Position numbers and translations under genes: made by a program. Below the pieces are notes generated by a model. It did no database searches and was not told where the DNA came from. It worked only from the letters and a program-made list of their open reading frames with translations. Positions 1 through 40,859 of a DNA stretch of 40,859 bases are shown here, in pieces; positions within the stretch are counted from its first letter, which is position 1; the number at the start of each line of letters is the position of its first letter. The DNA comes from Clostridiales bacterium (GTDB lineage: Bacteria > Bacillota > Clostridia > Oscillospirales > Feifaniaceae), in assembly GCA_012719075.1 (NCBI GenBank), contig JAAYBB010000012.1:1-40859 (forward strand). The letters are read 5' to 3'.

Positions 1-1192
<1,192 letters not shown>

Positions 1193-1250
1193 GCCGGCCG
1201 CCTCCTTTTGATAAGTCTTTTTTATCGGGATTCCCTTGGCACAAGGGGAA

Positions 1251-2264
1251 TCACAGCAAAAACATGCCGTACCGCTCGCAGTCGCGCACCATCTCCTGGG
1301 GCCAGATCGAGGCTTGCACCTCGCCGATGTGGGCCTTTTCCATATAGAGCATGCAGAGCCGGGACTGCCCGATGCCGCCGCCAATGGTGTAGGGCAGCCT
1401 TTTGCCCAGCAGCGCCTGGTGGTAGGGCAGCGTCAGCCGCTCCTCGGCGCCCGAGCGGACGCACTGCTCGACCAGCGAGTGCTCATCCACGCGCACGCCC
1501 ATCGAGGAGAGCTCGACGGCCATCTGCAGCGGCTCGTACCAGACCAGAATGTCGCCGTTCATGGTCCAGTCGTCGTAGTCGGGGGAGCGCCCGTCATGCC
1601 GGATGCCGCTCCGGAGCGGCCAGCCGATCTGCATGAGGAACACGGCGCCTAGCTCCTTGCAGATGGCGTTTTCGCGCTCCTTGGGGCTCAGGTAGGGGTA
1701 GCGGTCCTCCAGTTCCTGCGTGGTGATGAAGTGGATGGTCTCGGACAGGAAGGGCTTGTGCAAGGGATAGTGTTTGCAGACCGCGTAATGGGTATCCAAA
1801 ATGCAGGCATAGATTTTCTCCACCACCTCGCGCAGGGTCTGCTCGGTGCGCTGCTCCCGCTCGATGACCAGCTCCCAGTCCCACTGGTCGACATAGATCG
1901 AGTGCAGGTTGTCGAGCACCTCGTCGCGGCGGATGGCGTTCATGTCGGTGTAGAGGCCGTGCCCCGGCTGAAAGCCGTAGCGGGCCAACGCGTCGCGCTT
2001 CCACTTGGCCAGCGACTGCACCACCTGCACCTCCTCGAGCGCAATGGCCTTGACGTCGAAGGCCACCGGGCGCTCGGTGCCGGTCAGGTTGTCGTTGAGG
2101 CCGGTGGAGGCAAAGACAAAAAGGGGCGCGGAAATGCGCTCCAAATTCAGGGCGTTCGCCAGGTTATTCTGGAAGTTGTCCTTGATGAATTTGATCTCCC
2201 TCTGGGTGTCGATGATGCCGTATTTGGGGGTGTAGCCGTCCTTTGGGCAAAAGATCTCATACAT
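1251..2264 (-). CDS. asnA: Aspartate--ammonia ligase (asparagine synthetase A)
   Basis: Ammonia-dependent asparagine synthetase, making Asn from Asp, ammonia and ATP; a cytoplasmic enzyme whose fold is related to class II tRNA synthetases. The 337 residues match the usual family length of about 330 and the family signature runs end to end: [19 protein letters not shown] near the N-terminus, [18 protein letters not shown], the conserved block [17 protein letters not shown], and the C-terminal [18 protein letters not shown] chose ATG 2264 (MYEIF) because a GGAGG site stands 9 bases upstream; the frame is open further upstream but without a ribosome site. It is first in an asnA-asnS pair served by a consensus-like promoter at 2338-2366. 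I found no T-box leader, so regulation by uncharged tRNA is not indicated. Confidence 0.97.
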
Positions 2265-2289
2265 ACAGGAAAACCTCCGAAGGTGGGTC

Positions 2290-2307
2290 GGCCGCCGCAG
2301 GGCGGCC
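2290..2307 (-). promoter_or_regulatory. Hairpin in the asnA 5' leader
   Basis: Perfect inverted repeat GGCCGCC / GGCGGCC with a 4-base loop, between the promoter at 2338-2366 and the asnA ribosome site. It has no following T-run, so it is a leader hairpin rather than a terminator. Its function is unknown. Confidence 0.4.
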
Positions 2308-2337
2308 GCCGGTTTGAATTTGGGCAGATTAAAAGCT

Positions 2338-2366
2338 ATTATAATAAAAGTCACAGGAAAATACAA
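2338..2366 (-). promoter_or_regulatory. Sigma-A-type promoter of asnA-asnS
   Basis: On the minus strand TTGTAT, 17 bases, TATAAT. The -10 is a perfect match. Transcription should begin near 2331, giving a leader of about 67 bases before ATG 2264. Confidence 0.7.
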
Positions 2367-2386
2367 TCAATTTTGTAACATCCGCT

Positions 2387-2412
2387 AAAAAAATGGCCGA
2401 TCGGGCCCTTTT
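2387..2412 (-). terminator. Probable terminator after the pilus-like operon
   Basis: On the minus strand an A-run, a short GGCC / GGCC stem with a 5-base loop, then a run of seven T (interrupted by one A). It lies 64 bp after the pilT stop and just upstream of the asnA promoter. The GC stem is short, so confidence is moderate. Confidence 0.45.
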
Positions 2413-2427
2413 GAGTTCGTCGGAGAG

Positions 2428-2455
2428 GGGGGACAAGTCCGTTTACCCCCTTTTT
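2428..2455 (+). terminator. GGGGG/CCCCC hairpin followed by T5, plus orientation
   Basis: GGGGG at 2428-2432 can pair with CCCCC at 2446-2450, followed by TTTTT. No rightward gene ends here, so it may be chance, or may act on antisense transcription; an inner GGAC/GTCC pairing competes with it. Confidence 0.25.
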
Positions 2456-2475
2456 GTGTGCGCCGCAGCGGACGG

Positions 2476-3573
2476 CTAGGTCGACACCCCCTCAAAGGCG
2501 AGGCCCAGCTTTTTGGCCAGCCGCTCGGGCGAGTAGGCATAGCGCAGCGCGACCTCGCCCTCGACCAGACCGCGCTCGACCAGCCCGGCCAGGTAGTTGT
2601 CCATCGTGACGGTGCCCTCCTTGCCCGCGGTCTGCATCGCGCTCTCGAGCTGGTGCAGCTTGGACTCGCGGATCAGCGCGCGCACGGCGTTGTTCGCCAC
2701 CAGGATCTCAAAGGCGGGCACCCGCGCGCCGTCGACGGCCGGGATCAGCTGCTGGCAGACGATGCCCTGCAGGATGCCGGCCAGCTGCATGCGGACCTGG
2801 TTTTGCTGCTCGGGCGGAAAGGCGTCCAAAATGCGGTCGATGGTCTTGGCGGCGCCGGCCGTGTGCAGCGTGGAGATGACCAGGTGCCCGGTCTCGGCCG
2901 AGGTGATGGCGGTGCGGATGGTCTCGTGGTCGCGCATCTCGCCCAGCAGGATGACGTCGGGCGACTGGCGTAGGGCGGCCCGCAGCGCGCCGTTGTAGCT
3001 CTCGGTGTCGGTCGAGATCTCGCGCTGGGTCACCACGCTCTTATTGTGGCGGTGCAGGAACTCGATGGGGTCCTCGATCGTGATGATGTGGGCGGCGCGC
3101 GTGCGGTTGATCTCGTCGATGATGCAGGCCAGCGTGGTGGACTTGCCGCTTGCGGCCGGGCCGGTGACCAGCACGAGGCCGCGCCGCCGCTCCGAGAAGG
3201 CGATGACCTCGTCGGGGATGTGCAGCACGCTGCGCTCGGGCAGGCTGAAGGTGATGACGCGGACCACGGCGGCCAGCGAGCCCCGCTGCCGAAAGGCGCT
3301 CACGCGGAAGCGGGAGAGGGCGGGCAGCGAAAAGGAGAAGTCGTCGTCCCCCCGCCGCAGCAGGTTGTCCATCGGGCGGTTTTGCGCCAGGCCGTAGATT
3401 TCGGCAATCAGCGCCTCGGTCATGGCGGGGGTCAGCTTGACCTGGCCCTGCTGCTCGATCTCGCTGCTGATTTTGAAGGAGACCGGCAGCCCCGCGATGA
3501 TGAGGATGTCCGAGGCCTGGCGGCAGACGGCCTCCGCCAGCAGCTGCATGGGATTTTGGCTCAACTCGTCCAC
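2476..3573 (-). CDS. pilT: PilT-like type IV pilus / type II secretion ATPase
   Basis: Hexameric secretion ATPase of the PilT/GspE superfamily, which in type IV pilus systems drives retraction at the cytoplasmic membrane. The 365 residues match PilT length (about 350) and lack the long N-terminal domain of PilB/GspE. Walker A reads GPAASGKSTT (usual GPTGSGKST), followed by the Asp-box region ITIEDPIEFLH, Walker B-type VILLGEMRDHETIRTA, the His-box GHLVISTLHT, and the C-terminal EILVANNAVRALIRE typical of PilT. The start is GTG 3573 with GGAGG 6 bases before. It is the last gene of the operon reading from 6575. No elongation ATPase (PilB), PilM or prepilin peptidase is in the window, so whether this enzyme extends or retracts a fibre here cannot be told from the sequence. 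Confidence 0.92.
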   Translation of the reverse strand: MDELSQNPMQLLAEAVCRQASDILIIAGLPVSFKISSEIEQQGQVKLTPAMTEALIAEIYGLAQNRPMDNLLRRGDDDFSFSLPALSRFRVSAFRQRGSLAAVVRVITFSLPERSVLHIPDEVIAFSERRRGLVLVTGPAASGKSTTLACIIDEINRTRAAHIITIEDPIEFLHRHNKSVVTQREISTDTESYNGALRAALRQSPDVILLGEMRDHETIRTAITSAETGHLVISTLHTAGAAKTIDRILDAFPPEQQNQVRMQLAGILQGIVCQQLIPAVDGARVPAFEILVANNAVRALIRESKLHQLESAMQTAGKEGTVTMDNYLAGLVERGLVEGEVALRYAYSPERLAKKLGLAFEGVST

Positions 3574-3635
3574 GATACACCTCCAAAATTCTAAGGGGCG
3601 TCCGCCCCTGCAGGCGGCCGGCGCGCCGGGCCCGG

Positions 3636-4124
3636 TCAGCCCGGCCAGACCGGCAGGTGGTTGTCATAGACCTCGCCGGTGCCGTCGGTCTCCATGCGCC
3701 AGACCTGCGGTTCCACGCGCGGCTGTGCGCCGGGCGGGTACAGCAGCAGCTCCACCGAAAGGCGCTGGATGCCGCCGTCCCCGATGGGCAGCGAAAAGGC
3801 GACCCACACCGCGCCCTCCCGCAGCTCCAGCCGCCGGTCCTGCGCGCCCCCCGCCTCGAGCAGCTCCTCGAGGGCCGAGAGGGCGGGCGCCCGCTCGCCC
3901 TCCCAGCGGCGCTGCAGCTGGTCGGCCAGCAGGACCGCCTGGCCGTCGGCCGCGTAGTAGGCCTGGACCAGGTCGGCGTTTTTTTGGGAGAGCCGCCAGC
4001 CGGCCTGGGCCGACACGATCGAGAGCACCGAGAAGGCGGTCAGGCAGCAGACCAGCAGCGTGCAGAAGATCGAGAGGCTCCCGAACCCAAAGGGGGCCCT
4101 GCCGAACGGCTTGCGGCGGCTCAT
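3636..4124 (-). CDS. Small membrane-anchored pseudopilin-like protein (162 aa)
   Basis: Unassigned protein of the pilus-like operon. Residues about 14-38 form one hydrophobic segment (FGSLSIFCTLLVCCLTAFSV), followed by a charged region with coiled-coil character (LVQAYYAADGQAVLLADQLQ) and a beta-rich tail ending in a Pro/Trp-rich stretch. This plan, short basic N-terminus, one helix, then a globular domain, is that of minor pseudopilins, but there is no canonical G-F-T-L-x-E cleavage motif. The start ATG 4124 overlaps the stop of the upstream gene by 4 bases (ATGA), indicating translational coupling. Role inferred only from context and topology. Confidence 0.75.
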   Translation of the reverse strand: MSRRKPFGRAPFGFGSLSIFCTLLVCCLTAFSVLSIVSAQAGWRLSQKNADLVQAYYAADGQAVLLADQLQRRWEGERAPALSALEELLEAGGAQDRRLELREGAVWVAFSLPIGDGGIQRLSVELLLYPPGAQPRVEPQVWRMETDGTGEVYDNHLPVWPG

Positions 4125-4546
4125 GAGGCACCTCCAAAGGGGGCGGTGCGCGCCACCTCGAGCGTGAAGAGGGTCTCTTGCCCGTCGGTCACCCGGATCG
4201 AGGCGCGCGAAACCCCGCTGTCCGGGTCCCGGGACACCAGCAGGTCAAGCCGGTAGCGCGCCTCGTCTGCGGCCATCCAGGCGTCGTCGTAGCACACCGT
4301 GAGCTGTGCGCCCTCCAGTCGGCCGCCCAGCGCGCGGGACAGCTGCCCGAGGTCCTCGGCCGCCTTGAAGTGTTCGGCCGCGCTCTCGGCCGCAAAGACG
4401 GCGCCGGTGACCGCCTCGCTGTGGCGGGAGACCGTCACCGAGCGGGCCAGCAGGTTGGCGCAGACCGCCGCCGACAGGCAGAAGATCAGCGCCGAGAGCG
4501 TGAGCTCCAGCAGCATCAGCGAGGCGCCTGAAAGCCTGCGCTTCAC
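4121..4546 (-). CDS. Prepilin-like protein (141 aa)
   Basis: Small exported protein of the pilus-like operon and the most prepilin-like of the four. The N-terminus MKRRLSGASLMLLELTLSAL resembles a class III prepilin signal: basic leader, small residues, then a hydrophobic helix with a Glu near its start; however the residue before the presumed cut and the Glu spacing are not canonical. The helix is followed by AESAAEHFKAAEDLG and a beta-rich C-terminal half with a DGQETLFTLEVAR ending. Start is GTG 4546, overlapping the previous stop (GTGA). A minor pseudopilin role is an inference; it could equally be a non-processed assembly protein. Confidence 0.75.
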   Translation of the reverse strand: MKRRLSGASLMLLELTLSALIFCLSAAVCANLLARSVTVSRHSEAVTGAVFAAESAAEHFKAAEDLGQLSRALGGRLEGAQLTVCYDDAWMAADEARYRLDLLVSRDPDSGVSRASIRVTDGQETLFTLEVARTAPFGGAS

Positions 4547-5061
4547 GGGGCCTCGCCCCCCTCCGCACGGCAGCGCAGCCAGAGGGTCAGCGCGCCGGTG
4601 CCCGCCTGCCCGTAGTCCAGCGAAAACTGCAGCAGCCCCTCCTGCGACAGCGCGACCGAGAGGGCCTCGAGCGGCATCAGCACCGTGCCGCTCTCGGGCG
4701 GCAGCTCGACGCCCTCTTCAAAAAAGAGCTCGCGGAGCTGTCCGTTATAGACGTAGACATAGGTGTAGTAGCGGGTGTCGCTGCCCGCGAAGGTCTCGCG
4801 CAGGATCAGCGCGTCGGCGCCGCCAAAGCGCCCGGCCGAGACGGCGCCCTGCGCGTCGGCCTGGCGCACCCGGTTGGCCAGGTAGGAGAGGGCGCTGCGC
4901 TGCAGGTAGACCCGCTCCTCGGCGCCGTGGACGCGCTGATAGACCGAGAGGCCGGCGGTCAGCACGCCGACGGCCAGCAGCATGAACAGCGTGAACAGCA
5001 GCAGCACGGCGGCGGCCGAGACGCTCTCGCTCCGCCGGCCGGCGCCCGGCCGGCTGGGCAT
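4543..5061 (-). CDS. Membrane-anchored protein, DUF4860-like (172 aa)
   Basis: Single-pass membrane protein with a hydrophobic segment at about residues 15-42 (AAAVLLLFTLFMLLAVGVL) and an extracytoplasmic domain with SYLANRVRQADAQGAVS and a DALILRETF...YYTYVYVYNG pattern. From memory this resembles the DUF4860 family found beside type II secretion genes in Clostridia; that assignment should be tested with a profile search. Start ATG 5061 has GAGGGG 6-7 bases upstream. The stop overlaps the next gene's GTG by 4 bases. It probably forms part of the pilus or secretion complex. No catalytic motif is visible. Confidence 0.75.
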   Translation of the reverse strand: MPSRPGAGRRSESVSAAAVLLLFTLFMLLAVGVLTAGLSVYQRVHGAEERVYLQRSALSYLANRVRQADAQGAVSAGRFGGADALILRETFAGSDTRYYTYVYVYNGQLRELFFEEGVELPPESGTVLMPLEALSVALSQEGLLQFSLDYGQAGTGALTLWLRCRAEGGEAP

Positions 5062-5087
5062 GGGACCCCTCCTCTCGCGCGGCGCGG

Positions 5088-5444
5088 TCAGGCGCCCTTC
5101 TCGGGGGCCGCCGGTGGCGGGGCGCCCCGCTGCAGGATCGTGATGTCGGGCATCAGGTTGGAGGCGAAAATCTCGTAGTGGACCCGGTAGAGGTCCTCGT
5201 CGTAGCGCAGGCCGTAGTGCTCCTTGAGGTAGGCGACGCCGGGCGGGTAGCGCCCCTCGAGCGCATAGCACTGCAGCGCGGCCCGGCGCACGCTCTGTTC
5301 GACGACGCGCGCGCCCTCGCCGCCCACGGCGCCGCCCAGGCGGGGGGCGGCGAACAGCAGCAGCGCCGCGCAGAGCAGCAGCCCGAAGGCGCTCCTGAAG
5401 GGTGAGAGATCACACCTTGGTCGGGTCGGGAAAAGGGGACGCAT
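5088..5444 (-). CDS. Conserved small protein of clostridial pilus-like operons (118 aa)
   Basis: Second gene of the operon. A basic N-terminus, one hydrophobic helix (residues about 17-35, SAFGLLLCAALLLFAAPRLG), then a compact domain with the motif ALQCYALEGRYPP...YLKEHYGL and the tail IFASNLMPDITIL. The arrangement helix, then a CYALEG-Y-PP motif, is recurrent in pilus-like clusters of Clostridia, where it is normally left as hypothetical. It resembles the alpha-1 region plus small globular head of a pseudopilin, but lacks a prepilin cleavage motif. Start ATG 5444 with GGAGG 7-8 bases upstream; 24 bp after the pilC stop. Confidence 0.78.
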   Translation of the reverse strand: MRPLFPTRPRCDLSPFRSAFGLLLCAALLLFAAPRLGGAVGGEGARVVEQSVRRAALQCYALEGRYPPGVAYLKEHYGLRYDEDLYRVHYEIFASNLMPDITILQRGAPPPAAPEKGA

Positions 5445-5468
5445 GTGCGGGACCTCCTTTTGGGCCGG

Positions 5469-6575
5469 TCAGCCGACGGCGCTCAGCACGCCGATCAGCG
5501 GCAGCATGACCGAGAGCAGCACCAGCCCGATCACGCCCGAGAGCAGCGCCACCAGCACCGGCTCAATCAGGCCGATCCGGCGCTCCATGCGGTCGGTGGC
5601 CTCGTCAGACAGGCGGTCGGCGAGCTGCTGCAGCACCCGCTCAGCGCCGCCGGTCTGGAACCCACTGGACAGCAGCCCGGCGTCCAGGCCCGTAAAGAGC
5701 CCCACGTCCGCGCTGGCCCTCGGGAAGGGCTCGCCCGCCTCCATGCGGCACTGCAACGCTTCGAGCTGGCGGCGCACCGCGTCGCTCCGGACCAGCTCGC
5801 CGGCCCGGGCGACCGCCGCGCCCAGCTCAATGCCGCTGGCCAGCATCAGCGCGAGGCCCGAGGCGAAGTGGGCGCGGGAGAGGGCCTCCCCAAGCCGCCC
5901 GCGCGACGCGCGCCGGGCCATCAGGGCTGAAAAGCGGGCCCGGCCCCGCCGCGTGTAGAGCAGGTAGAAGCCGGCCAGCGCGGCGGCGGCCATCAGGCCG
6001 GCCAGCAGCGTGCCGGCCTGCTCGAGCGCGCGCCCGAGGCGCAGCAGCAGCGCGGCCAGCGGCGTCAGCGTGCTGCCCAGCTCGCGGTAAGCCCGCTCAA
6101 ACAGCGGCAGCACCTTGGCCAAAATGAGGAAGACGACGCCGGACAGCACCAGCGACATCATCGCGGGGTAAAAGAGGGTCTGCCGCAGGCCGGCCTGCAG
6201 GTCGGCCTCCCGCCGGTAGTGGGCGGCCAGCGCCTCCGACACCTGTTCCAGGCGACCCGAGAGCTCGCCGATCTGCACCATGTGGACGTAGTGCTCCGGA
6301 AAGTAGCCGGTCTCGGCCAGCGCCTCAAAGAGGGGGCGGCCCTCCCGGTCGACCTGTTCGGCCAGCCTCTCGAGCAGCGCGCGCTCCTGCGGTTCGGCCT
6401 CCGCGGCCATCAGCGAGAGGCCCTCCGAGAGCAGGATGCCGGCGCCCAGCGTCATCGCAAGGCGCAGCGCAAAGGCCGAGAGCGCCTCGGCCTCGAGCGG
6501 CTCCGCCGCACCGGACCGCCCCCGCACAGGGGGCTGCGCCAAGGACGCCTGTTCGGCATGTGCTCGGTTGCGCAT
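5469..6575 (-). CDS. pilC: PilC/GspF-family inner-membrane platform protein
   Basis: Polytopic membrane platform protein of type IV pilus and type II secretion machines, on which the ATPase acts. The 368 residues carry two T2SSF domains: the first around FALRLAMTLGAGILLSEGL...VQIGELSGRLEQVSEALA, the second around HFASGLALMLASGIELGAAV...LSSGFQTGGAERVLQQLA, each followed by hydrophobic segments, the last being EPVLVALLSGVIGLVLLSVM. This is slightly shorter than the usual 400. I chose ATG 6575 with GGAGG 6 bases upstream; an upstream in-frame extension is open but reads through the leader hairpin and has no ribosome site. It is first in the six-gene operon ending with pilT, behind a promoter at 6682-6710. 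Confidence 0.9.
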   Translation of the reverse strand: MRNRAHAEQASLAQPPVRGRSGAAEPLEAEALSAFALRLAMTLGAGILLSEGLSLMAAEAEPQERALLERLAEQVDREGRPLFEALAETGYFPEHYVHMVQIGELSGRLEQVSEALAAHYRREADLQAGLRQTLFYPAMMSLVLSGVVFLILAKVLPLFERAYRELGSTLTPLAALLLRLGRALEQAGTLLAGLMAAAALAGFYLLYTRRGRARFSALMARRASRGRLGEALSRAHFASGLALMLASGIELGAAVARAGELVRSDAVRRQLEALQCRMEAGEPFPRASADVGLFTGLDAGLLSSGFQTGGAERVLQQLADRLSDEATDRMERRIGLIEPVLVALLSGVIGLVLLSVMLPLIGVLSAVG

Positions 6576-6614
6576 GGGACACCTCCAGCGGTCTTTCGGT
6601 GGGGCGGGCGAATC

Positions 6615-6641
6615 GGCGCCTGCCAAACGGGCAAAGGCGCC
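6615..6641 (-). promoter_or_regulatory. Leader hairpin upstream of the pilus-like operon
   Basis: Inverted repeat GGCGCCT / AGGCGCC with an additional inner GCC/GGC pairing, inside the roughly 100-base leader of pilC; one arm also lies within the 14-base palindrome CAAAGGCGCCTTTG. There is no T-run. A regulatory role is possible but unproven. I checked for a GEMM (c-di-GMP) riboswitch and could not recognise its conserved core. Confidence 0.4.
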
Positions 6642-6681
6642 TTTGTCACAGAATGGGTAAAAGCTGGTCATATCTTCAATC

Positions 6682-6710
6682 ATTATAACGCCGAACAGGG
6701 GGCACGACAA
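6682..6710 (-). promoter_or_regulatory. Sigma-A-type promoter of the pilus-like operon
   Basis: On the minus strand TTGTCG, 17 bases, TATAAT, about 107 bases upstream of ATG 6575. The -10 is perfect, the -35 matches at four of six positions. Confidence 0.6.
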
Positions 6711-6960
6711 GGTGAATGGGCACTTTTTTGTCTTAAAATTAAAAACAATCGAGCATTTTGTCACAATTACACAAGCACCTGTTCACAGGCCGTGACGGCC
6801 GGCGGAAAGGGGATGGCTCGGCGGCCCCACAGGGGCAATCGGCGGGTGTCCGAGGGCAGCTGTCCCGGCGGAAATGGCCGGTGCCAAGGAGACAGATCAC
6901 GGGTCAGCAGGGCGGCGGCACCCGCATGCCGGGTCCCGGGGGCAGCAGTCTTTGGCCCCT

Positions 6961-7033
6961 CAGCGGACGGCCCATCGCCCTTGCGGCCCTGGATCGGCCA
7001 CAGCGCCGCGGGCCTGTGGCCCCGGCGGGCGGC
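6961..7033. repeat. 74-bp direct repeat, copy A (hairpin-forming)
   Basis: About 92% identical to 7150-7223 (five substitutions and one gap by eye). It contains the inverted repeat GGCCACAG (6996-7003) and CTGTGGCC (7014-7021) with a 10-base loop. Both copies end in the same GGCGGGCGGC. Confidence 0.75.
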
Positions 7034-7149
7034 TGACGCCCGTAGTAGACGATTGCCCACGGAGCCATCCATCGTCAGTCAACGCGCAGGGGAACGGGCC
7101 ATTGGTCCGCAACCCTGCCCGCGGCGTCACAGGCATTTCGCCCGCCCCG

Positions 7150-7223
7150 CAGCGGACGGGCCCGTCGCCCTTGCGGCTTTGGATTGGCCACAGCGCCGCG
7201 GGCCTGTGGTCCCGGCGGGCGGC
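7150..7223. repeat. 74-bp direct repeat, copy B (hairpin-forming)
   Basis: Second copy of the repeat at 6961-7033, starting 189 bp later. Its single change within the hairpin arm (GGCC to GGTC) keeps a G-U pair if the plus strand is transcribed but gives an A-C mismatch on the minus strand, a weak hint that, if it acts as RNA, it is read rightward. Confidence 0.75.
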
Positions 7224-7309
7224 GGTGTCCCCCTTAGCCAGCGTCTCGGCGCAACCCCCGCCTGGCGAACAGCCCTGAACAGTCCCTGTCCATCCATCAG
7301 GCATACAGA

Positions 7310-7348
7310 GGGCCCCGTGGCGGATCGCCCGCCCCGGGGCCCTTTTGA
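7310..7348 (+). terminator. Long GC hairpin with T4, plus orientation
   Basis: AGGGCCCCG pairs with CGGGGCCCT, followed by TTTTG on the plus strand. On the minus strand no T-run follows, so it is a poor terminator for the leftward gene at 7387. It may serve an unidentified rightward transcript. Confidence 0.35.
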
Positions 7349-7386
7349 AAAGGCGTGTATGAGAAGGGCGGGTCGGCTCCGCAAAC

Positions 7387-8283
7387 TCAGTAGGCGTACT
7401 TGCTCACATAGGCCGAGCCGTCGCCGACGTACTCCTTGAGCTGGCTCGAGTTTGCGCCGGCCGTGGAGGCGAAGGTGGGGTCCACCAGCGACCAGTTGAC
7501 GCCGTCGAAATAGATCAGGGCGTCCAGCCAGCCCTTGCCCTCGATGTAGACGTTGATCCAGGCGTGGTAGGCGTCGCCCGCATAGCCGAACACCAGCTTG
7601 CAGGGAATGCCGCGGCTGCGCAGCATGGCGGCCATCATCGAGGCGTAGTCAAAGCAGATGCCGGTCTGCTTGTCGTAGATGCTGTCCAGCACCGGCAGGT
7701 AGCCCGACTGCACGCTGGCGGCCAGCGCCTTGTCGTAGGACAGGTGGCCGACCACGAAGTGGTAGACCGCCTCCACCATCTTGAGCTGGTCGGTCAGGTC
7801 GGCGGTCAGCTCGGCCGCCTTGACCACGCACTTGGTCTCGGTGGTGTAGTTGACGTGCTGGTTGGGGTACAAAAAGGGCAAAAAAGGGTTGCGCAGCTTG
7901 ACCGCGATGCTGCAGCTGTAGGCCTGCGAGTACCGGTTGTCGACGACGTTCTCGTACACCGTGACGGTGTAGCTGCCATCGCCCTCGGTCAGCGGAAAGA
8001 CCTCGGGGTCGCCCTTGTTGTTGAGGTCGTAGGTGTACTGGATCCCGTCCAGCTTGGTCACCCGCACCTTGATGCGGACGTCCCGCCCGCCCAGGTAGCT
8101 GACCGTGACATAGCCCTCGGCCGCGTTCGAGGCATCCACCTTGGCCTTGCCGTTTCGATAGACCACCACGTCGGCCTGCTTTTCGGCCGGCTCGGGCAGC
8201 GCCGCGAGGGTAGCCGGGGCCAGCGCGGTCAGCAGCGCCGCCAGCAGCAGGGCCGCAAGGGCGCGTGTGCACATCTTCTTCAT
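7387..8283 (-). CDS. Secreted transglutaminase-like protein
   Basis: Exported protein with a C-terminal transglutaminase-core (papain-like) domain; such proteins act as cysteine proteases, amidases or cross-linkers outside the cell. The 298 residues start with a signal peptide (MKKMCTRALAALLLAALLTA, cut probably after ATLAA). Residues about 35-150 are a beta-rich domain; the core follows with the catalytic Cys in GICFDYASMMAAMLRSRGIP, His in AYHAWINVYIEG and Asp in SLVDPTFAS, so the triad is intact. I chose ATG 8283, 10 bases after GGAGG; an upstream in-frame TTG would sit on that site. It follows the BTAD regulator by 56 bp, probably in one transcript, and lies beside the pilus-like operon, so a surface substrate is plausible. 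Confidence 0.85.
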   Translation of the reverse strand: MKKMCTRALAALLLAALLTALAPATLAALPEPAEKQADVVVYRNGKAKVDASNAAEGYVTVSYLGGRDVRIKVRVTKLDGIQYTYDLNNKGDPEVFPLTEGDGSYTVTVYENVVDNRYSQAYSCSIAVKLRNPFLPFLYPNQHVNYTTETKCVVKAAELTADLTDQLKMVEAVYHFVVGHLSYDKALAASVQSGYLPVLDSIYDKQTGICFDYASMMAAMLRSRGIPCKLVFGYAGDAYHAWINVYIEGKGWLDALIYFDGVNWSLVDPTFASTAGANSSQLKEYVGDGSAYVSKYAY

Positions 8284-8339
8284 GGATTTCAATCCTCCAC
8301 TGTGGCCGGAAAAGGTGCGTTTGTCAGAACAGACCGCGG

Positions 8340-9560
8340 TCAGGGGTCCAGCATCAGCTGCTGGAGCTTATAATGCACCTTGAGAAACTGCTTTTTATAG
8401 CGGCGGTAGAAGTTGCTGACGATGCGCTCAATGACCACCCGGCCGTCCTCAAACGTGAGGGCCGGCAGCATGAGCACGTACTGTGCGCCGCTGTAGCGCG
8501 CAACGGCGTCGCCCTTGCGCAGGCTGGCCTTGATGATGCCCAGCAGCTGGTCCATCGTGGGGTTGAGCAGCTCCAGCGGCGGCACCTCGCCCGAGGGGTT
8601 GACCACCGTGATGAGCCCGATGAAGACCGACATGCCGTAGCGCGCGGCGCGGCGCGCCTCGAGGCGGTAGGCCTCCTTGAAGAAGCCGTACTCGCAGACA
8701 AAGGCCCCCGGGACGGCCTCGGCCTCGCGCAGCTCCTCCTGGATGATCCCCAGGTCCATCTCGAGCGCCTTCTGGGTCTTCATGATCTCGAGGTACAGCG
8801 TGCGCAGCTCTTCGGAGGGGCGCACGCCGAGGTAGCGGTAGAGCTTGTCCGTGGCGATTTCGTAGTGGTTGAGGGCAGCCGCGTCCTTGCCCTGGTGGAT
8901 CAGGGCGCGGATGAGCTGGCAGTGCAGCGTCTCGTCCAGCGCGTCGACCTCGATGGCCGTTCTCGAGATGTCGACGATCTCCTCGTGCCGCCCCTCTTCA
9001 AACAACAGCTGGCACAGCGTCTTGACGGCGTGCAGGTACAGCTCGTGGTAGTGGGTGCAGAAGGGGACGGTCCAGATCTCCATGGACTGCTTGGGCAAAA
9101 AGTCGCCCCGATAGAGCTCAATGGCCTGCAGGTAGAGGTCGATGCGCTGCTGCGCACTCTTTTTGGAGTCCTCGGCGCGGTGGCAGAGGGCCTCAAACAC
9201 GTCGGCGTCGATGACGCAGGGGATGCGCCTGTTCCAGGAGTAAGAGCCGCGCTGCGAGAGGATCAGCTCGTCGTCGCAGGCCTGCTCCAGCGGCTCGAGC
9301 AGCAGCCGGATGCGGTAGAGCAGCGTCTTGAGCGCATTGCCCGGCTTGAGGCTCTCGTCCTCGGGCCAGAGCAATTCAATCAGCTCCTGCTGCGGAACGG
9401 CCCTGTCGCGGTGGACAATGATGTAGGCCAGCAGGTTCCACAGCTTTCTGGAGCGGTTGATGTTGTCGTCGATCGAGACCTCTCCAACCCGCAGCTCAAA
9501 CTGCCCGAGCAGGTTGATATTGATAACCGGGCGCGTTCCGGCGTTTTGCTCCTGATTCAA
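8340..9560 (-). CDS. BTAD-family transcriptional regulator with degenerate GGDEF-like C-terminus
   Basis: Cytoplasmic regulator of the SARP/BTAD type. Residues about 13-105 form an OmpR-like winged helix (INLLGQFELRVGEVSIDD, then RKLWNLLAYIIVHRDRAVPQ, ELIELLWPEDE). Next is the BTAD helical-repeat domain (YRGDFLPKQSMEIWT, ALDETLHCQLIRALIHQGK, YRYLGVRPSEELRTLY). The C-terminal part looks like a decayed GGDEF domain: an EARRAARYGMSVFIGLI helix-strand, then SLRKGDAVARYSGAQYVLML, where the active-site GGDEF would be SGAQY. Diguanylate cyclase activity is therefore not expected; a ligand-sensing role is inferred. Start is uncertain: TTG 9560 has GGGGTGA at good spacing; GTG 9569 is the alternative. 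It precedes the transglutaminase-like gene. Confidence 0.8.
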   Translation of the reverse strand: MNQEQNAGTRPVININLLGQFELRVGEVSIDDNINRSRKLWNLLAYIIVHRDRAVPQQELIELLWPEDESLKPGNALKTLLYRIRLLLEPLEQACDDELILSQRGSYSWNRRIPCVIDADVFEALCHRAEDSKKSAQQRIDLYLQAIELYRGDFLPKQSMEIWTVPFCTHYHELYLHAVKTLCQLLFEEGRHEEIVDISRTAIEVDALDETLHCQLIRALIHQGKDAAALNHYEIATDKLYRYLGVRPSEELRTLYLEIMKTQKALEMDLGIIQEELREAEAVPGAFVCEYGFFKEAYRLEARRAARYGMSVFIGLITVVNPSGEVPPLELLNPTMDQLLGIIKASLRKGDAVARYSGAQYVLMLPALTFEDGRVVIERIVSNFYRRYKKQFLKVHYKLQQLMLDP

Positions 9561-10184
9561 TGTTGTCACCCCACAGTTTCTGTAAAGCGTATTTATCACG
9601 AAGGAAGTCAAGGATGAGCGATCCGGAGGCCCGTACGAAGGTTCGCGCTTTTTATGATTGTCACAAAAAAGAAAAAAAGAATGCTCTAAAAAATATTGTC
9701 GACACAAAGGGTAAAATCTTTAGCCGCTTCGCGCAAAAGGGCAGCTCTTTTCGGCAAATAGACGCGCGCCGCCCAAGCGGAGGGCCGGGGCCCCACCCGC
9801 ACAGAGGCCCTGAAAACCCCCTGAATGTCTGTTGCCCAACAACAAGAGTGCGCTGCGCCGGGACAAAGGGCAGTCATGAATCTCTTGACAAATATGCATA
9901 AAAAGAAGATATTGTAATTGAATTATACCGAATGGCTCAGGTCTGTGTCAACAAACTTCGACCGTCCGGTCCTGGAATTTTTATGAAAAATTTTCAATCA
10001 GGGCTTTTTTTGCCCTGTGTGACCGATTTGTAACACTGGTCAGCTATGCTATAGGTCAAGAAGTCTACTGAAACAGGCCGGATGGTATGCCTGTGGCTTT
10101 ACACTGTGCAGACGGCGGGCGGCCGGCGGATTTTCCGCAGGGCGGCCTGCGACCGGACAAAATCACTCCAGAGGGGGCGGCAGC
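9561..10184. other. Gene-free region, about 620 bp
   Basis: Divergent gap between the BTAD regulator (leftward) and the 69-residue gene (rightward). I see no convincing gene. It includes T-rich and A-rich tracts near 9660-9720, a perfect -35 TTGACA at 9885-9890 without a good -10 at the right distance, an AT-rich stretch at 9890-10010, a small hairpin AGGGC / GCCCT near 10000-10016, and the promoter at 10028-10055. Confidence 0.5.
10028..10055 (+). promoter_or_regulatory. Promoter of the 69-residue gene
   Basis: TTGTAA, 16 bases, TATAGG, with a TGC just before the -10 (extended -10). About 130 bases upstream of GTG 10185. Confidence 0.5.
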
Positions 10185-10394
10185 GTGGCAAGGGGCACCA
10201 AGATCGCAAAGGCGGCGAACACCAACACCTTCATCGTATCCATTCTATATCAGCAGGGGGCCAGTTGGCAGGGGACCATTCGCTGGACCAACCAGCGCAA
10301 GGAGCAGCACTTTCGCAGCGAGCTCGAACTGCTGACACTGATCAGCGAGGCTTTGACCTCGGGCAACGCGGGCGAGGTCAGCAAGGAGGTCTGA
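10185..10394 (+). CDS. Conserved small protein of unknown function (69 aa)
   Basis: Cytoplasmic small protein with no membrane segment or signal. The core NTFIVSILYQQGASWQGTI, then RWTNQRKEQHFRSELELLTL and ISEAL, has the strand-strand-helix look of a compact conserved family that I have seen annotated only as hypothetical in Clostridia. Start is GTG 10185 preceded by GAGGGGG at 7 bases. It stands alone with its own promoter (10028-10055) and a very strong terminator (10441-10479), on the opposite strand from both neighbours, so it is an independent and probably well expressed unit. The Trp/Gln-rich sheet could be a nucleic-acid or protein-binding surface; that is speculation. Confidence 0.8.
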   Translation: MARGTKIAKAANTNTFIVSILYQQGASWQGTIRWTNQRKEQHFRSELELLTLISEALTSGNAGEVSKEV

Positions 10395-10440
10395 GAACGC
10401 CGCACAGGTCCCCTGGGGGATCGGGTGCGGCAGGCAATCG

Positions 10441-10479
10441 AAAAGCCGTCGACGGAGGCGTTCTCCGTTGACGGCTTTT
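10441..10479 (+). terminator. Strong intrinsic terminator
   Basis: AAAAGCCGTC pairs with GACGGCTTTT and, inside a G-T wobble, ACGGAG with CTCCGT; 5-base loop. It lies 46 bp after the stop of the 69-residue gene. The T-tract forms part of the stem and continues as TTTTG. Confidence 0.85.
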
Positions 10480-10592
10480 GTCGTTTGTTTCAGGCGCCCG
10501 CCCGGCCTGGGCGGGGCGCTTTGGGGCCGAGGCAGCTGGCGCGCACAGGGGAGGGCCGATGGAGGACATGTTCGGGTACAACCCGGGAGAGC

Positions 10593-11093
10593 TTACACCC
10601 TGAATGGCCGCAGAGAACCTGAGGATGGGTTTGGTTGCTCCGCATGATGGATAAAATGTTGCGGCTGGTCCAGCCGAAGCAAAAGCGTCTGCTGAATCCA
10701 TTCAGGTTTTACCGCGATGGAGGGGAGATCCTCTTTGGCAAACCATTGAAATTCCAGATCCTCTGTCTCATACTTTTGAGAAAATCCAATGGTATTTTGA
10801 TCGTCTCTCAGATAATAAATGAACAAGATCTCGTGGGACTGTGTGCGCTCATATTCGAAAAAGTTTTCGATGACAGATGCAAGCCTTTCCACGGTGATGT
10901 CGGCACCCAACTCCTCGTTGAATTCCCGAGACAGTGCTTTTACCGTGGACTCCATCGTCTGGACACGGCCGCCAACCAAGCTCCAAAAGTCATCTTTTTT
11001 TTGACGGTGCAGCAGGATTTCCCCGTCTCTTTCCAGGATGCCGGCCACACGAAGATTAAATCTGATTCCATCGATATCTGTGCAGATGTCCAT
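10593..11093 (-). CDS. NUDIX hydrolase
   Basis: NUDIX-family pyrophosphohydrolase, 166 residues. The Nudix box is intact: a Gly-Gly-Arg lead, then the Glu of TMEST, and REFNEELGA, matching G-x5-E-x7-R-E-U-x-E-E-x-G-U; Mg2+ is bound by the REFNEE glutamates. Nearby WSLVGGRVQTMEST and EWIQQTLL are typical. Substrate cannot be told. I start at ATG 11093 (MDICTD); the upstream ribosome site GGGGAAAT is weak and a little far. The gene is visibly less GC-rich than its neighbours and uses A/T-ending codons more, suggesting later acquisition. It follows RNase J by 108 bp on the same strand and may be read through from it. Confidence 0.88.
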   Translation of the reverse strand: MDICTDIDGIRFNLRVAGILERDGEILLHRQKKDDFWSLVGGRVQTMESTVKALSREFNEELGADITVERLASVIENFFEYERTQSHEILFIYYLRDDQNTIGFSQKYETEDLEFQWFAKEDLPSIAVKPEWIQQTLLLRLDQPQHFIHHAEQPNPSSGSLRPFRV

Positions 11094-11201
11094 CAACAAT
11101 ATTTCCCCCGATCCTATTTCCCGAAAGATATGCCCTCGCAAGTGCCAGAAAACACTCCCCGCGAGCTTGGCACGCACCGAGGGCCGTCTCTCCTCCAGGG
11201 G

Positions 11202-13322
11202 CTACACCTCGACCAGGATGGGCAGGACCATCGGGCTGCGCCGGGTCTGCTTGTAGACAAAGCTCGAGATGTCCTCCTTGACGGTGTTCTTGATCGAGCT
11301 CCACTCCCGTACGCCGTCGCGCTGGCAGCGCAGCAGCGACTCCTTGGCCACGTTGCGCAGGTTTTCGATCAAGTCGTCGGCCTCCCGGACATAGACAAAG
11401 CCGCGCGAGACGATGTCGGGTCCGGCCAGGATGCGGCGGGTGCCGCGCTCCAGCGTGGCGGCCACCACGATCAGGCCGTTCTCGGCCAGGTTCTTGCGGT
11501 CGCGCAGCACGATGCTGCCCACGTCGCCGACCCCCTTGCCGTCGATGAAGACCTTGCCGGAGGGGACCTTGCCGTCGAAGCGCCAGCGGTCGGGCGTCAG
11601 CTCGATGACCTTGCCGATGTCCGAGATGATGACGTTGTCGGGGTCGATGCCCATGCTGATGGCCGTGTTGGCGTTGGCCTTCATGTGGCGGTACTCGCCG
11701 TGCATCGGGATGAAGAACTTGGGCTTGGTCAGCCCGATGATCAGCTTTTGCTCCTCCTTGGAGGCGTGGCCGGACACGTGGATGTCGGCCTCCTTGTTGG
11801 TGATGACCTCGGCGCCGCGGCGCATGAGCTCGTTGACGACGTTGCTGACCGTCTCCTCGTTGCCGGGCACCGGCGAGGCCGAGATGATGACCAGGTCGTT
11901 CTCGCCGATCTCGACGTTGCGGTGGTCGGCAAAGGCCATGCGGTAGAGGGCCGACATGGGCTCCCCCTGGCTGCCGGTGGTCACGATGACCAGCCGCTCG
12001 GGCGGGTACTTGTTCAGGTCGCCGATGTCGATCAGCACGTCCTCGTTGATCTGGATCACGCCGAGCTCCTTGGCGGCCTGCACGTTGTTGACCATCGAGC
12101 GGCCCGAGATGGCCACCTTGCGCCCGTACCGCTCGGCCGCCAGGATGATCTGCTTGACCCGGTGGATGTTGGAGGCGAAGGTCGTGACCACGATGCGCTT
12201 GTCGGTGGCGGCAAAGAGCTGGCTGAGCGAGGCGCCCACGATGCGCTCGGAGCGGGTGTGCCCCTCGCGCTCGGCGTTGGTGGAGTCGGCGATCAGGGCC
12301 AGCACGCCCTTGCGCCCGAACTCGCCCAGCCGGCCCAGGTCCATCATCTCGCCGTCGATGGGCGTGGCGTCGATCTTGAAGTCGCCGGTGTGGATGATAC
12401 AGCCGGCCGGCGTGTCGATCGCGAAGGCGCAGGCGTCGGGGATCGAGTGGTTGCTGCGGATGACCTCGATGTCAAAGCAGCCCAGCGACAGGGTGTCGCC
12501 GTAGTCGATGCGGTTGATTTTGGCGGTCCGCATCAGCCGGTGCTCCTCGAGCTTGTTTTTGATCAGGCCGCCGGTCAGCCGGGTGCAGTAGACCGGCACG
12601 TTGATCTGCTTCAGCACATAGGGCAGCGCGCCGGTGTGGTCCTCGTGGCCGTGGGTGATCAGGATGCCCCGCACCCGGTCGGCGTTTTTGACCAGGTACT
12701 GGACGTCGGGGATCACCAGGTCGATGCCCGGCATGGTGTCGTCGGGGAAGGCCAGTCCGCAGTCCACCACGATGATGTCGTCCATGCACTCGATGACCGT
12801 GAGGTTTTTGCCGATCTCGTTGAGGCCGCCCAGCGAGATGATGCGCAGCGTGGGCGCGCCGTCCTTGGGCGCGGGCCGCCGGCTGCGCCCCGCGGAGGGC
12901 TTGTGGTAGGGGGCCGGCTCCGAGACGACCTGGTTTTGGGCGCCCCGCTCGCCCGCGGGCGCGCCCTGCTTTTTGCGGCCGCCCTGCTGCTGCGGGCCCT
13001 TTTTCTTCGGCGGGTCGGCAGGGGCCGCCCCGGCGCCCTTGGCCCCCTGTTTGGGGGCCTGCGGCTCCTTGTCCTGCCGGTCCTTGGACTCCTGCGTCAA
13101 CGCGCCGGCAGGGGAGTCCTTTTTGGCAAAGAGGGAGGGCATGACCTGCCCCGGGTAGGGGGAGGTGCGCCGGCTCCGCTTCCTGGGCTCCTCGGCCGCC
13201 GGCGGGTTGGCCGCGGCGGGAGCGGGCTGGGCCTGCTTGGCAGGCCGCTTTTCGCGCTTCTTCTGGCGCTTTTCCGCCTCTTGTAGGGCAAGAGGCTCCT
13301 TGTTTTCCGGTTTCGTTTTCAA
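11202..13322 (-). CDS. rnj: Ribonuclease J with long basic N-terminal extension
   Basis: Metallo-beta-lactamase/beta-CASP ribonuclease with 5'-3' exo- and endonuclease activity in mRNA turnover and rRNA maturation. The catalytic core starts near residue 155 (LRIISLGGLNEIGKNLTVIE), with the zinc motif ITHGHEDHTGA, HTGDFKIDATP, ADSTNAEREGHT, the beta-CASP TTFASNIHRV, PVPGNEETV and HVSGHASKEE; the RNase J C-terminal domain follows to residue 706. The first 150 residues are low-complexity, rich in Lys, Arg, Pro, Ala and Gln, and look disordered; usual RNase J is about 555 residues. Start is TTG 13322, 6 bases after GGAGG. One copy only is in the window, so J1 versus J2 is not decided. Confidence 0.95.
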   Translation of the reverse strand: MKTKPENKEPLALQEAEKRQKKREKRPAKQAQPAPAAANPPAAEEPRKRSRRTSPYPGQVMPSLFAKKDSPAGALTQESKDRQDKEPQAPKQGAKGAGAAPADPPKKKGPQQQGGRKKQGAPAGERGAQNQVVSEPAPYHKPSAGRSRRPAPKDGAPTLRIISLGGLNEIGKNLTVIECMDDIIVVDCGLAFPDDTMPGIDLVIPDVQYLVKNADRVRGILITHGHEDHTGALPYVLKQINVPVYCTRLTGGLIKNKLEEHRLMRTAKINRIDYGDTLSLGCFDIEVIRSNHSIPDACAFAIDTPAGCIIHTGDFKIDATPIDGEMMDLGRLGEFGRKGVLALIADSTNAEREGHTRSERIVGASLSQLFAATDKRIVVTTFASNIHRVKQIILAAERYGRKVAISGRSMVNNVQAAKELGVIQINEDVLIDIGDLNKYPPERLVIVTTGSQGEPMSALYRMAFADHRNVEIGENDLVIISASPVPGNEETVSNVVNELMRRGAEVITNKEADIHVSGHASKEEQKLIIGLTKPKFFIPMHGEYRHMKANANTAISMGIDPDNVIISDIGKVIELTPDRWRFDGKVPSGKVFIDGKGVGDVGSIVLRDRKNLAENGLIVVAATLERGTRRILAGPDIVSRGFVYVREADDLIENLRNVAKESLLRCQRDGVREWSSIKNTVKEDISSFVYKQTRRSPMVLPILVEV

Positions 13323-13478
13323 AAAATACCTCCAAAATGGATGCCGCTTTTTGCGGCTTTTGCACGAGGAGCAGAGGGGGCCTCCCCCTCTGTCCTGTCA
13401 ACTATGCGGGGCACAAAACCCCAAACGGCAGCTGCCGTGTTCGCTTCAATACAAAAGTAAGGTGCCGCCGTGCATTTT

Positions 13479-14048
13479 CTAGAACAGGTAATAGAGCAGT
13501 TTGTAGACCGCGGCGTAGGCGCGCACGCGCTTGACATACCGGTCGGTCTCGGGATAGGGGATGTTGTACAGCGTCTGGCCGTCGCGGCTGTAGGCCTCGT
13601 CGGCCAGCCAGCCCCGCACCCGCGTGCGCCCGGCGTTGTAGGCGGCCAGCGCGGTGGGCAGCTGCCCGAACTCGTCAAGCAGCAGCGTGAGGTTGTAGGC
13701 GCCAAAGCGCAGGTTCAGCGCCGGCTCCAGCAGCGCCGACGGCGCGTACTCCGTGCGGTCACCGGCCTTGAACAGCAGCCAGTAAAAGGTGTCGGGCGTC
13801 AGCTGGGTCAGGCCCATGGCGCCGGCCGGCGAGACGGCCGAGGCGTTGAAGGAGCTCTCGGTCATGATCAGGCCGCAGAGCAGCTCGGGCCGCAGCCCGT
13901 TGCGGGCGGCCTCCGACTCGACGAGGTCGCGGTAGCGCAGCGGGAAGAGGCCCCGGGCCGTCCGCAGCGCAAGGACAGAGAGCAGCAGCGCAAACAGCAG
14001 CAGCGGCAGCCGGCGGCGGAGCGTGCGGCCCTTGCCGCGCAGCGTCAC
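13479..14048 (-). CDS. Membrane-anchored lytic transglycosylase (SLT family)
   Basis: Peptidoglycan-cleaving lytic transglycosylase of the Slt/MltC/MltE type, 189 residues. After a basic N-terminus a hydrophobic helix (LPLLLFALLLSVLALRTARG) works as signal anchor. The SLT domain covers residues about 40-180: the catalytic Glu lies in GLIMTESSFNASAVSPAGAM, followed by GLTQLTPDTF, NLRFGAYNL, ALAAYNAGRTRVRGWL and the Tyr-rich ending YPETDRYVKRV. This is close to the short YjbJ/CwlQ-like enzymes of Firmicutes. Start is GTG 14048, overlapping the coaE stop by 4 bases (GTGA), so the two are coupled. Confidence 0.9.
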   Translation of the reverse strand: MTLRGKGRTLRRRLPLLLFALLLSVLALRTARGLFPLRYRDLVESEAARNGLRPELLCGLIMTESSFNASAVSPAGAMGLTQLTPDTFYWLLFKAGDRTEYAPSALLEPALNLRFGAYNLTLLLDEFGQLPTALAAYNAGRTRVRGWLADEAYSRDGQTLYNIPYPETDRYVKRVRAYAAVYKLLYYLF

Positions 14049-14638
14049 GGCAGCAGCCCCAGACGGGCGGCCACCTCGTCCACCTGGCGGCGCAGCGCCT
14101 CGAGGTCGCCGGTGTTGTGGATCACGTAGTCGGCGTGGTCGAGGAAGAAGGACTCCGGCTTCTGGGCGTCCAGCCGCGCGCGGGCGGCCGCCTCGTCGAT
14201 GCCGTCCCGCGCCATGATGCGGGCGAGCTGCAGCGCATAGGGGGCCGTGACCACCACGAGCGGGCCGGTGTGCTGGCCGCCCTCGATCAGCGCGATGGCG
14301 TCGACCAGCAGCGCCCTTGCGCCAAGGCGTGCCTGCTCGGCCTCCACGGCCGCGATCTCCTCGCCCACAAAGCGGTGGACAATGCGCTCCAGGTCCCGCA
14401 GTGCGCCGGGGTCGGCAAAGACGATCTGCCCAAGCCGCCGGCGGTCCACGCGCCCCTCCCCGGTCAGCAAATCGCCGCCGAAGCGGGCCGCGACGGCCGC
14501 CGCACAGGGGCTGCCGGGGCTGTAGAGGTCGTGCACCACCCGGTCGGCGTCCAGATGGTGGACGCCATAGGGCGCAAACAGCGCGGCGACAGTGCTCTTA
14601 CCGGTGCCGCTGCGCCCGGTTATGCCAAAACGCAACAT
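14045..14638 (-). CDS. coaE: Dephospho-CoA kinase
   Basis: Catalyses the last step of coenzyme A synthesis, ATP-dependent phosphorylation of dephospho-CoA. The 197 residues match the family length. P-loop GITGRSGTGKSTVAALF at the N-terminus, then LDADRVVHDLY (Asp of the DADxxxH motif), the lid region with ALRDLERIVH (the usual L-E-x-I-x-H), VDAIALIEGG in place of the more usual DVPLLFE, and a C-terminal ADYVIHNTGDLEALRRQVD. Start ATG 14638 with GAGGTG upstream. It begins 5 bp after the Sua5 gene and overlaps the transglycosylase. Confidence 0.94.
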   Translation of the reverse strand: MLRFGITGRSGTGKSTVAALFAPYGVHHLDADRVVHDLYSPGSPCAAAVAARFGGDLLTGEGRVDRRRLGQIVFADPGALRDLERIVHRFVGEEIAAVEAEQARLGARALLVDAIALIEGGQHTGPLVVVTAPYALQLARIMARDGIDEAAARARLDAQKPESFFLDHADYVIHNTGDLEALRRQVDEVAARLGLLP

Positions 14639-14643
14639 GGAAA

Positions 14644-15687
14644 TTACACCTCAATTACGGTATGTGCGGCCGCCTTGAGCAGGCGGTTGCGCACCGCAAG
14701 GCCCAGCCCCTCGGACGAGGGGAGCGGCGCGTAAATGCAGTCGAGCGCGGCGCGGTCAAGGCGGTGCAGCGCCTCAAACAGGCGGTGTGCATGCGCCTCG
14801 TTGTCGCCCGGCGCCCCCAGCACCTCGACCGCGGTGGCCGCCGAAAACAGGTCCTGCTCCCCCTCGTAGCAGAGGATGCCGACCCGCCTGTCGGCCAGGT
14901 GTGCGCGCATGTAGGCCAGCACGCGGTCCTGCGGACCGACCAGCAGCACCAGCGGCGCCTGTGGCGCGTAGTGGCGGTACTTCATGCCGGGGGCCGCAGG
15001 CGCGGCGTCCGGCGCCAGCGGGGCCGTGACCGAAGGGGCCACCGCCACCTCGCCGATGGCGGCGCGCAGCTGCTCCAGCGAAATGCCGCCGGGGCGCAGC
15101 AGCGTCGGGACCTCGCCGGCCAGCGACAGCACGGTGGACTCGAGGCCGACGCGGCAGGGGCCGCCGTCCAGGAACAGGTCCACCCGGCCGTCCAGATCCC
15201 CTCTGACGTGGGAGAGGGCGGTGGGGCTTGGCCGGCCGGACAGGTTGGCCGAGGGGGCGGCCACCGGCAGCCGGCAGGCCCGCAGCAGCGCCAGCGCGAC
15301 CGGGTGGTCGGGGATGCGCACCGCGACGGTGTCCAGCCCGCCCGAGGCGGCGGCCGGCACCAGCGCGCTCTTTTTGAGCACCAGCGTCAGCGGCCCCGGC
15401 GAAAAGGCTTCAAACAGCGTATGGGCGAGGTCGGGCAGTTCGCGGCAGAGCGCCGGCAGCGCCGCAAGGCCGGGCAGGTGCAGGATCAGGGGGTTGTCCG
15501 CGGGGCGGCCTTTGGCGGCAAAGATGCGGCGGCAGGCCGCCTCATCGAGGCCGTTGGCCCCAAGGCCGTAGACTGTCTCGGTGGGGAAGACCACCAGTCC
15601 GCCCCTGCGAATCAGCGCCGCCGCCCGGCCGATGGCGGCGGGGTTGGGCGCGCACGGGTCCACCGTGACGACGGGGGTCCTATACAT
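14644..15687 (-). CDS. ywlC: L-threonylcarbamoyladenylate synthase (Sua5/YwlC type)
   Basis: Makes threonylcarbamoyl-AMP from Thr, bicarbonate and ATP, the first step of the t6A37 modification of ANN-decoding tRNAs. Two domains are visible: the YrdC domain (residues about 10-200) with FPTETVYGLGANG, the KGRPADNPLILH loop, SPGPLTLVLKK, VAVRIPDHPVAL, APSANLSGRPSPT and GLESTVLSL; and a C-terminal Sua5 Rossmann-like domain starting after the conserved GMKYRHYAPQAPL linker. Length 347 is usual for the long Sua5 form. Start ATG 15687 with an AAAGGT site 10-11 bases upstream. In Bacillus ywlC also lies near prfA, which supports the call. Confidence 0.95.
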   Translation of the reverse strand: MYRTPVVTVDPCAPNPAAIGRAAALIRRGGLVVFPTETVYGLGANGLDEAACRRIFAAKGRPADNPLILHLPGLAALPALCRELPDLAHTLFEAFSPGPLTLVLKKSALVPAAASGGLDTVAVRIPDHPVALALLRACRLPVAAPSANLSGRPSPTALSHVRGDLDGRVDLFLDGGPCRVGLESTVLSLAGEVPTLLRPGGISLEQLRAAIGEVAVAPSVTAPLAPDAAPAAPGMKYRHYAPQAPLVLLVGPQDRVLAYMRAHLADRRVGILCYEGEQDLFSAATAVEVLGAPGDNEAHAHRLFEALHRLDRAALDCIYAPLPSSEGLGLAVRNRLLKAAAHTVIEV

Positions 15688-15773
15688 GGATAGCAGACCT
15701 TTCTCTCAAGAGCACAGGCCAAAGACGCGCTCGGCAGGCAAAGGGGCCACGGGCGGAGCTTTGGTCTGCGCTC

Positions 15774-16493
15774 TCACAGCATTTTAATCAGCAGGATGCC
15801 GGCCAGCAGGCCGGCGATGCTCCCCAGCGAGGGATAGCGACGGCCGGAGAGGGATTTGGAGGCGGGGATCAGGTCGGCAAAGGAGATGAAGATCATCATG
15901 CCGCCGGCCATGGCGAGGCAAAAACCCACCGCCTGATCGGTCAGGTTGCCCATGGCGGCCCCGAGAAAGGCGCCGACGCCCATGGGCAGCCCGGCGGCGC
16001 AGGCCGTCAGCAGCGTCCGGGCACGGGAGAGGCCGCCGCCCGAGAGCGGCGCGGCCATGGCCACCCCCTCGGGGATGTTGTGCAGGCCGATCACGATGGC
16101 CAGCGAGAGGCCGAGGCGTCCGCTGACCGTCAGCCCGGCCCCGATGGCCAGGCCCTCGAACAGGTTGTGCACCGACACGCCGAAGGCGGTCAGGATGCCG
16201 GTGTCGCGCAATGTGGCCGGTCGGCTGCCCATGAGCGCCAGCTCGGCCAGGCCGCCCAGTGCGACGCCGCCCGCGCAGCCCGACAGCACCGTGGTGACCG
16301 TCGTCAGCGCAAAGGCCTCGGGCAGCAGGTCAAAGGTGACTACGCCCAGCATCAGCCCGGCCGCAAACTCCAGCGCAAGCGCCATCGGCGCCGGCCTCCG
16401 GATGTGCAGCAGGCTGCTGAGCAGGCCGCCCAGTCCGGTGCCGACCACGCCGGCCAGCAGGCCCACGGCCGTAAATGTCCAAATGACCGTCAT
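15774..16493 (-). CDS. ZIP-family metal transporter
   Basis: Integral membrane divalent-metal importer (zinc, iron or manganese), ZupT-like, 239 residues with about eight hydrophobic segments. Both metal-site helices are present: SVHNLFEGLAIGAGL (TM4) and GLHNIPEGVAMAAPL (TM5), giving the H-N-x-x-E/P-E-G ligand pattern, with a third family stretch MIFISFADLIPAS. The charged/His-rich loop is short. Start ATG 16493 with GGGGGAA 5 bases upstream. It lies 51 bp after prfA; a 9-bp inverted repeat at 16504-16538 occupies most of that gap and could be an operator or RNA hairpin. It also follows prfA in other Clostridia by my recollection. Confidence 0.92.
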   Translation of the reverse strand: MTVIWTFTAVGLLAGVVGTGLGGLLSSLLHIRRPAPMALALEFAAGLMLGVVTFDLLPEAFALTTVTTVLSGCAGGVALGGLAELALMGSRPATLRDTGILTAFGVSVHNLFEGLAIGAGLTVSGRLGLSLAIVIGLHNIPEGVAMAAPLSGGGLSRARTLLTACAAGLPMGVGAFLGAAMGNLTDQAVGFCLAMAGGMMIFISFADLIPASKSLSGRRYPSLGSIAGLLAGILLIKML

Positions 16494-16503
16494 GGGGTTC
16501 CCC

Positions 16504-16538
16504 CGACTCCAGTTTTCTTTAACAGTATTCTGGAGTCG
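16504..16538 (-). promoter_or_regulatory. Inverted repeat between prfA and the ZIP gene
   Basis: CGACTCCAG and CTGGAGTCG are perfect 9-base arms separated by 17 AT-rich bases. The left arm lies just upstream of the ZIP ribosome site. Adjacent on the right, CCGGTT/AACCGG spans the prfA stop codon. It could be a metal-regulator operator or an mRNA hairpin that changes ZIP translation; I cannot match it to a known operator. Confidence 0.45.
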
Positions 16539-16544
16539 CCGGTT

Positions 16545-17618
16545 TTATGAACCGGCCGGCGCGCCCTCCCCCTTGAGCCGCTCGGCCTCGGCGGCCGTGA
16601 TCAGCGCGTCGATGAGCTCGTCGAGGTCGCCGTTCAAAAAGCTGTCCAGCTTATACAGGGTCAGGCCGATCCGGTGGTCGGACACGCGCCCCTGCGGGTA
16701 GTTGTATGTGCGGATGCGCTCGCTGCGGTCGCCGGTGCCGACCTGCAGCTTGCGCTCGGCGGCCAGCTGGGCCGCCTGCTCCTGCTGCATGCGCTCGTAG
16801 ATGCGCGAGCGCAGAATCTTCATGGCCTTTTCCTTGTTCTTGTGCTGGCTGCGCTCGTCCTGGCACTCCACCACGATGCCGGTGGGCAGGTGGGTGATGC
16901 GGATGGCCGACTCGGTCTTGTTGACGTGCTGTCCGCCGGCACCGCCCGACCGATAGGTGTCGATCTGCAGGTCGGCCGGGTTGATGTCCACCTCCACCTC
17001 CTCGGCCTCGGGCAGCACCGCCACCGTGACGGTGGAGGTGTGGATGCGGCCCTGCGACTCGGTGTCGGGCACGCGCTGCACGCGGTGGACGCCCGACTCA
17101 TATTTCAGGCGGCTGTAAACGCCGTCGCCCTCGATCGAAAAGCTGATCTCCTTGATGCCCCCGAGCTCGGTCTCGTTGATCGAGAGCACCTCGATCCGGT
17201 AGCGCCGCGCCTCGGCGTACATCGTGTACATGCGGTAGAGGGAGGCGGCAAACAGCGCGGCCTCGTCGCCGCCGGCGCCGCCGCGGATCTCGACGATGAC
17301 GCTGCGGTCGTCGTCGGGGTCCTTGGGGATCAGCAGGCGCCGCAGCGCCTCCTCAATGCGCGCACAGTCGGCCAGGCCTCGCCGGTGCTCCTCCTGCGCC
17401 AGCTCCCGGTACTCGGGGTCCGAGAGCAGCTCGGCCGCCTCCTGCACCAGGGTCTTGGCCGCGCGGTAGGCCCGGTACTGCTCGATGATGGGGGTCAGGC
17501 CCTTGAGCTCCCGCGCCAGCGCGCGGTAGGCGGCCTGGTCGCCGAACACGGCGGGATCGGCAAGCCTGGCCTCCAGTTCTTCAAAACGCCGCTCGGCGGC
17601 GGCAAGCTGGTCAATCAT
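16545..17618 (-). CDS. prfA: Peptide chain release factor 1
   Basis: Class I release factor that reads UAA and UAG and triggers peptide release on the ribosome. The 357 residues match RF1. The peptidyl-hydrolysis loop reads [20 protein letters not shown] with GGQ; the stop-codon-reading P-x-T is [14 protein letters not shown], which marks RF1 against the SPF of RF2; [12 protein letters not shown] and the C-terminal [20 protein letters not shown] are also diagnostic. Start ATG 17618 with GAGGGA upstream; it overlaps the end of the DUF951 gene by 8 bases. In many Bacillota prmC precedes prfA; here it is absent, replaced by queT and the DUF951 gene. Confidence 0.97.
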
Positions 17619-17823
17619 GGACGGGGGTCCCTCCGCTCTCGGCCGGCGCCGGCTCGACCGATTTAATGGCCTTGGTAAAGGTCCGGCGGGTCACAAAGAT
17701 CTCGTGCCCGCAGCCAAGGCAGCGCGCCCGGATGTCGGCGCCCACCCGCAGCAGCACAAAGCGGTTTTCGCCGCAGGGGTGCTTTTTCTTCATCACGCAG
17801 AGGTCGCCGACGCGCAGCTGCAA
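17611..17823 (-). CDS. DUF951 family zinc-ribbon-like small protein (70 aa)
   Basis: Short cytoplasmic protein of the DUF951 family. It carries [20 protein letters not shown], then [19 protein letters not shown]: the K-K-x-H-P-C-G and C-x-G-C-G-H motifs define the family and may bind zinc. The tail after [10 protein letters not shown] is not conserved. The start is TTG 17823, 7 bases after GGAGG. The usual family function is unknown; members are often found next to translation or mechanosensitive-channel genes. Its end overlaps prfA by 8 bases, so it is translated from the same message; a role in ribosome function is only an inference. Confidence 0.88.
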
Positions 17824-17864
17824 GGGGACACCTCCGGGGGAAAATTGGCGGCGGGTTGAGGCAT

Positions 17865-18353
17865 TCAGTCGGCCCGCTCGGACGGCATCAGCCGCTCGAG
17901 CAGCGCCAGCAGCGGCAGGCCCAGCCCATAGCAGGCCGCCAGCTGGCCGGCGCCGACCTGCAGCACCGGCAGCCACAGCGGCATGGCCTCGGGCCCGCCG
18001 TAGTACAGCACGTACAGCATGGGTCCGATCACCAGCGCGTTGACCAGAATGGGCGGGATCGGCGCGGTGAAGCGGCTCTTGCAGCGGGCGGTCATGTGGG
18101 CGGCAACCAGCGTGGCCAGCGAGCCGAATACGATGTCGGGCAGGCCGTAGCCGCCGAACAGGTTGGCCATCAGGCAGCCGACAAAGAGGCCGGGGACCGC
18201 CGAGCGCGGCAGTAAAAAGGGCAGCACCGCCAGCGCCTCCGACACGCGGAACTGGACCGGACCGTAGCCAAGCGGCTGCAGCGCCACCGTGGCCGAAAAG
18301 TAGAGCGCCGCAATCAGGGCGGCCCTGGAGACCTGCCGGCTGTTGATGTCCAC
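17865..18353 (-). CDS. queT: QueT family queuosine-precursor transporter (ECF S component)
   Basis: Membrane substrate-binding component of an energy-coupling-factor importer for a queuosine precursor such as preQ1. The 162 residues hold five to six hydrophobic segments with the family blocks ALIAALYFSATVALQPLGYG, VQFRVSEALAVLPFLLP, AVPGLFVGCLMANLFGGYGL and PDIVFGSLATLVAA, and the ending AACYGLGLPLLALLE. The start is GTG 18353 with AAGGAG 10 bases upstream. It heads the leftward run into the DUF951 gene and prfA. The 134-base leader (18354-18487) is highly structured and ends at the ribosome site, so a preQ1 riboswitch is likely; see that entry. ECF A and T components are not in the window. 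Confidence 0.92.
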   Translation of the reverse strand: MDINSRQVSRAALIAALYFSATVALQPLGYGPVQFRVSEALAVLPFLLPRSAVPGLFVGCLMANLFGGYGLPDIVFGSLATLVAAHMTARCKSRFTAPIPPILVNALVIGPMLYVLYYGGPEAMPLWLPVLQVGAGQLAACYGLGLPLLALLERLMPSERAD

Positions 18354-18363
18354 GCCAAAGAAG

Positions 18364-18487
18364 CTCCTTTTGGTTTACTGGCAGCGGTCGGGGTTGCCGA
18401 CGCTGCCCTGGGCGGGTGGGAGAACCGCCGAAAGCACAAAAACTCAAGGGATGGTCACGGCCGGGGCCGTGACCACCTCAAGTAAAC
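18364..18487 (-). promoter_or_regulatory. Structured queT leader, candidate preQ1 riboswitch
   Basis: On the minus strand the leader is closed by GTTTACT (18481-18487) and AGTAAAC (18373-18379), and the 3' arm sits a few bases before the AAGGAG ribosome site at 18364-18369. Inside are three strong hairpins: TGGTCACGGCC/GGCCGTGACCA, GGCGG/CCGCC, and GGCAGCG/CGCTGCC with an inner TCGG/CCGA. Gene context (queT) and length suggest a preQ1 riboswitch, perhaps of the larger class III; I cannot confirm the class from sequence alone. Confidence 0.55.
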
Positions 18488-18493
18488 AAGGAC

Positions 18494-18522
18494 AGTATAG
18501 CATATCCATCAAAAACTTTCAA
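18494..18522 (-). promoter_or_regulatory. Promoter of queT
   Basis: On the minus strand TTGAAA, 17 bases, TATACT, with TGC before the -10 (extended). The start point would be near 18487, exactly where the closing stem of the leader RNA begins. Confidence 0.75.
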
Positions 18523-18571
18523 TTCTTTTTGTGGAACATGACCGGTTTTTTGTGCGCAGGGCGTAAAAATT

Positions 18572-18769
18572 CAGTCTGTCGAAAAAGGGGTCTCATGCAA
18601 GGCGGATGGCAAAAGCAGCCCCGACATCAAATCCGTAGGAACGGCGGACGTGTGCCGACGTTCCTACTCCTAAGCGGGTCTGCGCGTTTCGAGCCCCATA
18701 GGGGCGAGGGACGAAGGCGCGGGCGCACAGGCCCTCTTGTCAAAAAACCAACGGTTTTTTGACCGTCTC
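18572..18769. repeat. MITE-like dispersed repeat, copy 1 (198 bp)
   Basis: Near-identical in layout to 28047-28245 and to the truncated copy from 40719. Imperfect terminal inverted repeats (CAGTCTGTCGAAAAAG at left; GAGACGGTCAAAAAACC read inward from the right). An internal hairpin has arms near TAGGAACG and CGTTCCTA, and the right end holds GTCAAAAAACC / GGTTTTTTGAC. It stops 5 bp before the stop codon of ypeB, so it fills the whole gap between the queT promoter region and ypeB. No coding capacity. Confidence 0.8.
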
Positions 18770-18774
18770 AAAAA

Positions 18775-20202
18775 CTACTGGATGCGCTGCCCGCTCTCGT
18801 CCTCGATCAGGCGGGAGAGCTTCATCTCCTGGCCGCTCATGGCGTCGAGGTAGTACAGGTAGGTGCAGTCCTCACAGGTGGAGGTGATCTCGAGCGCGCG
18901 GTTCTCGATGCCGCCGTCCGAGGCGATCACGGCGTAGCGGGCGCTGCCGAAGCTGTGGCCCTCGGGCATATGGCCCTCGGCCGACTCGGTGGTCAGCTTG
19001 GGCGATGCGCCGGCCGGCCGCTCGGTGTGGGACTTCAGGTACTTTTCGGCCGAAAAGCCCACCACGTCGCCCTTGTCCAGCGCCACCGAGACCGAGAGCG
19101 AATCGGGGTAGTAGAGCACCTCTTTGTCCTCAAAGGCGTACTCCGACGTCAGCACGTTGTCGGCCACCGAGTGGGACACGCGGGTCATGCCCTGGTACCC
19201 CTTGGAGGCCAGAAAGTCCTTGGTCACCTCGTGGGCCTCCTCGACCGAGAGCACGGCGTCGCCGACCTCGCGGCCGTTGGTCATGGACACCACCTGGCCG
19301 CCCAGCGACGAGACCTGGATCGCGACGTCGCCGTAGGAGAAGAGGTGGGTGGGCAGGTTGCCGGAGGTCTCGCCGCCGGTCGTCATCGCCGAGGGCGAGA
19401 GGCCGAGGAACTCGGCTGCGATGGCCTTCGCGTCTTCGGCCGAGGTCTCGGCGGCGTCGACGGCGTAGGCGTAGGCCGGCGCCTCCAGCATGTGGGCCGA
19501 GTAGCGCCCGTCGTACATCAGCGTGGGGGCCCCTTCGGGCAGGCCGTCAGCCATCAGCGATGTCACAGAGGGCGCGGCCTGGGCCTTTCCGCCCAGCCGC
19601 GAAAGCAGGCCGTTGCCGGCGGCCGGCGCCGCGGCCGTCGCATAGGAGGCGGAGGGGGACTGCCAGCGCTGCCGGTCAAACAGGCCGCCGCTGACGACCG
19701 GCATCAGCGCCTCTCCCTCGCTCGCCAGCTGCTCCACTTGCCCGAGCAGCTCCTGCAGCCGCTTGTTGTAGGCCATCAGCTGGTTCAGGGTCTCACGGCT
19801 CTCGGACGAGAGCGCCTTCTTGGTCACGGCCTCCTTGGCCAGCGTGCCGGCGTACTCGCCGATCTGGGACAGGTAGAGCGAGATGGCCGAGAGGCTGTCG
19901 TCGGCGATGGGCAGGCAGTCGAGCGCGGCCTTGCCGCCGGCCGAGGCCGAGACCAGCTTCAGCGCGGCGGTGCCCACCTGCTCGGGCGAGCTCATCACGA
20001 GGCCGGCGTGAAAGCCCTCCTCCATCTCGTCCAGGCTGCGCGTCACGTCGGACAGCGCCCGGCGGTAGCTGTTTTCCATCAGCAGCTGGTAGGCCTGTCC
20101 CATCCGGATCTGGAACAGCGCCGTGCCGCCCAGCATGGCGGCCAGGGCCAGGGAATAGCTCAGAATGCGGATCAGCGTCCGCTTTTTGATGGTCATTTTC
20201 AA
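18775..20202 (-). CDS. ypeB: Germination protein YpeB
   Basis: Spore protein needed for the cortex-lytic enzyme SleB to accumulate and stay inactive in dormant spores. An N-terminal membrane anchor (LIRILSYSLALAAMLGGTAL) is followed by a helical region with NSYRRALSDVTRSLDEMEEG and QIGEYAGTLAKEAVTKKALS, then PepSY-type domains (LSVEEAHEVTKDFLASKGYQ; SVSVALDKGDVVGFSAEKYL). The 475 residues are close to the 450 of Bacillus YpeB. Start uncertain: TTG 20202 has GAGGG at 7 bases; ATG 20196 and GTG 20208 are alternatives. A perfect sigma-G-type promoter lies at 20298-20327. sleB, its usual partner, is not adjacent; the MITE-like repeat abuts its 3' end. Confidence 0.93.
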   Translation of the reverse strand: MKMTIKKRTLIRILSYSLALAAMLGGTALFQIRMGQAYQLLMENSYRRALSDVTRSLDEMEEGFHAGLVMSSPEQVGTAALKLVSASAGGKAALDCLPIADDSLSAISLYLSQIGEYAGTLAKEAVTKKALSSESRETLNQLMAYNKRLQELLGQVEQLASEGEALMPVVSGGLFDRQRWQSPSASYATAAAPAAGNGLLSRLGGKAQAAPSVTSLMADGLPEGAPTLMYDGRYSAHMLEAPAYAYAVDAAETSAEDAKAIAAEFLGLSPSAMTTGGETSGNLPTHLFSYGDVAIQVSSLGGQVVSMTNGREVGDAVLSVEEAHEVTKDFLASKGYQGMTRVSHSVADNVLTSEYAFEDKEVLYYPDSLSVSVALDKGDVVGFSAEKYLKSHTERPAGASPKLTTESAEGHMPEGHSFGSARYAVIASDGGIENRALEITSTCEDCTYLYYLDAMSGQEMKLSRLIEDESGQRIQ

Positions 20203-20235
20203 ACACACATCCCTCAGTCAGGTTTTGGCCCGGAA

Positions 20236-20271
20236 GGCCCTCCGGGCGTCTGGCGTCAAAAGTGGAGGGCC
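20236..20271 (-). promoter_or_regulatory. Hairpin in the ypeB leader
   Basis: GGCCCTCC and GGAGGGCC are perfect 8-base arms 20 bases apart, in the leader between the sigma-G-like promoter and the ribosome site. An alternative CCCGGA/TCCGGG pairing overlaps it. No T-run follows. Confidence 0.35.
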
Positions 20272-20297
20272 GACTGCACCAGTCGCCCATGCCTGAC

Positions 20298-20327
20298 TAG
20301 TATGAGGGATTTTTTTGCGGTTTATAC
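20298..20327 (-). promoter_or_regulatory. Sigma-G-like (forespore) promoter of ypeB
   Basis: On the minus strand GTATA, 18 bases, CATACTA. This fits the Bacillus sigma-G consensus (GHATR, N18, CATWHTA) at every position. In Bacillus sleB-ypeB is transcribed by sigma G. The promoter lies 18 bp after the stop of the S1-domain gene. Confidence 0.65.
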
Positions 20328-20344
20328 GGCAAAGACGCCGCAGT

Positions 20345-21259
20345 TCAGGGCGTTGTTTCGCTTGAAAAGAGGCTCTCCACCACGCGCGGACAGCTCTCGG
20401 GCGAGTAGCGCCAGGCCTCGATGCGGTTGCCGGTCTCGTAGTAGTGCAGCTGTATCGGGGCCTCCCTCGAGCGAAAGTGGTCGGCGATGACCAGCTTGAG
20501 CTTCATTTTATCGGGCAGAATGCTCTTGATGTACACCACCGCCACGTCCCCCACCTGCAGGCCCTCCTGGTACTCGGCCAGGCCGGCCAGGTTGGGGGTG
20601 AGCTCGACAAAGATGCCGTAGGGCTCGATGCTGCGCACGATGCCGGGGACGGTCTGCCCCACCTCAAAGCGGGCGATGTTCTGCTCCCAGGTCCCCAGCA
20701 GCTCCTTGTGGGAGAGGAAGAGCCGCCCGGTCTCGCGGTCGAAGTTCTTGACGACGGCCCGCAGCGGCTGGCCCTCCGAAAAGCGGTCGGAGGGGTGGGC
20801 GATGCGGGAGACCGAGATGTTGTCGATCGTGATCAGCGACACCACGCCGCAGCCCACGTCGACAAAGGCGCCAAAGCCGGCCAGCCGCGTGACCACGCAG
20901 TCGATGATGTCGCCCGGCCGCAGGTGCCGGAGCACGTCGCGCGCAAAGAGCGCCTGCGCCGCCCGGCGGGAGAGCAGGGCGGTGTCCCCCTCGATGCCGG
21001 TGACCTGAAAGCAGACGCTGCGCCCCACGCGCGTGATGATGGCGATGTTTTTGACGCTGCCGTCGGCGATGCCGACGGCGCACTCCTCGCGCGGCATGAA
21101 GCCCTGCAGCGCGCCAAGCGCCACAACCAGGTTGTACTGTGGGTCGCAGTAGGCGGCGCGGGCCTCCAGGATCTGCCCGGTCCGCTGGGCGCTCTGCAGC
21201 TCCTCCAGCGTGTAGTCGGATCTGGCCGCCTGTCCCTCAGGTCTGTAATTTCCCGTCAT
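20345..21259 (-). CDS. S1 RNA-binding domain protein
   Basis: Cytoplasmic protein with two or three S1 (OB-fold) RNA-binding modules, 304 residues. The clearest are IIDCVVTRLAGFGAFVDVG (residues about 140-210) and TVPGIVRSIEPYGIFVELTP (about 225-290, ending at AVVYIKSILPDKMKLKLVI). The N-terminal part (YDPQYNL-like, GALQGFMPREECAVG) resembles the S1-like module of clostridial ribosomal-S1 homologues, but this protein is shorter. Start ATG 21259 with GAGGATG upstream. A sigma-E-like promoter lies 36 bp before the start and a sigma-G-like one after its end, so expression in sporulation is suggested. Target RNA unknown. Confidence 0.85.
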   Translation of the reverse strand: MTGNYRPEGQAARSDYTLEELQSAQRTGQILEARAAYCDPQYNLVVALGALQGFMPREECAVGIADGSVKNIAIITRVGRSVCFQVTGIEGDTALLSRRAAQALFARDVLRHLRPGDIIDCVVTRLAGFGAFVDVGCGVVSLITIDNISVSRIAHPSDRFSEGQPLRAVVKNFDRETGRLFLSHKELLGTWEQNIARFEVGQTVPGIVRSIEPYGIFVELTPNLAGLAEYQEGLQVGDVAVVYIKSILPDKMKLKLVIADHFRSREAPIQLHYYETGNRIEAWRYSPESCPRVVESLFSSETTP

Positions 21260-21294
21260 GTGCTCATCCTCACTTCCCTGCAAGCCAATGGTCC

Positions 21295-21323
21295 ATTGTA
21301 TGAGGGCGGCGGGAAAAACATGA
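21295..21323 (-). promoter_or_regulatory. Sigma-E-like (mother-cell) promoter of the S1-domain gene
   Basis: On the minus strand TCATGTTT, 13 bases, CATACAAT. The -10 matches the sigma-E consensus CATACAHT fully and the -35 matches KHATANHT at seven of eight positions. The start point would lie about 30 bases before ATG 21259. I see no sigma-A promoter in this gap. Confidence 0.5.
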
Positions 21324-21326
21324 GCG

Positions 21327-21371
21327 GGAGATGCCCCCCGGCAGGGGGGTTCCCGCCCGGGGGGCATCTCC
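21327..21371. terminator. Large GC hairpin between the small membrane protein and the S1-domain gene
   Basis: GGAGATGCCCCCC and GGGGGGCATCTCC form a perfect 13-base stem with a 19-base loop. On the minus strand a TTTTT tract follows only 8 bases later, overlapping the sigma-E-like -35. It is probably a terminator for the leftward gene ending at 21421, isolating the S1-ypeB unit. Confidence 0.45.
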
Positions 21372-21420
21372 AAAGGGGTGGACCGGCGCCAAGGGACAGG
21401 GGAGGGGCCGCCTCAGCCGG

Positions 21421-21735
21421 TCAGCGCAGCAGGTTGTAAATCGAGAGCAGCAGCGCGAGCAGCGACAGCCCGAGCGCAAGGTTGAGCTTGAGCCCCGGGT
21501 GGGGGTTTTCAAGAAAGAGCAGCCCCTCCCGCGTGATGGCGGGGGCCTTGTAGTCGGCCGCCAGGCGGCCCTCGTAGGACAGGATGGTCACGCCGGTCAC
21601 ATACTGGCGCTTGACGCACTCCTGCAGGCAGAGCATCTCCTCGGGGCTGAGTCCCCTGGGCAGACTGCCGTTCTTTTTCAGTGCGGTCAGCACCGCCCGC
21701 ATGGCAGCGTCCAGTTCTTTTTCGGTCTTCAACAT
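21421..21735 (-). CDS. Small tail-anchored protein, YjcQ-like winged-helix candidate (104 aa)
   Basis: Residues about 1-80 are a helical domain (MRAVLTALKKNGSLPRGLS, ECVKRQYVTGVTILSYEGRL) ending in the pattern APAITREGLLFLEN, which is the last strand/helix of YjcQ-like or other winged-helix proteins. The C-terminus (LALGLSLLALLLSIYNLLR) is a hydrophobic helix without following loop, so it is tail-anchored in the membrane. Start ATG 21735 lies 8 bases after GGAGGG; a GTG 9 bases upstream is less well placed. Its own promoter is at 21807-21835. Function unknown; a membrane-tethered DNA-binding or protein-binding adaptor is possible. Confidence 0.75.
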   Translation of the reverse strand: MLKTEKELDAAMRAVLTALKKNGSLPRGLSPEEMLCLQECVKRQYVTGVTILSYEGRLAADYKAPAITREGLLFLENPHPGLKLNLALGLSLLALLLSIYNLLR

Positions 21736-21806
21736 GAAGTGCACCCTCCAAGCGCATGCTCCAAAGCCGCCGGAGGACGCCTTTGGGAAACGGGGAATTG
21801 TCCTTT

Positions 21807-21835
21807 ACTATAGCACAGATCGAAAAGGGCGGCAA
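21807..21835 (-). promoter_or_regulatory. Promoter of the tail-anchored small protein
   Basis: On the minus strand TTGCCG, 17 bases, TATAGT, with TGC before the -10. Confidence 0.6.
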
Positions 21836-21869
21836 GCCGCACAAACCGACATGAATCGGCCACAAAAAA

Positions 21870-21923
21870 TTTGGAAAAAGGAGAGAATTTCAGCAGAAAA
21901 AAGGAGAGAATTTCAGTAGAAAA
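21870..21923. repeat. Tandem duplication upstream of the PFOR promoter
   Basis: Two adjacent copies of a unit containing AAAAGGAGAGAATTTCAG, differing at one base (CAGCAGAA, then CAGTAGAA), directly upstream of the extended -10 at 21926-21934. The core mimics a ribosome site but no frame begins there. It may duplicate an upstream promoter or operator element. Confidence 0.65.
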
Positions 21924-21925
21924 TG

Positions 21926-21934
21926 TGATATAGT
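21926..21934 (+). promoter_or_regulatory. Extended -10 promoter element of the PFOR gene
   Basis: TGATATAGT, an extended -10, about 200 bases before the start; no good -35 at 17 bases. Start point near 21941. Confidence 0.45.
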
Positions 21935-22132
21935 ATTTATGACAGAAAAAACAGACGGACAGGGCCTGTTTACCGAGCGCCGCCGACCGGGCGCCCCGCC
22001 AAAATCCAGCCGTTGGCGGGCCCCTTCGCGCCGGTGCCGGACAAAATAAAAAACAAGGACAAAAAAACGGGGCGGCGGGGGCTGCGGCCGACAGCTGGCG
22101 CAGCCGCTGGCCCCTTAGGAAAGGAGCTTACG

Positions 22133-25100
22133 ATGCGGAGAAGCAAAAAGACCATGGATGGGAACACGGCGGCCGCACACGCCAGTTACGCCTTCACCGA
22201 GGTGGCGGCCATCTACCCCATCACCCCCTCCTCGCCGATGGCCGAGCTGACCGACGAGTGGTCGGCGCAGGGGCTCAAGAACCTGTTTGGAGACAGCGTG
22301 TCGGTCATTGAACTGCAGAGCGAGGGCGGCGCCGCCGGCGCCGTGCACGGGAGCCTCAACGCCGGGGCGCTGACCACCACCTACACGGCCAGCCAGGGGC
22401 TGCTGCTGATGCTTCCGAACCTGTACAAAATTGCGGGAGAGCTGCTGCCCTGTGTCATCAACGTGTCGGCCCGGTCGGTGGCCACCCACGCGCTGAGCAT
22501 CTTTGGGGACCACTCGGACATCTATGCCTGCCGGCAGACCGGCTTTGCCATGCTGGCCGAATCCAACCCCCAGGAGGTCATGGACCTCACGCCGGTGGCC
22601 CACCTGGCCGCGCTCGAGGGGCGCGTGCCCTTCATCAACTTCTTCGACGGCTTCCGCACCAGCCACGAGCTGCAGAAGATCGAGGTGTGGGAGTACAGCA
22701 CGCTGGCCGCCATGCTGGACCGCAGCGACCTCAAGGGCTTCCGCGAGCGGGCGCTCAACCCGCAGCGGCCGGCCATGCGGGGCAGCCACCAGAACGGGGA
22801 CATCTTCTTCCAGAACCGCGAGGCCGCCAACCGCTACTACGAGCGGGTCCCCTCGATCGTCGAGGGCTATATGAACCGCATCAACCGTCTGATCGGCACC
22901 GACTACCGCCTGTTCAACTACGTCGGTGCGCCCGACGCCGAGCGGGTGGTCGTGGCGATGGGCTCGGTCTGCGACGTGGCCGAGGAGGTCGTCGAACACC
23001 TGGTGGCCAGGGGCGAGAAGGTGGGCCTGATCAAGGTGCGGCTCTACCGGCCCTTCTCGGCCGAGCACCTGCTGATGGCGCTGCCCAAGGAGACCAAGAA
23101 AATCGCCGTGCTCGACCGCACCAAGGAGCCGGGCGCGCTGGGCGAGCCGCTCTATATGGACGTGGTGACCGCGCTGTCCGGCCGGCACCCCGCCGCCGTC
23201 GTGGGGGGCCGCTACGGGCTCAGCTCCAAGGACACCCCGCCCTCCAGCCTGTTTGCGGTGTATGAAAACCTCGCGCAGGAGCGCCCGAAGAACGGCTTCA
23301 CGATCGGCATTGTGGACGACGTGACCGACCACAGCCTGCCCGAGCGGGACGACTGTCCCGACACCCTGCCCGAGGGCACCGCCTCCTGCAAGTTCTGGGG
23401 GCTGGGCGGCGACGGCACGGTGGGGGCCAACAAGAACACCATCACCATCATCGGCGACCACACCGACAAGTATGTGCAGGCCTACTTCCAGTACGACTCC
23501 AAAAAGACCGGCGGCGTGACCATCAGCCACCTGCGCTTTGGAGACAAGCCCATCAAGTCGCCCTACTACGTCAAAAAGGCCGACTTTGTGGCCTGCCACA
23601 ACCCGGCCTATATCCGCAAGGGCTTCAAGATGGTGCAGGACGTCAAGCCGGGCGGCAAGTTTTTAATCAACGCCACCTGGACGCCCGAGGAGCTCGACGA
23701 GCACCTGACGGCTGACGCCAAGCGCTATATCGCCGAGAACAACATCCAGGTCTTCCTGTGCAACGCCATCGACAAGGCCCGCGAGATCGGCATGGGCAAG
23801 CGCACCAACACGATTTTGCAGAGCGCCTTCTTCAAGCTGGCCGACATCATCCCGATTGAGGACGCGGTGCACCATATGAAGGAGGCCGTCTACAAGACTT
23901 ACGGCAGCAAGGGCGACGCGGTGGTGGGCGCCAACTATGCCGCCATCGACGCCGGCCTGGAGGGCATCGTTCAGGTCGAGGTGCCGAAGTCCTGGAAGAA
24001 CGCCAAGGAAAAGAGCCACAGCGGCAAGCTGCCGGCCGAGGGGGCGCTGGCCAAAATGGTGTCGGTGATCCAGCGCCCGGTCAACCTCAACGACGGCGAC
24101 AGCCTGCCGGTGTCGGCCTTCCTCGACCACGCCGACGGCACCTTTGAGCTCGGGGCGGCCGCCTTTGAGCGGCGGGGCGTCGCGGTCGAGGTGCCCGAGT
24201 GGGACCCGGTCAAGTGCATCCAGTGCAACCAGTGCGCCTATGTCTGTCCCCATGCCACGATCCGCCCCTTTGCGCTGGACGAGGCCGACGTCAAGGCGGC
24301 GCCGGACGGCATGAAAATGACCGGCATGAAGGGCCGGGACGTGGAGCAGTACCAGTTTGCGATGGCGATCAGCCCGCTCGACTGCATGGGCTGCGGCGCC
24401 TGCGCCAACATCTGCCCGGCGCCCGGCAAGGCGCTGTTCATGAAGGAGCGGGAGACCCAGATGCAGGAGCAGGCGGTCTTTGACTTCTGCGTCGGGAGTG
24501 TGCGCAAGAAGGAGGGCATGCCCGACGAGACCACCGTCAAGGGCAGCCAGTTCAACCAGCCGCTGCTGGAGTTCTCGGGCGCCTGCGCCGGCTGCGTCGA
24601 AACGGCCTATGCCAGGCTGGTGACCCAGCTCTTCGGCGAGTATATGTATATCAGCAACGCCACCGGCTGCTCCTCGATCTGGGGCGGGCCGGCCGCGGCC
24701 AGCCCCTATGCCGTCAACCGCAGCAGCGGCTATGGCCCGGCCTGGGCCAACAGCCTGTTCGAGGACAACGCCGAGCACGGCTTTGGCATGTTCCTCGCGC
24801 AGAAGACCATAAGGGCGCGGCTGATCCGCACGGCCTGGTCGCTGTCGGGGCACGAGAACGCCGCGCTGCGCGAGGCCGCCCAGCACTATTTGGACACCCG
24901 CAGAAACGGCAAGCTCAACCAGGCGGCCGCCGCGCAGCTGATCGCCGAGTGTGAGAAGCACCCCGACGCCGACTGCCGGGCCATCCTGGCCGACCGGCGC
25001 TACCTGGCCCGCAAGAGCGTATGGATCTTCGGCGGCGACGGCTGGGCCTACGACATCGGCTACGGCGGGCTGGACCACGTGCTGGCCTCGGGCGAGGACG

Positions 25101-25672
25101 TCAATGTCTTTGTGTTCGACACCGAGGTCTACTCCAACACCGGCGGGCAGGCCTCCAAGGCCAGCCAGCTCGGACAGGTGGCGCAGTTTGCGGCGGCCGG
25201 CAAGGCCATCGGCAAGAAGAGCCTGGCCGAGATGGCCATGTCCTACGGCTATGTCTACGTGGCGCAGGTGGCCATGGGGGCCGACATGGGGCAGACCATC
25301 AAGGCCATTGTCGAGGCCGAGAGCTACCGCGGTCCCTCGCTGATCATCGGCTACGCCCCCTGCGAGATGCACGGCATCCGCGGCGGCATGGGCAACGCCC
25401 AGGAGGAGATGAAGCGGGCGGTCGAGGCCGGATACTGGTTCAACTTCCGCTACGACCCCCGGCGCAAGCAGCAGGGCAAGAACCCCTTTATGCTGGACTC
25501 CAAAAAGCCGACCGGCGACTACCGCGCCTTTGTCGGCAATGAGACGCGGTACAGCCGCCTGCAGCTGGCCTTCCCGGAGCGGGCGCAGGAGCTGCTCTCC
25601 AAGGCCGAGGCCCAGAGCGTCGAGCGGTACGAGTATCTCAAAATGCTCGAGCGCTTCTACGACGAGAAGTGA
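22133..25672 (+). CDS. nifJ: Pyruvate:ferredoxin (flavodoxin) oxidoreductase
   Basis: Oxidises pyruvate and CoA to acetyl-CoA and CO2 while reducing ferredoxin; the central oxygen-sensitive enzyme of clostridial fermentation. It is the single-chain form, 1179 residues (usual 1170-1200). The N-terminal domain has YAFTEVAAIYPITPSSPMAE; the central region GDGTVGANKNTITIIGDHT and TGGVTISHLRFG; near residues 695-760 two 4Fe-4S motifs, CIQCNQCAYVCPH and CMGCGACANICPAPGKA; then the CAGCVETAYARL and SNATGCSSIW ligands for the proximal cluster, and TPP binding GDGWAYDIGYGGLDHVLASG ... NVFVFDTEVYSNTGGQAS. Start ATG 22133 has AAAGGAG 7 bases upstream; the frame is open further upstream. Codon use is strongly GC-biased, as expected for a highly expressed gene. 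Confidence 0.97.
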   Translation: MRRSKKTMDGNTAAAHASYAFTEVAAIYPITPSSPMAELTDEWSAQGLKNLFGDSVSVIELQSEGGAAGAVHGSLNAGALTTTYTASQGLLLMLPNLYKIAGELLPCVINVSARSVATHALSIFGDHSDIYACRQTGFAMLAESNPQEVMDLTPVAHLAALEGRVPFINFFDGFRTSHELQKIEVWEYSTLAAMLDRSDLKGFRERALNPQRPAMRGSHQNGDIFFQNREAANRYYERVPSIVEGYMNRINRLIGTDYRLFNYVGAPDAERVVVAMGSVCDVAEEVVEHLVARGEKVGLIKVRLYRPFSAEHLLMALPKETKKIAVLDRTKEPGALGEPLYMDVVTALSGRHPAAVVGGRYGLSSKDTPPSSLFAVYENLAQERPKNGFTIGIVDDVTDHSLPERDDCPDTLPEGTASCKFWGLGGDGTVGANKNTITIIGDHTDKYVQAYFQYDSKKTGGVTISHLRFGDKPIKSPYYVKKADFVACHNPAYIRKGFKMVQDVKPGGKFLINATWTPEELDEHLTADAKRYIAENNIQVFLCNAIDKAREIGMGKRTNTILQSAFFKLADIIPIEDAVHHMKEAVYKTYGSKGDAVVGANYAAIDAGLEGIVQVEVPKSWKNAKEKSHSGKLPAEGALAKMVSVIQRPVNLNDGDSLPVSAFLDHADGTFELGAAAFERRGVAVEVPEWDPVKCIQCNQCAYVCPHATIRPFALDEADVKAAPDGMKMTGMKGRDVEQYQFAMAISPLDCMGCGACANICPAPGKALFMKERETQMQEQAVFDFCVGSVRKKEGMPDETTVKGSQFNQPLLEFSGACAGCVETAYARLVTQLFGEYMYISNATGCSSIWGGPAAASPYAVNRSSGYGPAWANSLFEDNAEHGFGMFLAQKTIRARLIRTAWSLSGHENAALREAAQHYLDTRRNGKLNQAAAAQLIAECEKHPDADCRAILADRRYLARKSVWIFGGDGWAYDIGYGGLDHVLASGEDVNVFVFDTEVYSNTGGQASKASQLGQVAQFAAAGKAIGKKSLAEMAMSYGYVYVAQVAMGADMGQTIKAIVEAESYRGPSLIIGYAPCEMHGIRGGMGNAQEEMKRAVEAGYWFNFRYDPRRKQQGKNPFMLDSKKPTGDYRAFVGNETRYSRLQLAFPERAQELLSKAEAQSVERYEYLKMLERFYDEK

Positions 25673-25780
25673 CCGCAGCGCCGGGGACGGCGCAGCCTGG
25701 AGGCCACCGCGCAGCCTGCACAAAAGGCCCCTCATAAGCCGCGGTGCACAGGCAGAGCCAACAGATGATTTTTGTGAGCA

Positions 25781-25824
25781 GATAAAAACCGGAGTGCGGC
25801 AGCCACAGCTGCCGCACTCCGGTT
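25781..25824 (-). terminator. Strong terminator of the AlkZ-like gene
   Basis: AACCGGAGTGCGGCAG and its exact complement form a 16-base stem with a 6-base loop. On the minus strand TTTTTATC follows, so it ends the leftward gene at 25858; on the plus strand no T-run follows. Confidence 0.85.
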
Positions 25825-25857
25825 GCTCATGATAAGAGTTGCTTGGTAAATAGGCGT

Positions 25858-27036
25858 TTACATCTCAATGCTCCCCAACGTCTGTTGACGAAAGATCGCG
25901 TATTCTTCGGCAAGGCGATGGAGTTTTTGTTTTTCGTGCGCCTTGCCCCACAAATTCATTTTGATGTCCATTCCCTTGCCCTTTTTCTTGCTTGTCCAAA
26001 TGCCAATGATTTCTCCACCATACAAAATAACACCCGGATTCGTCACCAATGTCCAAATCTGTTTTTGCAGGGATTTATCCGGCTGCAAAACCGCTCGGTC
26101 GCGCTGGTCAAGAAACGGATCGTGACCCCCGAGGAGAAGAAGCTCCCTTTGAAACGAAGCCGGAGAAAAAAGCGGTTCTTTATCGACAGATAGAATAAAG
26201 GCTCTCTTCCCCAAGGCCACAACGGGCTCCACTTCTTCTGAAACCGTTTCCCACATGCGCTTTCCCTGTTTTGGGGAACAGCCTGACCAACTTATAAATG
26301 CATCAACGGTGGTCGGTCCATAACAGTGCAAAAATTTTCGCACCAGTTTTTTAGGGGCGTCCTCACTGATTTTCAAAGAATGGCCTGTCCAGCTTTTAAA
26401 AGAGGTAAAAGTAGGGCTGATGCCATTTCGTTCTCCAAATACAACGAGGCCGCTGTAGGCACACGGTCGAAGCATAAAGGACACAACCGCGCCACCGACA
26501 GTTTGCTTATCCGGGCTTCCGTACATGGAGGGTTTATTCCACAGGTCCCGTTTTTCAACGGGCAACAGCGGCAACATCCATTCGGCCAAAGTTTGGTCTA
26601 GCGTGCTTTTGCTGGTGATAACGTTATCGTCCAGCTGCGGCACAACCTGTTTTAACAAGTCGAACAATTCATCAAAGGCCATCTGTAAAAAGTCAAGCGC
26701 CAGTAAAATCCCCTGGGTGTAGATCCACGGCTCACCTTCTTGTGAAATAAGGGCGGATAGAAAAACATCACTTTCCCAGGCGGGAAATACCACAGGTGCT
26801 CCCCGCAAGCTCCAGGCCTGTAAAAGCGATTTTTCTTGATAGAGCACATGCGCCATTTCCGACAGGCTGCAATCGGGAACACGATTGTAGAGAGCGGTTT
26901 CCCATGCGCCGGGCGGGGTGTTTTGCATGCCGCATGCCCCAACAAGTTCCGCGATGTCCGCGCGCTGATATTTTTTATCCAAATGATGCGCGTGTAACCG
27001 ATAACGTCTGATTTGTTCAACGCCTACTTCACTCAT
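25858..27036 (-). CDS. AlkZ/YcaQ-like winged-helix DNA glycosylase family protein
   Basis: The 392 residues fit the winged-helix DNA-binding (HTH_42) family that includes AlkZ and YcaQ, glycosylases that unhook interstrand crosslinks or remove bulky alkylated bases. Family features seen: an N-terminal LHAHHLDKKYQRADIAELV, MQNTPPGAWETALYNRVPD, the stretch LLQAWSLRGAPVVFPAWESD, and the C-terminal SVDKEPLFSPASF, LLGGHDPFLDQRDRA and VTNPGVILYGGEIIGIWTSK. The Q-x-Q catalytic motif of AlkZ is not obvious. Start ATG 27036 with AAAGGGA about 10 bases upstream. GC content is visibly below that of the flanks, with AT-rich flanking DNA, so it is probably acquired with the neighbouring FMN-binding protein. 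Confidence 0.82.
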   Translation of the reverse strand: MSEVGVEQIRRYRLHAHHLDKKYQRADIAELVGACGMQNTPPGAWETALYNRVPDCSLSEMAHVLYQEKSLLQAWSLRGAPVVFPAWESDVFLSALISQEGEPWIYTQGILLALDFLQMAFDELFDLLKQVVPQLDDNVITSKSTLDQTLAEWMLPLLPVEKRDLWNKPSMYGSPDKQTVGGAVVSFMLRPCAYSGLVVFGERNGISPTFTSFKSWTGHSLKISEDAPKKLVRKFLHCYGPTTVDAFISWSGCSPKQGKRMWETVSEEVEPVVALGKRAFILSVDKEPLFSPASFQRELLLLGGHDPFLDQRDRAVLQPDKSLQKQIWTLVTNPGVILYGGEIIGIWTSKKKGKGMDIKMNLWGKAHEKQKLHRLAEEYAIFRQQTLGSIEM

Positions 27037-27353
27037 GTGTCTGTAGTCCCTTTTATGATTTTATGATGATTTTTCATTCACTTTTTCACACCGCAGATAT
27101 GGCAAATATCCATCATCCGCAGGATTGCCCATCCGATTTTTGTTTTTTGTCTCCAGTCAAGAATAACAGATTTTACGAACAAAACAACCATGCCCATAAA
27201 AATTGTACGCAAACAAGCAGACAATAAAAAAACACCTCCGCCCATTTCTGGGAAAATGGACGGGGGTGTTTTTTCGTTGCGGACGATTTCTCAATTAAAC
27301 GTTGACAGCAGTCCAAGCTACAAAGCTGTGGGAACCGCATGGACGAAGGCCAT
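27037..27353. other. AT-rich intergenic region, about 320 bp
   Basis: No gene seen. It contains the bidirectional terminator at 27225-27274 and, on the minus strand, only weak promoter matches for the AlkZ-like gene (for example TTGTTT, 16 bases, TATTCT, near 27147-27174). Its base composition is clearly more AT-rich than the window. Confidence 0.45.
27225..27274. terminator. Bidirectional intrinsic terminator
   Basis: AACACC, CCG and CCATTT pair with AAATGG, CGG and GGTGTT in a nearly continuous 17-base stem. T-tracts follow in both directions. On the minus strand it ends the FMN-binding gene (stop at 27354). Confidence 0.85.
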
Positions 27354-27824
27354 TTAATTGGCCGTCTTATGGATAAAGTCGATCTCATTCCGGATCCCTT
27401 TGTGCGCGTCATTCCACAGGCCCTTTGTCAGACGGATGCGCAGCAGGCAGGTGTTGGGGTCTTCGTCGTTGTTGGCCTCGTTGTACCACGCGGCAAAGAT
27501 CCTGCGCAGCTTTGCCATCATCTCGGCGTTTTGCGCGTCACACACCCAGCCCAGGTTTTCACCAATGCCGTCGGCGGTGAAATTTTCGACGATGATGCAA
27601 ACGGCGACTTCCGGGTTTTGGGCGATCTGCCGCATCTTGCCCGAGGTCGCGTAGGTGACGGTGTAAAACGCGCCGTCCTCATAATAGGCGTCCACAATGC
27701 GTGCGGCGGGGCGGCTTTTGCCATCGGCCCCCGGCTCCAGCGCAATCGTAGACAGGGAGATCAAGCCGTCCTTGTTCCCCAATTTTTCGTCCAGCAGCTT
27801 CATGGCTTCGTCGTACTTGCTCAT
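27354..27824 (-). CDS. Pyridoxamine 5'-phosphate oxidase-like FMN split-barrel protein
   Basis: Small flavin-binding protein of the PNPOx-like split-barrel superfamily, 156 residues. An N-terminal helix (MSKYDEAMKLLDEKLG) is followed by strands with ISLSTIALEPGADGKSRPAAR and IVDAYYEDGAFYTVTYATSG, then KMRQIAQNPEVAVCI, the typical K-x-R-x-L-x-x-N-P-x-V-x-V pattern. Many such clostridial proteins are uncharacterised flavin or F420-type reductases, so the exact reaction is not known. Start ATG 27824 follows GAGGGGGG at 6 bases. It has a sigma-A promoter at 27950-27978 and a leader of about 120 bases with three hairpins. GC is moderately lower than the window. Confidence 0.87.
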   Translation of the reverse strand: MSKYDEAMKLLDEKLGNKDGLISLSTIALEPGADGKSRPAARIVDAYYEDGAFYTVTYATSGKMRQIAQNPEVAVCIIVENFTADGIGENLGWVCDAQNAEMMAKLRRIFAAWYNEANNDEDPNTCLLRIRLTKGLWNDAHKGIRNEIDFIHKTAN

Positions 27825-27943
27825 CCCTTGCCCCCCTCAATATGGAGTATACATTTCCTTGCCTGAGCGCAGTCTGCGTCATCAGGCGTCTTTTGCGGCC
27901 CGGTTGCCGCAGGAGTTTAGGCGTGCGGCGACACCTCGTGGTG
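27825..27943 (-). promoter_or_regulatory. Structured leader of the FMN-binding gene
   Basis: On the minus strand, three consecutive hairpins: CACC/GGTG, GCCGCA/TGCGGC (12-base loop) and GCCTGA/TCAGGC with an inner CGCA/TGCG. Length and spacing are like a riboswitch or attenuator, but I could not assign it to a class. Confidence 0.4.
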
Positions 27944-27949
27944 CTTACC

Positions 27950-27978
27950 AGTATAACAAACGCGGAGATCGCGTTCAA
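27950..27978 (-). promoter_or_regulatory. Promoter of the FMN-binding gene
   Basis: On the minus strand TTGAAC, 17 bases, TATACT. Confidence 0.7.
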
Positions 27979-28019
27979 TCATTTGTATCAGCCCCTTGGA
28001 GAAAGCCTCTCCCGGCAAG

Positions 28020-28046
28020 AAAAGGCCTTCCGTTGGAAGGCCTTTT
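28020..28046. terminator. Hairpin terminator left of repeat copy 2
   Basis: AAAAGGCCTTCC and GGAAGGCCTTTT with a 3-base loop, T-tract in both directions. It immediately abuts the left end of the MITE-like repeat. A nearly identical hairpin lies at the other end (28247-28272). Confidence 0.75.
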
Positions 28047-28245
28047 CAGTCTGTTGAAAAAGGCGGTCTCATGCAGGGTGGGTGGCAAAAACAGCCTTGA
28101 CATCAAATTCGTAGGAACGGCGGACATGTGCCGACGTTCCTACTCCTAAGCGGGCCTGCGCGTTTCGAGCCCCGCAGGGGCGAGGAACGAAGGCGCGAGC
28201 GCACAGGCCCTCTTGTCAAAAAACCGCCGGTTTTTTGACAGTCTC
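28047..28245. repeat. MITE-like dispersed repeat, copy 2 (199 bp)
   Basis: Complete copy. Left end CAGTCTGTTGAAAAAGGCGG, right end (read inward) GAGACTGTCAAAAAACCGGC. The internal hairpin has perfect 9-base arms GTAGGAACG and CGTTCCTAC (plus CGG/CCG); the right end contains the 13-base arms TGTCAAAAAACCG and CGGTTTTTTGACA around one base. It is bounded on both sides by near-identical terminator hairpins. No coding capacity. Confidence 0.85.
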
Positions 28246-28246
28246 C

Positions 28247-28274
28247 AAAGGCCTTCCGTTCGGAAGGCCTTTTT
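28247..28274. terminator. Hairpin terminator right of repeat copy 2
   Basis: AAAGGCCTTCCG and CGGAAGGCCTTT with a TT loop, then more T on the plus strand. It lies 31 bp after the UppS-like stop and is its probable terminator, though on the minus strand only TTT follows before the repeat begins. Confidence 0.7.
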
Positions 28275-28304
28275 GCGTTGCTATTTGAGAAAGCCCGCCG
28301 GCCG

Positions 28305-28946
28305 CTACCCGCCCAGCGTCACGTCGCAGCTCTGGTACCAGTCCAGGGCCTCGTGCAGGTGGGAGAGGCAAAAGTCGGGCCAGTAGTCCTCCACAATATA
28401 GAAGTCGGCATAGACCGACTGGACCGGCAAAAAGCCGCTCAGCCGCCGCCGGCCGCCCCAGCGGATGATCAGGTCGATGCGCGAGATGTCGCGCGAGGCG
28501 ATCTCGCCGTCGGTGTGCAGCTTGCGCAGGTCCCAGGTCCAGTCGTAGTTGACCAGAAAGTTCAGGTTGATGCGTCCGTCGCCAAAGCGCACCCGGCGGT
28601 TGGCGTAGGGCAGCAGCGCCGCCGGAAAGGCCGGCGACTCGGTGTTGCCGACCACCAGCAGGTTGGCGTCCCGGCCCGCAAGCAGCTCGACCGCGTCGAC
28701 GCAGGCCTGCGTAAAGGCCGCGCGCTGGTCGGGCGCCCGCTTGTTGTTGTCCTTGGTAAAGCCGTAGAAGGTGGCCTCGGCCACCCCCTGCTCCAGCAGG
28801 GCCTCGTAGAGCGCAAAGCCGGGCGGAACGCCGTGGGCGTAGCCCTCGCTCTTCTGCAGGCCGTGGCCCTCTGCCCAGCGGCGGTTGCCGTCCGGAATGA
28901 TCCCGACGTGCTTAGGCACCCTGGTGTAAGACTGCTCCCTGGCCAT
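28305..28946 (-). CDS. Short cis-prenyltransferase (UppS family)
   Basis: Member of the undecaprenyl/polyprenyl diphosphate synthase family, which condenses isopentenyl units in cis. The catalytic Asp is in HVGIIPDGNRRWAEGHGL. The substrate-binding C-terminus reads DLIIRWGGRRRLSGFLPVQS then VYADFYIVEDYWPDF, where canonical UppS has R-T-G-G-E-x-R-L-S-N-F-L-L-W-Q and AYAEFYFT. At 213 residues it is about 40 shorter than canonical UppS. It belongs to a distinct clostridial subgroup, so chain length may differ, and a canonical uppS is expected elsewhere. Start ATG 28946 with GGAGG 6 bases upstream; it follows ricT by 110 bp. Confidence 0.88.
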   Translation of the reverse strand: MAREQSYTRVPKHVGIIPDGNRRWAEGHGLQKSEGYAHGVPPGFALYEALLEQGVAEATFYGFTKDNNKRAPDQRAAFTQACVDAVELLAGRDANLLVVGNTESPAFPAALLPYANRRVRFGDGRINLNFLVNYDWTWDLRKLHTDGEIASRDISRIDLIIRWGGRRRLSGFLPVQSVYADFYIVEDYWPDFCLSHLHEALDWYQSCDVTLGG

Positions 28947-29056
28947 GCGACACCTCCGAACGGCAATTCTCTTCAGTCCGTGAGGGTAGTATGGCCGGGC
29001 GGGGTGGCCTTTAACCGGGCGGTTCACAACGGCTGCGGGCCGCGGGAGGGCCTGCG

Positions 29057-29920
29057 CTAGGTCGTCTCCTGCGGCGGCGGGGCCTCGGGCTCTGGCTTCT
29101 TGCCGCGCGGCCCGCCCTCGCGCAGCACCTTGACCTCCTGCTTGGGCACCACCACGACCTGCTCGTCGTCCTGCAGGCGCACGGTCAGGTGGCCGCGCAG
29201 CAGGTTGACGTCGGTCACGATGCCGCGGCCGGACGCGGTCTGCACCAGTGTCCCGGGCCTCGGCGTGCTGCCCAGCAGCGCCTCGTAGGACTCCTGCTCG
29301 TACTTGAGGCAGCACATCAGGCGGCCGCAGGTGCCCGAGATCTTGGTGGGGTTGAGCGAGAGCCCCTGCTCCTTGGCCATCTTGATTGAGACCGGCTGGA
29401 ACTCGTTCAGGTGGGTGGAGCAGCAGAAGGGCCGCCCGCAGATGCCCAGGCCCCCCAGCATCTTGGCCTCGTCACGCACGCCGATCTGGCGCAGCTCGAT
29501 GCGGGTGCGGAAGACCGAGGCCAGGTCCTTGACCAGCTCGCGGAAGTCCACGCGCCCGTCGGCCTTGAAGTAGAACAGGATCTTGCTGCGGTCAAAGGTG
29601 TACTCCACGTCCACCAGCTTCATCTCGAGCTTGTGGGCCGCGATTTTCTGCAAGCAGATGTCAAAGGCCTCCTGCTCCCGCCGGACATTTTCGGCGGCCT
29701 GGCGGCTGTCCTCGGACGAGGCGAGGCGAAGGACCCGCTTGAGGGGCAGCGTCAGGCGCTCCTCGGGCATCTCGGTGTTGCCCATCACGACCTCGCCGTG
29801 CTCAATGCCGCGCGCGGTCTCCACAATCACGGCCTGTCCGGGCTGCAGCTCCAGCCCGGCCGGGTCGAAGTAGTAGACCTTGCCGGCCTCTCTGAAACGA
29901 ATTCCACAGATGGTTGTCAA
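29057..29920 (-). CDS. ricT: PSP1-domain regulator RicT (YaaT)
   Basis: Component of the RicA-RicF-RicT complex which in Bacillus carries 4Fe-4S clusters, guides RNase Y-dependent mRNA processing and affects sporulation and competence. The 287 residues contain the PSP1 domain (ELQPGQAVIVETARGIEHGE; RTRIELRQIGVRDEAKMLGG) with the Cys-rich motifs GICGRPFCCSTHL and GTCGRLMCCLKYE that supply cluster ligands. The C-terminal tail after VLREGG is Pro/Glu-rich and variable. Start is TTG 29920, 7 bases after GGGAGG; it overlaps the holB stop by 4 bases (TTGA). Placement after holB is as in Bacillus. Confidence 0.95.
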   Translation of the reverse strand: MTTICGIRFREAGKVYYFDPAGLELQPGQAVIVETARGIEHGEVVMGNTEMPEERLTLPLKRVLRLASSEDSRQAAENVRREQEAFDICLQKIAAHKLEMKLVDVEYTFDRSKILFYFKADGRVDFRELVKDLASVFRTRIELRQIGVRDEAKMLGGLGICGRPFCCSTHLNEFQPVSIKMAKEQGLSLNPTKISGTCGRLMCCLKYEQESYEALLGSTPRPGTLVQTASGRGIVTDVNLLRGHLTVRLQDDEQVVVVPKQEVKVLREGGPRGKKPEPEAPPPQETT

Positions 29921-30711
29921 TGTCGTGCCTCCCAACAGTCAATGAGCATGGCCGTGCAGAGCAGCGGCAGGTGGGCGTTGCCCTCCGCGGCGGCGCGGTA
30001 GCGCAGGGCGATTTTCGGCAGGGCCGTGGCCAACCGCGCTGTCCGGCCGGCGCCCTCGGCCAGCAGGTCGCGGCAGAGCGCGCAGAGCGCGTCGCAGTCG
30101 CTTTGAAAAGACGCCCTGTTGGCGCTCAGGTGTGGCTGGAGCGCCAGCAGGCCGTAGAGGTCTCCCGCCTGCAGGCGGGCGAGCAGGTCGGCGGCCGTCT
30201 GCGCCTGGCCGGGGGGCTCTTCGGCCCCCTCGAGCGCGTAGCGGGTCAGCCGGGAGCGCAGCGTGGGCAGCAGCAGGGCCGGGCGCTCGGCCTGCAGCAG
30301 CAGCGTCAGGTGGGGGGGCGGCTCCTCCAGCAGCGTGAGCAGCGCGTTTTGTGCCCCCGGGGTCATCGTGTCGGCCCCCTCGATCAGCGCGGCGCTGCGC
30401 GGGCCGAGCGGCTTCAGGCGGACCGCCTCCCGCAGCGCCCGCACCTGATCGACCTTGACCGAGCGCTCCCCCCGCACCGGCATGAAGTCGGGGTTGGCGC
30501 CGGCCTCGAAGGAGGTGCAGGCGCGGCAGTGCCCGCAGGGCAAAGCCCCGTCGGGCTGCGCGCAGAGCAGCGCCTTGGCGACCTGCCGGCCGGCCAAAAG
30601 CGCGGCCTTGGGCGGGCCGGTCAGCAGCACCGCATGCGGCAGCCGTCCGCGCTCGAGCGCAAGCGCGAGGGCCTGCGGCAGCGCGGCCGCCCGCCGGCTA
30701 GAACTTCTCAT
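29917..30711 (-). CDS. holB: DNA polymerase III delta' subunit (HolB-like)
   Basis: Clamp-loader subunit of the replicative polymerase, AAA+ fold, 264 residues. Residues about 10-60 hold a degenerate P-loop (LLTGPPKAALLAGRQ), as is usual for delta', followed by the zinc motif ALPCGHCRACTSFEAGANPD, then VKVDQVRALREAVRLKP, EGADTMTPGAQNALLTLLEE and PTLRSRLTRYAL, where the sensor-1-like S-R-C is S-R-L. It is shorter than Bacillus HolB (329). Start ATG 30711 overlaps the darA end by 14 bases; no strong ribosome site is seen, so coupled translation is likely. Confidence 0.9.
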   Translation of the reverse strand: MRSSSRRAAALPQALALALERGRLPHAVLLTGPPKAALLAGRQVAKALLCAQPDGALPCGHCRACTSFEAGANPDFMPVRGERSVKVDQVRALREAVRLKPLGPRSAALIEGADTMTPGAQNALLTLLEEPPPHLTLLLQAERPALLLPTLRSRLTRYALEGAEEPPGQAQTAADLLARLQAGDLYGLLALQPHLSANRASFQSDCDALCALCRDLLAEGAGRTARLATALPKIALRYRAAAEGNAHLPLLCTAMLIDCWEARH

Positions 30712-31021
30712 GGCGGTCGACGTCGAGCACAAAGACCACGGCGCCGCCCACCAGGACCTCGATCGGGAAGACGACCGGGACGGCGGCGTTCTCCATCGGC
30801 AGCGAGGAGATGAGCTGCTTGCGGCTCTTGCAGCAGTCCTTGATGATGCCCATGATGTCCTCGATTTGATCCTCCTGCGCGCCGATCAGAAAGGTGGTGT
30901 TGCCGTGCATGAGGAACACGCCGGTCGAGGAGAGGGCGGTGGCCTGGTATCCGGCCGTCAGCAGGGCGTCCTGCAGGGCCTTTCGGTCGTCGGAGTGGGT
31001 GATGGCAATCACGAGCTTCAT
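30698..31021 (-). CDS. darA: Cyclic-di-AMP receptor DarA (PstA)
   Basis: PII-like trimeric protein of the DUF970 family which binds cyclic di-AMP. The 107 residues match the family (about 109): MKLVIAITHSDDRKALQDAL, then GYQATALSSTGVFLMHGNTT, FLIGAQEDQIEDIMGIIKDC and CKSRKQLISSLP, ending with the strand VLVGGAVVFVLDVDRHEKF. These are the hallmarks of DarA. Start ATG 31021 follows GGAGG at 9 bases. In Bacillus yaaQ/darA lies between tmk and holB; here alr takes the place of tmk. It is 16 bp after alr and overlaps holB. Confidence 0.95.
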   Translation of the reverse strand: MKLVIAITHSDDRKALQDALLTAGYQATALSSTGVFLMHGNTTFLIGAQEDQIEDIMGIIKDCCKSRKQLISSLPMENAAVPVVFPIEVLVGGAVVFVLDVDRHEKF

Positions 31022-31037
31022 CGCATTCGACCTCCTT

Positions 31038-32177
31038 CTATGGCTGCGGCGCGACCCCTGTGGGGGCTGGCGCCGCGGGCTGTTCGGTCTCAATATAAAC
31101 CCTTTGCACCGCGCTGTCAATGAACATGGGGTTGACGGCAAAGCAGGCGAGGTCCCCCACCTCGACCGGCAGGCCGGTGACGTCGACCACCGTGCCCGAG
31201 GTGCCCACCCGCCCGATCGTGGGCACCCGGTGCCCGTTGATCGTGCAGCACAGCGCCTGCGGTCCCGCCAGGCCCTTGACCGCGTGCCAGAGGTAGCGCA
31301 GGCGGTCGAAGGGGCGGAAGGCGTCCTTGCCGTGGACGCGCAGCAGGCCGTCGGCCAGGCCGGCCGTCAGCACGGCGGCGGTCGTCGGCCGCCTGGTCCG
31401 ATAGACGTTGGTGTAGCCCACGTTGTGCCCCTTGGGCAGTTGGTGCAGCTCGGCCACCTCGCAGACAAAGCGGCCGACCGGCTGTAGTTTCAGATCGGTC
31501 GGCATGGGCAGCCGGCCGGCGAAGGCCGAGCCGATGCGCACGGCGTCCAGCCGCGTGTCGGGGTGGATCAGCGCGGCGCAGGAGTTGGCCAGGTGCCGCA
31601 TGGGGGGATCGACGCCGAGCGCCTTGAGGCGCCCGAGCATGGCCAGGAAGGCCGCGCACTGCTGCGCCGTGACCGGACCGGTCGAAAAGGACTGCGACAG
31701 GTGGGAGAACACCCCCTCCACGCGCAGGTGGGGGGCGTCGGCCAGCGCCTGCGCCGCCTGCGCCTCCTCGCCGGGCAAAAAGCCGAAGCGGCCAAAGCCG
31801 CAGTCCAGCTTGAGGTGCACCGGCAGCGTGGCGCCGGCCGCGGCGGCGGCGCGCTCGAGCGCCTGCGCCGAGGCGGCGCTGCCCACGGTTCCGATCAGGC
31901 CAAGGTGAAGGATCTGCTCGGCCTCGGCCGGCAGCGCGGTGGAGGACAGCAGCAGCATCGCACCGTCGAGACCGGCCTCGCGCAGCGCCTGCGCCTCCTC
32001 CAGCGTCGCGACGGCCAGCGTGGAGACGCCGCAGTCGAGCAGCGTGCGGGCCAGCGGCACCAGGCCGAGGCCGTAGCCGTTGGCCTTGCAAACCCCGATC
32101 ACCGGCACGCCGACCGCGCCGAGCACGGCGGCGATGTTCTTTCGCAGCGCGTCCATTTGGACCTCAAGTGCGCGCAA
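31038..32177 (-). CDS. alr: Alanine racemase family protein (divergent)
   Basis: PLP-dependent fold-type III racemase, in the family supplying D-alanine for peptidoglycan. 379 residues. The PLP lysine is in VIGVCKANGYGLGLVPLA (Lys31; usual VKANAYGHG), followed by LAVATLEEAQALREAG, HLKLDCGFGRFGF, VEGVFSHLSQSF, ANSCAALIHPD and VRIGSAFAGRLP. The second active-site Tyr may be in NVGYTNVYRTRRPT. The usual CMDQ-x-x-VDVT near the C-terminus is changed to RVGTSGTVVDVTGLP, so substrate preference may differ (a serine or broad-range racemase is possible). Start is TTG 32177 with GAGGA 11 bases upstream. The CRISPR remnant lies immediately upstream. Confidence 0.85.
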   Translation of the reverse strand: MRALEVQMDALRKNIAAVLGAVGVPVIGVCKANGYGLGLVPLARTLLDCGVSTLAVATLEEAQALREAGLDGAMLLLSSTALPAEAEQILHLGLIGTVGSAASAQALERAAAAAGATLPVHLKLDCGFGRFGFLPGEEAQAAQALADAPHLRVEGVFSHLSQSFSTGPVTAQQCAAFLAMLGRLKALGVDPPMRHLANSCAALIHPDTRLDAVRIGSAFAGRLPMPTDLKLQPVGRFVCEVAELHQLPKGHNVGYTNVYRTRRPTTAAVLTAGLADGLLRVHGKDAFRPFDRLRYLWHAVKGLAGPQALCCTINGHRVPTIGRVGTSGTVVDVTGLPVEVGDLACFAVNPMFIDSAVQRVYIETEQPAAPAPTGVAPQP

Positions 32178-32194
32178 GAGTCAACACATCCTCA

Positions 32195-32371
32195 ATTTCA
32201 ATCCACGCACCCCGCGTGGGGTGCGACACACTCATTGCGGCAGACATTCACATATCACTTTCAGTTTCAATCCACGCACCCCGCGTGGGGAGCGACTCTC
32301 CACGAACAGAATGCCGAGATACATCAGCATATTTCAATCCACGCTCCCCGTACCCCGCTTGGGGGGGCGAT
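32195..32371 (-). CRISPR. Degenerate type I-C-like CRISPR remnant (3 repeats, 2 spacers)
   Basis: Repeats at 32195-32227, 32264-32296 and a decayed one at 32331-32371. The plus-strand form starts with TTTCAATCCACGC, i.e. the minus-strand repeat ends in GCGTGGATTGAAA, the type I-C signature, around a CACCCCGCG/CGTGGGGTG stem. Repeats 1 and 2 differ at two positions (first base; GGGGT to GGGGA); repeat 3 has substitutions and an insertion of about 8 bases. Spacers are 36 and 34 bases. No cas genes and no clear leader are in the window. It sits between femX-like and alr, starting 18 bp before the alr start. Confidence 0.8.
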
Positions 32372-32402
32372 CACACAATCCCGCTCCGGCGGACACTGGA
32401 AC

Positions 32403-33473
32403 CTACTCGCCCCTGCCGCGGTTCTTCATGCGGTAGAGGGCGGTGGCGCCCCGGTTGTAGACCTTGCGCAGCAGGTCCACGGCCCGGGCGGCCCCCGGCT
32501 TGAAGCAGTACTCGAATTCGCCGCAGAACTCGACCAGCTCGCCGCCAAAGCCCTTTTTGAAGCGGTAGAGGCCGTAGAGCGGGTTGTCCTCCGACAGGTC
32601 GCCCGAGACGCCCCGGAAGTCGTAGATCCGGCAGCCCTGCTGCACCGCCCAGCGGATCATCTCCCACTGCAGCAGGTAGTTGGGCATGACGTTGCGGTCG
32701 CGGTTGGAGGAGGCGCCGTAGAGGTACCAGACCTTGTCGCCGAAGTGGATGGCCAGCGTCCCGGCGATGGGCCTGTCCTCATAAAAGGCCATGTACAGCC
32801 GCAGGTGCTCCCCCATGCCCTCCACCATGCGCTCAAAGTAGGCGAGCGGGCGGGTGACAAAGCGGTCCCGCATGCCGGTCTCGACCATGAGCTCGTGGAA
32901 GGCCGGCAGGTATTCGCGCCCCACCACCCGCACGGTCACGCCCTTGCGGGCGGCCAGGCGGATGTTGTAGCGCCACTTCTCGTGGAAGCCGGCCATCAGC
33001 TCCTCCTCGGTCCGGCCGGCCACCGGCAGGCGGAAGACGTAGCGCGGCTGAATGCCCTCAAAGTTTTTGCCCTCGGCGTGCAGCGTAAAGCCCATCGACC
33101 GCATGCGGTCGACAAAGGCGGTCTGGTCGCTGGTGACGTCGGGGTCCAGCTTGAGCGAAAAGCCGCGGCGCTGTCTGGCCAGGGCCTTGGCCCCCTCCAT
33201 GAGGGCCGAGAGGGTCTCGGCATCGTCGATGTCGCAGACCGGGCCGCGCGGCGAATAGAGCATGCGGTAGGGCATGCCGGGCATGCGGCGGATCAGGATG
33301 GCCATCGACCCGCGCAGCGCGCCGCCCTCGTCCCTGGCCAGAAGGACCTCAAAGTCCCACTCGTTTTTGACCTTCGACCAGATCGCGCTCTGGCAAAAAT
33401 GGCCCTTGGGATGGGCCATGATAAACGCCTCGTATTCCTGCATTCCGGCAGGTGTGAGCAGCTCTGTCCGCAA
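32403..33473 (-). CDS. FemAB-family peptidyltransferase (FemX-like)
   Basis: Aminoacyl-tRNA-dependent peptidyltransferase family that adds amino acids to the peptidoglycan stem (FemX/FmhB, MurM), 356 residues. Two GNAT-like halves are visible: MAHPKGHFCQSAIWSKVKNE near the N-terminus, then GSMAILIRRMPGMPYRMLYS, PRGPVCDIDD, and EKWRYNIRLAARKGV, the Y-N-I-R-x-A-x-K-x-G-V block typical of the family; the C-terminal half has LYMAFYEDRPIAGTLAI, WYLYGASSNRDRNVMPNYLL and GCRIYDFRGVSGD. Start is TTG 33473 with GGGGGTG upstream. A promoter is at 33503-33532. It runs leftward towards the CRISPR remnant. Confidence 0.92.
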   Translation of the reverse strand: MRTELLTPAGMQEYEAFIMAHPKGHFCQSAIWSKVKNEWDFEVLLARDEGGALRGSMAILIRRMPGMPYRMLYSPRGPVCDIDDAETLSALMEGAKALARQRRGFSLKLDPDVTSDQTAFVDRMRSMGFTLHAEGKNFEGIQPRYVFRLPVAGRTEEELMAGFHEKWRYNIRLAARKGVTVRVVGREYLPAFHELMVETGMRDRFVTRPLAYFERMVEGMGEHLRLYMAFYEDRPIAGTLAIHFGDKVWYLYGASSNRDRNVMPNYLLQWEMIRWAVQQGCRIYDFRGVSGDLSEDNPLYGLYRFKKGFGGELVEFCGEFEYCFKPGAARAVDLLRKVYNRGATALYRMKNRGRGE

Positions 33474-33502
33474 TGCCTCACCCCCATATTTTCACTGTCC
33501 AA

Positions 33503-33532
33503 AGTATACCACAGCGCCCCGCTGACATTCAA
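33503..33532 (-). promoter_or_regulatory. Promoter of the FemX-like gene
   Basis: On the minus strand TTGAAT, 18 bases, TATACT, with TGG before the -10. Confidence 0.65.
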
Positions 33533-33559
33533 GATGCCGAAACGTTCACGCTTTTTCCG

Positions 33560-33588
33560 TTGACAGGCCCCCGCGCTTTGTTTAGAAT
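33560..33588 (+). promoter_or_regulatory. Promoter of the PilP-like/secretin-N-like pair
   Basis: TTGACA, 17 bases, TAGAAT. The -35 is perfect. Divergent from the FemX-like promoter, 27 bp apart. Confidence 0.75.
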
Positions 33589-33683
33589 GAATAGGCCAAG
33601 GCGACCGCTGCCCCGGGCGGGAGAGACCGCCCGCAGGGTGCGGCGGGGACGCCGATCTGAAGGGACGGAAAGGGGAGGGTCAC

Positions 33684-34187
33684 GTGCAGCCGGAGAAATC
33701 CGGGACCGGCAGGTCCGGGCGGCGGCCGCAGCTGCGAAGGCGGCGCGGCGTAAAGCCCCGGGTGCTGGCCAAGGCGGCGCTGCTGGTCTTTGTGCTCATT
33801 TTGCTGTCGGCGCTGACCCTGCTGCTGGTCGCCGTCTTCCGCCGGCCCGAGCTGATCGAGCGGCGCAAAAACAACTCGGGCCTGCTGGTGGAGAGCGGCG
33901 AGGCGCAGCTGCTCGAGAGCCTGACCAAGCCGGCCCTGGTGCCCGAGCGGGCGGCCCTCATCCGGCTGGACGGCATTTTGGTGCTGCAGTCGGGGGAGCA
34001 CTACGCCACCTTCACGGTGGACGGCATCACGGCCACCATGGTCCGCTACGACTACGTCGGGGAGTACCAGCTGACCGACATCAACGCCTCGGGCGTCGAG
34101 CTGACCCGGGGGGATGAGGTGGTCGCCCTCACGCTGAGCGGCAGCAACAAGCTGGACGTCGTCGGTGGAGGGGGTGCGGGCGCATGA
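33684..34187 (+). CDS. Single-pass membrane protein with PilP/GspC-like domain (167 aa)
   Basis: Basic N-terminus (residues 1-27, many Arg), one membrane helix (AALLVFVLILLSALTLLLVA), then an extracytoplasmic beta domain: PERAALIRLDGILVLQSGEH, YATFTVDGITATMVRYDYVG, EYQLTDINASGVELTRGDEV and VALTLSG. The order of strands (L-x-G-I-L, A-x-F-x-V-D-G, Y-x-V-G, V-x-L-x-x-G-D-x-x-x-x-L) is that of the GspC HR / PilP domain, which binds the N0 domain of secretins. This is by eye, not by profile. Start GTG 33684 has GGGGAGGG 4 bases upstream. It overlaps the secretin-N-like gene by 4 bases (ATGA), fitting a partner role. Confidence 0.75.
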   Translation: MQPEKSGTGRSGRRPQLRRRRGVKPRVLAKAALLVFVLILLSALTLLLVAVFRRPELIERRKNNSGLLVESGEAQLLESLTKPALVPERAALIRLDGILVLQSGEHYATFTVDGITATMVRYDYVGEYQLTDINASGVELTRGDEVVALTLSGSNKLDVVGGGGAGA

Positions 34188-35500
34188 TCAAAACCTGGAC
34201 GGGGCGCCTGCTGCCCGCGCTGCTGCTCTGCCTGCTTGCGCTCTGTGCGCTGGCGGCCGAGGAGCCCTTCGAGGGGCAGGACTACCCGAGCCTTGCGCCG
34301 CCGGCCGCCGCCGGCCTGGTGCAGCGCAACGCCTACACGCCCACGCCCGAGGAGCGGGGCATTTACGCCGAGGACCTGGCCGGCCGCGTGGCCTATGTGT
34401 CGGAGGCGGTCATCAAGCTGATGCCCGAGACCGAGGAGCTGATCTCGCTCGACTACCGCAACGTCGACCTGCGGGAGCTGGTGGCCCGCCTGTCCAAGCT
34501 GGCCGGGCGCCATGCGCTCTTTTTTGGCGAGCCCGTCAAGGTGACGGTCAAGGCCAACGTCGTGACCCCCATGCGGGCGCTGGACGAGGCGCTCAGAGCG
34601 GCCGAGGGCATGAAGTACCTCGTGGACGAGGACGTGATCTTGGTCGGGCCCGAGGAGATGCTGACCAGCACCTTCGTCTACACCGACGTCGCGACCACCA
34701 AGCCGCTGCGCTACCTGTCGGCCGAGATGCTCGAGCGGCTGTGCGAGACCATGGAGCTCCGCTACACCTCGCTGGAGCCGGCCCCGGACGGGGTGCGCCT
34801 CGTGGCCATGCCCCACGACCTGGCCCACATCCTGATGGTGATCGAGAGCCTGGACGTGGCCGACGGCTTTGTCAACCTGGACACCAAGCCCGAGCTGATT
34901 TTAGAGCGGCTGGAGCTGCGCTACATCACCGGCAAGCAGTTTGTCAACCTGGCCGAGCGCTTCGGCATCCGCTCGGGCATCTGCTGCGACCACACCGATG
35001 CGCGGGAGGTCTACCTCTCGGGCAACAGTAAGACCATCGCGGACCTGCGGCACATCGCCGAGGTCTTTGACGTGGCGCTCAACGAGAAGCTGACGGCCAA
35101 GGGCAGCACCATCATCGCACAGCCCTACCGCTTTTCAGTCGCAGAGCCCGAGGCGGTGGCCCAGGCGGTCGCAGACTGCGGCATCTCCTTTCGCATCCTC
35201 TGCATGAGCGACGGGCGCAAGGTCGTCTACGCCGTCGGCAACGCCGTCGAGACGCGGCAGGCCGTCAAGCTCATGTCCAAGCTGGACCGGGAGGACGCGG
35301 TGCTGGTGGTGCTCGGCGGGGCGGGGTCCACCAAGACGCTGACCACGCTGCGGGACAAGATCGTCAAGGAGACCAGCCTCAAGGTGGCGGCCTTCACGGT
35401 CACCGAAAACCTCGGGGCGTCTGGAGACTACTACTACCTCTACTGTGTCGCGCCGCAAAAGCAGGCGGAGGAGGTCCTGCCCTACCGCATGGAGGGGTGA
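34184..35500 (+). CDS. Exported protein with repeated secretin N-domain-like modules (438 aa)
   Basis: After a signal peptide (MIKTWTGRLLPALLLCLLAL ... ALAA) comes a linker, then an STN/N0-like module at residues about 85-160 (ISLDYRNVDLRELVARLSKL, VTVKANVVTPMRALDEAL, LVDEDVILVGPEE), repeated in diverged form at about 170-240 (TKPLRYLSAEMLERLCETME, VRLVAMPHDLAHILMVIESL) and 245-320 (LERLELRYITGKQFVNLAER, IADLRHIAEVFDVA). The tail (AVLVVLGGAGSTKTLTTL; ASGDYYYLYCVAPQKQA) does not look like the secretin beta-barrel domain. It could be a PilQ-like periplasm-type platform working without an outer membrane. Start ATG 34184 with GGAGGGGG upstream. Confidence 0.75.
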   Translation: MIKTWTGRLLPALLLCLLALCALAAEEPFEGQDYPSLAPPAAAGLVQRNAYTPTPEERGIYAEDLAGRVAYVSEAVIKLMPETEELISLDYRNVDLRELVARLSKLAGRHALFFGEPVKVTVKANVVTPMRALDEALRAAEGMKYLVDEDVILVGPEEMLTSTFVYTDVATTKPLRYLSAEMLERLCETMELRYTSLEPAPDGVRLVAMPHDLAHILMVIESLDVADGFVNLDTKPELILERLELRYITGKQFVNLAERFGIRSGICCDHTDAREVYLSGNSKTIADLRHIAEVFDVALNEKLTAKGSTIIAQPYRFSVAEPEAVAQAVADCGISFRILCMSDGRKVVYAVGNAVETRQAVKLMSKLDREDAVLVVLGGAGSTKTLTTLRDKIVKETSLKVAAFTVTENLGASGDYYYLYCVAPQKQAEEVLPYRMEG

Positions 35501-35538
35501 GGCCCGCTGTGCGGCACGGGATCAATCGGCAGTGCACT

Positions 35539-35571
35539 GTGGCGCGGGAATGGCTCCCGCGCCACATTTTT
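35539..35571 (+). terminator. Strong terminator after the secretin-N-like gene
   Basis: GTGGCGCGGGA and TCCCGCGCCAC pair perfectly (11 bases, 5-base loop), followed by ATTTTTAT. Confidence 0.85.
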
Positions 35572-35603
35572 ATCGGCGAAGGGGTCCAAAACGCGGGCGG
35601 CTG

Positions 35604-35612
35604 TGGTATACT
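35604..35612 (+). promoter_or_regulatory. Extended -10 element of the VanX-CapA gene
   Basis: TGGTATACT, with no good -35 at the proper distance; 28 bases before ATG 35640. The gene thus has its own promoter after the terminator. Confidence 0.5.
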
Positions 35613-35639
35613 GCAACTAAATCGGCAGGGGGTGAGCGC

Positions 35640-37319
35640 ATGGAGGGCAGGTGGGTCGGGCAGGCCGGCGGGCGCGGCCTTCGGCAGGCGCTGGTTGGCC
35701 TGCTGCTGGGGCTGCTGCTGTCCATGTCGGCGCTGCTGCGCCTGGACACCCGCGAGCTGCCGGCCATGCTCTACCTGGACCCCGAGCCCCCAACTCAAAC
35801 GGACCACAGCCAGACAGGAGAGGAGGCGGCAGCCTTGCAGGAGAACCTGCCCCGCCCCGCGGAGCCGGACGACGGGGACTTTGTCAGCATCAAGCGCCAC
35901 ATTCCCGACATCCTGGTCGACCTCAAGTACGCCACGCAGGACAACATCTCGGGGCAGGTGATCTACGACTTCGACTGGGCGCCGCTGCGCTACGGCACGG
36001 TCAAAAAGCTCATGGCGGCGCAGGCGGCGCTGCGCGAGCAGGGCTACGGTCTGCTGGTCTGGGACGCCTTTCGGCCGCCGGCCGCCCAGTTTGTGCTGTG
36101 GGAGGCCTTTCCCGACCCGCGCTATGTGGCCGACCCCCACCGCAAGTTCTCCAATCACTCGAGGGGCAACTGCGTCGACGTGACGCTGGTGAAGGCGCAG
36201 GGGGAGCCGGTGGAGATGCCCACCGAATTTGACGACTTTTCGCCGCGCGCCGGGCGAACGTACGAGGAGCTTGCGCCCGAGGTGGCCGCGCACGCCCGCC
36301 TGCTCGAGGAGGCGATGCTGCAGGCCGGCTTTGTCCCCTACGAGGCCGAGTGGTGGCACTACACCGACGCGGTGGACTACCCGCCCGAGCAGCAGTTTTC
36401 GCCGGCCGAGGCGCTGCTGCCCATCCGCGTGCACGCGGTGGGCGACTGCGTGCTGGCCAAGGGGCACAACTACGCCTTTGAGGGCAGCTTTGAGGACTAC
36501 GTGCAGCGCGCAAACGGGGACCTCTCGTACTTTTTCAAACACGTTGCCGACCGCTTCACGGCCGACGACCTGACCATCGCAAACGGTGAGAACGTCTTTA
36601 CCACGGCCACGCAGCGGGCCGACAAGCGCCACCAGGGCGACCGGGCCTTCTGGTTTAAGGGCGACCCCGCCTACGCCGACATCTATCGGCTGGGCGGCGT
36701 CGAGGCGGTCAACCTGGCCAACAACCACAGTTACGACTACCTCGAGCAGGGGTATCAGGACACCCTCGCGGCGCTGCGGGCGGCCGGCGTTGCGCCCTTT
36801 GGCGACGACCTCACGGCCACCGTGGACTGCAGGGGCCGCCGCGTGGCGCTGCTGGGCTTCAACGCGCTGGGGCGGCTGGAGGAGGGGGTCGACCCCGCCC
36901 TGCTGCGGCAGCAGGTGGGCGAGGCGGTCGCCAGGGCGGCCGGCGAGGCCGAGCTGGTCATCGTCTCCTTCCACTGGGGGGAGGAGTACGCGCGGCAGCC
37001 AAACGCGCAGCAGACCGAGCTGGGGCGGCTGGCCATTGACAGCGGCGCCCACCTCGTGCTGGGGCACCACCCCCACGTGCTGCAGCCGGTCGAGACTTAC
37101 AATGGCCGGCCCATCGCCTATTCGCTGGGCAACTTTGTCTACGGCGGCGCCTTCCGGCCGCCGAAGGAGACGGCCGTGCTGCAGACCACCTTCTACCTGG
37201 ACGCCGCCACCGGCGAGCTCGACCACGTGCAGTATGTGCTGATCCCCTGTGAGACCTACGGGGACACCGAGCGCAACAACTACCAGCCCATCCTGTGCCC
37301 AGTGCCGGGGCAGGGCTGA
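35640..37319 (+). CDS. VanX-type D,D-dipeptidase fused to a CapA-like domain
   Basis: Two-domain extracytoplasmic protein, 559 residues. An N-terminal anchor (QALVGLLLGLLLSMSALL) is followed at about 80-250 by an M15D (VanX/DdpX) D-alanyl-D-alanine dipeptidase domain: LVDLKYATQDNISGQVIY, LLVWDAFRPPAAQFVLW, the zinc site SNHSRGNCVDVTL and the catalytic Glu and third ligand in AEWWHYTD, all intact. From about 265 a CapA-type metallophosphoesterase-like domain follows: HAVGDCVLAKGHNYAFEGSF, ANGENVFTTATQ, AVNLANNHSYDYLEQGYQDT, VSFHWGEEY, LGHHPHVLQPVE and AYSLGNFVYGG. Start ATG 35640 after GGGGGTGA. Fusion suggests one enzyme with two activities on peptidoglycan or wall polymer. Confidence 0.92.
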   Translation: MEGRWVGQAGGRGLRQALVGLLLGLLLSMSALLRLDTRELPAMLYLDPEPPTQTDHSQTGEEAAALQENLPRPAEPDDGDFVSIKRHIPDILVDLKYATQDNISGQVIYDFDWAPLRYGTVKKLMAAQAALREQGYGLLVWDAFRPPAAQFVLWEAFPDPRYVADPHRKFSNHSRGNCVDVTLVKAQGEPVEMPTEFDDFSPRAGRTYEELAPEVAAHARLLEEAMLQAGFVPYEAEWWHYTDAVDYPPEQQFSPAEALLPIRVHAVGDCVLAKGHNYAFEGSFEDYVQRANGDLSYFFKHVADRFTADDLTIANGENVFTTATQRADKRHQGDRAFWFKGDPAYADIYRLGGVEAVNLANNHSYDYLEQGYQDTLAALRAAGVAPFGDDLTATVDCRGRRVALLGFNALGRLEEGVDPALLRQQVGEAVARAAGEAELVIVSFHWGEEYARQPNAQQTELGRLAIDSGAHLVLGHHPHVLQPVETYNGRPIAYSLGNFVYGGAFRPPKETAVLQTTFYLDAATGELDHVQYVLIPCETYGDTERNNYQPILCPVPGQG

Positions 37320-37385
37320 GGCAGCAGGGCGTCTTTGGATATGCAACGCGACAACATCTGCGGTCATACAACGGGGGAGCAGCAC

Positions 37386-38510
37386 ATGAATCTGGATCAG
37401 CTGAGCCTAAAAAAAGCACTGTCGGGCATCCTGGCCCTGTCCATCGTTTTTTTACTCAAAAGTCCCGCTTTTGCGCAAGCGCCATACCCCGCTTCCGCCC
37501 CTTTCCACGCGTTTTTCGGCGTGGAGACCATGGACGAGATCACCGGTGCCAAAGTGGTCTATGAAAACGGCACCGCAGCGGATTTGGCGAGGGAGGATAT
37601 TGAAAGCCTGCTTGGCGCGTTTTGGGATTTTTATATGGAGCGGTTTACGCGGCCCTATACGGAGGATGTCCAAGCCTATTATACCTTTGTGTTTTACACG
37701 GACGAGGGCAGCGTTGGCATGATTGACCACCGCGGCTTTGTTCCGTGCGCAAAGTTTGGGCAGGAAAATTATCTCTGGTATCGCCCTTATATCGGGAATG
37801 CGAGAAATGCCCTGTACACGGCATCGAGTCATGTGGCCGAGAAGTATTCGGCGCTGGCCGCACCTGCCGAAGAGCCGCCCTATGTCCCCCAAAGGGATGT
37901 GCTGTCGGACTATGTGGACGGCGCTTCCGCATGGGCGCTTCCGGAAATCACGCAGGCCGCACAGGAAAATATTCTCCCGCTTGAGTTTGCGGGGACCTAT
38001 GGAACCCCCATTTCCAGGGGGGCGTTTTGCCTGCTCGCAGCCCATCTGATCAACCAGGTGCAAACGCCGTCCGGCGGGAATCACCCGTATGACCTATCCC
38101 TATCGCTGAGCGCGCTGCTTGGCGATAAAGGACAGGACGCCTCCGTGTCCGTCAGCTTTCCGGACGACGAATATCCCACAGAGGCGGTCAGGGCCATGTA
38201 TCTGCTGGGGGTCGTCTGCGGCAGGGACGACGGGAGCTTTGACCCGGAGGGGGCGGTCACCAGAGAGGAGGCCGCTAAAATACTGTATAACTGTGCGGCG
38301 CTGTATGAAAGCCCTCAGCCCGCGTCGGCCCGATACGCGGACGATCGTGAGATTGCGCCCTGGGCAAGGGAATCCGTGTGCTGGGCGTCACAACATCACA
38401 TCCTGCGGGGCATCGGCGACAATCGGTTTGCACCGAAGGACACCTATACGGTCGAACAGGCCGTGGCCACCATGCTGCGGCTTTTGCGGCATCTGAAACC
38501 GCCGGCGTAA
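37386..38510 (+). CDS. S-layer homology (SLH) domain protein
   Basis: Secreted cell-wall-associated protein, 374 residues. A signal peptide (ALSGILALSIVFLLKSPAFA, cut likely after AFAQA) precedes a region of unknown fold (residues about 35-170, FWDFYMERFTRPYTEDVQAY, KFGQENYLWYRPYIGNARNA) and then SLH repeats: VSFPDDEYPTEAVRAMYLLG with VVCGRDDGSFDPEGAVTREE, and YADDREIAPWARESVCWASQ with HHILRGIGDNRFAPKDTYTV. A first, weaker repeat is at about 175-240 (DYVDGASAWALPEITQAAQE). SLH domains bind pyruvylated wall polysaccharide. Start ATG 37386 with GGGGGAG upstream. GC is somewhat lower than the neighbouring VanX-CapA gene. Confidence 0.88.
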   Translation: MNLDQLSLKKALSGILALSIVFLLKSPAFAQAPYPASAPFHAFFGVETMDEITGAKVVYENGTAADLAREDIESLLGAFWDFYMERFTRPYTEDVQAYYTFVFYTDEGSVGMIDHRGFVPCAKFGQENYLWYRPYIGNARNALYTASSHVAEKYSALAAPAEEPPYVPQRDVLSDYVDGASAWALPEITQAAQENILPLEFAGTYGTPISRGAFCLLAAHLINQVQTPSGGNHPYDLSLSLSALLGDKGQDASVSVSFPDDEYPTEAVRAMYLLGVVCGRDDGSFDPEGAVTREEAAKILYNCAALYESPQPASARYADDREIAPWARESVCWASQHHILRGIGDNRFAPKDTYTVEQAVATMLRLLRHLKPPA

Positions 38511-38575
38511 ACAGGTCAGGAAGCGTGGCCGTACCCGGTGGACGGGGCCGGACGGCAGTCCTGCCCTTGCGCCAA

Positions 38576-38597
38576 AAGGGCGCCCGCGGGCGCCCTT
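38576..38597 (+). terminator. Palindromic hairpin after the SLH gene
   Basis: AAGGGCGCCCG followed by its complement, 22 bp in all; then CACGATTTT. The T-run is weak and displaced by a few bases, so termination is plausible only. Confidence 0.5.
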
Positions 38598-38620
38598 CAC
38601 GATTTTCCACAAGCAAGCTA

Positions 38621-38649
38621 TCATAGTTGGCGCCTCCCTGGCATATCGT
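38621..38649 (+). promoter_or_regulatory. Candidate sigma-E promoter of spoIIID
   Basis: TCATAGTT, 13 bases, CATATCGT. The -35 matches KHATANHT fully; the -10 matches CATACAHT at five of eight positions. Bacillus spoIIID is transcribed by sigma E. The same 13-base spacing occurs in the S1-gene promoter at 21295-21323. Confidence 0.45.
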
Positions 38650-38688
38650 TGTGGTAACGGATCACACGAGAGCAGGGAGGGACCTGTA

Positions 38689-38946
38689 TTGAAAGGGTTG
38701 CCGGAGGAGCGGGCGGTCGCTTTGGCGCAATACATCATCGAAAACAAGGCCACGGTGAGGGCTGCCGCAAAGCAGTTTGGCGTATCCAAATCCACCTGCC
38801 ACAAGGACGTCACCGAGCGGCTTGAAAAGTATAACCACGCCCTCTACGAGGAGGTTCGCCCCATTTTGGAGCAAAACCTCAAGGAGCGGCACATCCGCGG
38901 GGGGCAGGCCACCAAGCGCAAATACAAAAAGGAGGCGGGCAGGTGA
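38689..38946 (+). CDS. spoIIID: Sporulation transcription factor SpoIIID
   Basis: Small DNA-binding regulator of the mother-cell programme, activating or repressing sigma-E genes and preparing for sigma K. The 85 residues match SpoIIID (93 in Bacillus): RAVALAQYIIENKATVRAAA, the helix-turn-helix KQFGVSKSTCHKDVTERL, then the basic C-terminal helix LKERHIRGGQATKRKYKK, all strongly conserved. Start is TTG 38689, 8 bases after GGGAGG. Candidate sigma-E promoter upstream at 38621-38649. A strong terminator follows at 39022-39057. Convergent with the creatininase gene. Confidence 0.96.
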   Translation: MKGLPEERAVALAQYIIENKATVRAAAKQFGVSKSTCHKDVTERLEKYNHALYEEVRPILEQNLKERHIRGGQATKRKYKKEAGR

Positions 38947-39021
38947 GCGGGCCCCCGCAGGAGGGGGCGCAATCGATCGTCCGCTTTGCCAGGTTTCCAC
39001 GCACAAGAGGGGGTAGAAAAG

Positions 39022-39057
39022 AAAAAGCGTTCCCGGCATGGGCCGGGAACGCTTTTT
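39022..39057. terminator. Bidirectional terminator between spoIIID and the creatininase gene
   Basis: AAAAAGCGTTCCCGGC and GCCGGGAACGCTTTTT pair over 16 bases with a 4-base loop; T-tracts on both strands. It serves the two convergent genes. Confidence 0.9.
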
Positions 39058-39067
39058 ATCCGGTGGT

Positions 39068-39835
39068 TCAGTCGGCCATGGCCTCGCGCGCGAGCTGCTC
39101 CAGCAGGTCGACAAAGCGGTCGACGTAGCGCGCGCCGCGCGCCGCGTCGGCCATGCGGGCGTCGCCCATGATGCCGTTTTCGGACAGGGCCTTCATGCCC
39201 CGCTGCATCATCTGTGCGGCCATCTGCGGCGTCACCTCGCCGATGAAGCCCCGTTCGGCCCGGTCCATGCGGACATGCTGCGGGGCCAGGTGCAGCATGA
39301 TCGAGGTCTCCCAGTCGCAGGCGTGGCCACCGCAGGCGCCGCGCGGCATGCCCTCGGCCGCCTCGCAGGCCTGGAACTCCCGGGTCAGGCCGCCCATGTC
39401 CCCAACGCTGCGCACGCGCACGCCGGGGTGGTGGCCGTCCAGCCGCGCGGCCAGCGCGGCGATGGCGTTGAAGTTGCCGCCGTGGGAGGACATCAGCAAA
39501 ATGGTCGTAAAGCCGTGCCGCGCATAGCAGGAGACGTAGTCCTCGACCAGCCCCTCAAACACTTCGGGGCGCAGGGTCAGGCTGCCCGGCATGGCCATGT
39601 GGTGCTCCGACAGGCCGGGCCGGATGACCGGCGCCACCAGCGCGTCGATGCGCTCGGCCAGCGCCAGCGAGATGCCGTAGCCGATCTGGGTGTCGGTGAG
39701 CTGCGCCAGGTGCGGGCCGTGCTGCTCAATGGAGCCGGCGCAGACGATGACGGTGCGCAGCCCCTGTTCCAGGGCCTCGCCGATTTCGGGCCAGGTCATG
39801 TACTCCAGCAGGCGCTGCCGGTTGGTTCTCTCCAT
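39068..39835 (-). CDS. Creatininase-family amidohydrolase
   Basis: Binuclear metal hydrolase of the creatinine amidohydrolase family, 255 residues. Metal-site motifs: VIVCAGSIEQHGPHLAQLTD (Glu, His, Asp), SEHHMAMPGSLTL, LLMSSHGGNFNAIAALA and GGHACDWETSIML (Glu). Members open cyclic amides (creatinine, or pathway formamides in riboflavin/F420-type syntheses), and the substrate cannot be told from sequence. Start ATG 39835 has GAGGT 5 bases before. It is 8 bp after the amidotransferase-like gene in the same operon, hinting at one amide-hydrolysing pathway. Confidence 0.9.
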   Translation of the reverse strand: MERTNRQRLLEYMTWPEIGEALEQGLRTVIVCAGSIEQHGPHLAQLTDTQIGYGISLALAERIDALVAPVIRPGLSEHHMAMPGSLTLRPEVFEGLVEDYVSCYARHGFTTILLMSSHGGNFNAIAALAARLDGHHPGVRVRSVGDMGGLTREFQACEAAEGMPRGACGGHACDWETSIMLHLAPQHVRMDRAERGFIGEVTPQMAAQMMQRGMKALSENGIMGDARMADAARGARYVDRFVDLLEQLAREAMAD

Positions 39836-39843
39836 GGGGGACC

Positions 39844-40551
39844 TCACTTCTTGCAGAGCGAAATAAAGTGGTCAAAGGCCGGCGACATGTCGGTCTGGCC
39901 GGCGGGGCGCCAGTCGGCAATCATGCGCTCGGGGTGGAACTGGAAGCCGAAGATGGGCAGCTGCTCGTGCTCGATGGCCTCGATGATGCCGTCCTCGGAG
40001 TGGCCCGTGGCCACCAGGCCCTCGGCTAGGCGGTTGATGCCCTGGTGGTGGTAGGAGTTGGTGACCATCTCCTCGAGGCCGAGCCACTCGCGCATCCTGG
40101 TGCCCGGCACTAGCTTGACCTTGTGCTCGACATTGTTGTGGATGACGCTGCGCTCGACCGGGATGTCCTGGTACATCGAACCGCCCAGGATGACGTTGAG
40201 GAACTGCAGGCCGCGGCAGATGCCGAGGATCGGCTTTCCGGTCTTGCTCCAGCGCTCGAAGACGGCCACCTCGTGGTCGTCCCGCTCCTTGGTGACCTCG
40301 ACGTTGACAAAGCGGACCGGCTCGTTGTAGAGGGCCGGGTCGATGTCGTAGCCGCCGGTGAGGACCAGCCCGTCGCCGAGGGCCAGCAGGTCGTCCAGGT
40401 CGGCGCCCTTGGCGCTGTAGGGGAGCATCAGCGGGATTCCGCCGGCGCGGGTGATGGCCTCAAAGTAGCTGAAGTACAGCCCGAGGAAGGGCTGGCTTCC
40501 GTAGAGCTTCGGCTCCCAGTGTCCGGTGAGCAGGATGAGTGGCTTTTTCAT
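39844..40551 (-). CDS. Class I glutamine amidotransferase-like hydrolase (PuuD family)
   Basis: Cysteine hydrolase of the gamma-glutamyl-gamma-aminobutyrate hydrolase (PuuD/C26) family, 235 residues. Family features: LVLTGGYDIDPALYNE (oxyanion region), the nucleophile in GKPILGICRGLQFLNVILGG, SYHHQGINRL and the His-Glu pair in PIFGFQFHPERMIADW, so the Cys-His-Glu triad is intact. It likely cleaves a gamma-glutamyl amide, but the actual substrate is unknown. Start ATG 40551 with GGGGTG 7 bases upstream. It is first of a two-gene operon with the creatininase-family gene, behind a promoter near 40623-40651. Confidence 0.9.
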   Translation of the reverse strand: MKKPLILLTGHWEPKLYGSQPFLGLYFSYFEAITRAGGIPLMLPYSAKGADLDDLLALGDGLVLTGGYDIDPALYNEPVRFVNVEVTKERDDHEVAVFERWSKTGKPILGICRGLQFLNVILGGSMYQDIPVERSVIHNNVEHKVKLVPGTRMREWLGLEEMVTNSYHHQGINRLAEGLVATGHSEDGIIEAIEHEQLPIFGFQFHPERMIADWRPAGQTDMSPAFDHFISLCKK

Positions 40552-40622
40552 ACGTAAACACCCCCAAAAATAAGGGCGGCGCAGGCTGAGCAACGCAGGG
40601 GAGAGGCGCCGCCGGGTCCTAT

Positions 40623-40651
40623 TCCATAGGATACCACAGCGCGCGGGGCGC
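40623..40651 (-). promoter_or_regulatory. Promoter of the PuuD-like/creatininase operon
   Basis: On the minus strand TTGCCG, 17 bases, TATCCT, with TGG before the -10. Both hexamers match at four of six positions; position by reading, within a base or two. Confidence 0.45.
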
Positions 40652-40691
40652 GGCAAGGCTGTTTTTGGGGGCAACTGTAAAATGCGAATTG

Positions 40692-40717
40692 TAAAAAGGC
40701 CGCCCCAGGGGGGCGGC
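40692..40717 (-). terminator. Terminator beside repeat copy 3
   Basis: On the minus strand GCCGCCCC and GGGGCGGC with a 3-base loop, then CTTTTTAC. It would end a leftward transcript entering from the right edge, passing through the repeat. Confidence 0.75.
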
Positions 40718-40718
40718 A

Positions 40719-40859
40719 CAGCCTGTCAAAAAAGGCGGTCCTATGCAGGGCGGGTGGCAAAAACAGCCCCGACATCAAATTCGTAGGAACGGCGGACATG
40801 TGCCGACGTTCCCACCCCTAAATGGGCCTGCGCGTTTCGAGCCCCGCAGGGGCGAGGAA
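40719..40859. repeat. MITE-like dispersed repeat, copy 3 (cut by window edge)
   Basis: First 141 bases of the repeat, starting CAGCCTGTCAAAAAAGGCGG. By eye it matches copy 2 closely, with a few changes (for example TACTCCTAAG to CACCCCTAAA, which breaks one arm end of the internal hairpin). The right end is outside the window. It lies 1 bp from a terminator hairpin. Confidence 0.85.

Follow-up and report, generated by a model that had tools for sequence, protein, structure and literature searches.

A barrel-less PilP–PilQ pair in monoderm Clostridia, probably a membrane-to-wall collar

An overlapping gene pair in a Feifaniaceae contig

The window, a stretch of 40,859 nucleotides covering positions 1 to 40,859 of contig JAAYBB010000012.1 from a Clostridiales bacterium of the Feifaniaceae (assembly GCA_012719075.1), carries two overlapping genes on its forward strand, here termed A (33684–34187) and B (34184–35500). 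Both open reading frames stand as the initial annotation had drawn them, and the stop codon of A overlaps the start codon of B in an ATGA (34184–34187). Gene A begins with GTG, immediately preceded by a strong ribosome-binding-site-like sequence, AAGGGGAGGG (33670–33679, forward strand), and the ATGA overlap suggests that A and B are translationally coupled. Specifically, A encodes a 167-residue PilP/GspC-HR-like protein, assigned from the reading frame, profiles, model and Foldseek, with a single transmembrane helix at residues 26–52 (33759–33839; seen in the model, in hydropathy and in the sequence) that lacks a lipobox cysteine, and with a six-stranded β domain of the PilP/HR type at residues 93–150 (33960–34133; model and Foldseek).

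Gene B encodes a 438-residue exported, barrel-less PilQ-type protein, as judged from profiles, model and Foldseek. A signal peptide or N-terminal hydrophobic segment (residues 1–25, 34184–34258; hydropathy and model) is followed by an N0 (STN-like) domain (residues 87–156, 34442–34651; profiles, model and Foldseek) and by an N1-like (Secretin_N) ring-building unit (residues 169–229, 34688–34870; model, with PF03958 in relatives). The model predicts a second (residues 239–305, 34898–35098) and a third (residues 311–367, 35114–35284) ring-building-like unit, and a C-terminal unit (residues 373–434, 35300–35485; model and alignment with relatives) occupies the position that the barrel takes in a secretin.

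On the reverse strand, a divergent FemAB-family gene (32403–33473), an alanine racemase gene (31038–32177) and PSP1-like and holB-like genes (29057–30732), the last two named by eye, adjoin the pair, and this neighbourhood is conserved by synteny in all six members of the window's family that carry the pair. The alanine racemase gene is separated from the FemAB gene by three CRISPR-type repeats (ATTTCAATCCACGC..., spacing 69 and 67; 32192–32350); the open reading frames called there are spurious, being the repeat translated, and in relatives the two genes are adjacent with no such insert. Directly downstream of B, a single open reading frame (35445–37319) combines D-Ala-D-Ala dipeptidase (M15) and PGA_cap domains, and was not seen at the matching place in relatives' loci. 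Additionally, the same contig holds, 27 kb from B and on the reverse strand, a pilus-like operon (2476–6764) with genes for PilC (5469–6764), pilin-like proteins with DUF4860 and PilT (2476–3573).

B is PilQ cut down to its N-domains and A is a PilP homologue

Queried singly, window A and B give no significant Pfam or NCBIfam match, and window B as a single query found nothing in a scan of named genomes. The resemblance was therefore tested through relatives, which for B were collected by family, order, class and phylum searches and from the named genomes, the latter by means of the family alignment; LysM-only matches from an order-wide profile search that included LysM were left out of the counts. 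Among PDB sequences, the family profile of B finds PilQ N0/N1 (4ar0, 4av2, 6ve2) and GspD N1–N3 with E about 1e-10, PilQ N0 being the top match of the all-member profile (E 2.6e-10). A profile built from the window's family only also has PilQ as its top seven PDB matches (best E 0.0013), and its alignment with the pilus-linked relatives spans 343 columns. In addition, Secretin_N (PF03958) is detected at E ≤ 0.1 in 19 of the 20 aligned B members, with a best E of 6e-20.

Window B was modelled by AlphaFold2 with a mean pLDDT of 72.8 and values mostly of 80–93 across N0 and N1; the model contains five α/β units from residue 87 onwards, namely N0 and four more extending to residue 434. Structure alignments comprised the window proteins and the loci of the named-genome scan, with the closest homologues left out. 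Nearly all best Foldseek matches of the B model are secretin N-domains (XcpQ, GspD, InvG and PilQ; E from 1.5e-7), while whole-chain TM-scores are low, as is expected if the domains pack at different angles. The STN/N0-type pattern that the initial annotation had noticed in the 438-residue protein is upheld, with PilQ/GspD profile matches, AlphaFold2 and Foldseek in agreement.

The secretin barrel (PF00263) is found in none of the 20 aligned B members, nor in seven further relatives scanned. The same genome search recovered full secretins with PF00263 from other lineages of the phylum (loci L160, L165 and L171), so the missing barrel in B is not a search blind spot. At the place of the barrel the model has a small α/β unit, which aligns with the C-terminus of the pilus-linked relatives; that the tail does not resemble a secretin barrel, as first remarked from the sequence, is borne out. 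B is PilQ cut down to its N-domains.

For A, the family profile has PilP (2e-5) and GspC-HR (8e-5) as its best PDB matches. The profile of the window's family alone retrieves no PilP among PDB sequences, and when compared with the pilus-linked A proteins it gives an hhalign probability of 97. The AlphaFold2 model of window A consists of the helix and the six-stranded domain, the latter with pLDDT of about 90 or more. PilP takes three of the top five Foldseek places of this model, and GspC (of the GspC–GspD complex) and LspC take the other two; these matches rank first with individually weak E values of 0.02–0.3, and 3oss_C, with a TMt of 0.80, belongs to the best of them. The A member shown does not reach the Pfam cut-off for PilP. 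The DPF motif, typical of PilP, is present in pilus-linked A relatives and is lacking in window A, whose transmembrane helix contains no cysteine and hence offers no PilP-type lipoprotein anchor. One A protein (L098, 10053–10481), the only one seen with a lipoprotein-type signal, has a lipobox-like ISGC as classical PilP does, and the B next to it is only 255 residues long. For the window's family, the identity of A is read from its relatives, its predicted structure and its position before B. Taken together, A is a PilP homologue, and the model and the family profile support the earlier description of a neighbour with one membrane helix and a GspC/PilP-like β domain; profile searches and structure prediction of both proteins match N0/STN and PilP/HR domains.

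In 27 genomes, comprising those with the pair and two relatives from the window's family, neither Omp85 nor a secretin barrel (PF00263) over cut-off was found, with both searches positive in diderm controls; weak PF00263 matches in four genomes were rejected as transporter-permease-like reading frames with a chance motif. PilP and PilQ are normally diderm proteins, and a cryptic diderm with a split outer-membrane secretin, of which B would form the N-terminal part, would account for their presence; because the 27 genomes gave no Omp85 and no barrel over cut-off, we reject this explanation, the least credible of those considered. The window's genome has SpoIVA (E 2e-120), the protein occurs in 16 of 20 genomes, and most genomes are, by their gene content, spore-former genotypes. 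The monoderm sporeformer presumed at the outset fits these results.

This background raises the possibility that the pair was recruited into a sporulation channel, by analogy with the SpoIIIAG/SpoIIQ rings, since SpoIIIAG uses ring-building domains. However, SpoIIIAG and other SpoIII proteins are absent among the PDB sequence matches of B and among its top 50 structural matches, where secretin N-domains rank first; no sporulation gene is recognised beside the pair, and one genome that has the pair (G005) gives no SpoIVA match. A sporulation role is accordingly improbable.

Genomic context outside and within the window's family

Outside the window's family, all 33 neighbourhoods examined have PilT, PilC, PilB or PilM within 3.9 kb of B. 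In five of these loci the order is pilM-pilN-pilO-A-B, which equals the diderm pilMNOPQ order and places A between pilO and B, and other loci are arranged as pilD-A-B-pilT-pilC-(sigma factor)-pilM-pilN-pilO-pilB-pilins. In the operon of locus L121, pilD, pilM, pilN, pilO, pilB and the pilins are identified by Pfam and PilC by phmmer, and the isolate Pygmaiobacter massiliensis (L135) has A-B-pilT-pilC-pilM-pilO-pilB. The gene between pilC and pilM in L121 (13800–14498) encodes a sigma-70-family factor, which also occurs in L087, L089, L126, L139, L177, L180 and L182. In L123 (9977–11404), a stop or frameshift splits B into two reading frames within an otherwise intact-looking pilus operon. The record of one locus among the 33, L139, carries the label Sumerlaeota, which is doubtful because the same protein occurs in L146, from a genome that belongs to the phylum of the window.

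Two lineages have A and B fused in a single open reading frame (L092, 13390–14982; L100, 2–940; L136, 3472–5091; L150, 952–2577). The fused protein has one membrane helix, at its N-terminus, by which B can be held at the cytoplasmic membrane. The peptidoglycan-binding LysM domain is found in 8 of the 20 B members, window B not among them. The LysM protein TsaP anchors the PilQ ring to peptidoglycan; LysM is associated with PilQ-type proteins here as well, but in several relatives of B the LysM is fused to the N-domains and belongs to the PilQ-like protein itself. In a tree of the N0–N1 region, the barrel-less group separates from the secretins of the same phylum with support of 100/100, and within it the six members of the window's family that have the pair form a clade (100/99).

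The pair shares with PilP–PilQ of type IVa pili (pilMNOPQ; Neisseria, Pseudomonas and Vibrio) the order of N0 followed by Secretin_N, the PilP-type β domain and, in the relatives, the pilus operon context. Unlike PilQ, B has no barrel, belongs to cells with no sign of an outer membrane and carries a distinct C-terminal unit instead; unlike PilP, A generally has a membrane helix in place of a lipoprotein-type signal; and the pair of the window's family, in contrast to type IVa PilP–PilQ, stands outside a pilus operon. The membrane helix and the HR-type domain, which in GspC faces the N0 of the secretin, are common to A and to GspC of the GspC–GspD pair in type II secretion, and GspD/XcpQ N0–N2 are the best structural matches of B, whereas the A-B operons carry PilT, PilM, PilN and PilO, and B is barrel-less.

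Two loci of the set belong to Desulforudis and Desulfovirgula metagenome-assembled genomes, genera that are related to Desulfotomaculum and Pelotomaculum. The accessible parts of an earlier paper describe PilQ homologues in some Gram-positive pil operons, those of D. reducens and P. thermopropionicum, and raise transfer from Gram-negatives as their origin (Imam et al. 2011, PMC3244431). Like B, these are PilQ-like genes in monoderm pilus operons; unlike the present pair, they are presented in those parts with mention of neither a PilP partner nor the absence of the barrel (PMC3244431). A later review states that PilP and the secretin are absent in monoderms (Pelicic 2019, PMC6916266); the secretin is likewise treated as absent there in a survey of the filament superfamily (Denise et al. 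2019, PMC6668835). According to Antunes et al. (2016, PMC5007114), it is unclear how type IV pili pass through the thick monoderm wall. Among the open-access papers and the parts of them that were available, which set the scope of this comparison, no description of a barrel-less PilP–PilQ pair was found.

The window's family departs from the pilus linkage seen in the other loci. The initial annotation had proposed a collar for the pilus-like machine encoded at 2.5–6.6 kb; the pilus link holds in every locus examined outside the family, but the window pair lies 27 kb from that operon, next to the FemAB and alanine racemase genes. The initial annotation had named presence in genomes without any PilC/PilT homologue as a refutation, and such presence is observed within the family: four of its six genomes with the pair (G002, G004, G005 and G007) have no T2SSF (PilC) match and no T2SSE (PilB/PilT) match over cut-off, a call that covers PilC and PilB/PilT in draft genomes that are 75–97% complete, three of them of one genus, so that missing pilus genes could partly reflect incompleteness. 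Weak T2SSE matches in these four were rejected, being below cut-off and confined to short stretches of the P-loop region. Conversely, G001 and G003 have PilC and lack B. A prepilin peptidase (PF01478) was recognised in G006 only and in none of G000–G005 and G007; as this includes the window's genome, which has pilins, absence calls in these drafts need care.

Within the family, LysM and the operon link have been lost, and the barrel is missing from the whole group, which could be taken to mean that the pair is a decaying, functionless relic of a diderm ancestor. The reading frames are nevertheless intact and mostly overlapping in six genomes, and a comparison of G002 with G005, two genomes in which pilus motors are not recognisable, gives dN/dS values of 0.05 (B) and 0.07 (A), with 0.04 for FemAB. 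The values for the pair indicate strong purifying selection and that it is kept there as functional protein; they contradict a functionless relic, which we reject as very improbable.

On the other hand, the pair of the window organism could have changed no more than its chromosomal place and still act as the PilP/PilQ-type collar of the organism's own type IV pilus, with either the PilMN/PilO operon on contig C11 or the PilC/PilT operon at 2.5–6.6 kb as partner. The former, a second pilus operon (L102, 2154–3707), comprises a PilM–PilN fusion, a PilO-like gene and several pilin genes, and does not include A-B. The genome as a whole holds PilC twice, PilT, the PilM–PilN fusion, a PilO-like protein and pilins, so a pilus may still make use of the window copy. 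Elsewhere the pair is as a rule linked to pili, and no second copy of B was found in the genome, the other profile match spanning the LysM part only. Against this stand the four relatives that keep the pair with no recognisable PilC or PilB/PilT, the two that keep PilC without B, and conserved neighbours that are cell-wall and housekeeping genes. We regard a merely relocated pilus collar as possible and rather unlikely. At the level of the protein family the link to pili is correct, and a pilus collar is the best reading; for the window copy the link is unproven and probably not exclusive, and a pilus-independent role at the wall is at least as likely.

A proposed membrane-to-wall collar

Taking sequence, models and gene context together, we propose, as the likely course of events, that the pair descends from PilP and PilQ of type IVa pili, has lost the barrel, forms a pilus collar in most Clostridia that have it, and has taken on an envelope role in the window's family. 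Specifically, A and B would derive from PilP and PilQ of the type IVa pilus machine, and the loss of the outer-membrane barrel would have left PilQ as a stack of N0 and ring-building domains. A would be anchored in the cytoplasmic membrane, and its β domain may dock on the N0 domain of B in the manner of GspC-HR on GspD N0, a contact to which the A-B fusions lend indirect support, and oligomers of B could form a ring or sleeve at the interface between membrane and wall; in relatives carrying LysM, this domain would tie B to peptidoglycan. In most Clostridia with the pair, the assembly may act as a collar of the pilus operon, keeping the pilus machine in line with the wall and guiding the pilus. 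In the window's family, where the pair has left the pilus operon, it may serve an envelope role that is at least partly independent of pili. The pair is, in short, probably a membrane-to-wall collar.

A bolder version, in which the PilP and PilQ N-domains have been kept across Clostridia as the wall collar of the pilus and one family has turned them into a stand-alone membrane–wall scaffold free of pili, is tentative, and we place it slightly below an even chance. If true, the scaffold in the window's family would be a secretin-derived ring in cells that use it without a pilus and have no outer membrane.

A conserved, barrel-less PilP–PilQ pair in pilus operons, one of which comes from the isolate Pygmaiobacter massiliensis, is a concrete candidate for the part, missing until now, with which monoderm pili cross the wall, and it can be deleted and imaged. 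It also means that bacteria lacking an outer membrane retain the membrane-side half of the outer-membrane gateway of the pilus, and the pair looks as though Clostridia had inherited it from a diderm ancestor. The window's family, in turn, would provide an example of what this PilP–PilQ part can become away from the pilus.
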